From Arthrobacter sp. MSA 4-2 (GTDB lineage Bacteria > Actinomycetota > Actinomycetes > Actinomycetales > Micrococcaceae), in NCBI RefSeq assembly GCF_016405885.1, contig NZ_JAEKGC010000004.1, positions 62,001 to 126,000 of the forward strand: 64,000 nt of DNA, in the 5' to 3' direction. The notes below the pieces were generated by a model. The model did not search any database and was not told the DNA's origin. It saw nothing but the letters and a program-made list of their open reading frames with translations. A program made the translations under genes and the position numbers. Shown here piece after piece: positions 1 to 64,000 of the stretch. The stretch's first letter is position 1; each line of letters opens with the position of its first letter.

Positions 1-10
1 AGGACCTGTC

Positions 11-457
11 ATGGAATTCAAGCTCGAGGTAGTAGCCGTTCCCGTCACGGACGTGGACCGTGCGAAGGCCTTCTACGACTCGCTGGGCTGGCGCTTCGAC
101 GCCGACTTCACCGTTGACGAGGACCTCCGGGTCGTCCAGTTCACCCCTCCGGGCTCGGGTGCCTCGATCATGATCGGCAAGGGCATCACCGCCGGCGCCC
201 CCGGCTCGCTGCAGGGCCTGTACCTGATCGTCGATGACATCATCGCCGCACGCGAGGACATCGCCGCCCGCGGCATCGAGATCTCCGAGGTCTGGCACGA
301 CGCCAAGGGCATCTGGCACCACGAAGGGGAGAAGGACCGCGTCCCCGGGCCCGACCCCGAGCGCAACACCTACGCCTCCTACGCCTCCTTCACCGACCCC
401 GACGGCAACGGCTGGTTCCTCCAGGAAATCACCACCCGCCTGCCCGGCCGCATCTAA
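11..457 (+). CDS. VOC superfamily (glyoxalase-like) protein
   Basis: A 148-residue member of the vicinal oxygen chelate superfamily. It opens with the strand-helix pattern KLEVVAVPVTDVDRAKAFY and closes with FTDPDGNGWFLQE, a typical second-module signature. The length fits a single-chain VOC protein that would work as a dimer. The ATG follows AGGACC at 1-6, a usable ribosome binding site. A 16-bp hairpin just downstream suggests it is transcribed alone or ends its unit here. The family includes glyoxalases, dioxygenases and drug-binding proteins, and nothing visible fixes the substrate. Confidence 0.85.
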   Translation: MEFKLEVVAVPVTDVDRAKAFYDSLGWRFDADFTVDEDLRVVQFTPPGSGASIMIGKGITAGAPGSLQGLYLIVDDIIAAREDIAARGIEISEVWHDAKGIWHHEGEKDRVPGPDPERNTYASYASFTDPDGNGWFLQEITTRLPGRI

Positions 458-473
458 CTCCGGCCAATAGACC

Positions 474-509
474 CCGCCGCGGCGTCCGGATCACCGGACG
501 CCGCGGCGG
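474..509 (+). terminator. Strong GC-rich hairpin after the VOC gene
   Basis: A perfect 16-bp stem (474-489 with 494-509) with an ATCA loop lies 17 bases past the VOC stop. Only TT follows the stem, so it is a U-poor intrinsic terminator, as is common in high-GC actinobacteria. Confidence 0.65.
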
Positions 510-613
510 TTCCAATCCGCAGGACCGTGCCGGTGGAGCAATACCGGAACGTACAAGACATCCACCCAGAAGAGATTCAAGGCAGAACCGAAATTTTGAG
601 GGAAGACACGACG

Positions 614-2050
614 ATGGAAAAAACTGAGTACGACCTGATTGTTCTGGGCGGAGGTGCAGTTGGCGAGAATGTGGCCGACCGTGCCGTCCAGGGCGGATTG
701 ACCGCAGTGGTCGTTGAGGCCGAGCTGGTCGGAGGCGAGTGCTCGTATTGGGCGTGCATGCCCTCGAAGGCGCTGCTGCGCTCAGCCCAGGTGCTGCGCG
801 CGGCTCGGCACATGCCCGGCGTAGCGGAGGCGGTCACCGGCGAGCTGAACGTTGACGCAGTGCTGGCCCGCCGGAATGCCTTCACCAGCAACTGGGACGA
901 CGCCGGCCAGGTGGGCTGGCTCGAAGGCGCCGGAATCGACCTGGTGCGCGGCCACGGACGGATCAGTGGCACCAAGGAGGTCACCGTGACCGCCGCTGAC
1001 GGTACCGTCACCGTGCTCACCGCACGCCACGCGGTGGCCGTAACCACCGGCTCCGATGCCGTGATTCCCCCCATCGAAGGCCTGGTAGAGGCCCGCCCGT
1101 GGACGTCCCGGGAGGCAACCAGCATCAAGTCCGTGCCCGAAAGCCTTGCCATCATCGGCGGCGGGGTCGTGGCAACGGAGATGGCCACCGCCTTCGCCGG
1201 CTTTGGCACGAAGGTCACCCTAATCGCCCGCAGCGGCCTTCTCACCGAGATGGAGCCCTTCGCGGGTGAAATGGTCGGCGCATCCCTGCGCGAGCTGGGT
1301 GCCACCGTGCTCACCGATACCAAGACCACGAAGGTCACGCGGGACGGGGATACCGTCACCATTGAAACTGCCGACGGCGGCACGATCACCGCCGGAGAGG
1401 TCATTGTCGCAACCGGGCGCAGCCCGCGCAGCACCGACATCGGTCTGGAGACCGTGGGACTCACTGCCGGTGCCTGGCTGGCAACGGATGACACGATGCA
1501 GGTGCCCGGCTATGACTGGCTCTACGCTGCCGGCGATGTGACCGGGCGGGTGCTGCTGACCCACCAGGGCAAGTACCAGGCGCGCGCGGCAGGTGACGTG
1601 ATTGCGGCCCGGGCCACCGGCGCCGTGGTCTCGGACGGCCCGTGGGGCACGCATGTGGCCACCGCTGATCACGAGGCGGTTCCGCAGGTGACCTTCACCG
1701 ACCCCGAGGTGGCGTCGGTGGGACTGACCGCCGCGGCCGCACGCCGCGCCGGTTATGAGATCCGGGTTGTGGATTACGAGCTCGGCTGGACTGCCGGCGC
1801 CTCGGTCCACGCCGATGGGTACACCGGCAAGGCCCGCATGATCGTCGACGAGAAGCGCAAGGTCGTCCTTGGGGTGACCTTCGTGGGACCCGACGTGGCG
1901 GAGCTGGTCCAGGCCGCGACCATGATCATCGTCGGCGAGGTCCCCCTTGACCGTCTCTGGCACGCTGTGCCGGCGTACCCGACGATCAGTGAGATCTGGC
2001 TGCGCCTGCTCGAGACCTACGGCCGCCCCCAGCCGGTCTCGGCCAAGTAA
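614..2050 (+). CDS. FAD-dependent pyridine nucleotide-disulfide oxidoreductase (Lpd/MerA-like)
   Basis: A 478-residue flavoprotein of the dihydrolipoamide dehydrogenase / mercuric reductase / glutathione reductase family. The FAD dinucleotide fold GGGAVGEN is at residues 12-19 and the redox-active pair C43-x4-C48 sits in [13 protein letters not shown]. The NAD(P) fold [11 protein letters not shown] is at about 179-189, AAGDVTG at 305-311, and a dimerisation domain follows. The usual active-site His of the C-terminal HPT motif is replaced by Tyr (AYPTISE), and no C-terminal Cys pair is present, so a true mercuric reductase or lipoamide dehydrogenase is unlikely. I chose the ATG at 614 because the homologous region begins there; the frame is open upstream to 527. 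The substrate is unknown. Confidence 0.85.
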
Positions 2051-2121
2051 CCGGCCCCGCCGGCTACCGCAGCTCCGCCAGGGGCGGCCCCCGTCCGGGC
2101 CGCCCCTGGCGGTACACGCAC

Positions 2122-2220
2122 ACCGACCGCCCGCACAGGGCGAACTACCGACCGCCCGCACAGGGCGAACTACCGACCGCCCGCTGAGGGCCAACCACCA
2201 CCCGCCCGTATCAGGGCACC
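2122..2220. repeat. 25-bp tandem repeat, about four copies
   Basis: Two identical 25-bp units (2122-2146 and 2147-2171) are followed by a third diverged copy (2172-2196) and a degenerate fourth (2197-2220). The unit core is ACCGACCGCCCGCACAGGG. It lies between the oxidoreductase stop and the DUF3040 start, outside any supported gene. The copy number probably varies between strains. Confidence 0.85.
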
Positions 2221-2259
2221 CCACCCCGGCACCTGCGCCGGACAGTCAAGGAGATCCCG

Positions 2260-2568
2260 ATGGCGCTTTCGGACCGCGAGCAGCAACTGTTCGACCAGCT
2301 GGAACAACAGCTGCGAGACGATGACCCCCGGCTCGCCGCCGCGCTCGCTCCGGCCGCGGCTCCCACCGTGTCCACCCGCCGCATCGTCCTGGGCGTGCTC
2401 ATTGACGTCGCAGGGTTCCTCCTGGTCTTCATTGGCGTGATGCTTTCGGGCCTCGCGGCCAGCATCTCTGTCGGTGTCTTCGGCTTCGCCGTCATGGTCT
2501 TAGGCATGTATGTTGCGCTGAGCGCGGCGGAACCACGGCCAAGCGGCCGCCAGTGGCTGCTTGACTGA
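2260..2568 (+). CDS. DUF3040 domain membrane protein
   Basis: A 102-residue protein opening with LSDREQQLFDQLEQQL and DDPRLAAAL, the hallmark of the actinobacterial DUF3040 family. Two hydrophobic helices follow, at about 43-64 and 67-86, so a short cytoplasmic N-terminus precedes a two-pass hairpin in the membrane. The ATG is preceded by AAGGAGAT, a strong ribosome binding site. The function of the family is unknown. A perfect hairpin follows the stop, and the next gene is convergent. Confidence 0.85.
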   Translation: MALSDREQQLFDQLEQQLRDDDPRLAAALAPAAAPTVSTRRIVLGVLIDVAGFLLVFIGVMLSGLAASISVGVFGFAVMVLGMYVALSAAEPRPSGRQWLLD

Positions 2569-2574
2569 ATTCCA

Positions 2575-2597
2575 CCGGCCTGCGGGCCGCAGGCCGG
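2575..2597. terminator. Hairpin between convergent DUF3040 and nitronate monooxygenase genes
   Basis: An 11-bp perfect inverted repeat with a one-base centre (2575-2585, 2587-2597). A second 12-bp hairpin (2602-2613 and 2617-2628, TCA loop) directly abuts it and overlaps the stop codon of the convergent gene. Together they probably end transcription from both sides. Neither has a long U tract. Confidence 0.55.
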
Positions 2598-2609
2598 CGC
2601 CGGACCGGC

Positions 2610-3647
2610 TCAGTCACTGAGCCGGTCCAGGATCGACGCCGCGGAGCCGGCAACACAGCGGTTGAAGCCGGTGCCGGCCCACAGGTTGATGCGGTGGGGG
2701 TCGTTCGCCGCCGCCGCGGCCGCCCGCAGCGGACTCGTCAGGTGATGGATCTCGGGATAGCCGAAGGGCGCCACCGGGTCGTACCGCTTCATGAAGTCGT
2801 TGGAAAGGCCCCGGGCATACCGGCCCGAGAAGGCCTTTGTCACCGCGGTGGCTGGAAACGCGGGTGAGGCCAGCGCCGCCCGGTGCGCCGCCCGCGTTCC
2901 CGCTTCCTCGGCCCGCAGGAAGGCGGTGCCGGCCTGCACGGCCACGGCACCCCGGAACAGGGCCTCCTGAACATCGGCCCGGGTGGCGATGCCGCCCGCG
3001 GCGATCAGGGGGATTCCCATTCCGGCCAGGTCCTCCAGGAGCGCGTACAGGGGCGTTGGGTTGCCCGGTGCCGTGGCATCGAAGGTCCCGCGGTGGCCGC
3101 CGGCTTCGGGCCCCTGAACGGAAAGGGAATCCGCCCCTGCCGCGGCGGCCTTCTCCGCTTCGGGCCGTGAGGTGACGGTGACAGTCACGGCCACCCCGCG
3201 GTCCTGGAGCGCTCTGATGATGCCGGGCTCCGGTACGTCGAAGGTGAAGGACGCGACGGCCGGGGCGAGCTCGAGGAGGACGCTGATCTTGTTCTTCCAG
3301 TCGTCGTCGTCGTATCTCGGCTCACCCGCGTCCACCCCGAGGTGCTCCGCTTCGGGGGCGAGGATCCGCGCGTACTCGGCCAGCTGGTCGGGACGGGCGA
3401 CCGAGGGCTGGGGGACGAAGAGATTGACGCCGAACGGGGCGTCGGTCACGTCCCTCACCGCGGCGATCTCGGCGCGCAGTGCACCGGCCGTCTTGTAACC
3501 CGCGGCGAGGAATCCAAGTCCGCCGGCCCCGCTCACCGCGGCGGCCAGCCGCGGCGTGGACGGGCCGCCGGCCATGGGGGCCTGGATCACCGGCCGGGGA
3601 ATGTGCGTGATAGCAAAACGGTTAGCTCTATTCGTGGAGGCGTTCAC
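2610..3647 (-). CDS. Nitronate monooxygenase (2-nitropropane dioxygenase family)
   Basis: A flavin-dependent TIM-barrel enzyme of the nitronate monooxygenase family, which oxidises nitroalkane-derived nitronates such as propionate 3-nitronate using FMN and O2. Visible motifs are PVIQAPMAGG near the N-terminus, VSGAGGLGFLAAGY, DSLSVQGPEAGGHRGT in the middle (the GGH flavin-site motif), and PLIAAGGIATRADVQEAL. I chose the GTG at 3647 because AAAGGGG lies just upstream and the family usually starts shortly before the first barrel strand; this gives 345 residues, a normal length. It is transcribed divergently from the MFS gene. Confidence 0.85.
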   Translation of the reverse strand: MNASTNRANRFAITHIPRPVIQAPMAGGPSTPRLAAAVSGAGGLGFLAAGYKTAGALRAEIAAVRDVTDAPFGVNLFVPQPSVARPDQLAEYARILAPEAEHLGVDAGEPRYDDDDWKNKISVLLELAPAVASFTFDVPEPGIIRALQDRGVAVTVTVTSRPEAEKAAAAGADSLSVQGPEAGGHRGTFDATAPGNPTPLYALLEDLAGMGIPLIAAGGIATRADVQEALFRGAVAVQAGTAFLRAEEAGTRAAHRAALASPAFPATAVTKAFSGRYARGLSNDFMKRYDPVAPFGYPEIHHLTSPLRAAAAAANDPHRINLWAGTGFNRCVAGSAASILDRLSD

Positions 3648-3856
3648 AGTGCCGGCCCCTTTCGTGCGGAAGTGCGGTGGTTGGACGGCGGAGCACGCGG
3701 ATGCGGACACTCCGGATCGCTTCCAGTAATTCACATTTCGTCAAAGTCGACCGCACGTCCAGCATTTCAGGCCGGAGCCCGTCGACGACGAGCTGCACGG
3801 TCAGGGTGCGGCGGCCAACATCACCTCGCGGTCAGCCGCGCCACCAGGAGACTCAT

Positions 3857-5095
3857 TTGTCCACCACCCAGTCATCCTTCGACAGCCCAGCACCTGCTGC
3901 TCGTTCCCGCTTCACCCTTCCCGCCCCCGTAGCCTTCGTGGGAAGCGCGATCGCCTTCACCAGTCTCTACCTCGCGGCGGGGGCACCGACACCCCTGCTG
4001 CCGCTCTACCAGGAGCAATGGGACTTCCCGGCGGTCATCCTGACTGTGGCGTTCGCGGCCTATGCCGGGGGTTTCCTCGCGGCCCTCCTGACCGTCGGCT
4101 CCCTCTCCGACCACATCGGCCGCCGGCCTGTGCTCATCGGCGCCCTCCTGGTGCAGCTCGTCTCCACCATTCTGTTCGTTCTCGCCCCCGACGCCGGCTG
4201 GGTGATCGCAGCGCGTGTTGTCCAGGGCATCGCCACGGGCGCGGCGACGAGCGCGTTCTCGGCCTCGCTCGCCGAACTCGCCCCGGCGAACCGCAAGAAG
4301 CTCGGCGCCATCCTCGGCAGCGTCGGCGTGACCGGCGGCCTCGCCCTGGGCGCACTGCTCGCCGGGTTCGCCATCGAATTCACCTCATCCCCGAACGGCC
4401 TGATCTTCACGATCCTCGCTGTCATCGCGGTCCTGGGCATCGTCGTCGTCGCCCTGACGCCCGAGAGTGCAACCCGCCGCCCGGGAGCGTGGCGCTCCCT
4501 GACCCCGCGCGTGGCCGTCGCGTCCGCTGCCCGCAGGGAATTCGCAGCCGCCGCCCCCGTCATCGCCGCGACCTGGATGCTCGCCGGGCTTTCCCTCGGC
4601 CTCGCACCGACCCTCGTGCGCAACGTCTTCGAGGTTGACAGCGCCCTGCTCAACGGCCTGGTCGGCTTCCTGGCTGCGGGCACCTCGGCGGTCGCCGGCA
4701 TCGTGTTCTCGCGCCTGGCTCCGCGCGCCGGAATGAAGCTCGGGATCTACGCCGCGGCCGCCGGCGCTACCGGCATCGTGTCGGGCGTGCTCATCGGAAG
4801 CCTCGCCCTGATGGTCGCCAGCCTCGTGATCTCGGGGGTCGGTTTCGGCAGCGCCTTCTCGGCGTCGCTGCGCCTCATCATGCCGCTGGCCGACCCGCAG
4901 CACCGAGCGGGAACCATTGCCTCCGTCCTGGTCATCGCGTACCTCGCCTTCGGCCTGCCGGTCGTCCTGGTCGGCCTGCTGGCAGCGCCTCTAGGCCTGC
5001 CGACGACGGTTGTCGGATACGGAGCCGTGATCCTGCTCCTCGGGCTGATCGGCCTGATCGCACAGTTCCGCGTCGGCCGCATCGTCCGGGCCTGA
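3857..5095 (+). CDS. MFS transporter
   Basis: A major facilitator superfamily permease of about 412 residues with roughly 12 hydrophobic segments. The signature between helices 2 and 3 reads GSLSDHIGRRPVLIGALL (GxLaDrxGrkxxl type), near residues 75-92. That fits a proton-coupled drug or metabolite exporter of the DHA1 type. The TTG at 3857 is preferred because AGGAG at 3846-3850 is spaced six bases before it; the frame is open further upstream but with sequence unlike the family. The 209-bp gap to the divergent nitronate monooxygenase gene must hold both promoters. The substrate cannot be read from the sequence. Confidence 0.85.
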   Translation: MSTTQSSFDSPAPAARSRFTLPAPVAFVGSAIAFTSLYLAAGAPTPLLPLYQEQWDFPAVILTVAFAAYAGGFLAALLTVGSLSDHIGRRPVLIGALLVQLVSTILFVLAPDAGWVIAARVVQGIATGAATSAFSASLAELAPANRKKLGAILGSVGVTGGLALGALLAGFAIEFTSSPNGLIFTILAVIAVLGIVVVALTPESATRRPGAWRSLTPRVAVASAARREFAAAAPVIAATWMLAGLSLGLAPTLVRNVFEVDSALLNGLVGFLAAGTSAVAGIVFSRLAPRAGMKLGIYAAAAGATGIVSGVLIGSLALMVASLVISGVGFGSAFSASLRLIMPLADPQHRAGTIASVLVIAYLAFGLPVVLVGLLAAPLGLPTTVVGYGAVILLLGLIGLIAQFRVGRIVRA

Positions 5096-5193
5096 CCTCC
5101 GCCCACCCTGAATGTGCCGGGCGTTGCATCTGCCGGGCGCACCATAGGGCGGGGCGGGCGGCGGCATTGCACGCGGACCTTCGGGCCGGCGCC

Positions 5194-6243
5194 CTACCCG
5201 AAGGTGAAGCAGTACACCCCGGCTCCCGGGTCGAGGAACTCGATCTCGGCGGTGCCCTCGATCCCGGGACCGCTGCGCCGAAGGAGCTGGTACAGGCCGG
5301 GACCGGTGATCGTGCCGTAGCCGGCCTCATCGATGTCGAGGCCGGAATCGGCGCCGGGTTCCCGGCCGTCCAACAGGACCCGCAGCCGCACGGCCGACCC
5401 CGGTGCGGCCGGAGCCGCAACCAGATGGAGGTCGCGGGCGTGGAAGCGGCAGAGCAGACGCCCTCCCGGCGCGTCGGACACCGTCGCCTCAGCGCCGGCC
5501 GTCCAGCTGCCAACCAGGCCCCACTGCCCGCGCCGCAGCCGTGAAGGCGCGGAATAGGCGTGCAGGCGGTCGGCCGCCAGGCCGCCCGGGGACGCGAACC
5601 CGGAGGTCCGCTGATATCCGAGGTAGGTTTCAGCTGACCGGAGGGTGTTCCAGTCCGCGGCGGCTTCAATTCCCGCGCCGGTGACCGGGCCCACCGCCGG
5701 ACCGGGATCGGCGGCCCCCGCCTCGGCCAGCAGCCGCCGGAGCGCCGCCTCGGTTTCCTCGTAGTCGCCCTCACCGAAGCTGGTATGGCGGAGGCGGCCG
5801 CGCGCGTCCACGAGATACACCGCCGGCCAGTAATGGTTGTCGAAGGAGCGCCAGACCCGGAACGAGCTGTCGACAGCGACCGGGTAGCCGATGGAGAGGG
5901 CCTCCAGAGTGGGCCGGACATTCCCGACGTCGTGCTCAAAGGAAAATTCGGGTGAATGCACCCCGATCACCACCAGGCCGTGGCGCCGGTAGGCCTCCTC
6001 CCAGGCGCGCACGTACGGCAGGGCCCGGAGCCAGTTGATGCACGTGTAGGTCCAGAAGTTGACCAGGACCACCCGGCCGCGGAGGGCAGCTCCGGTCAAT
6101 GGAGGCGAGTTGAGCCATTCCGTGGCACCGGCGAAGGAAAACGGTTCCTCCTCCGGCAGCCGGCCCCCGGGCTCGACAGCCGGGCTTTCGGCCGGGCCGA
6201 CGTCGTTTGACAGGTTTTTCGGGAAGTCGTCTTCGGAAGTCAT
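5194..6243 (-). CDS. Thioredoxin-like (DipZ C-terminal/redoxin type) protein with CxxW active site
   Basis: A 349-residue protein with a redoxin fold at about 55-170 (VVLVNFWTYTCINWLRALPY, then GLVVIGVHSPEFSFEHD). The C-terminal half is a beta-rich domain as found after the thioredoxin domain of DipZ-like proteins. The active-site motif is C68-I-N-W71, so the second (resolving) cysteine is absent and classical dithiol exchange is unlikely. No signal peptide or membrane segment is visible, so it appears cytoplasmic. GAAGGAAC precedes the ATG. The natural substrate is unknown. Confidence 0.75.
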   Translation of the reverse strand: MTSEDDFPKNLSNDVGPAESPAVEPGGRLPEEEPFSFAGATEWLNSPPLTGAALRGRVVLVNFWTYTCINWLRALPYVRAWEEAYRRHGLVVIGVHSPEFSFEHDVGNVRPTLEALSIGYPVAVDSSFRVWRSFDNHYWPAVYLVDARGRLRHTSFGEGDYEETEAALRRLLAEAGAADPGPAVGPVTGAGIEAAADWNTLRSAETYLGYQRTSGFASPGGLAADRLHAYSAPSRLRRGQWGLVGSWTAGAEATVSDAPGGRLLCRFHARDLHLVAAPAAPGSAVRLRVLLDGREPGADSGLDIDEAGYGTITGPGLYQLLRRSGPGIEGTAEIEFLDPGAGVYCFTFG

Positions 6244-6604
6244 GATGGAGTTCCTTCGCTCGGTGCGGGCCCCGGTGGACCATTATGGGCACTCCGGACC
6301 ATTTACCGCACCCGTTTCAGCACCCGGTTCAACCCCCGTTCAGCCCCCGCCCCCATCGCGCCCCCACCCCGGCCGCCGCGCCGGGCCCGCCCGCCCCGCG
6401 TTGCGCGGGGGGACCGCAACCGGGGAAGGTGGAGGGGACACTTTCGATCGGAACAGTATGGGTCGGAGCAGTGGGGGCGTAAACAGCGTGGATCGTAACA
6501 GTGTGGGTCGGAACAGGAGAGAGCGGCATGGATCGTAACAGTGGGTGCACCGGAGCGGTGACGGACGGGGTCATGACAGACCGCTCAACGGACGGAGGTC
6601 TGCT
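6244..6604. other. 361-bp intergenic region upstream of the antiporter gene
   Basis: Lies between the divergent starts of the thioredoxin-like gene (6243) and the antiporter gene (6605). 6300-6430 is C-rich and shows no gene. 6446-6545 is a 15-bp degenerate repeat, listed separately. Both promoters must lie here, but I could not point to a clear -35/-10 pair. Confidence 0.6.
6446..6545. repeat. Degenerate 15-bp tandem repeat, about seven units
   Basis: Successive units have the consensus GRTCGKAACAGTGTG: 6446-6460, 6461-6475, 6476-6490, 6491-6505 and 6506-6520, with a closing copy at 6531-6545 after a 10-base interruption. The CGNAACAG core is clearest at 6449, 6494, 6509 and 6534. It sits 60-160 bases before the antiporter start. 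It could be a binding-site array, or a slippage product with no role. Confidence 0.75.
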
Positions 6605-7720
6605 GTGCCTTCGCTGATCGGACGCCTGCGCTCCTCCTGGACCGTCGCCGTGCCGGCGGTCGCATTGCTCATGCTCGTCTTGACCTGGCAGCGGAACTTG
6701 GGGGCGCTGGCCGTGACAGTGGTCGCCGTCGTCCTGGTGGGTGCCATCCTGGCCGCGGTGCACCACGCCGAAGTGATTGCCCACCGGGTGGGGGAGCCCT
6801 TCGGATCGCTCGTCCTTGCCGTGGCGGTGACGGTGATCGAGGTGGCGCTGATCGTCACGCTCATGATCTCCGGCGGACCCGAGACCGCTTCCCTGGCGCG
6901 GGACACGGTCTTCGCCGCGGTGATGATCACCGCCAACGGGATTGTAGGTCTGTCGCTGCTCGTGGGCGCAGTGCGCTTCGGGACAGTTCGGTTCAATACC
7001 GAGGGGACGGGAGCCGCCCTTGCCGTGATTGCCATGCTCGCCACCATGACCCTGGTGCTGCCCAGCTTCACCTCCGCCCGCTCCGGGCCGGAATTCTCGC
7101 CGGCGCAGCTGGCCTTTGCCGGGGTCGCCTCCCTTGCCCTGTATGCCGCCTTCGTCTCAACTCAGACAGTGCGCCACCGCGACTTCTTCCTGCCGGTGCC
7201 CCCGCATCCCGGCAGGCGGACCGCGGCCCCCGATGACGCCGAGGAACACGCCGCGCCGCCCACCACCCGTGCCGCGCTCGTCAGCCTCGGACTGCTGGCT
7301 GTCGCCCTGATCGCCGTGGTTGGACTGGCAAAGGCCGTCTCGCCCACCATCGAGGCCGGGGTGAAGGCGGCGGGTATCCCCGAGTCCTTCGTCGGCGTGG
7401 TCATCGCGCTGCTGGTGCTCACCCCCGAGGGCCTCGCCGCCACCCGCGCGGCACTGCGGGACCGCATCCAGACCAGCCTCAACCTCGGCTACGGCTCGGC
7501 GATTGCGAGCATCGGCCTGACGATTCCCGCGATCGCCCTGTCCACGCTCTGGCTCGAGGGACCCCTCATCCTCGGTCTCGGGTCCACCCAGATCGTGCTG
7601 CTGACCCTGACGGTCGTCGTGAGCGTGCTCACGGTGGCGCCGGGGCGGGCGACCCGGCTCCAGGGAACGGTTCATCTCATCCTGTTGGCGGCGTTCATCT
7701 TCCTTGCCATCAATCCCTGA
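6605..7720 (+). CDS. ChaA-type Ca2+(Na+,K+)/H+ antiporter
   Basis: A 371-residue membrane antiporter of the CaCA superfamily, ChaA branch, expected to expel Ca2+ or Na+ and K+ in exchange for protons. The two pseudo-symmetric acidic repeats are visible as VAVTVIEVALIVTLMI in the first half and VIALLVLTPEGLAATRAAL in the second; their Glu residues form the ion site in this family. About 11 hydrophobic helices surround a short charged loop near the centre. The GTG at 6605 has GGAGG at 6594-6598, six bases away, which decides it over the earlier in-frame GTG at 6545. Confidence 0.85.
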   Translation: MPSLIGRLRSSWTVAVPAVALLMLVLTWQRNLGALAVTVVAVVLVGAILAAVHHAEVIAHRVGEPFGSLVLAVAVTVIEVALIVTLMISGGPETASLARDTVFAAVMITANGIVGLSLLVGAVRFGTVRFNTEGTGAALAVIAMLATMTLVLPSFTSARSGPEFSPAQLAFAGVASLALYAAFVSTQTVRHRDFFLPVPPHPGRRTAAPDDAEEHAAPPTTRAALVSLGLLAVALIAVVGLAKAVSPTIEAGVKAAGIPESFVGVVIALLVLTPEGLAATRAALRDRIQTSLNLGYGSAIASIGLTIPAIALSTLWLEGPLILGLGSTQIVLLTLTVVVSVLTVAPGRATRLQGTVHLILLAAFIFLAINP

Positions 7721-7739
7721 CCACCCCGGGAACGCACTG

Positions 7740-7754
7740 GTCCTTTAATAGGAC
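7740..7754. promoter_or_regulatory. Operator-like inverted repeat before the SDR gene
   Basis: GTCCT-TTAAT-AGGAC, perfect 5-bp arms around an AT-rich centre, 46 bases upstream of the SDR start. Dyads of this size often bind HxlR or TetR-type repressors, but no regulator gene is adjacent, so the role is a guess. Confidence 0.35.
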
Positions 7755-7799
7755 TGCATGATATTCTTTGAGGACTCATCCTCCCAGAAAAGGTTTTCC

Positions 7800-8525
7800 A
7801 TGCGCATTCAGGGCTCAACTGTTCTTGTCACCGGGGCCAACCGCGGCCTCGGCCGCCTCTTCGTCGAGGAACTCCTCGAGCGCGGAGCGGTGAAGGTCTA
7901 CGCGGCCTCCCGGTCCGGCATCGAGGTCAGCCAGCCCGGCGTCGTGCCCGTGGCCCTCGACATCACCGATCCCGCCGCCGTCGCCGCGGCCGCGGCCGCC
8001 GCGCAGGACGTCAACATCCTGATCAACAACGCAGGCATCCTCACCCCGACCAGCCTCCTCGAGGGCACCGCGGCCGCGGTGCGCCAGGAGATGGAAACCA
8101 ACTTCTTCGGCACCCTCGAGATGACGCGGGCGTTCGCGCCGATCATTGCCGCGAACGGCGGTGGGGCGATCCACAACGTGCTCTCCGTGCTGTCCTGGGC
8201 GCATTTCCCCGACGTCGGAGCGTACAGTGCCGCGAAGGCCGCCTCCTGGGCGATGACCAACGCCGCCCGGCAGGAGCTCGCCCCCCAGGGGATCGCCGTC
8301 TCCGCGCTGCACGTGGGCTGGATGGACACCGACATGGGCGCGCACATCCCGGCCGAGCAGAAATCCGACCCCGCCGAAGTGGTCTCCGCGGCCCTGGACG
8401 CCGTCGAGGACGGCGAGCCGGAGGTGCTCTTCGGCGAGCTGACCCACAATGTGCGTGAGGCGCTCGCCGGCGACCTCTCGCAGCTTTACCCCGACCTCAC
8501 CGTCCGGGAGCTCCAGGTCAGCTAG
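7800..8525 (+). CDS. SDR family oxidoreductase
   Basis: A 241-residue classical short-chain dehydrogenase/reductase. The cofactor loop TGANRGLG is at residues 11-18, followed by NNAG in the middle, a catalytic Ser in VLSVLSW, and the YSAAKAA motif carrying the Tyr and Lys of the active site. The fold is complete and the length normal. The ATG at 7800 puts the Rossmann strand at the usual distance; an earlier ATG at 7758 would add 14 residues of unlike sequence. It sits alone on the plus strand and ends at a strong bidirectional terminator. The alcohol or ketone substrate is unknown. Confidence 0.85.
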   Translation: MRIQGSTVLVTGANRGLGRLFVEELLERGAVKVYAASRSGIEVSQPGVVPVALDITDPAAVAAAAAAAQDVNILINNAGILTPTSLLEGTAAAVRQEMETNFFGTLEMTRAFAPIIAANGGGAIHNVLSVLSWAHFPDVGAYSAAKAASWAMTNAARQELAPQGIAVSALHVGWMDTDMGAHIPAEQKSDPAEVVSAALDAVEDGEPEVLFGELTHNVREALAGDLSQLYPDLTVRELQVS

Positions 8526-8561
8526 CTGGCCGCTCCGTCCCGAACGAACCTTCCTCTGACC

Positions 8562-8601
8562 GAAGCAGCGGGTCCTCCGGCCATGGAGGGCCCGCTGCTT
8601 C
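8562..8601. terminator. Bidirectional terminator between SDR and GNAT genes
   Basis: An almost perfect 17-bp stem (8562-8578 with 8585-8601, one T-G wobble) and a GGCCAT loop between convergent genes. Few U residues follow on either side, but the stem strength and position support a shared terminator. Confidence 0.75.
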
Positions 8602-8616
8602 AGTTAAGGGACTGCT

Positions 8617-9225
8617 TCAGCCGCCTGAGCGCTCCCAGTCGGAGCGCAGAACCGACATGAGGACGGCGTCGATGTACTCGCCGTCGAACTTGAACACCTC
8701 CCGCAGGGTTCCCTCCACGACGAAGCCCGCCTTCTCGTAGGCCCGGCGGGCGCGGGGGTTGAACGCGAAGACCTCGAGGGAGATCCGGTGGAGCCCGGTG
8801 GCGGTGAAGGCATGGCCGATCAGAAGGCGGGTCGCCTCGGATCCGATGCCGCGGTCCCGTCCCGCAGGCCCAAGCAGGATGCGGAAATTGCAGGCGTCGT
8901 CGTCGGGCCGCCACTCATTGAGCACCGCTTCACCGACGCAGCCCCCGGTCCGGGCGTCGAGGACGGCAAGGTCCAGCCGGTCCTGCTGATGGGCCCGGGT
9001 CTGGTACCAGGTGCGCGTCCGCTCATCCAGCTCCTGCGTCCCGGCCTCCGCCTCGGCCGTGGAATGGACGCTTCCGGTGAGGCGCAGCACCTCGGGATCG
9101 GCAAGGATGGGCCCCATCGCCTCGATGTCCGTGGCGGTGAAGGGACGAAGCGTGCACAGGGTTCCCCTGAGGATGGGCTGCTCGGAAAAGAGGACCGGCG
9201 GGGACATGGTCGAAGTGTAGGTCAT
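8617..9225 (-). CDS. GNAT acetyltransferase, RimJ/RimL type
   Basis: A 202-residue GCN5-related N-acetyltransferase. The acetyl-CoA pyrophosphate loop RDRGIGSEATRLLIGHAF lies at about residues 130-147. TLRPFTATDIEAM near the start and RRAYEKAGFVVEGTLRE later are typical of the RimJ/RimL subfamily that acetylates protein N-termini, ribosomal proteins or small amines. The ATG overlaps the stop of the upstream minus-strand gene by four bases (ATGA), so the two are translationally coupled. The next in-frame ATG is at 9207. The substrate is not determined. Confidence 0.8.
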   Translation of the reverse strand: MTYTSTMSPPVLFSEQPILRGTLCTLRPFTATDIEAMGPILADPEVLRLTGSVHSTAEAEAGTQELDERTRTWYQTRAHQQDRLDLAVLDARTGGCVGEAVLNEWRPDDDACNFRILLGPAGRDRGIGSEATRLLIGHAFTATGLHRISLEVFAFNPRARRAYEKAGFVVEGTLREVFKFDGEYIDAVLMSVLRSDWERSGG

Positions 9226-9899
9226 CCCGCGGCGGAGGATCCCGGACCGCCGTTCAGCATCCTTGCCACCTTCGCCTCCAGGGAGGCGACCGCTGTGTCC
9301 GGCAGCACGATCAGTCCGTCGAGCTCCCGCCGCGCCCGCCGGTACGCGGTCTGCCGCTCGGCCGGGCTGGCAGCGTAGTCGAGCGCCAGGGCGAGCAATT
9401 TCCGCGCCCGGGCCAGCCGCTGGCGTTCCGGTCCGGTGAAGGCCGAGTCCTTGAGCCGGCGTGCCTCCGCCTCGGCGACCTGGAAGGCGACGTCGTAGTC
9501 ATTGACCGCCGAGCGGTACTCGGCGAATCCGGCGGCGCTCAGGGTGTCCGGTGCGGCCGGGCGGAGTGCGTCGGCTGCGCGCTTGGCGCGGAGGAAGGCG
9601 ACGGTCAGGGGTTCACGCACGTCGGTCATCAGGGGGTAGTCGATCAGCTTCCCCACGTCGAGTTCGTAGTCCAGCCACTTCCGGTTGACGGCCTCGTGGG
9701 CGGCGGTCACCGCTTCCACCTCGCCGATCCTCGCCTGCAGGACCTGCTCGCCCTGGTGCTTCAGGGTGTAAAGCTCCACCTTGCGCTGGTGCCTGCGCTC
9801 ATTGGCCCGGGACCAGGACCGTCCCCAGGCAGCGAACACCCCGCTCAGCGGAAAGATGAGCCACCAGTAGCTGCCGGCGAATTCGAAGAGGGGCTCCAC
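9222..9899 (-). CDS. Membrane-anchored protein of unknown function
   Basis: 225 residues that I do not recognise. One N-terminal hydrophobic segment (YWWLIFPLSGVFAAWG) is followed by a basic stretch and a long, mostly helical, charge-rich cytoplasmic region with several Ala/Arg/Glu heptad-like runs. This suggests a one-pass anchor with a helical bundle. The start is GTG with no ribosome binding site. A -10-like TACGAT (minus strand, 9911-9906) ends six bases before it, so the message may be leaderless. It is coupled to the acetyltransferase gene by an ATGA overlap. Confidence 0.65.
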   Translation of the reverse strand: MEPLFEFAGSYWWLIFPLSGVFAAWGRSWSRANERRHQRKVELYTLKHQGEQVLQARIGEVEAVTAAHEAVNRKWLDYELDVGKLIDYPLMTDVREPLTVAFLRAKRAADALRPAAPDTLSAAGFAEYRSAVNDYDVAFQVAEAEARRLKDSAFTGPERQRLARARKLLALALDYAASPAERQTAYRRARRELDGLIVLPDTAVASLEAKVARMLNGGPGSSAAG

Positions 9900-9912
9900 G
9901 GCATCATCGTAG

Positions 9913-9939
9913 TTCCGGTGCCCGCCGCGCGCACCGGAA
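9913..9939. repeat. Inverted repeat upstream of the 9899 gene
   Basis: TTCCGGTGC at 9913-9921 and its exact complement at 9931-9939 with a 9-base centre. It overlaps the expected promoter of the minus-strand gene starting at 9899 and could be an operator or part of a terminator cluster with the next hairpin. Confidence 0.5.
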
Positions 9940-9950
9940 CCGGGCAGCAG

Positions 9951-9984
9951 AAGACCCGGTGCGGATGTGCCGCACCGGGTCTTT
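9951..9984 (-). terminator. Intrinsic terminator of the minus-strand PspC gene cluster
   Basis: A perfect 14-bp stem (9951-9964 with 9970-9983) and a 5-base loop, starting seven bases past the stop codon of the small PspC gene. The flanking AA/TTT gives it a symmetrical form that could work on both strands. Confidence 0.8.
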
Positions 9985-9990
9985 CTGGAG

Positions 9991-10242
9991 TCATCGGCGG
10001 GTGGTGCGGTTCAGCAGCTGCTCAAGGGCGATCGTCCCGTCGGTCTTGGGCAGCAGGAGCCACAGCACCCCGTACATCGGAAGGCTCACCACCGGAAGCA
10101 GGAAGCTCAGGAGCATTGCGATCCGCACGTAGGACACCGGCCAGTTGAACTGCGCCGCGATCCCCGAGGCGACGCCCCCGAGGATGCCGCCGGGTGCGCG
10201 CTTGACGGGGGAGGAGCGGAGGATCCGGAAGAGGGGGTCCAT
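9991..10242 (-). CDS. Small PspC domain protein
   Basis: An 83-residue protein made almost only of a PspC domain: KRAPGGILGGVASGIAAQF followed by a two-part hydrophobic stretch (SYVRIAMLLSFLLPVVSLPMYGVLWLLLP). PspC proteins sit in the inner membrane and sense or relay envelope stress. AAAGG precedes the ATG. It is the last gene of a minus-strand cluster facing a PspC-domain histidine kinase, so a role as an accessory to that sensor is likely but inferred. Confidence 0.85.
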   Translation of the reverse strand: MDPLFRILRSSPVKRAPGGILGGVASGIAAQFNWPVSYVRIAMLLSFLLPVVSLPMYGVLWLLLPKTDGTIALEQLLNRTTRR

Positions 10243-10269
10243 GGTGAGCCTTTCGGTTGGAGGACGGAG

Positions 10270-10539
10270 TCAGAGGCTTGGAGTTTCAGTATGGCCGTTG
10301 TCGCCATCGGGGTCGTCGCCTGCCGCGGATGACCGGCGCGTCATCGAGGAGATGCCACCCACCACGAGGGCGATACCCGCGCCGATGAGCAGCCCCAGGA
10401 GCACGATCCCCAGGTCGAACCGGATGCCGGTGAGCAGTGAGACAAGGATCAGGGCCGCGACCGCCAGGATCACCGCTCCCCAGACGACGGTTCCCGTGCG
10501 CACCCGGCGGGGTGCTGCTGACTTTTCGGAGGTACTCAT
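10270..10539 (-). CDS. Small two-helix membrane protein of the PspC/LiaF-like cluster
   Basis: 89 residues with two adjacent hydrophobic helices (about 17-38 and 42-62) between a basic N-terminus and an acidic tail. The segment FDLGIVLLGLLIGAGIAL recalls the short helix pairs of LiaI/LiaF-type proteins. The ATG overlaps the stop of the large upstream gene (ATGA), so translation is coupled. I cannot assign a specific function; the context points to the envelope-stress locus. Confidence 0.7.
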   Translation of the reverse strand: MSTSEKSAAPRRVRTGTVVWGAVILAVAALILVSLLTGIRFDLGIVLLGLLIGAGIALVVGGISSMTRRSSAAGDDPDGDNGHTETPSL

Positions 10540-12104
10540 TGGTCGAATCCAATCTCGTTTTGTGACACGCTGACCCGGCTGACGGCGCCGCCGACCTCGA
10601 GGATGATCGACGGGCCGTCGGCTGTTTCGTTCAGCTCGGTGGTTCCGGGCTGCCAGAACCCTTCGGAGACCGAGGCGTCGACGCCCTCGCCCGTGCGCAC
10701 CGAGCCCAGGGCGACCTCGGAACGGACCTCGACGGGCACGTCGTTCGGGACAAGGACGTCCACATTGCTGGCCAGCACCCGCACCGGGACGACGACGTCG
10801 GACCTCAGGTTGTCGAGGCTGCGCAGGTCAAGCGTGCTGCGCCCGGCGACCACCGTGTAACCCTCCTCCGCGGCCCGCACCGAGGATGCCGACAGCGGGG
10901 TGTCACGGCCGACCACCGAGGCGCCGTCGTCGAAGTTGGCGGCGGCCACCGCGGAGCCGATGAGGGCGGCGAAGACCGCGGCGCCGGCAGCGAAACCGAC
11001 GAACCCGGAGGACCGCCCGAGCAGGCCCAGGGTCACCACGGCGATCCCTAGGACGGCGGCGCCCGAGGCGAGGGCCACGGGAAGCGCGGTCCGGCCGAGG
11101 TCGATCAGGGCCGCGTAGTCGAGGGCGAGGATGATGCCGACGGCGAGCACGGCCACGCCCAGGCTGAGCGCTACGCCGCTGCCGGTGGGGCCGGGGGTGC
11201 GGGGGCGCGGCGGCGGTACCGGGCGCAGGGCGTAGCCGGGAGGCAGCGACCCCGGGGGAACGGACCCGCCGGAGAGGTAATCGGACGGCGTGTACCCGGT
11301 GGTCGGTGGGTACCCGGATCCGGGGAAGTCGGCCGGCAGCGGGTCGGCCGGGCGCGGAGGGACAGCGCCCGTGCCCAGGGCCTCCGTCGAGGGGTACTGC
11401 TGGCCGGTGGGCGGAGGTCCCGCCTGGTAGCTCGTGGCCGGAAACTGCTGGGTCGTTCCGGGTGCGCCGTACGCCCCCATCATCCCGGGTGCGCCGGCCG
11501 GCCTGCCGGCGGCTGCCGGGTTGTTCCTGCTGCGCGCGGTCAGTGCCCAGTACACGGCATAGACGGCGGCGCCCACCCAGATCAGGGTCCAGAGCACCCC
11601 CCAGCCGCCCCAGCCGCCGCCCTCGTCACCGAGGAACGGCAGGTTCGGCCGCCAGAGCCCGGCGATGACCAGCAGCAGCGCCCCGGTCATACCGGAGGTC
11701 CAGGTGCCGCGTCCGGCCGACTCGGCGTGGATGCGTCCGTCCGGTTCGGGCAGGAGCGCCCACGCCAGGCCGTACAGCAGGACGCCGATGCCGCCGAAGA
11801 TCGCCAGCACGACGACGATGCCCCGGACCAGGGCCACATCGAGCCCTGTGCGGTAGGCGATGCCTCCCGCCACCCCGCCGATCCAGCGGTCCGAGGTGCG
11901 GGTGATCTGCAGTGAGCGCATCCGGTCGAAGAAGCCGTTTGACGGCGCAGGGCGGGGCGGCGGGGCCGCCGTGGAGCCGGACCGGCTGGAATAGCCTCCA
12001 CCCGGGCCGGTGGAGAAACCGGCCGGATCGGGGACGCGGCCCGGAGGGGCGTCGCCGGCGGGGCGTTCGGGAGGCAGCGGTTCAAGGGGCGGTTCGGAAG
12101 TCAT
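10536..12104 (-). CDS. PspC-LiaF-like membrane protein, likely sensor-kinase modulator
   Basis: 522 residues. A proline-rich cytoplasmic N-terminus is followed by a PspC domain near residues 52-110 (SDRWIGGVAGGIAYRTGLDV, then hydrophobic), another helix, and a Pro/Gly/Tyr-rich linker. A four-helix membrane block comes next, then a soluble C-terminal beta-rich domain with alternating valines (TLDLRSLDNL, NVDVLVPNDVPVEVRSEV) resembling the LiaF C-terminal domain. In Firmicutes LiaF restrains the kinase LiaS, and in corynebacteria a PspC-type protein plays a similar role. The ATG at 12104 has GGAAGGA upstream. It is divergent from the kinase gene, with a 125-bp shared promoter region. Confidence 0.75.
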   Translation of the reverse strand: MTSEPPLEPLPPERPAGDAPPGRVPDPAGFSTGPGGGYSSRSGSTAAPPPRPAPSNGFFDRMRSLQITRTSDRWIGGVAGGIAYRTGLDVALVRGIVVVLAIFGGIGVLLYGLAWALLPEPDGRIHAESAGRGTWTSGMTGALLLVIAGLWRPNLPFLGDEGGGWGGWGVLWTLIWVGAAVYAVYWALTARSRNNPAAAGRPAGAPGMMGAYGAPGTTQQFPATSYQAGPPPTGQQYPSTEALGTGAVPPRPADPLPADFPGSGYPPTTGYTPSDYLSGGSVPPGSLPPGYALRPVPPPRPRTPGPTGSGVALSLGVAVLAVGIILALDYAALIDLGRTALPVALASGAAVLGIAVVTLGLLGRSSGFVGFAAGAAVFAALIGSAVAAANFDDGASVVGRDTPLSASSVRAAEEGYTVVAGRSTLDLRSLDNLRSDVVVPVRVLASNVDVLVPNDVPVEVRSEVALGSVRTGEGVDASVSEGFWQPGTTELNETADGPSIILEVGGAVSRVSVSQNEIGFDQ

Positions 12105-12229
12105 AGTTCGATCCTTCCAGTGCGCTGCTGCGCCAGCCATCGGGGGCTGCCCTGAATTCACCCCTGAGGGAACCCCTGATTGTGCGCCCGGGGCATCCCC
12201 GAAGCCCATCGGCGTGCTTGGATTGAGCT

Positions 12230-13588
12230 ATGAAACCGCCCTTGCTGCGTTCGCCCGACGGCCTGGTCGCCGGCGTGTGCGGTGGACTGGCCGTCCACCT
12301 CGGCGTGCGGCTGCGCGTCGTGCGGGTCCTCATGGTCCTGCTGGCCCTGGCCGGCGGGGCGGGGGTCTTCCTCTACGCCTGGCTCTGGATCTTCGTGCCC
12401 ATGGCCTCGGACCGGCTCGTTGCCCCGCTCCGGTTCGCTCCGCCCGCCCCCACCCTGAGGCCCCCGCCCGCTCCTGCGCTGTTCCTCCCGGCTGCCGCCG
12501 CCCTGCCGTCCCCGGCCGCCCCGCATCCACCGTCCGCACCCTCGGAGCCCGGCAACGCCGCTCCGCCCGTGGCCGGTGCGTTCGTGCGTCCGGCCCGGCG
12601 GGCCGGCGGACGCCTCCGTCCCGGGCGGAAGGAACTGCTTCTTGGTGTGGGCCTGCTGCTCCTGGCCGGAGTCTTCATCGCGCAGGAGCTCGGCTTCGCC
12701 GTGAGCCTGAGGCAGGTCCTCCCCGTCGCCGCAGCGGGGGTGGGCGCCGTGCTGGCGTGGAGCCAGCTCGATGACGCGCGGCGCGAGGGCCTGAGGAACA
12801 AGGCGGGAGCCGACCGCGCCGCCGGACTGGCCCGGCTCCTGCTGGGCCTGGTGCTGGTCATGGTCGGCGTCCTGGTCATGGTCTCCGGGGCGATCTCCTG
12901 GGACCTGACCTGGGCCACCCTCCTGGCCACGGGGGCGGTCCTCGCCGGGGTGGCGCTGGTGCTCGCTCCCTGGGCGCTGAGGTTCTGGAAGGACTTCGAG
13001 GATGAGAGGGCCGGGCGGGTGCGGGAGGCGGCGCGGGCCGAAATCGCCGCCCACCTCCACGACTCGGTGCTGCAGACCCTCGCCCTGATCCAGAACCGCG
13101 CCGGCTCCGAACAGGACGTCGTGCGCCTGGCCCGGGCGCAGGAGCGTGAACTGCGGCACTGGCTCTACGCCGATCCGGCCGGCCACTCCGGCAACCTCAC
13201 CGAGCGCCTCCGGGCCCTGGCCGGAGAGGTCGAGGACAGCTATGGGCATCCCGTCGAGGTGGTCGCGGTCGGTGACGCGCCCCTGACCGCCGGGCAGGAG
13301 GCGCTCGCCCAGGCGGCGCGCGAAGCGATCGTCAACGCGGCCAAGCATGCCGGGGGCACCGTCTCGGTCTACCTGGAGGCGGGGCCCTCCGGGTCCGAGG
13401 CCTTCATCCGTGACCGGGGGCCCGGGTTCGACCCGCTCGCGGTGCCGGCCGACCGCCTCGGAATCCGCGAGTCCATCACCACGCGGATGCAGCGGCACGG
13501 GGGCGCCGCCACCATCCGCAGCGGTCCCGACGGGACCGAAGTCCATCTGAAGATGCCCGAGCAGGAGAACCGCAGCCATGACGGATGA
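12230..13588 (+). CDS. PspC-domain sensor histidine kinase (LiaS/NarL-partner type)
   Basis: A 452-residue kinase. An N-terminal PspC domain (residues 1-58, with LVAGVCGGLAVHLGV) leads into a Pro/Ala-rich linker at about 65-115 and four hydrophobic helices at about 125-250. The HisKA_3 phosphoacceptor helix follows (AAHLHDSVLQTLAL, H277). The HATPase carries the N box EAIVNAAKHAGG and the G box DRGPGFDP. The architecture matches the actinobacterial envelope-stress kinases that pair with LuxR-type regulators. Its stop overlaps the start of the regulator gene by 11 bases. A weak GAG is the only ribosome binding site. Confidence 0.85.
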   Translation: MKPPLLRSPDGLVAGVCGGLAVHLGVRLRVVRVLMVLLALAGGAGVFLYAWLWIFVPMASDRLVAPLRFAPPAPTLRPPPAPALFLPAAAALPSPAAPHPPSAPSEPGNAAPPVAGAFVRPARRAGGRLRPGRKELLLGVGLLLLAGVFIAQELGFAVSLRQVLPVAAAGVGAVLAWSQLDDARREGLRNKAGADRAAGLARLLLGLVLVMVGVLVMVSGAISWDLTWATLLATGAVLAGVALVLAPWALRFWKDFEDERAGRVREAARAEIAAHLHDSVLQTLALIQNRAGSEQDVVRLARAQERELRHWLYADPAGHSGNLTERLRALAGEVEDSYGHPVEVVAVGDAPLTAGQEALAQAAREAIVNAAKHAGGTVSVYLEAGPSGSEAFIRDRGPGFDPLAVPADRLGIRESITTRMQRHGGAATIRSGPDGTEVHLKMPEQENRSHDG

Positions 13589-14255
13589 GCCAGTACCGAA
13601 CAATCCGCCTTCAACGGTGTCCGTCGTCGTCGTTGACGACCACGCCATCTTCCGCTCCGGGCTCCGCTCGGACCTGGACAGCCGGATCCGGGTGGTGGGT
13701 GAGGCAGCCACGGTCGAGGAGGCGGTCGCCGTGGTCCGGGCCCGCCGGCCGGACGTCGTCCTGCTTGACGTGCACCTGCCCGGCGGCCGGGGCGGGGGAG
13801 GGGCCGAAGTGATCGCCGGCTGCGGCGACCTGGGCGCCTCGACGCGCTTCCTGGCCCTGAGCGTCTCCGATTCCGCCGAGGACGTCGTGGCGGTCATCCG
13901 CGCCGGCGCCCGCGGGTACGTCACGAAGACCATTTCCGGTGCGGGGATCTCCGATGCCGTCTTCCGGATCGCCTCAGGCGACGCGGTGTTCTCCCCACGG
14001 CTGGCCGGCTTCGTCCTTGACGCCTTCGGCACCGCCGCCGTCGCCTCCACCGGCACCGAGCTGGACCGGCTGTCCGCGCGGGAGCTCGAGGTGATGCGGC
14101 TGATCGCCCGCGGCTACAGCTACAAGGAGGTGGCCAAGGAGCTGTTCATCTCGGTCAAGACCGTCGAAACCCACGTGTCGGCGGTGCTGCGCAAGCTCCA
14201 GCTCTCCTCGCGCCACGAACTGACCCGGTGGGCCGCCGAACGGCGACTGCTCTGA
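13578..14255 (+). CDS. LuxR/NarL family response regulator
   Basis: 225 residues. The receiver domain (about 14-135) shows VVVVDDHAIFRSGLR with the acidic pair, and D64 in VVLLDVHLPGG as phosphoacceptor. The C-terminal helix-turn-helix (about 162-222) reads LSARELEVMRLIARGYSYKE and KTVETHVSAVLRKLQ. It is the cognate partner of the overlapping PspC-type kinase and probably controls the divergent membrane genes, which would make a feedback loop. That target is inferred from position. Confidence 0.88.
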   Translation: MTDEPVPNNPPSTVSVVVVDDHAIFRSGLRSDLDSRIRVVGEAATVEEAVAVVRARRPDVVLLDVHLPGGRGGGGAEVIAGCGDLGASTRFLALSVSDSAEDVVAVIRAGARGYVTKTISGAGISDAVFRIASGDAVFSPRLAGFVLDAFGTAAVASTGTELDRLSARELEVMRLIARGYSYKEVAKELFISVKTVETHVSAVLRKLQLSSRHELTRWAAERRLL

Positions 14256-14274
14256 GCGGGGTCCACTTCGCCGC

Positions 14275-15501
14275 CTACTTCGCGCCGGACAGGAACTCCT
14301 GCAGCCGCGCCACGCCGGTGGCCAGATCCTCGTCGCCGAGGGCGTACGAGAGCCGGAGGAAGCCGCTCGGGCCGAAGGCCTCACCCGGGACCACGGCCAC
14401 CTCGACCTGCTCCAGGATGAGGGTGGCCAGCTCGGCGGAGGTCCGCGGGGTGGTTCCGGCCAGGCTGCGCCCCAGCAGGCCGCGCACGTCGGCGTAGGCG
14501 TAGAACGCGCCATGGGGCGTGGGGCACTCGACGCCGTCAATGGCGTTCAGCCCCGCCACCATGGCCCGGCGGCGCCGATCGAAGGCGGTCTTCATTTCCT
14601 CGACCGCGGTGAGCGGGCCCGAGACGGCAGCCAGGGCGGCCATCTGCGACACGTTCGCCACGTTCGACGTCGCATGGGACTGGAGGTTCGTCGCCGCCTT
14701 GACTACGTCCTGCGGGCCGACCATCCAGCCGACGCGCCAGCCCGTCATGGCATAGGTCTTCGCCACGCCGTTGACGATCACCACCCGGTCGCCCAGCGCG
14801 GGCGCCGCCGCGGCGATCGAGGTAAAGGGAACGCCGTCGTACGTCAGGTGTTCGTAGATCTCATCGGTGACCACCCACAGTCCCTGGTCCGCCGCCCAGT
14901 TCCCGATGTCCCGCACCGCATCCGCCGGGTACACGGCCCCGGTGGGGTTCGACGGCGACACGAACAGGAGCACCTTTGTCCGCGGCGTCAGGGCCGCTTC
15001 GAGCTGTTCGACGGTGACCAGGTAGCCCTGCTCGGGCCCTGCGAAAACCTGGACAGGAACACCGCCGGCCAGGCGGATGGCCTCCGGGTAGGTGGTCCAG
15101 AACGGGGTGGGCACGAGCACCTCGTCGCCGGGGTCGAGCAGTGACGCGAACGCCTCGTAGACTGCCTGCTTGCCGCCGTTGGTCACGAGCACCTGGGCGG
15201 GGTCGATGGCGTAGCCGGAGTCACGCTGCGTCTTCACCGCGATGGCCTGCTTCAGCTCCGGCAGGCCCCCGGCGGGGGAGTAGCGGTGGAAGCGCGGCTG
15301 GCGGGCGGCCTCGACCGCCGCCTCGACAATGTAGTCCGGGGTGGGGAAATCGGGCTCGCCGACGCCGAAACCGATCACCGGCCGGCCCGCGGCCTTCAGG
15401 GCCTTGGCCTTGGCATCGACGGCAAGCGTCGCGGATTCGGCGATTGAGGCGATCCTGCGGGAGACGCGCGGCAGGGAGTGACGGGTGGAAAGCTCGGTCA
15501 T
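14275..15501 (-). CDS. aspC: Pyridoxal-phosphate aminotransferase, aspartate transaminase type
   Basis: A 408-residue fold-type I aminotransferase, subgroup I-gamma. It probably transfers the amino group between aspartate and 2-oxoglutarate, though related enzymes act on other amino acids. [16 protein letters not shown] is at residues 44-59, the phosphate-site region [12 protein letters not shown] at 107-118, and SNPTGAVY with the substrate-binding Asn at 184-191. DEIYEHL is at 213-219 and the Schiff-base lysine is K248 in [16 protein letters not shown]. The ATG at 15501 fits the family length; the frame is open upstream with no homology. The gene is single and convergent with the regulator gene. 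Confidence 0.85.
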
Positions 15502-15612
15502 CGGGTCCCGTTTTCTCGTGAAGAAGTATGGCAGTCCCAGCTTAGGCTGTTGGCCCGTTCCTGCGCCGATCCGTGACGCCGGCGCCCTCCGACCCCCGCC
15601 CCAAGGCGCCGG

Positions 15613-15642
15613 TTCGACTCTCCGGCGGGTATTGCGTAGACT
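15613..15642 (+). promoter_or_regulatory. Sigma-A type promoter for tRNA-Trp and secE
   Basis: TTCGAC at 15613-15618, an 18-base spacer and TAGACT at 15637-15642, about 95 bases before the mature tRNA-Trp. The -10 with its following TTG recurs before tuf and rpsL. Confidence 0.6.
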
Positions 15643-15736
15643 TGATCCTCGGTGTTGGATCACTCCAATGGTTCGTGCCCGCGAAACGTCCCCCAGGGAT
15701 CGCAGCGGAGCGGATCGGACGGTGATCCGGTTCCAT

Positions 15737-15809
15737 AGGGTAGTGGCGCAATTGGTAGCGCAGCGGTCTCCAAAACCGCAGGTTGCAGGTTCGAGTCCTG
15801 TCTGCCCTG
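15737..15809 (+). tRNA. trnW: tRNA-Trp (anticodon CCA)
   Basis: A 73-nt cloverleaf. The 7-bp acceptor stem pairs AGGGTAG with CTGCCCT (one T-G), followed by discriminator G. The D arm contains GGTAGC. The anticodon stem GCGGT/ACCGC encloses CTCCAAA with CCA at 15770-15772, and the T arm is GCAGG-TTCGAGT-CCTGT. The 3-prime CCA is not encoded. It precedes secE and nusG, the common actinobacterial order, and is probably co-transcribed with them and processed out. Confidence 0.96.
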
Positions 15810-15962
15810 CGCGTAACCGTCGAGCAGGACGCGGCGGTGCGGCAGTAGAACATCACGAAGTTTCCGGTACAGGCACAAGACCTGCTCGGCATGACTTATG
15901 AGTAGTCGGAGCCGCGTGAACGCGGCCCGGCTGGAAACCCACACAGATTGATGAGGTTGAAG

Positions 15963-16226
15963 GTGACCGATACGGCCGCGAGCAGCTCCAAGGGTAGCCC
16001 CGCCAGCAAGGAGAACCCCAAGCGCGGGTTTTTCGGGCGGATCACTCTCTTTGTGCGGCAGGTCATCGCCGAACTGAGGAAGGTCGTCACCCCGACCCGT
16101 CAGGAACTGGTGAGGTTCACCATCACGGTGCTGGCATTCGTGATCCTGATGATCCTTATCGTCACGGGTCTCGACTACGTCTTTGGAACCGGGGCGGTCT
16201 GGGTGTTTGGGGACAGCGAAAGCTGA
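15963..16226 (+). CDS. secE: Preprotein translocase subunit SecE
   Basis: 87 residues: a polar Ser/Lys-rich N-terminus, then GFFGRITLFVRQVIAELRKV and TPTRQELVRFT, the conserved amphipathic clamp, and one membrane helix (ITVLAFVILMILIVTGLDYV). SecE stabilises SecY in the plasma-membrane translocon. The single-helix form is usual outside enterobacteria. The GTG at 15963 is chosen for GAGG at 15953-15956; an ATG at 15948 is in frame but badly placed. It sits between tRNA-Trp and nusG. Confidence 0.9.
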   Translation: MTDTAASSSKGSPASKENPKRGFFGRITLFVRQVIAELRKVVTPTRQELVRFTITVLAFVILMILIVTGLDYVFGTGAVWVFGDSES

Positions 16227-16299
16227 ACCGTCCAGCCCGCAGGTGACGTTATAGCCCAAGCAATATAAAGCTGAAGAAACCCAGAAAGCAGGCAGCTAG

Positions 16300-17184
16300 G
16301 TGTCCGAGCAAGAACTCGAACGGCAGATCACAATTGACGATGGTCTGGAGAACGAGGATCAGGCCGTCGAGGCGGGCGTCGCTGACGACTCCGCCGAGCT
16401 TGACGTGCCCGCGGAGACCGCAGCAGAGGATTCCGAGGCAGAAGGCTCAGAGGCCGAGACTTCCGAGGTAGACGACTCCGAGGTAGACGACTCCGAGGTA
16501 GAAGACTCCGAGGTTGAGGCTTCCGCCGAGGCCGACGACGCGGAGCAGTCCGAATCCGGCGAGGCCGGGGCGCCCGCCGAGGAGGACCCGGTTGAGGCCT
16601 TCAAGGCCAAGCTGCGCCGGCAGGAGGGTGACTGGTACGTCATCCACTCCTACGCCGGGTACGAGAACCGGGTGAAGGCCAACCTGGAAACCCGCATCCA
16701 GACCCTCGACATGGAGGATTTCATCTTCGAAATCCAGGTCCCCATGGAAGAGGTCGTGGAGATCAAGAACACCACCCGCAAGATCGTGAACCGGGTCCGC
16801 ATCCCGGGCTATGTGCTGGTGCGCATGAACCTGACCGACGAGTCGTGGGGTGCCGTCCGGCACACCCCGGGCGTCACCGCCTTCGTCGGCAACGCCCACA
16901 ACCCGGTGCCGCTGAGCCTGGCCGAGGTGTTCTCCATGCTTGAGCACACCGTCGTCCACACCGACGCGGCCTCCGGCAAGCCGGTCAAGCAGCAGTCCAC
17001 TCCGGTCACCGTCAACTTCGAGGTCGGCGAATCCGTCACCGTCAACGAAGGACCGTTCGAGACCCTGCCGGCCACCATTTCGGAGATCAAGCCCGAATCC
17101 CAGCAGCTGGTTGTGCTGGTGTCGATCTTCGAACGCGAAACTCCCGTCACGCTGTCCTTCAACCAGGTCACCAAGATCCAGTAG
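16300..17184 (+). CDS. nusG: Transcription termination/antitermination factor NusG with acidic extension
   Basis: 294 residues. Residues about 1-105 are an acidic, low-complexity extension rich in Glu, Asp, Ser and Ala with tandem SEVDD-type pentapeptides. The NGN domain then starts at [19 protein letters not shown] and contains [10 protein letters not shown] and [12 protein letters not shown]. The KOW domain ends the protein ([20 protein letters not shown]). The core binds RNA polymerase and couples it to Rho or the ribosome. The start is GTG. Extensions are common in actinobacterial NusG, but here the repeat is unusually regular at the DNA level. Confidence 0.93.
16426..16530 (+). repeat. 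15-bp tandem repeat inside nusG
   Basis: In-frame 15-bp units encode SEVDD-like pentapeptides: 16456-16470, two identical units at 16471-16485 and 16486-16500, then 16501-16515 and 16516-16530. Weaker copies run back to 16426. It lies wholly in the disordered N-terminal extension, so unit gain or loss would keep the frame. Confidence 0.85.
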
Positions 17185-17209
17185 GGCGGCGGCATCAAGC
17201 TTCGTTCTC

Positions 17210-17230
17210 CCCCGGCCCGCTTAGCCGGGG
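17210..17230 (+). terminator. Possible hairpin between nusG and rplK
   Basis: CCCCGGC (17210-17216) and GCCGGGG (17224-17230) with a 7-base loop, 26 bases after nusG. There is no U tract, so it may be an attenuator, an L11 or L1 target, or only a partial terminator. Support is weak. Confidence 0.35.
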
Positions 17231-17317
17231 AGGACGGCCGGTCATCACGCCATGATGACCACCAACCCACGGGACGCTCCTGTCCCGGGGGACCTAATGC
17301 AAGAAAAGGACCCTTTC

Positions 17318-17749
17318 ATGGCCCCGAAGAAAAAGGTCACCGGCCTCATCAAGCTGCAGATCAATGCAGGCGCCGCCAACCCGGCTCCCCCCATTGGTCC
17401 CGCGCTCGGTCAGCACGGTGTCAACATCATGGAATTCTGCAAGGCGTACAACGCCGCGACGGAGTCCCAGCGCGGAAACGTCATCCCCGTTGAAATCACC
17501 GTTTACGAAGACCGTTCGTTCACCTTCATCACCAAGACCCCTCCGGCAGCCGAGCTGATCAAGAAGGCAGCCGGCGTCCAGAAGGGCTCCGGTACGCCGC
17601 ACACCGTCAAGGTTGCCAAGCTGACCCAGGCCCAGGTCGAGGAAATCGCCACCACGAAGATGGAAGACCTCAACGCCAACGATGTCCAGGCCGCGGCCAA
17701 GATCATCGCCGGCACCGCCCGCTCCATGGGCATCACGGTCGAGGGCTAA
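17318..17749 (+). CDS. rplK: 50S ribosomal protein L11
   Basis: 143 residues, full length. [19 protein letters not shown] and [19 protein letters not shown] form the N-terminal domain that binds the 23S GTPase-centre RNA and thiostrepton. [13 protein letters not shown] and a C-terminal RNA-binding helix end the protein. The ATG at 17318 is preceded by AAAAGGA; the frame is open back to 17252 but lacks homology. rplA follows after 141 bases, the usual L11 operon. Confidence 0.97.
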
Positions 17750-17890
17750 CAGCTCTCCACCCGGCCGACGCGGCACCCGCCGCCGAAGCCACCACTAACC
17801 AAATTCGAAACCGTGCGCCGGGCGCGCGGTGGGAGTGTGGCAGGGCCCAGCGCGGTCCGCAGACCACAACTGCATAAGGAGAAAAAGCAG

Positions 17891-18598
17891 ATGGCAAAGC
17901 GCAGCAAAGCATATAAGGGAGCTGCCGCCAAGATCGAGGCGGAGAAGCAGTACTCTCCGTTCGAGGCGGTAGTCCTCGCGAAGGACTCCAACCCTTCCAA
18001 GTTCGACGCGACCGTTGAGGTTGCCTTCCGCCTCGGCGTCGACCCCCGCAAGGCCGACCAGATGGTCCGCGGCACCGTCAACCTGCCCCACGGCACCGGT
18101 AAGACCGCCCGCGTCCTCGTCTTCGCGACCGGCGAGAAGGCCGAAGCGGCAATCGCCGCCGGCGCCGACTTCGTTGGCTCCGACGACATGATCGAGAAGG
18201 TTTCCGGCGGCTGGGTGGACTTCGACGCCGCCGTCGCCACCCCGGACCTGATGGGTAAGGTCGGCCGCCTCGGTAAGATCCTCGGCCCGCGTAACCTCAT
18301 GCCGAACCCGAAGACCGGAACCGTTACGGCCGATGTGGCCAAGGCTGTCACCGACATCAAGGGCGGAAAGATCGACTTCCGCGTCGACAAGCACTCGAAC
18401 CTCCACTTCATCATCGGCAAGGTCTCCTTCGATGTTCAGAAGCTGGCGGAGAACTACGCCGCAGCCCTCGAAGAGGTCCTGCGCCTGAAGCCTTCGGCTT
18501 CGAAGGGCCGCTACATCCAGAAGGCCACCGTCTCCACGACCTTCGGCCCCGGCATCTCCGTCGACCCGAGCGTCACGAAGGTCCTCGCCGACGCGTAA
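17891..18598 (+). CDS. rplA: 50S ribosomal protein L1
   Basis: 235 residues, normal length. Conserved stretches are [40 protein letters not shown] and the C-terminal [13 protein letters not shown]1 forms the mobile stalk at the E site, and in many bacteria represses translation of its own L11-L1 message. AAGGAGAAAAAG precedes the ATG. The operon ends at a very strong terminator. Confidence 0.97.
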
Positions 18599-18620
18599 GC
18601 GTCCCGCAGAACCTGACCAC

Positions 18621-18668
18621 CCAGCGGGGGTGGCCGCAGCCAAGGCTGCGGCCACCCCCGCTGGGTTT
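18621..18668 (+). terminator. Rho-independent terminator after rplA
   Basis: A 21-bp perfect stem (18621-18641 and 18644-18664) with a minimal AA centre, followed by GTTTT. It starts 23 bases after the rplA stop and is one of the strongest terminators in the window. A second GC-rich hairpin lies near 18700-18727. Confidence 0.9.
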
Positions 18669-18809
18669 TCCGGCCAGTCCAGCCCAGCCCAGTCAAGCCC
18701 GCCCACCGACCGTCCCCGGCCGGTGGGCAGTTTCTTCCCCGGGCCGGTGCAGGCCGCTTCTCCCGCAGGGGAGGGGCCCGTGCGCTGAAGCGGGCCGGAG
18801 TCCGCGGCC

Positions 18810-18815
18810 TACAAT
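18810..18815 (+). promoter_or_regulatory. -10 element five bases before the dual GNAT start
   Basis: TACAAT at 18810-18815 ends five bases before the ATG at 18821, and no ribosome binding site is present. This is the spacing expected for a leaderless transcript starting at or near the A of the ATG. The -35 is weak (CTGAAG near 18785). Confidence 0.55.
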
Positions 18816-18820
18816 CGAGC

Positions 18821-19945
18821 ATGAGCACCGATTCCCTGGAGATCGGCCCGGTCCCCGTCCCGCCCGACCTCTCCTCGCCGGACGCCGCGGACTTCCTGGA
18901 CGTCGTCGAACTTGGCAACCTCGTCCAGCGCGGCGTGTGGGGCAGCGACGACTTCCGCCGCGACGGCAGGCAGGAACACGCGGTCTCCCAGTCCAACCCC
19001 TATGAAGAGCGGCACATCCTGGTGGCGCGGCGGGGCGGACGCATCGTGGGCCGGGCCATCATCGACCTGCCGCTGACCGACAACCTCTCGGCCTGCTACC
19101 TCGATCTGGCAGTGCACCCCGAGGCACGCAGCGAAGGGGTCGGGGGCGCCCTCTACGCCGAGGCGGAGCGGTATGTCGGCAGCCGGGGACGGTCCACCGT
19201 CATGGGCTGGAGCGAGGTGTCGCTGACAGGCGCCGGCCGTGGGCCGGGGGCGCCCGGCCGGGGGGAGGACCTGATTCCCGCCAACGGTGCCGGAAGCTTC
19301 CCTGCGGCGGACCCCGGCGCCCGGATGGCCCTGAGCCGGCGGTTCGACCTCGCGCAAGTGGACCGCTGCAGCGTGCTCGACCTCGGCGGCGGGAGCGATG
19401 CCGCCGCGAATGCCTTCGCCGCCGCGGAGGCCGCCGCGGGCCCGGACTACGAAGTGCTCCGCTGGGAGGGGCACTGCCCCGATGACCGCCTCGACCAGTA
19501 CGCCCGGCTCCGTCAGGCGATGAGCACCGATGCGCCCCTCGGGGACCTTGACCTCGACGAGGAGGACTGGGACGCGGCGCGGGTGCGCGAGGCGGAGAGC
19601 CGGTTGGAACGCGGTGGCGGCCACAGCCTCGTCGCGGCCGTACTGCACCGGCCGACCGGTGAGCTGGCAGGCCATACCGTCCTTGAGCGGTACGAGGCGG
19701 CTCCGGCCGTCGCGAACCAGGAGGACACCCTGGTGCTCCGGGCGCACCGCGGCCACCGGCTGGGCATGCTGCTGAAGGCTGCGAACCTGCTGGCCCTGCG
19801 GTCCGCCTGGCCCGGCGTGCAACGGATCTACACCTGGAATGCGGAGGAGAACTCCTTCATGCTGGCGGTCAACGTCGAGCTGGGCTTCGTTCCGGCGGGG
19901 TGGGTGGCCGGCTGGCAGAAACGGCTTGACCCCTCCCTCGGGTAG
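18821..19945 (+). CDS. Dual-domain GNAT acetyltransferase
   Basis: 374 residues with two GNAT-like halves. The first contains YLDLAVHPEARSEGVGGALY, the acetyl-CoA loop, at about residues 87-106. The second has HTVLERYEAAPAVANQEDT and VLRAHRGHRLGMLLKAANL (about 307-325), followed by a Trp/Asn-rich C-terminal strand (TWNAEENSFMLAVNVELGF). Tandem GNAT proteins are common in actinobacteria (mycothiol synthase is one), but I see nothing specific to mycothiol synthase here. The substrate is unknown. It appears to be an independent gene with a leaderless promoter. Confidence 0.78.
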   Translation: MSTDSLEIGPVPVPPDLSSPDAADFLDVVELGNLVQRGVWGSDDFRRDGRQEHAVSQSNPYEERHILVARRGGRIVGRAIIDLPLTDNLSACYLDLAVHPEARSEGVGGALYAEAERYVGSRGRSTVMGWSEVSLTGAGRGPGAPGRGEDLIPANGAGSFPAADPGARMALSRRFDLAQVDRCSVLDLGGGSDAAANAFAAAEAAAGPDYEVLRWEGHCPDDRLDQYARLRQAMSTDAPLGDLDLDEEDWDAARVREAESRLERGGGHSLVAAVLHRPTGELAGHTVLERYEAAPAVANQEDTLVLRAHRGHRLGMLLKAANLLALRSAWPGVQRIYTWNAEENSFMLAVNVELGFVPAGWVAGWQKRLDPSLG

Positions 19946-19950
19946 CGGAT

Positions 19951-19979
19951 TTGGAGGCCGCCGCCGCTTCACGTACCCT
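19951..19979 (+). promoter_or_regulatory. Promoter of the rplJL operon
   Basis: TTGGAG at 19951-19956, a 17-base spacer and TACCCT at 19974-19979. Transcription would begin near 19986, at the 5-prime edge of the L10 leader. Confidence 0.6.
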
Positions 19980-19982
19980 TGA

Positions 19983-20171
19983 ACTACCAAAGACCGTCGG
20001 TCGATGTGCCTCCACCCTTTTCGCTGGCAGCAATGCTGCGCGGAAAGGTAAGGAAGTAGATCTGAAAGTTCCCGTCAAGGGCGGCCAACGCAGGTGAACG
20101 AAGCTCTCCTCCGCACAGCACCAGGTGCCGTGTCCCGAGAAAGCCCCGTGCATCTGCGCGGGGCGTTTTTT
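19983..20171 (+). ncRNA. Ribosomal protein L10 leader with terminal attenuator hairpin
   Basis: The untranslated stretch before rplJ carries features of the actinobacterial L10 leader: AACTACCAAAGACCGTCGGT at the 5-prime end and the kink-turn-like CAGGTGAACGAAGCTCTC near 20092-20109. L10, as the L10(L12)4 complex, binds this RNA to repress its own operon. The leader ends in a perfect intrinsic terminator: a 9-bp stem at 20143-20151 with 20156-20164, an ATCT loop, and GTTTTTT. That points to control by premature termination. Assignment is from motif recognition, not a covariance search. Confidence 0.75.
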
Positions 20172-20214
20172 ATTGGGGCTGACATACCGGCTTTTATTCC
20201 CCGGAAGGAGGGTT

Positions 20215-20799
20215 ATGGCAACGCCAACAAAGGTAGATGCAGTGGGAGAAATCACTAACGATTTCAAGGATTCCACCGCCGCTGTCCTAACCGAATACCG
20301 CGGGCTCACGGTCGCACAGCTCAAGGAACTGCGCCGTTCACTCGGTGCGGACACCAAGTTCGCTGTCGTCAAGAACACCTTGACGGGCATTGCAGCCAAG
20401 GAAGCCGGCATCGACGCGTTCGAAGGCCAGCTCGCCGGACCTACTGCAATCGCTTTCATCAAGGGTGACGCAATTGCTGCTGCTAAGAGCCTCACGGATT
20501 TCGCGAAGGCCAACCCGAAGCTCGTTATCAAGACTGGAATCTTCGAGGGCAAGGCCCTCAACGCCTCCGAGGTCGCTGCCCTGGCAGCCCTCGAGTCGCG
20601 CGAACTCCAGCTTTCCCGGGTTGCCGGTGTGCTCAAGGCACCCATGGCAGCCCTCGCCCGCACCATCGATGCCCTGCGCATCAAGCTCGACGAGGGCAAT
20701 GGTGCTGCATCCGCAGACGCCGATGCTCCCGCCGCCGACGAGACCGCTGCTCCGGCAGAGGCTCCGGCCGAAGAAGCTGCGGCACCCGAAGAGAAGTAG
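20215..20799 (+). CDS. rplJ: 50S ribosomal protein L10
   Basis: 194 residues. The conserved N-terminal domain shows SAVLTEYRGL-like AAVLTEYRGLTVAQLKELR and VVKNTLTGIAAKEAG. The C-terminal helix that carries L7/L12 dimers is followed by an Ala/Glu/Pro-rich tail from about residue 165, longer than in E. coli (165 aa). GGAGGG lies just before the ATG at 20215. It is autoregulated through the leader upstream and co-transcribed with rplL. Confidence 0.96.
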   Translation: MATPTKVDAVGEITNDFKDSTAAVLTEYRGLTVAQLKELRRSLGADTKFAVVKNTLTGIAAKEAGIDAFEGQLAGPTAIAFIKGDAIAAAKSLTDFAKANPKLVIKTGIFEGKALNASEVAALAALESRELQLSRVAGVLKAPMAALARTIDALRIKLDEGNGAASADADAPAADETAAPAEAPAEEAAAPEEK

Positions 20800-20856
20800 T
20801 TCTCTTCACCCATTCATCTCGGTGCAGTGCACCACTCACGGAAGGATGCTTTAGCC

Positions 20857-21237
20857 ATGGCGAAGCTCACCAACGAAGAGCTCATTGAAGCCTTCAAGGA
20901 ACTGTCGATCATCGAACTCTCCGACTTCGTAAAGCTGTTTGAGGAGACCTTCGAGGTCACCGCAGCCGCTGTTGCAGTCGCAGGCCCCGCCGGCGGCGGC
21001 GCAGGCGAAGCAGCCGAGGAAGAGAAGGACTCCTTCGACGTTGTCCTCGAAGCTGCCGGCGACAAGAAGATTGCCGTCATCAAGGAGGTCCGCGCGCTGA
21101 CCTCACTGGGTCTGAAGGAAGCCAAGGACGTTGTCGACAGCGCTCCGAAGGCTGTTCTCGAAGGCGCCACGAAGGAAGCTGCGGAGAAGGCAAAGGAAGC
21201 TCTCGAAGCTGCCGGCGCCACCGTCTCCCTCAAGTAG
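20857..21237 (+). CDS. rplL: 50S ribosomal protein L7/L12
   Basis: 126 residues. The N-terminal dimerisation helix [19 protein letters not shown] is followed by an Ala/Gly hinge, then the globular domain ([35 protein letters not shown]) that recruits translation GTPases. GGAAGG precedes the ATG at 20857. It ends at a bidirectional terminator instead of running on to rpoB. Confidence 0.97.
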
Positions 21238-21277
21238 CAGATCCGGCAGCTGGGGTCTGCCCCGCTGCCAGACAGGA

Positions 21278-21308
21278 AAGGCCCCGACCTCAGGTCGGGG
21301 CCTTCTCC
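21278..21308. terminator. Bidirectional terminator between rplL and the thiolase gene
   Basis: AAGGCCCCGAC (21278-21288) and GTCGGGGCCTT (21294-21304) with a CTCAG loop, then TCT. It is A/T-flanked on both sides and lies between convergent genes. Confidence 0.85.
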
Positions 21309-21327
21309 GTTTAAGCCGTGCCGGGTG

Positions 21328-22530
21328 CTATTCGCGCCAGAGCAGGAGGGCCTCGCCCTGCCCGCCGCCGCCGCACAGGGACACAGCCGCCTTGCCTGAG
21401 CCCCGGCGGTGCAGTTCGAAGGCCGCGTGCAGCGCGAGCCGTGCCCCAGAGGCGCCGATGGGGTGCCCGAGTGCGATAGCCCCGCCGTGGAGGTTGCACT
21501 TCTCGGCCGGGTAGTCGAGGTCCTTGAGGGACTGCACGGCCACCGCGCCGAAGGCCTCGTTGATCTCGATGAAGTCCAGCTCCGAGGCCGTCCAGCCGGC
21601 CCGCTTGAGCGCGTGGGTGATGGCGTTGGAGGGCTGGGAATGCAGCGAATTGTCCGGGCCGGCGACCTGCCCGGGCTGCCCGGTGACGGCGAGGATCCTC
21701 AGGCCGAGCCGTTCGGCGGTGGCGCGGGAGGTCAGCACCAGCGCGGAGGCGCCGTCGGACAGCGGCGAGGAGTTGCCCGCCGTGATGGTGCCCTCCTTGT
21801 CGAACGCCGGACGGAGCCCGCCCAGGGTGTCAACCGTCGTGGCCGGGCGGACTCCCTCGTCGGTGGTGAGGACGACGTCGTCGCCCCGGCGCTGCGGCAC
21901 GGTGACCGGCACGATTTCCTCGGCGAAGATGCCCGACTCAATGGCCGCCGCAGCCCGCTGGTGGGACGCCGCGGCCACCTCGTCCTGGGCGGTCCGGTCG
22001 ATGCCGAGCTTTCGATTTCCCCGCTCGGTGGAGGCGCCCATCGACTCGTTGTCGAAGGCGTCGGTCAGCCCGTCGTGGGCGACCGAGTCGAGGGCGGCGA
22101 TATTGCCGTAGGTCCAGCCCTGGCGGGACCCCGGCAGCAGGTGCGGTCCGCGGGACATCGATTCCTGGCCGCCGGCGACGACCACGGAGGCCTCGCCGCT
22201 GCGGATCAGGCGGGCGGCGTCGATCACCGCAGTGAGACCCGAGAGGCACACCTTGTTCACGGTCACGGCCGGAACGTCCCAGCCGATGCCCGCGCGCAGG
22301 GACGCCTGGCGTGCCGGGTTCTGGCCGCAGCCGGCCTGCACGACGTGGCCCATGATCACTGTGTCGACGGACTCGGGTGGCACGCCGGCGTTGGCCAGGG
22401 CGCCCGCGACGGCGAAGCCGCCGAGCTCAACGGCGCTGAAGGCCGACAGCTGGCCGTTCAACTTGCCGGACGGGGTACGTGCTCCGCCGACGATGACTAC
22501 GTCGTCGGGCGCGTTGGTTGGAAAGGCCAT
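21328..22530 (-). CDS. Acetyl-CoA C-acetyltransferase (thiolase)
   Basis: A 400-residue thiolase. The nucleophilic Cys lies in VNKVCLSGLTAVIDAARL, and GGQESMSRGPHLL follows. The C-terminal catalytic set is NEAFGAVAVQ, GGAIALGHPIGASGARL (His) and CGGGGQGEALLL (second Cys). It condenses two acetyl-CoA to acetoacetyl-CoA or runs in reverse in fatty-acid breakdown. Actinobacteria of this kind make isoprenoids by the MEP route, so a direct role in the neighbouring carotenoid pathway is doubtful. No clear ribosome binding site is seen before the ATG. It lies downstream of idi on the same strand, 71 bases apart. Confidence 0.9.
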   Translation of the reverse strand: MAFPTNAPDDVVIVGGARTPSGKLNGQLSAFSAVELGGFAVAGALANAGVPPESVDTVIMGHVVQAGCGQNPARQASLRAGIGWDVPAVTVNKVCLSGLTAVIDAARLIRSGEASVVVAGGQESMSRGPHLLPGSRQGWTYGNIAALDSVAHDGLTDAFDNESMGASTERGNRKLGIDRTAQDEVAAASHQRAAAAIESGIFAEEIVPVTVPQRRGDDVVLTTDEGVRPATTVDTLGGLRPAFDKEGTITAGNSSPLSDGASALVLTSRATAERLGLRILAVTGQPGQVAGPDNSLHSQPSNAITHALKRAGWTASELDFIEINEAFGAVAVQSLKDLDYPAEKCNLHGGAIALGHPIGASGARLALHAAFELHRRGSGKAAVSLCGGGGQGEALLLWRE

Positions 22531-22601
22531 GGCGGGGAGTGCTCGCTTTCGTCATTGAAATCCTGAAGTACTCCCCTTAAGGCTACCGCTCCCCGCCCAT
22601 T

Positions 22602-23180
22602 TCAGCTAACGGTTATTAACTGGTTCCCGGAGGGGTAGAGCAGCGGCAGCTGGAGCGTGAGCCAGGGGCTGAAGGCCCACGGCGTCGCCTCCACGGCGTT
22701 GACCAGACGGCCAGGCTCAACCCACTGAATGTCCATGACCTCCTCCGGCGACGGAGCGATCGGACCATCGATCACCGCGGTGAAGACCGGGCAGATTTCG
22801 TTTTCGACGATGCCCGAGGCATCGACGGCACGGTAGCGGAAATCGGGAAGCGCAGGCGTGATCGAACGGACCGTCATGCCGAGCTCCTGACGCGCGCGGC
22901 GCACCACCGCCTCCTTCGGCGTCTCGCCGGGCCCCGGGTGTCCGCAGAAGGAGTTGGTCCACACGCCGGGCCAGGCCTTCTTGGTCAGCGCACGGCGCGT
23001 CACGAGGATCTGCCCGGCGTCGTTGAAGACATGGGTGGAGAAGGCGAAGTGAAGTGGGGTGTCCTCGGTGTGGACACTCGCCTTGTCTTGGGTGCCGATG
23101 GGCGTGCCGTCCTCGGCCAGCAGCACCACCAGTTCGGGGTCGGCGGGGTGCTCTTCAAGATGTCGCGCCATTGTCCTCAT
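22602..23180 (-). CDS. idi: Isopentenyl-diphosphate delta-isomerase, type I
   Basis: About 192 residues of the Nudix-fold isomerase that interconverts IPP and DMAPP, supplying the starter unit for prenyl chains. The catalytic Cys is in TNSFCGHP and the Nudix-like box is ETPKEAVVRRARQELGM. Metal-site acids lie in SPEEVMDIQWV. The ATG at 23180 has GGGAGA eight bases upstream; the ATG at 23171 and a TTG at 23198 are alternatives. It is divergent from crtE with a 113-bp gap, so both may share control and supply substrate to the same pathway. Confidence 0.93.
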   Translation of the reverse strand: MRTMARHLEEHPADPELVVLLAEDGTPIGTQDKASVHTEDTPLHFAFSTHVFNDAGQILVTRRALTKKAWPGVWTNSFCGHPGPGETPKEAVVRRARQELGMTVRSITPALPDFRYRAVDASGIVENEICPVFTAVIDGPIAPSPEEVMDIQWVEPGRLVNAVEATPWAFSPWLTLQLPLLYPSGNQLITVS

Positions 23181-23261
23181 CCCGATCGTCTCCCGCAAGG
23201 ATTTCGGGAGGTTTTCCCACGGCGGGATGCTGCCCGGCCGTGCGGTGGTCCGCCTGGTTAG

Positions 23262-23289
23262 TTGAAGGCGGCTTGTCCGTGTTTACTTT
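23262..23289 (+). promoter_or_regulatory. Promoter of the crtEBI operon, probably leaderless
   Basis: TTGAAG at 23262-23267, a 16-base spacer and TACTTT at 23284-23289. The crtE ATG begins at 23294, only four bases past the -10, and no ribosome binding site precedes it. Initiation would fall at or within a base or two of the start codon. Confidence 0.6.
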
Positions 23290-23293
23290 ACCT

Positions 23294-24361
23294 ATGAACA
23301 TCGACGATCTGTTGGTCGAGCCGGACGGGCTCGAGCAGGTCGAGGACGTGCTCCGGTGTTTCTTTGAGAGGTCCAGGCAGCGGGCCGCAGCGGTAGGCCC
23401 CGGGTACCTGGGGCTGTGGGAAACGCTTGAAGCGTGCACCGCCGGCGGCAAGCGCTTCCGTCCCCGCCTGGTGCTCTCCGCGTACTCCCTGCTGGGCGGG
23501 ACGGACCTGGCCAGCGCCGCCCTGGTCGGTGCGTCCTTCGAACTGCTGCATACGGCGTTCATCATCCACGACGACGTGATCGACCGCGACTTCGTGCGCC
23601 GGGGCGTCCCCAACGTGTCGGGCCGCTATCGCGCGGTTGCGCGCGACGCCGGCATGGCACCCGCCGCCGCCGACCACATCGGGTTCTCCGCCGGGGTTAT
23701 TGCCGGGGACCTCGCGCTCTCCAACGCCTACCGGCTCCTCGACCGGGTGCACACGGCCCCGGCGACCCACCGCCGGCTCAACGAGATCCTCGACGAGGCG
23801 GTGTTCGCCTCGGCGGCTGGGGAATACCTCGACATCGAGGCGATGCTGGCCCCGCGGATGCCACCGCTTGAGGACATCCTGAACATGGCCCGGCTGAAGA
23901 CCTCCGTCTACTCCTTCGAAGGGCCCCTGCAGGCCGGGGCAGTGCTCGCCGGTGCTGAGGACCCCCTGGTGGACTGCCTGGGCGAGTTCGGCCGCGACGC
24001 CGGCATCGCCTTCCAGATCGCCGACGACCTGCTGGGCGTCTTCGGCAGTGAATCCCGCACGGGCAAGACGAACTGGGGGGACCTGCGCGAAGGCAAGCGG
24101 ACGGCCCTGATGTCCTTCGTCGCGGACCGCCCGGAATGGGAGGAGATCTCCTCCCTTGTCGGGTCACCGGCGATGTCCGCCGCCGAAGCCGACTACGTCC
24201 GCCGGGTCCTCGAAGACTCGGGGGCGCGCGAGTACTCGGCGGGGCTCGCGGTGGACTATGCCTCCCGCGCCCGGCGCCACCTCGACTCCGACCTCGTGCC
24301 GCGCGGGCTGCGCGACGTACTTCAACCGGTGGCCTCCGCGGCCGTGGACAGGACACGGTGA
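23294..24361 (+). CDS. crtE: Polyprenyl (geranylgeranyl) diphosphate synthase
   Basis: A 355-residue trans-prenyltransferase. GGKRFRPRLV is at residues 51-60. The first Asp-rich motif is DDVID (93-97). The second reads ADDLLGVFG (243-251), where the final Asp of the classic motif is Gly, as often seen in this group. It extends DMAPP with IPP to a C20 product for carotenoid synthesis; chain length is inferred from context. It lacks a ribosome binding site and appears leaderless. Its stop overlaps the start region of crtB (GTGACCATG), so the genes form a tight operon. Confidence 0.9.
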   Translation: MNIDDLLVEPDGLEQVEDVLRCFFERSRQRAAAVGPGYLGLWETLEACTAGGKRFRPRLVLSAYSLLGGTDLASAALVGASFELLHTAFIIHDDVIDRDFVRRGVPNVSGRYRAVARDAGMAPAAADHIGFSAGVIAGDLALSNAYRLLDRVHTAPATHRRLNEILDEAVFASAAGEYLDIEAMLAPRMPPLEDILNMARLKTSVYSFEGPLQAGAVLAGAEDPLVDCLGEFGRDAGIAFQIADDLLGVFGSESRTGKTNWGDLREGKRTALMSFVADRPEWEEISSLVGSPAMSAAEADYVRRVLEDSGAREYSAGLAVDYASRARRHLDSDLVPRGLRDVLQPVASAAVDRTR

Positions 24362-24363
24362 CC

Positions 24364-25263
24364 ATGGCGAACACGACAGCGCTCGAGCGGTACAACGCCG
24401 CGGCCCTGAAGACCTCGGCCGAGGTGATCCGCTGCTACTCGACGTCCTTCGGCCTGGCCTGCCGGCTCCTCGACGGCCCCACCCGGGCGCGGATCGAAGC
24501 CGTCTACGCCCTGGTCCGGGTCGCCGACGAGGTCGTCGACGGGCCGGCCGCCGCCGCCGGGCTCGACGCCGGACAGGTCGAAGCGACGCTGGACGCGCTG
24601 GAGCGGGAGACCGAAACCGCCCTCGCCACCGGGTACAGCGCCAACCTCGTGGTCCACGCCTTTGCCGTTACCGCCCGGGCCACCGGCATCGGCATGGACC
24701 TCACCCGCCCCTTCTTCGCGTCGATGCGCGCCGACATCACCCAGCGCGAACACACGCCCGAGTCGTTCTCCCGGTACGTCTACGGCTCCGCGGAGGTGGT
24801 CGGGCTGATGTGCGTCAAGGCGTTCCTGGCCGGGCGCCCCACCGATGCGGCGCAGGAGGAGATCCTCGCGGACGGGGCGCGGCACCTCGGGGCAGCCTTC
24901 CAGAAGATCAACTTCCTCCGCGACCTCGCCGAGGACTTCTCCACGCTGGGCCGCAGCTACTTTCCCGGCATCCGGCCGGGATCCTTCACCGAGCAGGACA
25001 AGCACCGCCTGCTCGACGACATCGACGAGGACCTCAGGATCTCCCTGGCGAGCCTGCCCGGACTTCCCCCTGCACCGCGCCGGGCCGTGGCCCTGGCCCA
25101 GGCCCTCTTCACCGAGCTGGCCTTGAGGCTGCGGCGCACCCCGGCCGAGGAACTGCTCAGGGCCCGCATCCGGGTGCCCAACGCGGTCAAGCTGCGCATC
25201 CTGGCGCGGACCCTGGCCGGAAGCTCGGCTCCGGAAACCCAGCTGAAGGAGAGGACACCATGA
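24364..25263 (+). CDS. crtB: Phytoene synthase
   Basis: A 299-residue squalene/phytoene synthase that joins two geranylgeranyl diphosphates head to head to phytoene. CYSTSFGLA is near residue 24. The first acidic motif is ADEVVD (54-59) and the second is NFLRDLAEDF (183-192). The length is normal. Either the ATG at 24364 or the GTG at 24358, which overlaps the crtE stop, could be used; AGGA lies just upstream. It is coupled to crtI by an ATGA overlap. Confidence 0.93.
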   Translation: MANTTALERYNAAALKTSAEVIRCYSTSFGLACRLLDGPTRARIEAVYALVRVADEVVDGPAAAAGLDAGQVEATLDALERETETALATGYSANLVVHAFAVTARATGIGMDLTRPFFASMRADITQREHTPESFSRYVYGSAEVVGLMCVKAFLAGRPTDAAQEEILADGARHLGAAFQKINFLRDLAEDFSTLGRSYFPGIRPGSFTEQDKHRLLDDIDEDLRISLASLPGLPPAPRRAVALAQALFTELALRLRRTPAEELLRARIRVPNAVKLRILARTLAGSSAPETQLKERTP

Positions 25264-26918
25264 GCGTCCAGGGAAACACCGGAACGCCCCGCGTCGGCGG
25301 CCGGCGGGTCGCCGTCATCGGCGGCGGAATCGGCGGGCTCGCCACCGCGGCGCTGCTGGCCGCCGAGGGGCACACCGTGACCCTGCTCGAAAAGCAGGAC
25401 CAGGTGGGCGGCCGCGCCGGATCCTGGGAGGCCAGCGGGTTCCGCTTCGACACCGGACCGTCCTGGTACCTCATGCCCGAGGTGATCGACCACTTCTTCA
25501 GGCTGATGGGCACCTCCGCCGCCGAGCAGCTCGAGCTGATCCGGCTCGACCCCGGCTACCGGGTGATTTTCGAGGAAAACCGCGACGCCGTGGATGTCCC
25601 GGCCGACCGCCCGGCCGTGGTGAAGCTCTTCGAATCCCTCGAGCCCGGCGCGGGGGAGGCGCTGGAGAAGTACCTCGACTCGGCCGAAGACACCTACACG
25701 ATCGCTAAGCGGCGCTTCCTGTACTCCACCTTCGAATCCTTCCTGCCGCTGCTTCGACCCGACGTCCTGGTCCGCCTGCCCAAGCTCGTCCGGCTGCTGC
25801 TGCAGCCCCTCTCCGGATTCGTGGCCAGCCGGTTTGCCGATCCGCGGCTGCGCCAGATCCTCGGCTACCCGGCGGTCTTCCTCGGCAGCTCACCGTTCGA
25901 CGCCCCCAGCATGTACCACCTGATGAGCCACCTGGACCTCGACGACGGCGTGCTCTACCCGATGGGCGGGTTCACCTCCCTGATCGCGGCGATGACGAGG
26001 GTTGCCGAGGGGGCCGGCGTGGAGATCCGCACCGGCGCCGACGTGGTCTCCATCGACACCGTCCCCATCGACACCGCCCCCCTCGATACGGCAGCCGCGC
26101 ACGCTGGTTCCTCCCGCCGCCGGGGCCCCCGCCGTCCCGGCGCCCAGGTCACCGGGGTCAGCTACCGGTCCGGCGGAGCCGTGCACCGGGTGGAGGCCGA
26201 CGTCGTGGTCTCCGCCGCCGACCTCCACCACACCGAGACGGTCCTGCTGCCCGATCACCGGCAGACCTACCCCGAGAAGTACTGGTCCCGGCGGGTTCCG
26301 GGTCCCAGCGCGCTGCTGCTCTACCTCGGCGTGAAGGGCTCCCTGCCGCAGCTCGAGCACCACACGCTGCTGTTCACCGCCGACTGGAAGGACAACTTCG
26401 GGCGGATCTTCGGCGCCGAGACCTCCATCCCGTCCCCGGCCTCGCTCTACGTCTGCCGCCCCAGCGCCACCGACCCCTCGGTGTCCCCGGCCGGGGACGA
26501 GAACGTCTTCGTCCTGGTGCCCATCCCCGCGGACGTCGGCATCGGCGGCGGGGGCGTGGACCGCGGCGGGGACGCGCGGGTCGAGGAGCTCGCCGACGCC
26601 GTGATCGCGCAGATCGCCGAGTGGGCGCACATCCCGGACCTCGCCGAACGGATCGTGCTCCGGCGCACCTACGGTCCGCGCGACTTCGCCTCCGACCTCA
26701 ACGCCTGGCGGGGGACCTCCCTCGGCCCGGCCCACACCCTGCGGCAGAGCGCCTTCCTGCGCGGATCGAACCGCAGCCGGAAGGTGGAGGGGCTCTACTA
26801 CGCGGGAAGCTCCACCGTGCCGGGCATCGGCATCCCGATGTGCCTGATCAGCGCCGAGCTCGTGGTGAAGCGGCTGCGCTCCGACACCTCGACCGGGCCG
26901 CTGCCGGAGCCGGCCTGA
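25260..26918 (+). CDS. crtI: Phytoene desaturase (lycopene-forming)
   Basis: A 552-residue FAD-dependent desaturase. VAVIGGGIGGLATAALLAAE and GGRAGSWEASGFRFDTGPSW form the N-terminal dinucleotide fold and CrtI signature. The C-terminal flavin motif is YYAGSSTVPGIGIPMCLISA. It should convert phytoene to lycopene in four steps. At about residues 264-297 there is an insertion with three IDT(V/A)P-like repeats and an Arg/Pro-rich run (RRRGPRRPGAQ), not part of the usual core. The ATG overlaps the crtB stop by four bases. No carotenoid elongase or cyclase follows. Confidence 0.93.
   Translation: MSVQGNTGTPRVGGRRVAVIGGGIGGLATAALLAAEGHTVTLLEKQDQVGGRAGSWEASGFRFDTGPSWYLMPEVIDHFFRLMGTSAAEQLELIRLDPGYRVIFEENRDAVDVPADRPAVVKLFESLEPGAGEALEKYLDSAEDTYTIAKRRFLYSTFESFLPLLRPDVLVRLPKLVRLLLQPLSGFVASRFADPRLRQILGYPAVFLGSSPFDAPSMYHLMSHLDLDDGVLYPMGGFTSLIAAMTRVAEGAGVEIRTGADVVSIDTVPIDTAPLDTAAAHAGSSRRRGPRRPGAQVTGVSYRSGGAVHRVEADVVVSAADLHHTETVLLPDHRQTYPEKYWSRRVPGPSALLLYLGVKGSLPQLEHHTLLFTADWKDNFGRIFGAETSIPSPASLYVCRPSATDPSVSPAGDENVFVLVPIPADVGIGGGGVDRGGDARVEELADAVIAQIAEWAHIPDLAERIVLRRTYGPRDFASDLNAWRGTSLGPAHTLRQSAFLRGSNRSRKVEGLYYAGSSTVPGIGIPMCLISAELVVKRLRSDTSTGPLPEPA
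26051..26095 (+). repeat. Three 15-bp units inside crtI
   Basis: CATCGACACCGTCCC (26051-26065), CATCGACACCGCCCC (26066-26080) and a diverged third copy (26081-26095) encode the IDTVP-IDTAP-LDTAA stretch of the CrtI insertion. Confidence 0.8.
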
Positions 26919-27245
26919 CGGCGGGCGGACACCCCGCGGACGGGTTCCAGAAGGGGAGTGCATACCCGCCGCAGATCAGGGAGGCGACACTTGAGGGGCG
27001 TGGCGAGGTTGACGCGGCATTGGACATTGCGCTAGGAGTCCCGTAGTGTGGGGATTTGCGTCTTCCCTCTAAACCTCAGCCTTCATATAGCGGTGGGCTT
27101 TGTTCTGCTCTCGTCATTTAACGGGCCACTTGGTTCAGATGACGCGTGGAGACATCAGGTTAGCACTCGATCCCCGCACCAATCTGCGGCGGTGGTGCTG
27201 AGGGCGGATCGCTGACAAGCCTGAAGGTCTGTGGAAGGATCCCTC
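26919..27245 (+). other. 327-bp intergenic region and rpoB leader
   Basis: Between crtI and rpoB. No gene is supported. The first 90 bases hold no clear crtI terminator. 27009-27049 holds the likely promoters, and about 190 bases of AT-richer untranslated leader run to the rpoB start. I see no known riboswitch. Confidence 0.6.
27009..27049 (+). promoter_or_regulatory. Promoter region of rpoBC
   Basis: Two overlapping candidates: TTGACG (27009-27014) with TAGGAG 18 bases on (27033), and TTGGAC (27020-27025) with TAGTGT 18 bases on (27044-27049). The second has the better -10 and matches the -10 before infA. An own promoter is needed because the usual rplJL read-through is interrupted here. 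Confidence 0.55.
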
Positions 27246-30200
27246 TTGGTCGCCTCGAGCACCTCTAATAATGCAACCGCTAACAGCCAGGTCGACGCCG
27301 ACGGCGCCGCACCCCGGCTCTCATTCGCAAAGATTCACGAACCCCTCGATGTTCCGAATCTCCTCGCCCTTCAGACCGACAGCTTTGACTGGCTGGTCGG
27401 CAACGAGCGCTGGAAGGCGCGCGTTGAGGAAGCTCTGGAGAAGGGACTTCAGGGCGTAGCCACGACCTCGGGTCTGGCCGACATCTTTGAAGAGATCTCA
27501 CCGATCGAGGACTTCCAGGGCACCATGTCCCTGAGCTTCTCCGAGCCGGAGTTCGCCGACCCGAAGTACACCATGGCCGAGTGCAAGGACCGTGACGCAA
27601 CGTACTCGGCTCCGCTGTACGTCAAGGCCGAGTTCATGAACAACAACACGGGCGAGATCAAGCAGCAGACCGTGTTCATGGGCGACTTCCCGCTGATGAC
27701 GGACAAGGGCACCTTCGTGATCAACGGCACCGAGCGTGTCGTCGTTTCGCAGCTGGTCCGTTCGCCCGGCGCCTACTTCGAGCGCACCGCCGACAAGACC
27801 AGCGACAAGGACATCTTCAGTGCGAAGATCATCCCGTCCCGCGGCGCCTGGTTCGAGCTCGAGATCGACAAGCGCGACCAGGTCGGCGTCCGCCTCGACC
27901 GCAAGCGCAAGCAGTCCGTCACCGTGCTGCTCAAGGCCCTCGGCTGGACCGAAGGCCAGATCCTCGAGACCTTCGGCGAGTACGACTCCATCCGCGCCAC
28001 CATGGAGAAGGACGCCACGGAAACCCGTGAGGACGCCCTGCTCGACATCTACCGCAAGCTGCGCCCGGGAGAGCCGCCGACGGTTGAGGCTGCCCAGACC
28101 CTGCTGGACAACCTGTACTTCAACCCCAAGCGCTACGACCTGGCCAAGGTCGGCCGGTACAAGATCAACCGCAAGCTCGGCATCGACAAGGACCTCACCG
28201 ACTCCGATGCGTCGGTGCTGAACATCGACGACATCGTCGCGATGATCAAGTTCCTCGTTGCCCTGCACGCCGGTGAGAAGACCATCGGCGGCAAGCGCGA
28301 CGGCGAAGACGTCGAGCTGCGCGTCGAGGTCGATGACATCGACCACTTCGGCAACCGCCGCATCCGCGCCGTCGGCGAGCTCATCGAGAACCAGGTCCGC
28401 ACCGGCCTGTCCCGCATGGAGCGCGTCGTCCGCGAACGCATGACCACCCAGGACGTCGAGGCGATCACGCCGCAGACCCTGATCAACATCCGTCCGGTCG
28501 TCGCTGCGATCAAGGAGTTCTTCGGAACCTCCCAGCTCTCGCAGTTCATGGACCAGAACAACCCGCTCGCCGGACTGACGCACAAGCGCCGCCTGTCCGC
28601 GCTGGGCCCGGGTGGTCTGTCCCGCGACCGCGCCGGCATGGAGGTCCGTGACGTCCACCCGTCGCACTACGGCCGTATGTGCCCCATCGAAACCCCTGAA
28701 GGCCCGAACATCGGCCTCATCGGTTCGCTGGCCTCCTACGGACGCATCAATGCGTTCGGGTTCATCGAGACCCCGTACCGCAAGGCCGTCGACGGTATCG
28801 TCACCGAGCAGATCGACTACCTGACCGCCGATGACGAGGTGGAGCGCCTGATCGCACAGGCCAACGCCCCGCTCGACGCCGAGGGCAAGTTCGTCGAGGA
28901 CATGGTCCTGGTGCGTACCCGCGGTGGCTCCGGCGAGCCCGTGCTCGTCGCCGCCGACGAGGTCGAGTACATGGACGTTTCCCCGCGCCAGATGGTGTCG
29001 GTGGCAACGGCCCTGATTCCGTTCCTCGAGCACGACGATGCCAACCGCGCCCTCATGGGTGCGAACATGCAGCGCCAGGCCGTTCCCCTGCTGCGCTCCG
29101 AGCGTCCGCTCGTGGGCACCGGCATGGAGAAGTACGCCGCCGTCGACGCCGGTGACGCTGTCACCGCCGCCAAGGCCGGCGTCGTGCGCGAAGTCTCCGC
29201 CGACCTCGTCACCGTGCTCAACGACGACGGCACCGAGACCAGCTACCCGATCATGAAGTTCGCCCGCTCCAACCAGGGCAACGCGTACAACCAGCGTGTG
29301 CTGGTGGGCGAGGGCGACCGCGTCGAGTACAACTCGATCATCGCCGACGGTCCCTCCACCGACCAGGGTGAACTGGCCCTGGGCAAGAACATGCTCGTTG
29401 CGTTCATGTCCTGGGAAGGCCACAACTTCGAGGACGCGATCATCCTCTCGCAGCGCATCGTCTCCGACGACGTGCTGACCTCGATCCACATCGAGGAGCA
29501 CGAGGTCGACGCCCGCGACACCAAGCTCGGTGCCGAGGAAATCACCCGCGACATCCCGAACGTCTCCGAAGAGGTCCTTGGCGCCCTCGACGAGCGCGGC
29601 ATCATCCACATCGGTGCCGAGGTTGAGGCGGGCGACATCCTCGTCGGCCGTGTCACCCCCAAGGGTGAAACGGAGCTCACCCCGGAGGAGCGCCTGCTGC
29701 GCGCCATCTTCGGTGAGAAGAGCCGCGAGGTCCGCGACACCTCCCTGAAGGTTCCCCACGGTGAGTCGGGAACCGTCATCGGCGTGCGCATCTTCGACCG
29801 CGACAACGACGACGAGCTGCCCCCGGGCGTCAACCAGCTCGTCCGCGTCTACGTTGCGCAGAAGCGCAAGATCACGGACGGCGACAAGCTGGCCGGCCGC
29901 CACGGCAACAAGGGCGTCATCTCCAAGATCCTGCCGATCGAGGACATGCCGTTCCTCGAGGACGGCACCCCCGTCGACATCGTCCTGAACCCGCTGGGTG
30001 TTCCGGGCCGCATGAACGTCGGACAGGTCCTGGAGATTCACCTGGGCTGGGCCGCCAAGCAGGGCTGGAAAATCGAAGGGGAGCCCGACTGGGTCAAGAA
30101 CCTTCCGAACCTGCCCCGCGAGGTCGCCTCGACCACCGTCGCGACCCCTGTGTTCGACGGCGCCACCGAGGACGAGATCGTCGGTCTGCTCAACTCGACC

Positions 30201-30755
30201 AACGTGACCCGCGACGGCCAGCGCCTGATCGGCGAGTCCGGCAAGGCGCGTCTATTCGACGGGCGCTCCGGCGAGCCGTTCCCGGACCCGATCTCCGTCG
30301 GCTACATGTACATCCTGAAGCTGCACCACCTTGTCGACGACAAGATCCATGCACGCTCCACCGGACCGTACTCCATGATCACGCAGCAGCCGCTGGGTGG
30401 TAAGGCGCAGTTCGGCGGACAGCGCTTCGGTGAGATGGAAGTCTGGGCCCTCGAGGCCTACGGCGCCGCCTACACGCTCCAGGAGCTCCTGACGATCAAG
30501 TCGGATGACATCCACGGACGCGTCAAGGTCTACGAGGCGATCGTCAAGGGCGAGAACATCCCCGAGCCGGGCGTTCCCGAGTCCTTCAAGGTGCTGATCA
30601 AGGAAATGCAGTCGCTGTGCCTGAACGTGGAAGTCCTTTCCACCGACGGAACGACGATTGAGATGCGTGACTCGGATGAAGAAGTCTTCCGGGCCGCGGA
30701 AGAGCTGGGCATCGACCTGTCACGGGCCGAGCCGAGCTCTGTCGAGGAAGTCTAA
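27246..30755 (+). CDS. rpoB: RNA polymerase beta subunit
   Basis: 1169 residues, full length for actinobacteria. The start is TTG at 27246 with GGAAGGA six bases upstream, giving M-VASSTSNN. The rifampicin region reads [20 protein letters not shown] and continues [19 protein letters not shown]. The key Asp, His and Ser positions are the sensitive type, while the usual Ser after NPL is Ala. [15 protein letters not shown] and [20 protein letters not shown] are the active-centre and C-terminal clamp motifs. It forms one operon with rpoC, 191 bases on, but is separated from rplL by the carotenoid insert. Confidence 0.98.
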
Positions 30756-30946
30756 GGCGACATCCGGATCCTGTCTGGTCCGGCGCCTGGAGGAAGGCGG
30801 CTTTAATATTTCGGAGGCCGTCAGCGGCCGAGGAAATTTCGTTGCCGCCGTTCCAGGCGCCGGGCCGGACACCCGGGCGCCAGCACTTCCCACCGCACCC
30901 CACAAGACTTCAAGAATTTAGAGAACAAAGAGAGAACAGGGACCAT

Positions 30947-34837
<3,891 letters not shown>

Positions 34838-34874
34838 GAAGCCCGCGCTGCGCGAGCAGCGGTAGAACACGGCG

Positions 34875-34908
34875 AAAGGCCCCGGACCCGAGACGGTCCG
34901 GGGCCTTT
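34875..34908 (+). terminator. Rho-independent terminator after rpoC
   Basis: A 14-bp perfect stem (34875-34888 and 34895-34908) with a CGAGAC loop. The stem itself ends in CCTTT, giving a short U tract. Confidence 0.9.
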
Positions 34909-35119
34909 CCCGTTCCCGGGTCTCCGGGCGCCCGGCCGGCCCCAGCCACCGTCGTCGTCCCGGCTTCATACGCCGTCCTTATCGGGGCATTCTACCGCTC
35001 AGATCCGCGTGTTTCCGGGGCGGGGCGCCGGGAGCGGCGCGGCCGCGGCCCAATCTCTGATAGACTTGACCTCAATTGTTTGTGTGGCAGTGGATTGGCG
35101 TTGCGAAACGTATCTCCGT

Positions 35120-35140
35120 GTTGTAGGGATCTTGTACAAC
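35120..35140. promoter_or_regulatory. Dyad in the rpsL leader
   Basis: GTTGTA at 35120-35125 and TACAAC at 35135-35140 with a 9-base centre, in the AT-richer part of the str operon leader. It could be a protein-binding site or an RNA hairpin. Confidence 0.35.
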
Positions 35141-35307
35141 GAATGCCACATTTTTGCACGCCTACGGTCGTTTTGCGGCAGCTTGTCAGGCGGCGCCAAA
35201 CGACTGAGAACCCCCGCTCACGGGTGGTCCGCTGCCCATGTGGTTCCGGATGACCGCAGGGTCGGGCTAACAGAGAACTCATCCGAGACATTACGGAGAA
35301 CACGAAA

Positions 35308-35682
35308 GTGCCTACGATTAACCAGCTGGTCCGCAAGGGCCGGTCACCGAAGGTCGCCAAGACCAAGGCGCCCGCACTGAAGGGCAGCCCGATGAAGCGC
35401 GGCGTCTGCACCCGCGTCTACACGACCACCCCGAAGAAGCCGAACTCCGCGCTCCGCAAGGTTGCCCGCGTGCGTCTCAACGGCGGCATCGAAGTCACCG
35501 CCTACATCCCCGGTGTTGGGCACAACCTTCAGGAACACTCCATCGTGCTGGTGCGCGGCGGACGTGTGAAGGACCTTCCGGGTGTCCGTTACAAGATTGT
35601 CCGTGGGGCGCTGGATACCCAGGGCGTCAAGAACCGTAAGCAGGCCCGCAGCCGCTACGGCGCAAAGATGGAGAAGAAGTAA
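35308..35682 (+). CDS. rpsL: 30S ribosomal protein S12
   Basis: 124 residues, GTG start preceded by [28 protein letters not shown] carries the lysine targeted by streptomycin-resistance changes in its wild-type form, and [11 protein letters not shown] with [10 protein letters not shown] are the second conserved loop. S12 monitors codon-anticodon pairing in the decoding centre. It is the first gene of the str operon; rpsG begins one base after its stop. Confidence 0.98.
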
Positions 35683-35683
35683 T

Positions 35684-36154
35684 ATGCCTCGTAAGGGCCC
35701 GGCCCCGAAGCGGCCGCTCGTTGTAGATCCCGTCTACGGTTCCCCCCTGGTCACTCAGCTGATCAACAAGGTTCTCGTCGACGGCAAGAAGTCCACCGCC
35801 GAGCGCATCGTCTACGGTGCACTCGAAGGCGCACGCGCCAAGTCCGGCGGCGACCCCGTCGCAGCACTGAAGAAGGCAATGGACAACGTCAAGCCGACCC
35901 TCGAGGTCCGCTCACGCCGTGTCGGTGGCGCCACCTACCAGGTTCCCGTCGAGGTCAAGCCGGGGCGTTCGACCGCCCTCGCCCTCCGCTGGCTGGTCGG
36001 GTACTCCAAGGCCCGCCGCGAGAAGACGATGACCGAGCGTCTGCAGAACGAAATCCTCGACGCCTCCAACGGCCTCGGTGCTGCAGTCAAGCGCCGCGAA
36101 GACACGCACAAGATGGCCGAGTCCAACAAGGCCTTCGCACACTACCGCTGGTAA
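35684..36154 (+). CDS. rpsG: 30S ribosomal protein S7
   Basis: 156 residues. [20 protein letters not shown] and [19 protein letters not shown] are the family signatures, ending in [12 protein letters not shown]7 organises the 3-prime domain of 16S rRNA and is the repressor of the str operon in enterobacteria. The ATG follows the rpsL stop by one base, with GGAGAAGAAG inside rpsL as binding site. Whether autoregulation occurs here is not visible. Confidence 0.98.
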
Positions 36155-36238
36155 AACGAGCTCCCGGCGGGGCCTGCCGATCGGCAGTTCCCGCCCGGGG
36201 GTCCAGCAGAACTCCATCTTCGTCAAAAGGGAGACACC

Positions 36239-38353
36239 GTGGCACAGGACGTGCTTACAGACCTTACAAAGGTCCGCAATATCGGCATCATGGCGCACAT
36301 CGATGCCGGCAAGACCACTACTACCGAGCGCATCCTGTTCTACACGGGTGTAAACCACAAGATCGGCGAGACCCACGACGGCGCCTCGACGACCGACTGG
36401 ATGGAACAGGAAAAGGAACGCGGCATCACCATCACGTCTGCCGCCGTGACCAGCTTCTGGCACAACAACCAGATCAACATCATCGACACCCCCGGCCACG
36501 TTGACTTCACCGTCGAGGTTGAGCGCTCACTGCGCGTCCTCGACGGCGCCGTCGCCGTGTTCGACGGCAAGGAGGGCGTTGAGCCCCAGTCCGAGACCGT
36601 CTGGCGCCAGGCCGACAAGTATGAAGTTCCCCGCATCTGCTTCGTCAACAAGATGGACAAGCTGGGCGCCGACTTCTACTTCACCGTCGACACCATCATC
36701 AGCCGCCTCGGCGCCAAGCCGCTGGTCCTCCAGCTGCCCATCGGTGCCGAGAACGACTTCATCGGCGTCGTCGACCTGATCGAAATGCGCGCCCTGGTCT
36801 GGCCGGGCGACGCCAAGGGCGACGTGACGATGGGTGCCAAGTACGAGGTCCAGGAGATCCCCGCCGATCTTCAGGAAAAGGCCGAGGAATACCGCGCCGC
36901 GCTCGTCGAGACCGTTGCAGAGTCCTCCGACAACCTCATGGGCAAGTACCTCGAGGGTGAAGAACTCACCGTCGAGGAAATCAAGGCCGGCATCCGCAAG
37001 ATGACGATCGCCTCCGAGGTCTACCCGATCCTCTGCGGCTCCGCGTTCAAGAACCGCGGCGTCCAGCCGATGCTTGACGCCGTCGTCGACTACCTGCCGT
37101 CCCCGCTCGACGTTCCCGCCATGGTCGGTCACGACCCCCGCGACGAGACCGTCGAGATGACCCGCAAGCCGAGCACCGACGAGCCGTTCTCGGCTCTGGC
37201 GTTCAAGGTTGCGACCCACCCGTTCTTCGGCCAGCTGACCTTCATCCGGGTTTACTCCGGACAGGTCTCCGCCGGCACCCAGGTGGTCAACTCCACCAAG
37301 GGCAAGAAGGAGCGCATCGGCAAGCTGTTCCAGATGCACGCCAACAAGGAAAACCCTGTTGAAGAGGCACTGGCCGGCCACATCTACGCAGCGATCGGGC
37401 TGAAGGACACCACCACCGGTGACACCCTCTCCGACTCCGGCAGCCAGATCGTCCTCGAGTCCATGAGCTTCCCGGAGCCCGTGATCTCGGTTGCGATCGA
37501 GCCCAAGACCAAGGGCGACCAGGAGAAGCTGTCCACGGCTATCCAGAAGCTCTCGGCCGAGGACCCGACCTTCCAGGTCTCCCTCAACGAGGACACCGGA
37601 CAGACGATCATCGCCGGCATGGGCGAGCTCCACCTGGACATCCTGGTGGACCGCATGCGCCGCGAATTCAAGGTCGAGGCGAACGTGGGCAAGCCCCAGG
37701 TCGCCTACCGCGAGACGATCAAGCGCACAGTCGCCAAGCACGACTACACGCACAAGAAGCAGACCGGTGGATCGGGCCAGTTCGCGAAGATCCAGATCGC
37801 GATCGAGCCGCTGGACACCGCCGAAGGCGAGCTGTACACCTTCGACAACAAGGTCACCGGTGGACGCGTTCCGCGCGAGTACATCCCCAGCGTTGATGCA
37901 GGCATCCAGGATGCCCTCAACGACGGCGTGCTCGCCGGCTACCCGGTTGTCGGCATCAAGGCGACGCTGCTTGACGGCGCCTACCACGACGTCGACTCCT
38001 CCGAAATGGCCTTCAAGATCGCCGGTCGCATGGCATTCAAGGAAGCCGCTCGGATGGCGCAGCCGGTGCTGCTCGAACCGCTCATGGATGTTGAGGTCCG
38101 CACGCCCGAGGAGTACATGGGCGAAGTTATCGGCGACCTCAACTCCCGCCGCGGCCAGATGCAGTCCATGGAGGACGCAAGCGGCGTAAAGGTCATCCGC
38201 GCCCTCGTGCCCCTGTCCGGAATGTTCGGCTACATCGGCGACCTGCGGTCCAAGACCCAGGGCCGCGCCGTGTACTCGATGCAGTTCGACAGCTACTCGG
38301 AGGTCCCCAAGGCTGTTGCCGACGAGATCATCCAGAAGACCCGCGGTGAGTAA
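36239..38353 (+). CDS. fusA: Elongation factor G
   Basis: 704 residues, GTG start with AAAAGGGAGA upstream. The GTPase motifs are [15 protein letters not shown] (G1), the switch I threonine in [18 protein letters not shown] (G3) and NKMDK (G4). Domain IV contains [10 protein letters not shown] and [16 protein letters not shown] drives ribosomal translocation and, with RRF, recycling. It follows rpsG by 84 bases in the str operon. Confidence 0.98.
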
Positions 38354-38464
38354 CTTCGGATCCCCGGTCGGCAACGACTGAGGCATCCGGTGGGGCCGGC
38401 GGACATCCCGTCCGCCGGCCCTCCACCAGCCAACGGCCCCTCGGGGCCGGCAGTACCCTGCAAT

Positions 38465-38494
38465 TTCAAGAAAACCAAAGCCCCCAAGTAGACT
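38465..38494 (+). promoter_or_regulatory. Probable own promoter of tuf
   Basis: TTCAAG (38465-38470), an 18-base spacer and TAGACT (38489-38494) followed by TG, in the 209-base gap between fusA and tuf. A separate tuf promoter would account for the excess of EF-Tu over EF-G. Confidence 0.5.
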
Positions 38495-38562
38495 TGCATG
38501 AGTTTCAGCTGCGAAAAGCGCGGCTGGGAAGCAAATCTTCTCAAACGTTCTAGGAGGAACCC

Positions 38563-39753
38563 GTGGCGAAGGCAAAGTTCGAGCGGACTAAGCCGCACGT
38601 TAACATCGGCACCATCGGTCACGTTGACCATGGAAAGACGACGTTGACGGCTGCCATTTCCAAGGTGCTTTACGACAAGTACCCCACTCTCAACGAGCAG
38701 CGTGACTTCGCGTCGATCGACTCGGCTCCCGAGGAGAAGCAGCGCGGCATCACCATCAACATCTCGCATGTTGAGTACCAGACTGAGAAGCGCCACTACG
38801 CACACGTAGACGCTCCCGGTCACGCTGACTACATCAAGAACATGATCACCGGTGCGGCACAGATGGATGGCGCCATCCTCGTTGTTGCTGCCACCGACGG
38901 TCCGATGGCCCAGACCCGCGAGCACGTTCTGCTCGCCCGCCAGGTTGGTGTTCCCTACCTGCTGGTCGCGCTGAACAAGTCCGACATGGTCGAAGACGAG
39001 GAACTGCTTGACCTCGTCGAGATGGAGGTCCGCGAGCTGCTCAGCGCGCAGGGCTTCGACGGTGACGAAGCTCCCGTCGTCCGCGTTTCCGGCCTGAAGG
39101 CCCTCGAGGGCGACGCCCAGTGGGTCAAGTCTGTCGAGGACCTGATGGCTGCTGTGGACGAGTCCGTTCCGGACCCGATCCGCGACAAGGACAAGCCCTT
39201 CCTCATGCCTGTCGAGGACGTCTTCACCATCACCGGCCGTGGCACCGTTGTTACGGGCCGCGCCGAGCGTGGAACCCTGAAGATCAACTCCGAGGTCGAG
39301 ATCGTCGGCATCCGTCCGGTCCAGAAGACCACGGTTACCGGTATCGAGATGTTCCACAAGCAGCTCGACGAGGCATGGGCCGGCGAGAACTGTGGCCTGC
39401 TGCTCCGCGGCATCAAGCGCGAAGATGTCGAGCGCGGCCAGGTCATCGTGAAGCCGGGTTCGATCACCCCGCACACCGACTTCGAGGCCAACGTCTACAT
39501 CCTGGCCAAGGACGAGGGCGGGCGTCACAACCCGTTCTACTCGAACTACCGCCCGCAGTTCTACTTCCGCACCACGGACGTAACCGGCGTCATCACCCTC
39601 CCCGAGGGCACCGAAATGGTTATGCCCGGCGACAACACTGAGATGACCGTTGCGCTCATCCAGCCGATCGCAATGGAAGAGGGCCTCGGCTTCGCTATCC
39701 GCGAAGGCGGCCGCACCGTTGGTTCAGGACGTGTCACCAAGATCATCAAGTAG
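38563..39753 (+). CDS. tuf: Elongation factor Tu
   Basis: 396 residues, GTG start with AGGAGGAA upstream. [14 protein letters not shown] (G1), [12 protein letters not shown] (switch I), [12 protein letters not shown] (G3) and NKSDM (G4) are all present, followed by the beta-barrel domains 2 and 3. EF-Tu delivers aminoacyl-tRNA to the ribosome. It is the last gene of the str operon; a UUCG-capped terminator follows. It is the only tuf in the window. Confidence 0.98.
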
Positions 39754-39782
39754 TCTTCCGACTGCCTGAGTCTTAATGGAAG

Positions 39783-39813
39783 GGCCCCGCTGCTTCGGCA
39801 GCGGGGCCTTTTT
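39783..39813 (+). terminator. Rho-independent terminator after tuf
   Basis: An 11-bp stem (39783-39793 with 39798-39808) capped by a TTCG tetraloop and followed by TTTTT. A textbook intrinsic terminator. Confidence 0.95.
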
Positions 39814-39878
39814 GTGTGTCACGCCTTTCGTCGTCCGGGGCTCGAGCCCTTCACTCCCTGTCAGCCGCCCGGGTCGAC

Positions 39879-40262
39879 TCAGCTCACGATCTCATGGAGG
39901 CAGAGGATGTTCCCCTCCGTGTCGGTGAACCAGGCCGCCCTATGGGCTTCGCTTTCTGCGACATGGTTGACGGTCTTCAGGCCGGGGAGGTCGTAGTCCT
40001 CGAACTGGACTCCCTTCGACTCCAAAGTTTTGAGTTCAGATGCGAGGTCCTCCACCTCGAAGCTGACTTCCGTGTTGCCGGAGGGACCACCGTCCGGTTT
40101 CAGCATGAGCTCGATTCCGTTGCGGCCGTCGTCGCTGAAGAGGAAGGTTCCCTCCTCCATGGGGCCCGTTGGCGTGAGGCCGAGGGACTCCTCATAGAAC
40201 ATTCGTGCACGGTCCATGTCTCTCACAGGCAGGATCGTCGTCGCCTTGCTGGTGCTGAGCAT
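39879..40262 (-). CDS. VOC superfamily (glyoxalase-like) protein
   Basis: 127 residues. TTILPVRDMDRARMFYEESL is the first module, and FSDDGRNGIELMLKPDGG with the closing TDTEGNILCLHE complete the fold. AAGGAG lies eight bases before the ATG at 40262, which decides that start over the GTG-region frame extending to 40295. It stands alone between the tuf terminator and an accessory gene. The substrate is unknown. Confidence 0.85.
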   Translation of the reverse strand: MLSTSKATTILPVRDMDRARMFYEESLGLTPTGPMEEGTFLFSDDGRNGIELMLKPDGGPSGNTEVSFEVEDLASELKTLESKGVQFEDYDLPGLKTVNHVAESEAHRAAWFTDTEGNILCLHEIVS

Positions 40263-40576
40263 GGCAAAACTCCTTTCGTTCCGATGGACACCCACAGTTT
40301 AAGCGTCGGCGGTGGACTTTGACCCGTCGACGGGTACCCCATTAGAGCCGGGGGTCGCCGTCAGCGCACCCGAAAGCGTCGGGCACACCCGAAGGCGCCG
40401 CGAAGGCGTCGGCCGCCCTCGAAAGCGACCGTGGTGCCGGATTTATGCGGTGCGTTCGTCGCAATCAGGGATGCCGGTCGCGATCTGCAACGCCGCCACT
40501 GCCGCGGTCCAGGGTCCCTGTCCACATACCGACGGCGGCGGCGGGCGAAGCGGGGCCTCGCCGTCAATGTTGAGAC
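40263..40576. other. 314-bp region between divergent VOC and AbiEi-like genes
   Basis: No gene is supported. 40371-40429 holds four copies of a 10-bp motif CGAARGCGNC at 40371, 40390, 40401 and 40420 (spacings 19, 11, 19). Promoters for both flanking genes must lie here, but none is distinct. Confidence 0.5.
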
Positions 40577-41545
40577 ATGACGACGTTTTCCACGCTCAGA
40601 ACCTTAGTGCTGTCGACTGCGGAACTCTCGGCTCAGGGCCGGAGCTCCCGATCGCTTCAGCGGAGCTGCGCAGCAGGAGAACTGGTGCGGATCCGGCAGG
40701 GGCTCTATGTCACCAGCGAAAGGTGGGCCGTCCTCGATCGATGGGACCGCTATCGAATGAGGATCCTGGCCGTGCACCTGACAGCGCACCGCCCACCCGT
40801 CTTTTGCCGTGAAACGGCGGCGCTGGTCCATGGACTACCGCTCGTCACGGTTCCTTCCCACGTGCATGTCCAGCAAATCGCCGACGGCTCGGCGCACTCC
40901 CGGGGAGGGGTCCGGCGTCATTGCAGCTCTTCGGCTGCGCCCCCGGTGATCCGGATTTCCGGGCTGCAGGTGACCTCGCTCGAGTCCACGATCGTCGCCC
41001 TCGCCGTCGGTTCGGGTTTCCCTGCCGGCGTCCTCGCGCTCGATGAAGCGCTGCGTCGGGGAACGACCGATCTGGGACGGTTTTCCGAGCTGGAGCAGAT
41101 GCCACGCACGGCTGCAGCCCGGACGCGGCTCGCAGCGGTGCTCGAATTTGCCCGCGGCGACGCAGAGTCACCGGGGGAGTCCCTGAGCCGGGTGCAGGTC
41201 ATGGTGATGGGCTTTCAGGCGCCGGAACTGCAGCGGGTGTTCACCGATGCGCGGGGATTCATCGGCCGGGTCGACTTCTACTGGCCGGAGGCGCGTCACG
41301 TAGGGGAGTTCGATGGGCTGGTGAAGTACTCGAAGCCGGAGTTCCTCAACGGCAGGACCCCCAGCGAGGTCGTCATCGAGGAAAAGCGCAGAGAAGACCG
41401 GCTGCGGGCGCTCGGGCTGCGTGTCGTGCGCTGGACCTGGGACGACCTTCGAGATCCTGCATTCTTGCGTGACCTTCTCACCTCGGCAGGCCTTGTTCCT
41501 GGGCGACCCGTCATTCCGGCGCGTGTACTTCGCGCCCAAGGATAA
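40577..41545 (+). CDS. AbiEi-like antitoxin/DUF559-like nuclease-fold protein
   Basis: 322 residues. The N-terminus resembles the winged-helix of type IV AbiEi antitoxins: SLQRSCAAGELVRIRQGLYV, then FCRETAALVHGLPL. The C-terminal domain is DUF559/Vsr-like: GRVDFYWPEARHVGEFDG, EKRREDRLRALGLRVVRWTW. The D, E and K/R positions recall a PD-(D/E)xK nuclease core. Proteins of this layout are widespread in actinobacteria and usually lack an adjacent AbiEii toxin, as here. No ribosome binding site is visible. The function is not established; a defence role is only a possibility. Confidence 0.7.
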   Translation: MTTFSTLRTLVLSTAELSAQGRSSRSLQRSCAAGELVRIRQGLYVTSERWAVLDRWDRYRMRILAVHLTAHRPPVFCRETAALVHGLPLVTVPSHVHVQQIADGSAHSRGGVRRHCSSSAAPPVIRISGLQVTSLESTIVALAVGSGFPAGVLALDEALRRGTTDLGRFSELEQMPRTAAARTRLAAVLEFARGDAESPGESLSRVQVMVMGFQAPELQRVFTDARGFIGRVDFYWPEARHVGEFDGLVKYSKPEFLNGRTPSEVVIEEKRREDRLRALGLRVVRWTWDDLRDPAFLRDLLTSAGLVPGRPVIPARVLRAQG

Positions 41546-41656
41546 GAACCAGCTGACTCTCTGGAGCGCGTCGACGCATCTATCAGATTGCCAGTGCCCG
41601 GCAGGGGTGGTTGCAATCCGCAACGACCGGCGCACTTTGAAACGTCGGCCGAGCCA

Positions 41657-41712
41657 GAAAACGACAAAGCGCCCCGGTATTTCCGGTCCGCAGGTCGCTT
41701 CCAGGCGCGCTG
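41657..41712. repeat. 56-bp REP-like repeat, copy 1
   Basis: Matches 41880-41935 with one mismatch in 56 bases. Each copy contains an interrupted palindrome (41662-41697 here): arms CGAC, GCG and CCGG pair with CCGG, CGC and GTCG around a TATTT centre. It resembles a repetitive extragenic palindrome, not a coding remnant. Confidence 0.85.
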
Positions 41713-41879
41713 GCAGTAGTAGGGCGCGCTGGTCGTGCTGGCTCCTGAGCGCGGCGAGCGGGGTGAAGGCTCCGGCCAGCGTGGCATGCATGGCGGGAGG
41801 GGCGACAGTCCCGGCCAGCGCGGCGTCGGCGGCGGGCCAGAGGCAGGTCGGAGACCTCCTCATGGCGACGTTCTAACCC

Positions 41880-41935
41880 GAAAACGACAAAGCGCCCCGG
41901 TATTTCCGGTCCGCAGGTCGCTTCCAGGCGTGCTG
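41880..41935. repeat. 56-bp REP-like repeat, copy 2
   Basis: Direct-orientation copy of 41657-41712, offset by 223 bases, with the palindrome at 41885-41920. The flanks differ beyond the repeat, so the boundaries are sharp. Confidence 0.85.
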
Positions 41936-42116
41936 ATCGGGATTAGGTGCGCGGGCCGTAATCGGGCGCAGCCGGCGCGGCTCCCGCCGTCCGGCGGCTC
42001 CCTCCGCCCGGCGCGGCACCCGACGCACTGCGGCCGGCCGGGGGAGAGGCTCGTCACCCCCGCGCGCCGGGCACGACACGCCGCCCAGATAGCCGCAAAT
42101 CCCCGCGGATTGGCGT

Positions 42117-42247
42117 TTGCGCGGTATCTCTGCCAGACTAGACAAGTTGTTCAAGTGCTTGCGCGTGCGGTTTGAGACCCGGGTCCCGGTCAGGATAATG
42201 CCTGATGCAGGGTCAAGGTTCACCGGTCAGCGTGGCCCAAATATAAT
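42117..42247 (+). promoter_or_regulatory. Tandem promoters of the S10 operon
   Basis: Three candidates: TTGCGC (42117) with TAGACA (42139), spacer 16; TTGAGA (42172) with GATAAT (42194), spacer 16; and TTCACC (42219) with a perfect TATAAT (42242-42247), spacer 17. The last is the best sigma-A match in the window. Confidence 0.6.
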
Positions 42248-42457
42248 CCATCCCGTTCAGCCTGGCTGATATGCGCGGAATGTGCGTGTCGAGAAAAACG
42301 CGACACGCCCGAGCGCGGGGGTCGGAGCCTCAGCAGGGTGAGGAACCCGGAATCGTCCGGATTCAGCCTGTGGGGGAGCGCCGAACAACGGGCGCAGACA
42401 ATGTACGTACCGGAACTGCCCCCGGCAGTTTTCATGTAGAGAGAGAGTCGAGACGCC

Positions 42458-42766
42458 ATGGCGGGACAGAAGATCCGCATCCGGCTGAAGTCATATGACC
42501 ACGAGGTCATTGATGTTTCAGCGCGGAAGATCGTTGAGACGGTGACGCGCGCAGGCGCTACGGTAGTTGGCCCCGTGCCGCTGCCGACGGAGAAGAACGT
42601 TTTCGTTGTGATCCGGTCCCCGCACAAGTACAAGGACAGCCGTGAGCACTTCGAAATGCGGACTCACAAGCGTCTGATCGACATCATTGACCCCACGCCT
42701 AAGGCCGTTGATTCGCTGATGCGTCTCGACCTGCCTGCGGACGTGAACATCGAAATCAAGCTGTAA
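42458..42766 (+). CDS. rpsJ: 30S ribosomal protein S10
   Basis: 102 residues. [40 protein letters not shown] and [14 protein letters not shown] are diagnostic. Besides its place in the 30S head, S10 (NusE) joins antitermination complexes. GAGAGAG lies a little upstream of the ATG. It is the first gene of the S10 operon, with a long untranslated leader. Confidence 0.98.
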
Positions 42767-42782
42767 GGGAGAGCGGATACAC

Positions 42783-43439
42783 ATGTCTACTTCACTTACG
42801 CGCCAGGTCAAGGGCCTGCTGGGCATCAAGCTCGGCATGACCCAGGTCTGGGATGAGAACAACATCCTCGTTCCTGTCACCGTCGTTCAGGCGGACTCGA
42901 ACGTCATCACGCAGCTGCGCACCGCGGACAAGGACGGCTACAGCGCCGTGCAGATCGGCTTCGGCCAGATCGACCCCCGCAAGGTGACCAAGCCGCTGGC
43001 AGGCCACTTCGATAAGGCCGGGGTCACCCCGCGCCGTCACGTGGTCGAGCTGCGCACCGCCGACGCCGACACCTACGAGCTGGGCCAGGAACTCTCCGTT
43101 GAGATGTTCGCTGCCGGCCAGACGGTCGACGTTATCGGCACCACCAAGGGCAAGGGCTTTGCCGGCGTCATGAAGCGCCACGGTTTCCACGGCGTCGGTG
43201 CCTCGCACGGTGCCCACAAGAACCACCGCAAGCCCGGCTCCATCGGTGGTGCGTCCACCCCCAGCCGCGTCTTCCGGGGCATGAAAATGGCAGGCCGCAT
43301 GGGCGCCGTTCGCCAGACCACGCTGAACCTCACGGTTCACGGCGTGGACGCCGAGAAGTCGCTGCTGCTGATCAAGGGCGCTGTACCCGGCGCCCGCGGC
43401 CAGGTCGTCCTCGTACGCACTGCCGTGAAGGGAGCATAG
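42783..43439 (+). CDS. rplC: 50S ribosomal protein L3
   Basis: 218 residues. [18 protein letters not shown] opens the protein and [15 protein letters not shown] with [15 protein letters not shown] form the long loop that reaches the peptidyl transferase centre. It initiates 50S assembly. The gene follows rpsJ by 16 bases and precedes rplD by 4. Confidence 0.98.
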
Positions 43440-43443
43440 CCAG

Positions 43444-44067
43444 ATGGCTGTCCAAACAGTAAAGGTCGATCTCCCCGCCGAGATCTTCGACGTTCAGACG
43501 AACGTGCCGCTGCTGCACCAGGTTGTCGTGGCCCAGCTTGCGGCTGCCCGTCAGGGTACCCACAAGACCAAGACCCGCGCCGAGGTGAGCGGTGCAGGCC
43601 GCAAGCCGTTCAAGCAGAAGGGCACCGGCCGCGCCCGCCAGGGTTCGATCCGCGCCCCCCACATGACCGGTGGTGGCGTTGTCCATGGGCCCACGCCCCG
43701 CGACTACAGCCAGCGCACCCCCAAGAAGATGAAGGCCGCCGCCCTGCGCGGAGCCCTCTCGGACCGCGCCCGCAACGGCCGCATCCACGTTCTTGAGTCC
43801 CTGGTGGCCGGCGAGAAGCCGTCGACTAAGGGTGCTATCGAGACGCTGCGTTCGATCTCCGAGCGGCCCAACCTGCTCGTGGTCATCGAGCGCGCCAACG
43901 ACGTATCGGCACTGTCGGTACGCAACGTCCCCGGGGTTCACGTGCTGTACGTTGACCAGCTCAACACGTACGACGTGCTGGTTTCCGACGATGTGATCTT
44001 CACGAAGGCCGCCTACGACGAGTTCGTCCAGTCGGCTGACGCAACATCGAAGGAGGAGGCCAAGTGA
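43444..44067 (+). CDS. rplD: 50S ribosomal protein L4
   Basis: 207 residues. The tunnel loop reads [18 protein letters not shown] and [17 protein letters not shown], where macrolide-resistance changes are known; the sequence is the usual sensitive form. L4 is the autogenous repressor of the S10 operon in E. coli; no equivalent target could be judged here. The stop overlaps the rplW start (GTGA). Confidence 0.97.
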
Positions 44068-44369
44068 GCGGCAGCATCGCAAAGGATCCGCGCGACGTCG
44101 TCATTGCACCCGTCGTCTCGGAAAAGAGCTACGGCCTGATCGACGAAGGTAAGTACACCTTCCTGGTCGACCCGCGTTCCAACAAGGAAGAGATCAAGCT
44201 GGCCGTGGAGAAGATTTTCTCCGTCAAGGTCGACTCGATCAACACCATCAACCGTGTCGGTAAGCGCAAGCGCACCAAGTTCGGCTGGGGACAGCGCAAG
44301 GGCACCAAGCGTGCCATTGTGTCCCTCAAAGAAGGCACAATCGACATCTTCGGCGGTCCGCTCGCCTAG
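44064..44369 (+). CDS. rplW: 50S ribosomal protein L23
   Basis: 101 residues, GTG start overlapping the rplD stop by four bases, with GGAGGAGG inside rplD as binding site. [20 protein letters not shown] and [20 protein letters not shown] are conserved. L23 sits at the tunnel exit and docks trigger factor and SRP. Confidence 0.97.
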
Positions 44370-44400
44370 AGCGGAGACCACTTTAACGAGGAAATGACAC

Positions 44401-45240
44401 ATGGGAATCCGTAAATACAAGCCGACAACGCCGGGCCGCCGCGGCTCCAGCGTTGCCGACTTCGCAGAAATCACACGATCGACACCGGAGAAGTCCCTGG
44501 TGCGTCCGCTCCCCAAGAAGGGCGGCCGTAACAACACCGGCAAGATCACGACCCGTCACAAGGGTGGTGGACACAAGCGTCAGTACCGTCTGATCGACTT
44601 CCGCCGCCACGACAAGGACGGCGTTGACGCCCGCGTAGCTGAGATCGAATACGATCCCAACCGCACGGCGCGCATCGCACTCCTGCACTACGTTGATGGC
44701 ACCAAGCGCTACATCGTTGCGCCGAACAAGCTCAAGCAGGGCGACTTCGTCGAGGCCGGAGCCGGGGCTGACATCAAGCCCGGCAACAACCTTCCGCTGC
44801 GCAACATCCCCGTTGGTACGGTCATCCACGCTGTGGAGCTCCGTCCGGGCGGCGGCGCCAAGATGGCCCGCTCCGCCGGTGCGTCCGTCCAGCTCGTCGC
44901 CAAGGAAGGCCGCTTCGCCCAGCTGCGTCTGCCCTCCGGCGAAATCCGCAACGTCGACGTCCGCTGCCGTGCAACGGTCGGCGAGGTCGGCAACGCCGAG
45001 CAGTCGAACATCAACTGGGGCAAGGCCGGCCGTAACCGCTGGAAGGGCATCCGCCCGACCGTCCGTGGTGTGGCCATGAACCCCGTTGACCACCCCCACG
45101 GTGGTGGTGAAGGTAAGACCTCCGGTGGACGCCACCCGGTCAACCCCAACGGCAAGGCAGAGGGACGCACCCGCCGTCCCAACAAGGAAAGCGATTCACT
45201 CATTGTGCGTCGCCGTCGTTCCGGCAAGAACAAGCGATAG
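44401..45240 (+). CDS. rplB: 50S ribosomal protein L2
   Basis: 279 residues, full length. [40 protein letters not shown] and [20 protein letters not shown] hold the conserved His essential for peptidyl transferase assembly. The gene follows rplW by 31 bases and precedes rpsS by 12. Confidence 0.98.
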
Positions 45241-45252
45241 GAGCCTGGGAAC

Positions 45253-45534
45253 ATGCCACGCAGCCTGAAGAAAGGCCCCTTCGTCGATCAGCACCTTTAC
45301 GTAAAGGTCGCTCGCGAGAACGAATCGGGCACAAAGAACGTCATCAAGACGTGGTCCCGCCGCTCCATGATCGTCCCCGACATGCTCGGGCACACGATCG
45401 CGGTGCACGACGGGCGCAAGCACATTCCGGTGTTTGTCACCGAGTCGATGGTCGGGCACAAGCTCGGCGAATTCGCTCCTACGCGGACCTTCCGCGGCCA
45501 TGTTAAGGACGACCGCAAGGGCAAGCGCCGCTAG
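45253..45534 (+). CDS. rpsS: 30S ribosomal protein S19
   Basis: 93 residues. [38 protein letters not shown] and [15 protein letters not shown] are the family blocks. It contacts S13 and the A-site tRNA region in the 30S head. GGAGCC overlaps the rplB stop as ribosome binding site. Confidence 0.98.
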
Positions 45535-45572
45535 GCGCTGGCTTTTACGGCTAAGACGAGAGAAGGAAAGCA

Positions 45573-45938
45573 ATGGAAGCCAAGGCAATTGCGCGTCATA
45601 TCCGCGTAACGCCTATGAAGGCCCGGCGCGTCGTCAACCTTGTTCGTGGTAAGCAGGCGAATGAGGCTCTGGCTATTCTGAAGTTTGCCCCACAGGTTGC
45701 TTCAGAGCCGGTATTCAAGGTAGTTCAGTCGGCAATGGCCAACGCCCGCGTTCTCGCGGACCGCGATGGCGTTGCCTTCGACGAGGGCGACCTGGTCATC
45801 AGCGAAGCATTTGTCGATGAGGGCCCCACGATGAAGCGGTTCCGTCCGCGTGCCCAGGGCCGCGCGTTCCGCATCAACAAGCGGACCAGCCACATCACAG
45901 TTGTAGTCGCTACCCCTGAGAAAGTGGAGGTCCGCTAA
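45573..45938 (+). CDS. rplV: 50S ribosomal protein L22
   Basis: 121 residues. [20 protein letters not shown] and the tunnel hairpin [20 protein letters not shown] are diagnostic; the hairpin lines the exit tunnel and is the site of some macrolide-resistance changes. AGAAGGAAAG precedes the ATG. rpsC starts directly after the stop. Confidence 0.98.
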
Positions 45939-46769
45939 GTGGGACAGAAAGTAAACCCGCATGGGTTCCGACTCGGCATCACCACGGACCACAGGTCTCA
46001 CTGGTTTGCTGACAGCAACAAGCCGGGCCAGCGCTACAGGGACTTCGTCCGCGAGGACATCAAGATCCGTCAGCTCATGTCCACGGGCATGGACCGCGCC
46101 GGCATCGCCAAGGTCGAGATCGAGCGCACCCGCGACCGTGTCCGCGTGGATATCCACACGGCACGTCCGGGCATCGTCATCGGCCGTCGCGGCGCCGAAG
46201 CGGACCGCATCCGCGGCGAGCTCGAAAAGCTCACCGGCAAGCAGGTTCAGCTGAACATCCTCGAGGTCAAGAACCCCGAGATCGAGGCACAGCTTGTCGC
46301 CCAGGGCGTCGCCGAGCAGCTTTCCTCCCGCGTGGCCTTCCGCCGCGCGATGAAGAAGGCAATGCAGTCGGCACAGCGCGCAGGAGCCAAGGGCATCCGT
46401 GTCCAGTGCTCCGGCCGCCTGGGTGGCGCCGAAATGAGCCGCTCGGAGTTCTACCGCGAAGGCCGTGTGCCCCTGCACACCCTCCGCGCGAATATCGACT
46501 ACGGGTTCTTCGAAGCCAAGACCACCTTCGGCCGCATCGGCGTGAAGGTCTGGATCTACAAGGGTGACGTCACCGCGAAGGAACTGGCAGCCCAGGCTGC
46601 AGCAGCTCCGTCGCGTGGCCGTGGCGGAGACCGTCCGGGCCGTGGCCCCGCCGGTGGCGACCGCGACCGTGGCGGAGACCGCCGCCGCCGTCCCGCCGCC
46701 GAGGCGCCGGCAGCTGCACCCGCCGAAACCGCCGCAGCACCCGCAGCGGCTGAAGGAGGACAGGCTTAA
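45939..46769 (+). CDS. rpsC: 30S ribosomal protein S3 with disordered C-terminal tail
   Basis: 276 residues, GTG start immediately after the rplV stop, with GTGGAGG inside rpl[20 protein letters not shown] opens it and the KH domain holds [30 protein letters not shown] closes the core at about residue 212. The last 60 residues are Arg/Gly then Ala/Pro/Glu-rich, longer than E. coli S3 (233 aa). Such tails occur in actinobacteria. S3 forms part of the mRNA entry helicase site. Confidence 0.97.
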
Positions 46770-47186
46770 ATGCTTATCCCACGTCGAGTCAAGTTCCGTA
46801 AGCAGCACCACCCGGGTCGTTCCGGCGCTGCGACCGGCGGCACCGAGGTCAGCTTTGGCGAATGGGGTATCCAGGCTCTGAGCCCGGCATACGTCACCAA
46901 CCGCCAGATCGAGTCGGCCCGTATCGCCATGACCCGCCACATCAAGCGTGGCGGCAAGGTCTGGATCAACATCTATCCGGACCGCCCGTTGACCAAGAAG
47001 CCTGCCGAAACCCGCATGGGTTCCGGTAAGGGTTCGCCCGAGTGGTGGGTGGCCAACGTCAAGCCGGGACGGGTTCTCTTTGAACTGTCCGGTGTTTCCG
47101 AAGAGGTAGCCCGCGAAGCCCTGCGCCTCGCGATCCACAAGCTGCCGTTGAAGGCACGCATCGTGCGTCGTGAGGGTGGTGAATAG
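46770..47186 (+). CDS. rplP: 50S ribosomal protein L16
   Basis: 138 residues, ATG directly after the rpsC stop, with GAAGGAGGA just inside rps[39 protein letters not shown] and [20 protein letters not shown] are conserved. The Arg in ETRMGSGKG is where some bacterial L16 proteins are hydroxylated. L16 is essential for the A-site side of the 50S. Confidence 0.98.
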
Positions 47187-47187
47187 C

Positions 47188-47529
47188 ATGGCAGTGGGTT
47201 CAAAGGAACTAGGAACGGATCAGCTTGACGGGTTCGACAAGGATCGTCTCGTCGAGGAGCTCCGCAAGGCCAAGGAGGAGCTGTTCAACCTCCGCTTCCA
47301 GTCGGCCACCGGCCAGCTGGAGAGCCATGGCCGCCTGCGCCTGGTCAAGCGCGACATCGCCCGCATCTACACGGTGCTGCGTGAGCGCGAGCTGGGCATC
47401 CGGCCCGACGTCGTTGTGACCGTTGAGGAAGCAAAGACCGAGGAAAAGCCGGCCAAGAAATCCAAGAAGGCCTCCACGAAGCACGCCAAGTCCGTGGACA
47501 CCGAGGCTTCTGAGGAGGACGCCAAATGA
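47188..47529 (+). CDS. rpmC: 50S ribosomal protein L29 with C-terminal extension
   Basis: 113 residues. The L29 core ([40 protein letters not shown]) ends at about residue 75. A Lys/Glu/Ala/Ser-rich tail of about 35 residues follows, where typical L29 has 60-80 residues in all. The start at 47188 has GAGGGTGG upstream. The stop overlaps the rpsQ start by four bases. L29 lies near the tunnel exit, so the tail would be exposed there. Confidence 0.95.
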
Positions 47530-47822
47530 GTGAGCAGAAGAGCGAAAACGCACCCGTGACCGACGCCGAGGCACGCGGATACCGCAAGGTCCGCCGCGGC
47601 TACGTCGTTTCGGACAAGATGGACAAGACCATCACCGTCCAGGTCGAGGACCGCGTCAAGCACGCACTGTACGGCAAGGTTCTGCGCCGTACGTCGAAGG
47701 TCAAGGCCCACGACGAAGAGAACACCGCCGGCATCGGCGACATGGTTCTCATCTCGGAGACCCGGCCGCTGTCCGCCACCAAGCGGTGGCGCCTGGTCGA
47801 GGTCATCGAAAAGGCCAAGTAG
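47526..47822 (+). CDS. rpsQ: 30S ribosomal protein S17
   Basis: 98 residues. [39 protein letters not shown] and [19 protein letters not shown] are the conserved blocks. A polar N-terminal stretch of about 18 residues precedes the OB-fold core. ATGA overlap with rpmC. It ends the S10 operon at a clear terminator. Confidence 0.97.
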
Positions 47823-47836
47823 CACCAGCTGCGCAG

Positions 47837-47871
47837 ATGCCCCGGACACGGATTCGTGTCCGGGGCATTTT
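47837..47871 (+). terminator. Rho-independent terminator between S10 and spc operons
   Basis: A perfect 14-bp stem (47837-47850 and 47855-47868) with a GATT loop, then TTT, 14 bases after the rpsQ stop. It separates the S10 unit from rplN, so the spc genes need their own promoter in the 215 bases that follow. Confidence 0.92.
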
Positions 47872-48086
47872 CGCGATACGATAAGAATCTTGTCTGTCTG
47901 GTGGGCTGGCGCATGCCCTCACACCGGCAAATAGGCAAAAGCCCGATGATCTTGTTCAACACAAATCCGCTCTAAACCGCAGCGCGTTTCGGCGCGCGTT
48001 TGTGCTGAGTACCAGTATTACGGGGCCCACCCATATCCGTTCCGCAAGGCTCGATGAGAGAACCAGCGCGACGACAGGAGTAATAA

Positions 48087-48455
48087 GTGATTCAGCAGGA
48101 GTCGCGGCTCAAGGTCGCCGACAACACGGGGGCCAAGGAAATCTTGACCATCCGTGTTCTCGGAGGATCCGGACGCCGCTACGCAGGCATCGGCGACGTT
48201 ATCGTCGCCACCGTCAAGGACGCAATCCCCGGCGGCAACGTCAAGAAGGGCGACGTCGTCAAGGCGGTCATCGTCCGCACCAAGAAGGAACGCCGCCGCG
48301 CGGACGGTTCCTACATCAAGTTTGATGAAAACGCAGCAGTGATCCTGAAGAACGACGGCGACCCCCGCGGTACCCGTATCTTCGGCCCTGTCGGCCGCGA
48401 ACTGCGCGACAAGCGTTTCATGAAGATCATTTCACTGGCGCCGGAGGTGCTCTAG
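48087..48455 (+). CDS. rplN: 50S ribosomal protein L14
   Basis: 122 residues, GTG start with ACAGGAG upstream. [39 protein letters not shown] and [15 protein letters not shown] are diagnostic. L14 sits at the intersubunit face and binds the silencing factor RsfS. It is the first gene of the spc operon. Confidence 0.98.
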
Positions 48456-48458
48456 CCC

Positions 48459-48836
48459 ATGGCACAGAAGACTGGAAAGCTCAAGATCAAGAAGGGTGAC
48501 CTGGTTCAGGTCATCACCGGAGCCAAGCAGGAGCGCGGCGGCGACCGCGGCAAGCAGGGCAAGGTCCTCAAGGTGTTCCCGGAGACCAACCGCGTGCTCG
48601 TCGAGGGCATCAACCGGATCACCAAGCACACCAAGGCCACCCAGCACGAGGGTCACAGCCACGGCGGCGGAATCCAGGTCGTCGAGGCACCGCTGCACAT
48701 CAGCAACGTTGCCATCGTTGATCCCGAGACCAAGAAGCCGACCCGCGTGGGCTACCGCACCGAGACCGTCGAGCGCGACGGCCGGCAGCGCACCGTCCGC
48801 ATCCGCGTGGCCAAGTCATCAGGGAAGGATCTGTAA
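48459..48836 (+). CDS. rplX: 50S ribosomal protein L24
   Basis: 125 residues. [20 protein letters not shown] is the KOW motif, and [19 protein letters not shown] continues it. L24 initiates 50S assembly on the 5-prime end of 23S rRNA. The gene starts three bases after rplN, and its stop overlaps the rplE ATG by one base (TAATG). Confidence 0.97.
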
Positions 48837-49411
48837 TGACTGTTGAAACCGCAGAGACCAAGGTTCTCCCTCGCCTCAAGGCCCGCTACGCCGCTGAAAT
48901 CAAGTCTGCCCTGCAGGAAGAGTTCAGCTACGCCAACGTCAACCAGGTTCCGCGCCTGGTGAAGGTTGTCGTGAACATGGGTGTTGGAGATGCCGCCAAG
49001 GACTCCAAGCTCATCGACGGCGCCGTCAAGGACCTCACCGCGATCACCGGCCAGAAGCCCCAGGTGACCAAGGCCCGCAAGTCCATCGCCCAGTTCAAGC
49101 TTCGTGAGGGTATGCCCATCGGCGCCCACGCGACGCTGCGCGGCGACCGCATGTGGGAATTCGTCGACCGCCTGGTGTCCCTCGCCCTGCCCCGTATCCG
49201 CGACTTCCGCGGCCTCAACGGCAAGCAGTTCGACGGCAACGGCAACTACACCTTCGGCCTCACGGAGCAGTCGATGTTCCACGAGATCGACCAGGACCGT
49301 ATCGACCGCGTGCGTGGCATGGACATCACCGTCGTCACCACCGCCAAGACCGACGCCGAGGGCCGCGCGCTGCTGAAGGCGCTTGGCTTCCCGTTCAAAT
49401 CCGAAGATTAA
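48836..49411 (+). CDS. rplE: 50S ribosomal protein L5
   Basis: 191 residues. [40 protein letters not shown] and [18 protein letters not shown] are conserved. L5 binds 5S rRNA and forms bridge B1b to S13. AAGGAT precedes the overlapping ATG. Only 96 bases separate it from rpsH, too little for the rpsN gene found here in many bacteria. Confidence 0.98.
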
Positions 49412-49507
49412 TCTAACTACGTTGCAGGTCCGTTCCGGCCGGGGCGAGCGAAAGCCCGTTCCTGACCCGGGATCCGGAAACCGTTACGAGGAAGGGCAAG
49501 AGCCCAC

Positions 49508-49906
49508 ATGACAATGACAGATCCTGTCGCAGACATGCTCACGCGTCTGCGCAATGCAAACTCGGCGTACCACGACTCAGTGTCGATGCCGTACAGCAAG
49601 CTCAAGGCTCGCGTAGCCGACATCCTGAAGGCCGAGGGCTACATCGCCGGCTGGAAGGAAGAGGAAGCGGAGGTCGGCAAGAAGCTGACCATCGACCTCA
49701 AGTTCGGCCCGGACCGCCAGCGCTCAATCGCCGGCATCCGCCGCATCTCCAAGCCGGGTCTCCGCGTTTACGCGAAGTCCACCAACCTGCCCCACGTGCT
49801 GGGCGGCCTTGGAATTGCCATCCTGTCCACGTCCTCCGGTCTGCTCACGGACCGCCAGGCATCCAAGAAGGGTGTGGGTGGGGAAGTCCTCGCCTACGTC
49901 TGGTAG
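49508..49906 (+). CDS. rpsH: 30S ribosomal protein S8
   Basis: 132 residues. [20 protein letters not shown], the linker [19 protein letters not shown] and the end [11 protein letters not shown] are diagnostic. S8 binds 16S helix 21 and is the spc operon repressor in E. coli. AGGAAGG lies somewhat upstream of the ATG. It directly follows rplE with no rpsN. Confidence 0.98.
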
Positions 49907-49923
49907 CGGGAAGGGAAAGAAAA

Positions 49924-50460
49924 ATGTCACGTATTGGACGTCTCCCCATCACCGTACCTGCAGGTGTTGAGGTCAAGGTCAACGGCAGTGAAGTTTCCGT
50001 CAAGGGATCCAAGGGCGAGCTGAGCCACACCGTGCCCAGCCCGATCGAGGTCTCGCTTGAGGACACCACCATCACCGTCAGCCGGCCCAATGACGAGCGT
50101 GTTTCGCGCTCACTGCACGGCCTCACCCGCACGCTGATCTCCAACATGATCGTCGGAGTCACCGAGGGGTACAAGAAGAACCTTGAGATCGTGGGCACGG
50201 GTTACCGTGTCCAGGCCAAGGGAAGCGACCTGGAGTTCGCTCTGGGCTACAGCCACCCGGTTGCCGTCAAGGCCCCCGAGGGCATTGTCCTGACTGTCGA
50301 TTCCCCCACCAAGCTTTCGGTGTCGGGCATCAACAAGCAGCAGGTCGGCGAGGTCGCTGCAAACATCCGCAAGCTGCGCAAGCCCGACCCGTACAAGGGC
50401 AAGGGCATCCGCTATGCAGGCGAGATCATCCGCCGCAAGGTCGGAAAGGCCGGTAAGTAA
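49924..50460 (+). CDS. rplF: 50S ribosomal protein L6
   Basis: 178 residues. [18 protein letters not shown] opens it; the second half ends in [20 protein letters not shown], the sarcin-ricin-loop binding region. GGGAAGGGAAAG precedes the ATG. rplR begins two bases after the stop. Confidence 0.98.
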
Positions 50461-50462
50461 CC

Positions 50463-50846
50463 ATGGCAATCAGCATCAATAAGAAGCGCACCTCCAAGAG
50501 CAAGTCCGCCTCCCGCGGACGCCGCCACCTGCGCGTCCGCAAGCGCGTCTCGGGGACCGCCGCCCGTCCGCGCCTCGTCGTCAACCGTTCGGCCCGCCAC
50601 GTATTCGTGCAGGTCGTCGACGACACCAAGGGCATCACCGTGGTTTCCGCCTCGACGCTCGAAGCGGACCTGCGGGCCTTTGACGGCGACAAGACCGCCA
50701 AGGCCAAGCGTGTTGGCGGGCTCGTTGCAGAGCGCGCGAAGGCTGCAGGTATCGAAGCTGTCGTTTTCGACCGCGGCGGTAACAAGTACCACGGCCGTGT
50801 TGCGGCCATCGCAGACGGCGCACGCGAAGGTGGGCTGTCACTGTGA
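50463..50846 (+). CDS. rplR: 50S ribosomal protein L18
   Basis: 127 residues. [39 protein letters not shown] and [20 protein letters not shown] are conserved. It binds 5S rRNA together with L5. The stop overlaps the rpsE GTG by four bases (GTGA). Confidence 0.98.
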
Positions 50847-51580
50847 CCGAAGAAAACAAGGCAAAGGAAGCGCCATTGAATACGGCTACAGAGCAGCCAG
50901 CAACCGACGCCCCGGCTGCCGGTTCGACTGAGACCGCATCGGCCGACAGCCGAGGCGACCGTGGCTCCCGCGGAAGCGGGCGCGGCGGCGAGCGTGGCGG
51001 CAAGAGCGACCGTGGCGGCCGTGGTGGCCGCGACGGGCGCGACGGCGGCCGTGACGACAAGGACAAGTTCATTGAGCGCGTCGTCACCATCAACCGCGTC
51101 GCCAAGGTCGTCAAGGGCGGCCGCCGCTTCAGCTTCACCGCCCTCGTGGTGGTAGGCGACGGCAACGGCATGGTCGGCGTCGGCTACGGAAAGGCCAAGG
51201 AAGTTCCCTCGGCCATCCAGAAGGCCGTCGAGGAAGCCAAGAAGACGATGTTCCGCGTTCCGCGCATCGGTGGAACCATCCCGCACCTGGTGCAGGGTGA
51301 AGCCGCTGCCGGCGTCGTGCTCCTTCGTCCCGCGTCCCCGGGTACCGGTGTTATCGCCGGTGGTCCGGTCCGCGCGATCCTCGAGTGCGCCGGCATCCAC
51401 GACGTCCTGTCGAAGTCCCTCGGTTCCTCCAACGCCATCAACATCGTTCACGCGACCGTTGACGCGCTGCAGAGGCTCGAAGAGCCCCAGGCCGTGGCTG
51501 CCCGCCGTGGCCTGCCGCTGGACGAGGTTGCCTCGCACCAGATGCTCCGCGCCATCGCAGCACAGAAGGTAGGTGCGTAA
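50843..51580 (+). CDS. rpsE: 30S ribosomal protein S5 with Arg/Gly-rich N-terminal extension
   Basis: 245 residues, GTG start overlapping rplR. Residues about 1-72 are an Ala/Thr then Gly/Arg/Asp-rich extension ([19 protein letters not shown]-like). The core then starts [20 protein letters not shown], with [20 protein letters not shown] and the C-terminal [21 protein letters not shown]. coli S5 is 167 aa. S5 takes part in decoding fidelity and mRNA entry. The extension would lie near the mRNA entry channel. Confidence 0.96.
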
Positions 51581-51798
51581 TGACCGCGATCACTCCCAAG
51601 CGCGTGCAGGTGAGCACGGCGAAGCTGCAGATCACTCAGATCAAGTCCGCCATTGGCGGCAAGCAGAACCAGCGCGACACCCTGCGGTCCCTCGGACTGA
51701 AGCGGATCGGCCACACCGTGGTCCGTGAAGCCGATGCTGTGACCGTCGGCATGGTCAACACGGTTCCGCACCTCTTGAAGGTTGAGGAGGCCAAGTAA
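51580..51798 (+). CDS. rpmD: 50S ribosomal protein L30
   Basis: 72 residues. [39 protein letters not shown] and [16 protein letters not shown] cover the whole family. Its ATG overlaps the rpsE stop by one base and its stop overlaps the rplO ATG by one base, so the three are tightly coupled. Confidence 0.98.
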
Positions 51799-52289
51799 TG
51801 GCAGAGGAAAAGACAACGGCTGTAGCCGAAGGAAAGACGGAGCGCGTTCACGCTCTGAAGGTCCACCACCTGCGTCCGGCCCCCGGAGCCAAAACCAAGA
51901 AGACCCGCGTGGGCCGTGGTGAAGGTTCGAAGGGCAAGACGGCAGGCCGTGGTACCAAGGGAACCGCAGCCCGCTACCAGGTGAAGGCAGGCTTCGCAGG
52001 CGGCCAGCTGCCGCTGCACATGCGTCTGCCGAAGCTGCGCGGGTTCAAGAACCCGTTCCGCGTCGAGTTCCAGGTTGTGAACCTGGACAAGATCTCGGAG
52101 CTCTACCCCAACGGTGGCGATGTGACCGTCGAGTCGCTCGTCGCCCTGGGTGCGGTGCGCAAGAACCAGCCCGTGAAGGTGCTGGGGACCGGCGACATCA
52201 CCGTGGCAGTCGATGTGAAGGCTCACCGCTTCTCCTCGACCGCAGCCGAGAAGATCGCTGCCGCCGGCGGCTCAATCAGCCAGCTCTAG
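51798..52289 (+). CDS. rplO: 50S ribosomal protein L15
   Basis: 163 residues. [40 protein letters not shown] and the C-terminal [12 protein letters not shown] are diagnostic. A polar stretch of about 15 residues precedes the core. TTGAGGAGG inside rpmD is the ribosome binding site. It is the last gene before a hairpin that separates it from secY. Confidence 0.98.
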
Positions 52290-52342
52290 GCAGATCTGCT
52301 CGTGATCCGGCTGTGTTCATCCACGGCCAGGAACTAGACTCT

Positions 52343-52377
52343 TGGTGGGCCGGTGCAATCCGGCCCACCAGGAGTTT
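52343..52377 (+). terminator. Hairpin terminator between rplO and secY
   Basis: An 11-bp perfect stem (52343-52353 and 52360-52370) with a TGCAAT loop, then GGAGTTTT. It lies 54 bases past the rplO stop and would end or attenuate the spc transcript before secY. Confidence 0.75.
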
Positions 52378-52434
52378 TCCGGCTTAAGCGCCGGCTCATC
52401 ACCGCCCGGTTCCAAGACATCGGGTTTCGACCGT

Positions 52435-52440
52435 TAGACT
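52435..52440 (+). promoter_or_regulatory. TAGACT -10 candidate for secY-adk-map
   Basis: TAGACT, the same hexamer as before tRNA-Trp and tuf, 52 bases before the secY start and just after the rplO terminator. A second TAGACT occurs at 52335-52340, before that hairpin. The matching -35 elements are weak. Confidence 0.4.
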
Positions 52441-52491
52441 CGGTTGTTGTGTACTGTCCGCTTCGGACATCCAAGACCTTCAGGAGGACGC

Positions 52492-53805
52492 TTGCTAAGC
52501 GCTATTGGCCGGGCATTCCGGACGCCAGACTTGCGGCGCAAGCTGTTGTTCACGCTGGGCATCATCACCATCTTCCGGCTCGGCGCCTTCATCCCGGCCC
52601 CCGGAGTCGACTACGGCAACGTCCAGCAGTGCCTGAGCCTTGGCAACACGCAGGGCGGCCTCTATGAGTTCGTCAACCTGTTCAGCGGCGGTGCCCTGCT
52701 GCAGGTGTCGGTCTTCGCCCTGGGAATCACCCCCTACATCACCGCGAGCATCATCACGCAGCTGCTGCGCGTCGTGATCCCCCGCTTCCAGGAACTCCAT
52801 GAGGAAGGCGCCCAGGGCCAGTCACGGCTGACCCAGTACACGCGCTACCTCACGATCGCCCTCGGCCTGCTCAACGCGACGACGCTGGTGTCGCTCGCGC
52901 GCTCCGGGGCACTGCTGGGCGACTGCCCGGTGCCGCTGATCCCGGACGACTCCCTGATCACCATCATCCTGCTGATCATCACCCTCACCGCGGGCACCGG
53001 CCTCATCATGTGGATGGGCGAGCTGATCACCGAGCGGGGTGTCGGCAACGGCATGTCCCTGCTGATCTTCACCGCCATCGTGGCAAGCTTCCCCACCTCC
53101 CTCGGCGAAATCCTGCGCACCCAGGGCTGGACAGTCTTCCTGGGCGTGATGCTTATGGGCGTGGTGGTCGTGGCGCTCGTCATCTTCGTCGAGCAGTCCC
53201 AGCGCCGCATCCCCGTGCAGTACGCCAAGCGGATGATCGGGCGCCGCACCCTCGGCGGCAGCAGCACCTACATCCCGATCAAGGTCAACATGGCCGGCGT
53301 GATCCCCGTGATCTTCGCGTCCTCCATGCTGTACCTGCCGACCCTGATCGCGCAGTTCAACACCCCCACGGACGGCCAGACGCCGCCGCCGGAGTGGGTC
53401 AACTGGATCACCACCTACCTCGCGACCGGTGACCACCCGCTGTACATGGCGGTGTACTTCTTCATGATCGTGTTCTTCACGTACTTCTACGTGGCGATCA
53501 CGTTCAACCCGGACGAGGTCTCCGAGAACATGAAGAAGTACGGCGGCTTCATCCCGGGCATCCGGGCCGGCCGCCCCACGGCGGAGTACCTGCAGTACGT
53601 GCTCTCCCGCATCACCCTGCCGGGCGCGATCTACCTGGGCCTCGTCGCCCTGATCCCACTGATCGCCCTGGTGGCGATCGGCGCCAACCAGAACTTCCCG
53701 TTCGGCGGCACGTCGATCCTGATCATGGTGGGCGTGGGGCTGGAAACCGTAAAGCAGATCGACGCGCAGCTGCAGCAGCGCAACTACGAAGGGCTCCTCC
53801 GATGA
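52492..53805 (+). CDS. secY: Preprotein translocase subunit SecY
   Basis: 437 residues with ten membrane helices. RTPDLRRKLLFTLGIITIFR opens the first helix, FVNLFSGGALLQVSVFALGI is the plug/helix 2 region, and RRTLGGSSTYIPIKVNMAGV with YFMIVFFTYFY-like helices follow. SecY is the channel of the general secretion pathway, partner of SecE at 15963. The TTG at 52492 has CAGGAGG at 52481-52487, which decides it. The stop overlaps the adk ATG by four bases. Confidence 0.97.
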   Translation: MLSAIGRAFRTPDLRRKLLFTLGIITIFRLGAFIPAPGVDYGNVQQCLSLGNTQGGLYEFVNLFSGGALLQVSVFALGITPYITASIITQLLRVVIPRFQELHEEGAQGQSRLTQYTRYLTIALGLLNATTLVSLARSGALLGDCPVPLIPDDSLITIILLIITLTAGTGLIMWMGELITERGVGNGMSLLIFTAIVASFPTSLGEILRTQGWTVFLGVMLMGVVVVALVIFVEQSQRRIPVQYAKRMIGRRTLGGSSTYIPIKVNMAGVIPVIFASSMLYLPTLIAQFNTPTDGQTPPPEWVNWITTYLATGDHPLYMAVYFFMIVFFTYFYVAITFNPDEVSENMKKYGGFIPGIRAGRPTAEYLQYVLSRITLPGAIYLGLVALIPLIALVAIGANQNFPFGGTSILIMVGVGLETVKQIDAQLQQRNYEGLLR

Positions 53806-54374
53806 CAAGAATGCTGATTATCGGCCCTCCGGGTTCGGGCAAGGGAACGCAGGCAGCGCGCATCTCCGAGCGCCTGGGCGTGGTCGCCATCTCCACCGGG
53901 GATATCTTCCGCGACAACGTCAAGCGCGAGACGCCCCTGGGTGTCGAGGCGAAGAAGTACATGGATGCGGGGGACTTCGTGCCCGACAGCGTCACCAACA
54001 GCATGGTGCGCGACCGGCTGAAGGCCGACGACGTGCAGGACGGCTTCCTGCTCGACGGCTACCCGCGCACGGCCGCCCAGGTGGCCGAGCTCGACGACAT
54101 CCTCGCCGAGAACTCCCTGAGCCTCGACGTGGTGCTTCAGCTCACCGCCGAGGACGAGGAGCTGGTGCGCCGGCTGCTGGGCCGTGCGTCCCTCGACGGG
54201 CGCAGCGACGACAACCAGGACGTCATCCGGCACCGGCTGCGCCTGTACCACGAGCAGACCACGCCGGTCGTCTCGCAGTACGCCGAGCGCGGCATCGTCA
54301 CCCAGGTGAACGGGATCGGCAGCATCGACGAGGTCACCGAGCGGGTCATGAACGCGCTCAAGGTCGCCAGCTAG
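53802..54374 (+). CDS. adk: Adenylate kinase, short form
   Basis: 190 residues. The P-loop IGPPGSGKGTQAARISERL is at residues 6-24, STGDIFRDNV and FLLDGYPRTAAQ are the nucleoside-binding blocks, and GRASLDGRSDDNQDVIRHRL replaces the long LID insert. The zinc-binding LID of the 215-residue form is absent, as in most actinobacteria. It catalyses ATP + AMP to 2 ADP in the cytoplasm. It is coupled to secY by ATGA. Confidence 0.97.
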   Translation: MTRMLIIGPPGSGKGTQAARISERLGVVAISTGDIFRDNVKRETPLGVEAKKYMDAGDFVPDSVTNSMVRDRLKADDVQDGFLLDGYPRTAAQVAELDDILAENSLSLDVVLQLTAEDEELVRRLLGRASLDGRSDDNQDVIRHRLRLYHEQTTPVVSQYAERGIVTQVNGIGSIDEVTERVMNALKVAS

Positions 54375-54387
54375 GCCGCCGGACACT

Positions 54388-55212
54388 TTGCGTCAGCCCA
54401 AGATTGAGTACAAGACACCCCGCCAGATCCTGAGCATGCGCGAGGCCGGCCTGGTGCTGTCCCGCGGCCTCGACGCAGCGGTCTCGGCCGCCCGGGTGGG
54501 GGTGAGCACCCGCGAGCTGAATGCCGTGTTCGAGGAGGTGCTCCGGGAGGCCGGGGCCACCTCGAACTTCCTGGGCTACCACGGCTTCCCCGCCAGCATC
54601 TGCACCTCGGTCAACGAGGAGGTGGTCCACGGCATCCCCGGGGACTACGTGCTGCGGGACGGGGACATCATCTCCATCGACGCCGGCGCGGTCGTGAACG
54701 GCTGGCACGCCGACTCTGCACGCACCACCATCGTGGGGACGCCGCGGGAGGAGGACGTGCGCCTGTCGCAGGTCACCGAGGAGGCGATGTGGCGGGGGAT
54801 CGCCGCCCTCGCCGGGGCCAAGCACGTGGGCGATATCGGGGCCGCCATCGACGACTACGTCTCGGAGCTCCCGGGCCAGCGGCTCGGCATCCTCGAGGAC
54901 TACGTGGGTCACGGCATCGGCACCCGGATGCACCAGGAGCCCGACGTCCTGAACTACCGCAGCTCGCACCGCGGGCCGAAGGTCCGCCCCGGGCTCTGCC
55001 TGGCCATCGAGCCGATGCTGGTCCTGGGGGGACTCGAGACGAAGGTGCTCGACGACGACTGGACGGTGGTCACCACCGACGGCAAGCGCGCCTCGCAGTG
55101 GGAGCACACCGTGGCCGTCCACAACGGCGGCATCTGGGTGCTCAGCGCCGAGGACGGCGGAGCGTCGAAGCTCGAACCGCTCGGCGTCGTCCCGGTTCCC
55201 GTCCGCGCCTGA
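54388..55212 (+). CDS. map: Methionine aminopeptidase, type I
   Basis: 274 residues. The five metal ligands are visible: the two Asp in SIDAGAVVNGWHADSA, His in GHGIGTRMHQEP, and Glu in CLAIEPML and WEHTVAV. YHGFPASICTSVNEEVVHGI is the substrate-side block. It removes the initiator methionine from nascent proteins. The TTG at 54388 is 13 bases after the adk stop; no strong ribosome binding site is seen, so some coupling to adk is likely. Confidence 0.95.
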   Translation: MRQPKIEYKTPRQILSMREAGLVLSRGLDAAVSAARVGVSTRELNAVFEEVLREAGATSNFLGYHGFPASICTSVNEEVVHGIPGDYVLRDGDIISIDAGAVVNGWHADSARTTIVGTPREEDVRLSQVTEEAMWRGIAALAGAKHVGDIGAAIDDYVSELPGQRLGILEDYVGHGIGTRMHQEPDVLNYRSSHRGPKVRPGLCLAIEPMLVLGGLETKVLDDDWTVVTTDGKRASQWEHTVAVHNGGIWVLSAEDGGASKLEPLGVVPVPVRA

Positions 55213-55244
55213 GCCCCCGTCCGGCCGCTTCCGCGGAACGCCGA

Positions 55245-55274
55245 TTTAACTTCTCCGCGCCCATGGCGTAGTGT
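55245..55274 (+). promoter_or_regulatory. Promoter of the infA-rplQ operon
   Basis: TTTAAC (55245-55250), an 18-base spacer and TAGTGT (55269-55274). The -10 is identical to the better candidate before rpoB. It leaves a leader of about 140 bases. Confidence 0.55.
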
Positions 55275-55418
55275 TGTCTGTTGGTTGTCTCTGCTTTTTG
55301 TGCCCATTTCGGGCCGGGCGGCCCGCCGGCTTACGAGCCGTCGCCGCCCCGAGGTCAGACAATCAAAACCCAAACCCGTCCACCGTGCAAGCGGTGGGCA
55401 TCGACGTTAGCGGAGGAT

Positions 55419-55640
55419 ATGGCCAAGAAAGACGGTGTCATTGAGATTGAAGGCACTGTGAACGAGGCGCTGCCCAACGCGATGTTCCGCGTTGAGTTGG
55501 CCAACGGTCACATTGTTCTCGCCCACATCTCGGGAAAGATGCGCCAGCACTACATTCGAATCCTTCCTGAGGACCGGGTAGTAGTGGAACTCAGCCCGTA
55601 CGACCTCACCCGGGGCCGTATTGTCTACCGCTACAAATAA
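55419..55640 (+). CDS. infA: Translation initiation factor IF-1
   Basis: 73 residues. [40 protein letters not shown] and [20 protein letters not shown] make the complete OB fold. IF-1 blocks the A site during initiation. The ATG at 55419 follows GGAGGA; the frame is open upstream but without homology. It leads the infA-rpmJ-rpsM-rpsK-rpoA-rplQ cluster. Confidence 0.98.
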
Positions 55641-55661
55641 GAATCAACTCGAAGGAAAACC

Positions 55662-55775
55662 ATGAAGGTCAACCCGAGCGTGAAGCGGATCTGTGAAAAG
55701 TGCCAGGTGGTTCGCCGCAAGGGCAACGTTCTTGTCATCTGCGAAAACCCGCGCCACAAGCAGCGCCAGGGTTAA
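55662..55775 (+). CDS. rpmJ: 50S ribosomal protein L36
   Basis: A 37-residue gene starting ATG at 55662 after GAAGGAAAA and ending TAA at 55775. The protein begins [20 protein letters not shown]. The zinc-ribbon set C11, C14, C27 and H32 is intact, so it is the zinc-binding form. It lies 21 bases after infA. Confidence 0.97.
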
Positions 55776-55940
55776 TCAGCCTCTTTAGAGGTCGACCCCA
55801 CGCGTAGTTCAGTTCATTAAGGCAAAGCAGCACCGCGCATCAGCGCAGTGCACACCCCCGGTACGGAGGCCGGGGACCGGAAAACCTTCCGGGTACGCTT
55901 TGGCTCAGACCTCCGGTATCACCAAAGGAGAACAGCCTCT

Positions 55941-56318
55941 ATGGCACGTCTCGCTGGCGTAGACATCCCCCGCGAAAAGCGGGTAGTCATCGCGCTTACT
56001 TACATCTACGGCGTGGGCAAGACCCGTGCAGAGAAGACGATCGCGGATACGGGCATCAGCCCCAACACCCGCGTGAAGGACCTCACCGATGCAGAGCTCG
56101 TCCAGCTCCGCGACTACGTTGAAGGAAACTTCAAGGTTGAGGGTGACCTCCGGCGCGAGGTCGCAGCCGACATCCGCCGCAAGGTCGAAATCGGCAGCTA
56201 CGAAGGCATTCGGCACCGCCGCGGCCTTCCCGTGCGTGGACAGCGCACGAAGACCAACGCTCGTACCCGCAAGGGCCCGAAGCGCACCGTCGCAGGCAAG
56301 AAGAAGGCCGGCCGCTAA
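55941..56318 (+). CDS. rpsM: 30S ribosomal protein S13
   Basis: 125 residues. [37 protein letters not shown] and [20 protein letters not shown] are conserved, with a basic tail that reaches the P-site tRNA. AAAGGAG lies upstream of the ATG at 55941. It follows rpmJ by 165 bases. Confidence 0.98.
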
Positions 56319-56437
56319 ATCCCCGCTGGCTCCCTAACGTGACGCGCTAGCGCTCGTCACACCAGGGAATCTTCGCCAGTGGAGACCTCTGTTCAGCGGT
56401 CCCCCTTTCTAAAACCAAAACCTTCGTAGGAGAAGTA

Positions 56438-56839
56438 ATGCCCCCCAAGACTCGTGGAGCGGTGCGCAAGCCGCGTCGCAAGGATAAGAAGAATATCGCG
56501 CTCGGCCAGGCGCACATCAAGAGCACCTTCAACAACACCATCGTCTCGATCACGGACCCCAGCGGAGCAGTCATCTCCTGGGCCTCCGCCGGTGAGGTTG
56601 GGTTCAAGGGCTCACGCAAGTCCACCCCGTTCGCTGCGCAGCTGGCTGCTGAAGCCGCCGCGAAGCGCGCTCAGGAGCACGGCGTCCGCAAGGTCGACGT
56701 CTTCGTCAAGGGCCCGGGATCCGGACGCGAAACCGCAATTCGCTCGCTGCAGGCCACCGGCCTGGAGGTCGGCTCCATCTCGGACGTCACCCCCAGCGCC
56801 CACAACGGCTGCCGCCCCCCGAAGCGCCGCCGCGTCTAA
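56438..56839 (+). CDS. rpsK: 30S ribosomal protein S11
   Basis: 133 residues. [40 protein letters not shown] and [15 protein letters not shown] are diagnostic; the last block interacts with the 16S platform near the E site. TAGGAGAAG precedes the ATG. Confidence 0.98.
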
Positions 56840-56994
56840 TCGGCTTTTCGGCCACCGTACCGCCTTGCAGCAGCCCCGGCTGCCGCAGGGCGGTTCGGTG
56901 CCGTTATCCAAAGCTTTTGAGCCGGCTCATCAGCTATCCCTTTCCACCATTTGTGTTGCGTCATATAGCGGATGCACCCTGAAAGGAAATGTAC

Positions 56995-58005
56995 GTGCTT
57001 ATTGCACAGCGCCCCACCCTGACTGAAGAAGTAGTCGCCGACAACCGCTCGCGGTTCGTGATCGAGCCCCTCGAGCCTGGCTTCGGCTACACCCTCGGCA
57101 ACTCCCTCCGCCGTACCCTCCTGTCCTCCATCCCCGGTGCAGCTGTCACAAGCATCCGCATCGATGGAGTCCTTCACGAATTCACGACGGTTCCCGGTGT
57201 CAAGGAAGACGTCACCGAGATCATCCTGAACATCAAGAACCTCGCGGTCTCCTCCGAGCACGACGAGCCCGTCGTGGCGTACCTGCGCAAGCAGGGCCCC
57301 GGCGTCGTGACCGCGGCAGACATCGCACCGCCGGCCGGTGTGGAGTTCCACAACCCCGACCTGCACATCGCCACCCTGAACTCGAAGGGCAAGTTCGAGC
57401 TCGAGCTGACCATCGAGCGCGGGCGCGGCTATGTCTCGGCCTCCCAGAACAAGTCCGGCGACTCGGAGATCGGCCGCATCCCGGTCGACTCCATCTACTC
57501 GCCGGTCCTGAAGGTCACCTTCCGCGTCGAGGCGACCCGTGTTGAGCAGCGCACCGACTTCGACCGCCTGATCGTCGACGTCGAAACCAAGGACGCCATC
57601 GCCCCGCGCGACGCCGTCGCTTCGGCAGGCACCACCCTGGTTGAGCTGTTCGGGCTGGCCCGCGAACTGAACATCGCGGCCGAAGGCATCGAAATCGGTC
57701 CTTCGCCTACGGACGCGGCCCTGGCCGCCGACATGGCGCTGCCGATCGAGGATCTCGAGCTGACGGTCCGCTCCTACAACTGCCTCAAGCGTGAGGGCAT
57801 CCACTCCGTGGGTGAACTCGTTGCCCGCTCCGAGGCCGACCTGATGGACATCCGCAACTTCGGCGCGAAGTCTATCGACGAGGTCAAGGCGAAGCTCGTT
57901 GAGCTCGGTCTGTCCCTGAAGGATTCCCCTCCCGGGTTCGACCTTGCCGCCCGCGCCGCTGCCATCGAAGAGGACGACGCCGCCTACGGCGACGAAGAGC
58001 TCTAA
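56995..58005 (+). CDS. rpoA: RNA polymerase alpha subunit
   Basis: 336 residues. The N-terminal dimerisation domain shows [20 protein letters not shown] and [18 protein letters not shown]. The C-terminal domain has [20 protein letters not shown] and [20 protein letters not shown], which bind UP elements and activators. An acidic tail ends it. I chose the GTG at 56995 because AAAGGA lies eight bases upstream; the ATG at 56989 would be only two or three bases from it. Confidence 0.97.
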
Positions 58006-58065
58006 TACGCTAACTGCCTGACCGCCGCCCGGCGGCGGTCAGGTCCACTATGAGGAGAAATAACC

Positions 58066-58734
58066 ATGCCCACACCCACTAAGGGCCCACGCCTCGGAGG
58101 CGGTCCGGCGCACGAACGCCTGATGCTCGCCAACCTGGCCGCCTCGCTGTTCGAGCACAAGCGCATCACCACCACCGTCACCAAGGCGAAGCGGCTCCGC
58201 CCCTACGCCGAGCGTCTCGTCACCTTCGCCAAGAAGGGCGACCTCGCCTCGCGCCGCCGCGTCCTGGGCGTCATCAGCAGCAAGAGCATCGTTCACGAGC
58301 TCTTCACTGAGATCGCACCGGCCGTCGCCAACCGCGAGGGCGGCTACACCCGCATCACCAAGATCGGCAACCGCAAGGGCGACAACGCTCCCATGGCTGT
58401 CATTGAGCTGGTCCTGGAGCCGCTGTCCGCCAAGCAGGCAGTCGTAGCCGAGGCCGAGCAGGCCAAGGCAGCCCCCGCCGCTCCGGCCGAGGAGACCGCA
58501 GCGCCGGTCGAGTCCGCCGAGACCGTCGAGGAGACCGCAGCGCCGGTCGAGTCCGCCGAGACCGTCGAGGCGACCGAGACCGCTGAACCCTCCGAGACCG
58601 TCGAGGCGACCGAGACCGCTGAACCCTCCGAGACCGAAGAGTCGACCGAGGCTGCAGAGCCCGCCGACACCGCTTCCTCCACCGACGAGGCCGCAGCGTC
58701 CGACGACGCCGAAGCCCCCGAGGCCAAGAAGTAA
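58066..58734 (+). CDS. rplQ: 50S ribosomal protein L17 with long acidic repeat tail
   Basis: 222 residues. The core ([54 protein letters not shown]) ends at about residue 125. The remaining ~95 residues are a Glu/Ala/Thr/Ser/Pro tail with tandem [13 protein letters not shown] and [12 protein letters not shown] units. E. coli L17 is 127 aa. The core lies near the tunnel exit, so the acidic tail would project from the ribosome. TGAGGAGAAA precedes the ATG. It is the last gene of the infA cluster. Confidence 0.96.
58489..58638 (+). repeat. 39-bp and 36-bp tandem repeats in the rplQ tail
   Basis: Two identical 39-bp units (58489-58527 and 58528-58566) are followed by a 36-bp unit (58567-58602) and its near-identical copy (58603-58638). 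All are in frame, so unit changes would alter only tail length. Confidence 0.9.
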
Positions 58735-58761
58735 CTTCGCCGAAGCTGGTTGAATAAGTTC

Positions 58762-59715
58762 GTGAATGATCAGTTGCCCGCCGGACCCGAGGGGTCCGGC
58801 GGGCTTCTGCGTGTCCGGCTCGATATCGCCTACGACGGCGCGCCCTTCGCCGGCTGGGCCCTGCAGCCGGGTCACGTCACCGTGCAGGGGGTGCTCGAGG
58901 AGGCCCTGTTCACGCTGCTGCGGCGCACCGCCCGCCTCACGGTGGCCGGCCGCACCGACGCCGGCGTCCACGCGCGCGGCCAGGTGGCCCACGTCGACCT
59001 GACGCCGGCCGAGTGGCACGGCATCGGCCGGGGGAAGGACGTGCCGCCGGGTGAGGCCCTGACACGGCGCCTGGGCGGCACCGTGAACCGGGTGCTCTCC
59101 GATCAGCTCACCGGGCGGGGACGCTCGATCAAGAACTCCATCCCGGCCGTCGTCGTGAAGAAGGCCGACCTGGCGCCGGCGGGCTTCGACGCCCGCTTTT
59201 CGGCGCTGTGGCGCCGCTACAGCTACACCATCGCCGACGCCCGCGTCGAACGCGACCCGCTCGCCCGCCGCACTGTGCTCTGGTACCCGGGGGAGCTGGA
59301 CGTGGAGCTGCTCAACGCCGGCGCCGCGCAGCTGACCGGCCTCCAGGACTTCCGGGCGTTCTGCAAGCCGCGCGAGGGCGCCACCACGGTGCGCGAACTG
59401 CAGCGCTATGCCTACCGGCGTCGGACCGACGGGATGATCGAGGTGACCATCCAGGCCGACGCGTTCTGCCACAACATGGTGCGCGCCCTCGTCGGCTCCA
59501 CCCTGCGGGTGGGAAGCGGCGAACTGCCGGTCGCCTGGATCGCCGAACGCCTTGCCGCCCGGGTGAAGGACGCCCGGTCCGTGCTGGCACCCCCGCACCC
59601 GCTGGTGCTTGAGGAAGTGGCCTACCCCGGCGTTGAGGAGCTTGGCCTGCGCGCGGAGCTGACCCGCGCCCGCCGGGCCGCTGAGGGGCCACGCGAAGCC
59701 GCTGGAGGGGCTTAG
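58762..59715 (+). CDS. truA: tRNA pseudouridine synthase A
   Basis: About 317 residues. RLDIAYDGAPFAGWALQPG is the N-terminal block and AGRTDAGVHARGQVAHVD holds the catalytic Asp. RYSYTI, FCKPREGATTVRELQ and DAFCHNMVRALVGSTLRVG complete the fold. It makes pseudouridine at positions 38-40 of tRNA anticodon arms. The start is uncertain: GTG at 58762 or TTG at 58750; neither has a good ribosome binding site. A 13-bp terminator-like hairpin lies inside the first codons. The stop overlaps the convergent prepilin peptidase stop. Confidence 0.9.
   Translation: MNDQLPAGPEGSGGLLRVRLDIAYDGAPFAGWALQPGHVTVQGVLEEALFTLLRRTARLTVAGRTDAGVHARGQVAHVDLTPAEWHGIGRGKDVPPGEALTRRLGGTVNRVLSDQLTGRGRSIKNSIPAVVVKKADLAPAGFDARFSALWRRYSYTIADARVERDPLARRTVLWYPGELDVELLNAGAAQLTGLQDFRAFCKPREGATTVRELQRYAYRRRTDGMIEVTIQADAFCHNMVRALVGSTLRVGSGELPVAWIAERLAARVKDARSVLAPPHPLVLEEVAYPGVEELGLRAELTRARRAAEGPREAAGGA
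58776..58808 (+). terminator. Terminator-like hairpin after rplQ, inside the truA start region
   Basis: A 13-bp perfect stem (58776-58788 and 58792-58804) with a GAG loop, then TTCT, 41 bases past the rplQ stop. By form and place it is the rplQ terminator, but it lies within the codons for the first residues of TruA. Confidence 0.65.
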
Positions 59716-60380
59716 CCCGGTAAGGAGGCCTCAGGGCTTCCGTCGAGGAACAGCACCGCCAGGACGGCCGCCAGGATCATGCCGGGGCCGAAGGGAAAGC
59801 TGGTGTTGCGGGTGCCGCGGCCCGAAAGCAACAGGGCGATGCCCGCCAGTCCCCCGAAGATGAACCCGCCCAGCAGCGCCGCCAGCCACGCCCCGACGCC
59901 GACATAGCCGCCGTAGAGGCCAAGGACTCCCGCAAGCTTCACGTCACCCATTCCCATGCCGGCGGGGGAGATGAAGGCCAGCAGGAGGTAGAACAGGAAC
60001 ATCACTGCGCCGCCGAGCAGCGCCCCAACCAGCGGCCGCCAGCCGCCCTCGAAGGCCGCGACCAGCAGGGCTATTCCCGTGACGGCGAGGAACGGGAGCA
60101 GCAGCGCGTTGGGCAGGAGCTTGGAGCGCAGGTCGATCGCCGCGAGCAGCACCCCGAAGACGGGGAGCACCAGGTACAGCAGGACCTCCGTCGGTGCTTC
60201 GGCCGTGAGCGCGCCGAGGGCGCCGAACAGACCGGTGAGGATGGCGATGGGCCACCGCCAGCGGCCTGGAAGTACGGTCCGTGGGTCCCGTGCCGCCAGC
60301 GGGAACATCCGGTAGGCGGTGAGCCCGCCGGCGACGGCGCATACGAGCGCGAGGACGGCCCCCGGTGCGGCGTCAGGCAT
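59712..60380 (-). CDS. Prepilin peptidase (A24 family)
   Basis: 222 residues with about seven membrane helices. The two catalytic Asp of the GxGD-type aspartic protease are in LLAAIDLRSKLLPN and GMGMGDVKLAGVLGLYGG. The N-terminal zinc/methylation domain of full-length PilD is missing, as in many actinobacterial TadV-like or CpaA-like enzymes. It should cleave prepilin leader peptides at the membrane, yet no pilin or assembly gene is in the window. It is divergent from the response regulator gene across a 223-bp gap. Confidence 0.85.
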   Translation of the reverse strand: MPDAAPGAVLALVCAVAGGLTAYRMFPLAARDPRTVLPGRWRWPIAILTGLFGALGALTAEAPTEVLLYLVLPVFGVLLAAIDLRSKLLPNALLLPFLAVTGIALLVAAFEGGWRPLVGALLGGAVMFLFYLLLAFISPAGMGMGDVKLAGVLGLYGGYVGVGAWLAALLGGFIFGGLAGIALLLSGRGTRNTSFPFGPGMILAAVLAVLFLDGSPEASLPG

Positions 60381-60457
60381 GGGTCGACACCTGCCGGCAG
60401 AGCCCGTCGGAACTGCCCTGAATCGTGGAAATCCGTAGGTAAATCAACTTTCCCCTG

Positions 60458-60472
60458 TGGTTGGATCAACCA
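60458..60472. promoter_or_regulatory. Palindrome in the divergent prepilin peptidase/regulator promoter region
   Basis: TGGTTG-GAT-CAACCA, perfect 6-bp arms with a 3-base centre, 22 bases from the next inverted repeat. Confidence 0.4.
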
Positions 60473-60479
60473 TCATTAT

Positions 60480-60515
60480 CACTCCTGTTGGTACAGGAGT
60501 GACGAGGGTTACTAT
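60480..60515 (+). promoter_or_regulatory. Inverted repeat overlapping a promoter of the orphan regulator
   Basis: CACTCCTGT (60480-60488) and ACAGGAGTG (60493-60501), perfect 9-bp arms around TGGT. A promoter TTGGTA (60488-60493), 16-base spacer, TACTAT (60510-60515) overlaps it, so a bound protein would block the -35. Confidence 0.5.
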
Positions 60516-60603
60516 TGTCCTATTCAGCGGGGGTCCTGCGAGGTGTGGGCCGCGGTAAGACCCGAATGCGAGGCGCATAACTGGACTGAAGGCGGAAGGC
60601 GTT

Positions 60604-61395
60604 ATGAACGATCCTGGGGTGGCGGTCGTTATCGAGGACGACGACGACGTCCGGAACCTGCTGAGCGCCGTCCTGCGGCAATCAGGGTTCGAGGTCCATG
60701 CCGCGCCCACGGGCCGCGACGGCGTCCGCCTGGTCCGCGAGGTGGAGCCGATCGTCGTCACAGTCGACCTTGGCCTGCCGGACATCGACGGCTACGAGGT
60801 GCTGCGCAGGGTCCGGGCCTTCAGCGACTGCTACGTCGTCATCCTGACCTCGCGCGCCGATGAACTCGATGCCCTCATGGGCCTTCAAGCCGGGGCCGAT
60901 GACTACCTCACCAAGCCGTTCCGGCCCCGCGAGCTGCGGGCCCGCATTGCGGCGATGATGCGCAGGCCCCGGTCCGGATCGGCCGGCGTACCCCTGATGG
61001 GCAATGGGTCGGCCGGACCCGTTCCAGGCCCCGGCGACGCGAGGAGTGCGCGGACCAGCACCATCAATGTGCTGAGGCACAACGGGCTGGTGCTTGACCA
61101 CCATGCGCGGACCGTCTCCGTGGACGGCGCCGAGCTGTCCCTGACCCGCAGCGAGTTCGACCTCCTCCACGCGCTCCTGTTGGGCCGTGGCGCTGTTCGG
61201 ACGAAGGCCGACCTGGTCAAGGTGGTCCGGGGAGAGGCCCCCGGAGCCTCGACGTACATCAGCGATTCCGACGAGCGGGCCATCGAGGTCCACATGGGGA
61301 ACATCCGGCGGAAGCTGTGCGAAGACCCCCGGAACCCCCGGTGGTTCCAGACGGTGCGTGGTGTGGGGTACCGGCTGACGCCCGAGCAGCCCTGA
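60604..61395 (+). CDS. OmpR/PhoB family response regulator (orphan)
   Basis: 263 residues. The receiver domain holds the acidic cluster EDDDD (11-15), phosphoacceptor D55 in VTVDLGLPDIDGYEV, and K104 in YLTKPFRPREL. A Gly/Pro/Ser-rich linker of about 35 residues leads to the winged helix (LSLTRSEFDLLHALL, then RAIEVHMGNIRRKL and TVRGVGYRL). No histidine kinase is adjacent, so the partner is unknown. Perfect inverted repeats just upstream may be its own operators. Confidence 0.9.
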   Translation: MNDPGVAVVIEDDDDVRNLLSAVLRQSGFEVHAAPTGRDGVRLVREVEPIVVTVDLGLPDIDGYEVLRRVRAFSDCYVVILTSRADELDALMGLQAGADDYLTKPFRPRELRARIAAMMRRPRSGSAGVPLMGNGSAGPVPGPGDARSARTSTINVLRHNGLVLDHHARTVSVDGAELSLTRSEFDLLHALLLGRGAVRTKADLVKVVRGEAPGASTYISDSDERAIEVHMGNIRRKLCEDPRNPRWFQTVRGVGYRLTPEQP

Positions 61396-61470
61396 AGCGG
61401 ATCTTCGCAACGCAGGGTGTACGCGGGGCGGAGCGTCGGCGATACTGTGGGCGGAAGCAAAGGAGCGCCC

Positions 61471-62052
61471 ATGGGCAAAGTAGTTATGTACAGCTCGGTG
61501 TCGGTAGACGGCTTCATCGCGGACGGGAACGACCAGCCCGGACCGCTGTTCGACTGGCTGCTCAGCGGTGACGTGCCGCTGGACGAGAGCGGCGAGCTGA
61601 AGGTGTCCCAGACGTCCTACGACTACACCCGGGCGTACTGGGACCAGATCGGCGTGACTGTCGCCGGCCGCCGGGTCTTCGACATGACGGACGGCTGGGG
61701 CGGGAAGCCCCCGAGCGGGATCGACCACGTGGTCGTCGTGACGCACCGGCCCGCGCCCGAGGGCTGGGACCCCGGGGCGCCATTTCTCTTCGTCGACGGC
61801 ATCGAGGCGGCCGTGGCCAGGGCGCAGGAGCTTGCGGGGAACCGTATCGTCGAGGTGGCCGCCGGCGACGTCGGTGGCCAGGCGCTTGCCGCGGGCCTGA
61901 TCGACGAGGTGCGCATGGATGTCGTACCCGTCGTGTTCGGGTCCGGCAAGCGCTACTTTGGGCCGGTCGACGCGCAGCACCTGTTGGAGGGACCTGACGA
62001 GGTGATTCAGGGCAACCGGGTGCTTCATGTGCGCTATCGGGTGCGCCGCTGA
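61471..62052 (+). CDS. Dihydrofolate reductase/RibD C-terminal family protein
   Basis: 193 residues with the RibD_C fold: VVMYSSVSVDGFIADGND at the N-terminus, VTVAGRRVFDMTDGWGG in the middle, EVAAGDVGGQALAAGLIDEV as the NADPH loop, and VPVVFGSGKRYF near the end. Members are NADPH-dependent reductases, often of unknown substrate, distinct from folate-pathway FolA. AAAGGAGC lies six bases before the ATG at 61471. The gene is single. Confidence 0.85.
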   Translation: MGKVVMYSSVSVDGFIADGNDQPGPLFDWLLSGDVPLDESGELKVSQTSYDYTRAYWDQIGVTVAGRRVFDMTDGWGGKPPSGIDHVVVVTHRPAPEGWDPGAPFLFVDGIEAAVARAQELAGNRIVEVAAGDVGGQALAAGLIDEVRMDVVPVVFGSGKRYFGPVDAQHLLEGPDEVIQGNRVLHVRYRVRR

Positions 62053-62078
62053 CCGGTTACATCCTCGCGGGTAAAGCG

Positions 62079-62127
62079 CCCCTGAAGCAGGGGATCTTTG
62101 GAAGTGGTGGCATCAAGGGATGCCACC
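62079..62127. terminator. Two hairpins between convergent RibD-like and DUF808 genes
   Basis: CCCCTG-AAG-CAGGGG (62079-62093) followed by ATCTTTG, and a 9-bp stem (62106-62114 and 62119-62127) with an AAGG loop. They lie between the stops of two convergent genes and probably serve both. Confidence 0.55.
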
Positions 62128-62140
62128 CGCCGGGTGGGAC

Positions 62141-63163
62141 CTAGGAGGCCGAATCGGCGTCGTGCTTGTCCGGCCGGTAGCCGGAGAGGGCGGCGCGGAC
62201 GTCGCCCTCTTCGTGCCCGCCCTTCTTCTTGCCGAACGGCAGCACCTTCATCAGCGGGTGCACGACCGCCATGACCACAAGGCCCCAGGCGAGTCCAAGG
62301 ACGGCCGAGCAGAGGGTGTTCACCAGCCAGACCAGGAAGCTGCCGACCACCGCGATTTCCGCGAACGGGTGCTCAAGGGCGTGAACCAGGTCGTACGGGG
62401 CGTGCCAGCCGAGTTCGTAGGCCCCCTGCAGCATGATGTGGCCGCCGACCCAGAGCATGGCAATCGTCCCGATGAAGGTGATCGCGGCCAGCACTGCAGG
62501 CATGCCCTTGACGAGCAGCTCGCCGATGCGCCTGGCGCCCGCGGAGTCCTTTTTGGTCAGGTGCAGGCCGATGTCGTCCATCTTGACGATGAGTGCGACG
62601 GCGCCGTACACGAGCACGGTGATCGCCAGGGCCACTACGACCAGGATGATCGCCCGGGCCCACAACGATTCACTGGCCACCTCGTTCAGTGAGATGACCA
62701 TGATCTCGCAGGAGAGGATGAAGTCGGTGGTGATGGCGCCCTTGGTGACCTTGGCCTCCGCTTCGGGGCCCCGTTCCACCACCGGCGCCTCTTTGGCCTC
62801 GTGGTGGCCGCGGATCTTGTGCCAGACCTTTTCGGCGCCCTCGTAGCACAGGTAGGTTCCGCCCAGCATGAGGATGAAGGGGATGACTGCCGGGATGAAG
62901 GTGCTGATCAGTAGCAGCGCCGGCAGGATGATCAACAGTTTGTTCCGCAGCGAGCCCCAGAAGATCCGCTTGATCATCGGCAGTTCGCGCGATGGGTCCG
63001 ACCCGGAGACGTACTGAGGGGTGACGGCGGCGTCGTCGATCACCACGCCGGCGGCCTTGGCCCCGGCCTTGGCGGCCCCGGCAGCGACGTCGTCCACCGA
63101 GGCGGCCGCAATGCGCGCAATGGCTGCGACGTCGTCGAACAGGGCGAAGAGACCGCCGCTCAC
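62141..63163 (-). CDS. DUF808 family membrane protein
   Basis: 340 residues. SGGLFALFDDVAAIARIAAA with VDDVAAGAAKAGAKAAGVVI is the DUF808 hallmark, followed by PQYVSGSDPSRELPMIKRIF and about seven hydrophobic helices. The family includes E. coli YedI and has no settled function. The GTG at 63163 has GGAGG six bases upstream and starts at the conserved N-terminus; the frame is open to 63178. It is convergent with the RibD-like gene. Confidence 0.88.
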   Translation of the reverse strand: MSGGLFALFDDVAAIARIAAASVDDVAAGAAKAGAKAAGVVIDDAAVTPQYVSGSDPSRELPMIKRIFWGSLRNKLLIILPALLLISTFIPAVIPFILMLGGTYLCYEGAEKVWHKIRGHHEAKEAPVVERGPEAEAKVTKGAITTDFILSCEIMVISLNEVASESLWARAIILVVVALAITVLVYGAVALIVKMDDIGLHLTKKDSAGARRIGELLVKGMPAVLAAITFIGTIAMLWVGGHIMLQGAYELGWHAPYDLVHALEHPFAEIAVVGSFLVWLVNTLCSAVLGLAWGLVVMAVVHPLMKVLPFGKKKGGHEEGDVRAALSGYRPDKHDADSAS

Positions 63164-63346
63164 AGGGGGCCTCCGCACTGCTTGGAGGTGGACGGCTGGG
63201 CGGAGAGGCCACGGTGGAGGCGCGTGATCAGCATGCTTAGAGTATAAGGTGGCACGCGGCCTCTCGATCTACCTCCGCCGGTTTGCGAAGCTGCGACTGG
63301 GCGTGTCGGTTGCGGGGATCTGGTGTGGTGTCCGGCCGTCGCGCCG

Positions 63347-63805
63347 CTACAGGCAGTCGCTGGTGAGCAGGTAGGTGGTGCGCAGTTCCACGACGGTATC
63401 CCGTCCGCACCGCTCCAGGGCCGGCAGGGCGCCGAGCGCCTCGCGGAGCTGGAAGCGGCGGAGGAAGCCTTCGATCCGGGAGGCCCGAGCGGACAGCCGG
63501 GGCGCGCCGACCATGGTGGAGGCGGCCCGAAGGTTGACCACGGCCTCAAGGGCTGCTTTGGCATCCTCCTCGGCCAGGGACGAGGAGAGGCGGTGGATGC
63601 GTTCGTCCCAGAACGCCACGTAGTCGCTCACGAAGGCCCGTACGGTACCAACATCCTCGAGTTCCTGCTCGAGCTCTTCCAGAACCGTTGGATCCAGCAG
63701 AGGCGCAGCGCCGGCATTACCCGCGTCGGGGCAGACGGCGGAGGTCTGCTCGGAGCGGGCAGCGCCTTGGCTGTCCTGGCTGGAATCGTACGGTGTTGTT
63801 GGCAC
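63347..63805 (-). CDS. Hpt-like domain protein lacking the phosphoacceptor histidine
   Basis: 152 residues. About 37-115 resembles a histidine phosphotransfer domain: LLDPTVLEELEQELEDVGTV, then the helix AALEAVVNLRAASTMVGAPR. In active Hpt proteins this helix reads like AAHSLKGSSANVGA. Here V90 stands where the His should be, and the Gly-Ser after the Lys is Ala-Ala. Phosphotransfer by the usual chemistry therefore seems impossible. The start is GTG with no ribosome binding site; TAGCCT (minus, 63817-63812) ends six bases upstream. Its role is unknown. Confidence 0.65.
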   Translation of the reverse strand: MPTTPYDSSQDSQGAARSEQTSAVCPDAGNAGAAPLLDPTVLEELEQELEDVGTVRAFVSDYVAFWDERIHRLSSSLAEEDAKAALEAVVNLRAASTMVGAPRLSARASRIEGFLRRFQLREALGALPALERCGRDTVVELRTTYLLTSDCL

Positions 63806-64000
63806 TCTCTAAGGCTACTTTCGAAGTCCATGGGTGAGTGTGTAAAAAGCCGATACTTCGGAAAAACTGCGTCATTACTGTGGATTATGGAGCGTCTCGT
63901 GTAAAAGATCTCGGTCTAGCTGAAAGATTCCATAACGTTTATGGCGGCCGGGCCCAGGATGACAATAAATAGGACAGGAAAAATCAGGAGGAGAAGGGGG
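63806..64000. other. Right-edge intergenic stretch with a palindrome
   Basis: No complete gene. CCATAA-CGT-TTATGG is a perfect palindrome at 63930-63944, and AGGAGGAGAAGGGGG ends the window, which may be the ribosome binding site of a plus-strand gene starting just beyond it. The composition is AT-richer than the rest. Confidence 0.45.

Follow-up and report, generated by a model that had tools for sequence, protein, structure and literature searches.

Neisseria and Haemophilus carry repeated terminators containing uptake sequences, the conserved sequence being present as inverted pairs at gene ends. REP families are usually given as numbering more than 100 copies (PMC2817692), and for the RAYTs studied, GTAG and the stem both play a part in recognizing a REP (PMC8266576). 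In the species analysed in PMC3733652, REPs located between convergent ORFs adjoin both 3' ends. The same account describes CGTC-REPs, which have no dedicated transposase, are common at convergent gene ends and consist of an 8–9 bp stem, a CGTC tag that is left unpaired and a brief tail, mostly CCA. These were reported from five phyla, with Actinobacteria not among them and the words 'Actinobacteria' and 'Arthrobacter' occurring zero times in the main text, and untagged REP-like families are mentioned for M. tuberculosis (PMC3733652). Hairpins can also be created and maintained by template switching (PMC8794818). A RepRanger table lists Arthrobacter livingstonensis (PMC12306157), and no published account of the palindrome family described here was found in the titles and abstract openings of the literature searched.

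The window analysed here is a stretch of 64 000 nucleotides from Arthrobacter sp. MSA 4-2, in which the sequence-only reading had noted a pair of near-identical repeats, each holding an interrupted palindrome. The pair was confirmed, with the starts of copies 1 and 2 lying 223 bp apart and the sole mismatch located at position 52 of the copy, and the arms described, CGAC/GTCG, GCG/CGC and CCGG-TATTT-CCGG, were present in the window copies (Table 1). A 26-bp core pattern searched in the window at up to three mismatches matched at copies 1 and 2 only, and two matches arose in none of 100 dinucleotide shuffles of the window.

The core was also compared with the rest of the genome and with relatives. 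The pattern CGACNNNCGCRCCCGNNNNNTCGGGTGCG at up to three mismatches gave 38 matches over both strands of the own genome and two in the reversed control. The 32 own copies used to build a covariance model included the window pair, and the model was searched at E ≤0.001 against 38 genus genomes, some of them draft, with both strands counted, up to 128 preliminary candidates scored in each genome and all counts being lower bounds; scores of own copies, which built the model, are not independent, and those of the relatives are. The core of copy 1, itself part of the model alignment, was matched at C30:103643–103716 with E 2.7e-7. At least 65 matches were obtained in the own genome (about 33 palindromes), at least 61 in A. 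crusticola (G007) and at least 54 in the uncultured Arthrobacter AVDCRST_MAG83 (G013). Lesser carriers had at least 14 (G015), at least nine (G036), at least eight (G005), at least six (G028), at least five (G030), at least three (G010) and at least two (G017), and the other 28 of the 38 genomes had none among the matches listed. The family is rich in the own genome and two close relatives, with few or no matches among those listed in the other 35 genus genomes.

A dyad scan found 33 palindromes in the fetched own loci, again including the window pair, and none in three 64-kb Markov sequences or in 200 kb of other own DNA. Beyond the genus, the pattern was searched in 109 genomes with two mismatches allowed and gave 0–4 matches per genome, in total 62 against 27 in the reversed control; few of these were palindromic (e.g. 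G074 and G128), and no genome among the 109 showed a family. Matches in Streptomyces mangrovisoli and Serinibacter arcticus had no adjoining half-units and were taken as chance. The REP-like family is real and clade-specific within Arthrobacter. The sequence-only proposal of a REP/BIME-like element was borne out in that the pair belongs to a dispersed, intergenic, palindromic, REP-like family with clustered copies, and the many further copies mean that the pair is not a lone duplication.

The repeating half-unit is 19 bp long, CGACnnnCGCACCCGAWAR, and is arranged head to tail toward the dyad. Two central half-units overlap by 2 bp to give a 36-bp core, beyond which further half-units follow at exact 19-bp steps, often as 2+2 and at a maximum of 6+2. 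Some loci contain two to four palindromes approximately 80–230 bp apart, and the window pair is one such locus. The half-unit at up to three mismatches matched 92 times, against 25 in the reversed control, and the matches at up to two mismatches all lay at palindrome loci, for a pattern that demands a following CGAC and has isolated single units outside its reach. These numbers, not thousands, and the position of the closer matches led to rejection of the idea that the half-unit is an uptake sequence.

The core stem has up to 15 pairs, with the CGAC/GTCG ends paired within it. CGAC and CGCACC are retained even in half-units at outer positions, where pairing is poorer (71 % of cells paired in the alignment, compared with 82 % for inner half-units). 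Pooled pairing over the alignment was 76.1 % against 73.2 % in shuffles, a modest excess that one of 500 shuffles reached. Several poorly paired members, at L076, at L078 and in the window pair, keep one half (approximately ATATTTCCGGTCCGC) better than the other, and these may possibly represent a second functional type.

Table 1. Features at and around the repeat pair; positions are those of the window
Feature	Position	Strand	Detail or support
56-bp tract, copy 1	41657–41712	+	55/56 identity with copy 2
56-bp tract, copy 2	41880–41935	+	55/56 identity with copy 1
Copy 1 core palindrome, 36 bp, degenerate, 8/15 pairs	41662–41697	+	Half-units 41662–41680 (>) and 41679–41697 (<)
Copy 2 core palindrome, 36 bp, degenerate, 8/15 pairs	41885–41920	+	Half-units 41885–41903 (>) and 41902–41920 (<); dyad scan
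Outer 19-bp half-unit left of copy 1	41643–41661	+	Weight-matrix score 12.4
Outer 19-bp half-unit left of copy 2	41866–41884	+	Weight-matrix score 14.6
Third core palindrome, 11/15 pairs, upstream of AbiEi-like gene	40426–40461	+	Dyad scan
Outer half-unit of third palindrome	40407–40425		Score 9.4
AbiEi-like gene, 322 aa, between third palindrome and pair	40577–41545	+	ORF; PADLOC AbiEi E 1.3e-11
Short ORF between tuf and rpsJ	39879–40295	minus	ORF
Presumed rpsJ (S10), first gene of downstream operon	42458–42766	+	ORF; matched in 36/38 genus genomes

The surroundings of the pair had been described as a gene-poor island between essential operons. This was partly right, except that the stretch between tuf and the ORF that we take from its translation to be rpsJ holds both an AbiEi-like gene and a minus-strand ORF. 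The AbiEi-like product matched Pfam AbiEi_4 with E 3e-4, under the curated cut-off. Relatives at about 50 % identity occupy the tuf–rpsJ region in G005, G036 and G028, and in G015 and G030 the region has neither an AbiEi-like gene nor strong half-units. Two sigma-70-like promoter matches were seen upstream of rpsJ at 42172–42247, in a stretch that is almost the same in A. crusticola. The only Rfam match in 40000–43500 was below its cut-off and inside rpsJ, and the 11 family loci submitted gave no match at the gathering threshold.

The gene context of the palindromes was determined with a home-made codon-usage caller, which missed the AbiEi-like gene. On these calls the 24 palindrome clusters comprised 11 convergent, eight tandem and five divergent cases; the window clusters were called divergent, where inclusion of the AbiEi-like gene should make the palindrome at 40426 divergent and the pair tandem, and L092, counted as tandem, looks convergent by eye. 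In a background set of 122 gaps, each 75 bp or longer and taken from 264 kb, 19 were convergent, compared with the 11 of 24 clusters (Fisher p 0.002). Convergence was related to pairing: at a 14-pair threshold chosen after the data were seen, 10 of the 13 clusters whose best core had at least 14 of 15 pairs were convergent, against one of the remaining 11 (Fisher p 0.0013). Both gene ends were located 11–47 bases from the array in seven of these 10 convergent clusters, and in two others a called gene end overlapped an outer unit. At the convergent loci L080, L089 and L091 both genes had Pfam support, as did the single gene tested at a fourth, L077.

Fourteen palindromes had 14 or more pairs; twelve of them folded with z-scores from −7.0 to −13.1 and the other two with −2.8 and −5.4, and the eight bases after the stem contained 2–5 T for well-paired cores (0–5 for all cores). 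Stable hairpins between convergent genes were found for most of the well-paired clusters and not for the window pair. In the family register only eight of 15 core pairs form in each window copy, although the noted arms are present, and the 74-base units of copies 1 and 2 folded with z-scores of −1.9 and −0.2 on the + strand and −1.8 and −3.8 as reverse complement. The window pair is weak to moderate in folding and was not among the sites listed by a terminator scan. Weakly folded and lying downstream of the AbiEi-like gene, the pair appears to be under little selection and probably consists of worn, decayed members of the family.

On balance we favour, from sequence comparison, a REP-like, clade-restricted family whose well-paired members would be bidirectional terminators or 3'-end hairpins, and of which the window pair would be a decayed and recently converted example. 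Transcripts of either strand would fold into a hairpin with some 15 pairs in its stem and a short T-run after it, and the well-paired palindromes would thereby stop transcription from both converging genes, or stabilize their 3' ends. Sites stay in place between close relatives, as seen for the loci fetched, and the changes in sequence and copy number at a site would come from local gene conversion, recombination between copies and template switching in replication. Compensatory change alone is no proof of selection on RNA, and the link of good pairing with convergent genes is the stronger argument here. With well-paired copies standing at convergent gene ends and decayed ones elsewhere, the terminator hypothesis lends itself to a direct test.

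To follow individual sites, 33 loci were fetched from the relatives (17 from G007 and 16 from G013), chosen among the strongest model matches, plus one pattern match; 32 of these matched an own palindrome locus by their flanks, mostly at 90–97 % identity. Core changes were counted over 28 hand-picked ortholog comparisons, not all independent, which excluded L076, L077, L078 and L079, loci with several palindromes whose correspondence was ambiguous; for L085 and L088 no ortholog had been fetched, and two doubtful comparisons, of the first palindrome at L084 with L218 and with L230, were retained. Over these 28 comparisons the 36-bp core differed at 10.9 % of positions. Double changes numbered 12 in 420 inner pairs, compared with 3.1 expected from the single-site rate, and eight of the 12 still pair. 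Of the inner pairs, single changes disrupted 18 and created 12; the corresponding counts for the outer helix were 50 and 59. As outer pairs were lost and gained about equally, outer pairing is not maintained. Copy number also varied by site, with three copies in the own genome, one in G007 and four in G013 at L076, three in the own genome and one in G007 at L077, and three, two and three respectively at L078.

The sharp boundaries and near identity of the window pair had been read as recent duplication or movement. This was not supported, as both positions have A. crusticola counterparts with divergent cores. The same place in A. crusticola holds three palindromes, and the flanks pair own copy 1 with the second of them and own copy 2 with the third; the flank match is clear for copy 2, and that for copy 1 rests on a gapped alignment (74.8 % over 127 bases) and is invisible without gaps. 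Own copies 1 and 2 agreed with the third A. crusticola palindrome at 48 and 46 of 56 positions and with the second at 44 and 44. The second and third differ from one another at 13 of 56, which argues for homogenization over new insertion. The 55/56 identity seems best explained by recent local conversion between two older copies, or replacement of one by the other, either of which would leave sharp tract boundaries.

Genes between family palindromes were met in three cases, found without a systematic search. Besides the AbiEi-like gene of the window, an amino acid permease gene lies between two palindromes at the L078 site of G013 (L231 1569–2963) and is absent at the matching own site. In the third case, the fumC site of A. 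crusticola (L129 4340–6657), an MFS transporter and a TetR regulator stand between two palindromes. An insertion of these TetR/MFS genes was considered and rejected, with loss elsewhere being likelier, since TetR and/or MFS relatives are found beside fumC in 19 of 30 genomes. For the same reason, the own genome and G013, which have one palindrome and no TetR/MFS genes, have probably lost these neighbours of fumC, and recombination between two palindromes could have removed them. TetR/MFS genes are likewise missing at fumC in G015 and in four genomes without the family (G001, G011, G016 and G037).

The region past fumC was read in 30 genus genomes and contained the family palindrome in five (G000, G007, G013, G015 and G030); in G005 the sequence ends at this site. 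A triplet of the palindrome is ATC/GAT in G015 and GAA/TTC in G013, so that both arms differ together, and in the carrier G007 a mismatch leaves a perfect stem of fewer than nine pairs. Among the 24 readable non-carriers, 14 had a different perfect stem of at least nine pairs within 130 bases before the fumC end, including two (G018 and G023) in which the stem counted is a palindrome near the TetR start and not the fumC end, and 10 had no perfect 9-pair stem. When 1000 stretches of 135 bases were drawn at random from the own genome, 16 had such a stem, and under a laxer measure allowing mismatches the fumC site was poorly separated from background. This gives a real but moderate hint that the end of fumC is generally kept as a hairpin. 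In many non-carriers a TetR gene on the same strand neighbours fumC, so that the site is not convergent in all genomes. Many of them also share a ATTTGCAC...GTGCAAAT palindrome before the TetR gene (fumC 3' loci L178, L180, L182 and others), which is probably the operator of that gene. A genus-wide GGGGYGCACC terminator family was considered and rejected, the exact pattern having 0–2 sites per genome and any site in only seven of 38; given this rarity, the hairpins of non-carriers do not form a single dispersed family with that sequence.

A broader picture is offered tentatively, as possible rather than probable: a transposase-free family built from a 19-bp module would serve as the standard bidirectional terminator of one Arthrobacter clade, would multiply and stay perfect through template switching and gene conversion, and would mark gene gain and loss between palindromes. 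Because orthologous copies of this small family exist in three closely related species, one can follow at each site the compensatory changes, conversion, shifts in copy number and perhaps loop inversion.

The palindromes might instead be functionless, arising and staying perfect through template switching at inverted repeats while accumulating between genes, which we regard as fairly unlikely. Template switching can produce compensatory changes (PMC8794818). At one site (L092 1539, L206 and L225) the 6-base loop reads AATTAT in G007, and G013 has its exact reverse complement, ATAATT, perhaps a trace of template switching; this lone case was spotted by eye among the orthologous palindromes and concerns an A/T-only loop, for which chance is not negligible. 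A purely mutational process does not predict the tie of pairing to convergent gene ends (10/13 against 1/11).

It is improbable that these are true REP/BIME elements, that is, non-autonomous elements spread by a RAYT (TnpA_REP), with the window pair as a recent hop or duplication. The palindromes are dispersed, intergenic and often clustered, their distribution among species is patchy, and one H41 site has an element where the own genome has none, at a divergence too great for a clean junction. The check for a RAYT gene suggested by the sequence-only reading came out negative, with PF01797 (Y1_Tnp), which we take to be the family of RAYTs, found in neither the own genome nor the nine further carrier genomes searched, some of which may be incomplete drafts; the control was positive in five of 14 genomes, E. 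coli included. An alignment of 32 copies contained GTAG at no fixed place in its 74 positions, 32 of 33 loci are common to close relatives, and about 33 copies are few. CGTC-REPs likewise pose the puzzle of multiplication without a dedicated transposase (PMC3733652).

The 19-bp half-units could also be sites for a DNA-binding protein, with arrays acting as operators or chromosome-organizing sites. The retention of CGAC and CGCACC in outer, poorly pairing half-units, the exact 19-bp phase and the ATATTTCCGGTCCGC-like half kept by several poorly paired members would fit such a role. Against it stands the strong preference of well-paired members for gene 3' ends, and we consider this reading quite improbable. 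A mere local duplication unconnected with any family, to which the finding of only two close copies in searches of both window and own genome would point, is refuted, being extremely improbable given members genome-wide and in relatives and A. crusticola counterparts at both positions.

The favoured reading of a clade-restricted family with terminator-like members can be placed against known systems as follows. The family resembles RAYT-borne REP/BIME elements in consisting of short, dispersed, intergenic palindromes clustered at some loci; it differs in its few copies (about 33), in having no RAYT in the carriers tested and no fixed GTAG in 74 positions, in a longer structure of a 36-bp core with 19-bp outer units, and in sites that are common to close relatives. 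With CGTC-tagged REPs it shares palindromic structure, the lack of a dedicated transposase and a location at convergent gene ends, whereas its stem reaches 15 pairs and its CGAC/GTCG ends are paired, with no unpaired CGTC tag. The reuse of a conserved sequence as inverted pairs at gene ends is a likeness to the uptake-sequence terminators of Neisseria and Haemophilus. Like bidirectional intrinsic terminators, the family combines a GC-rich stem, placed where genes converge, with a T-run on each strand; unlike them, it has short T-runs (2–5 of 8), outer units, and one sequence used across many unrelated gene pairs.
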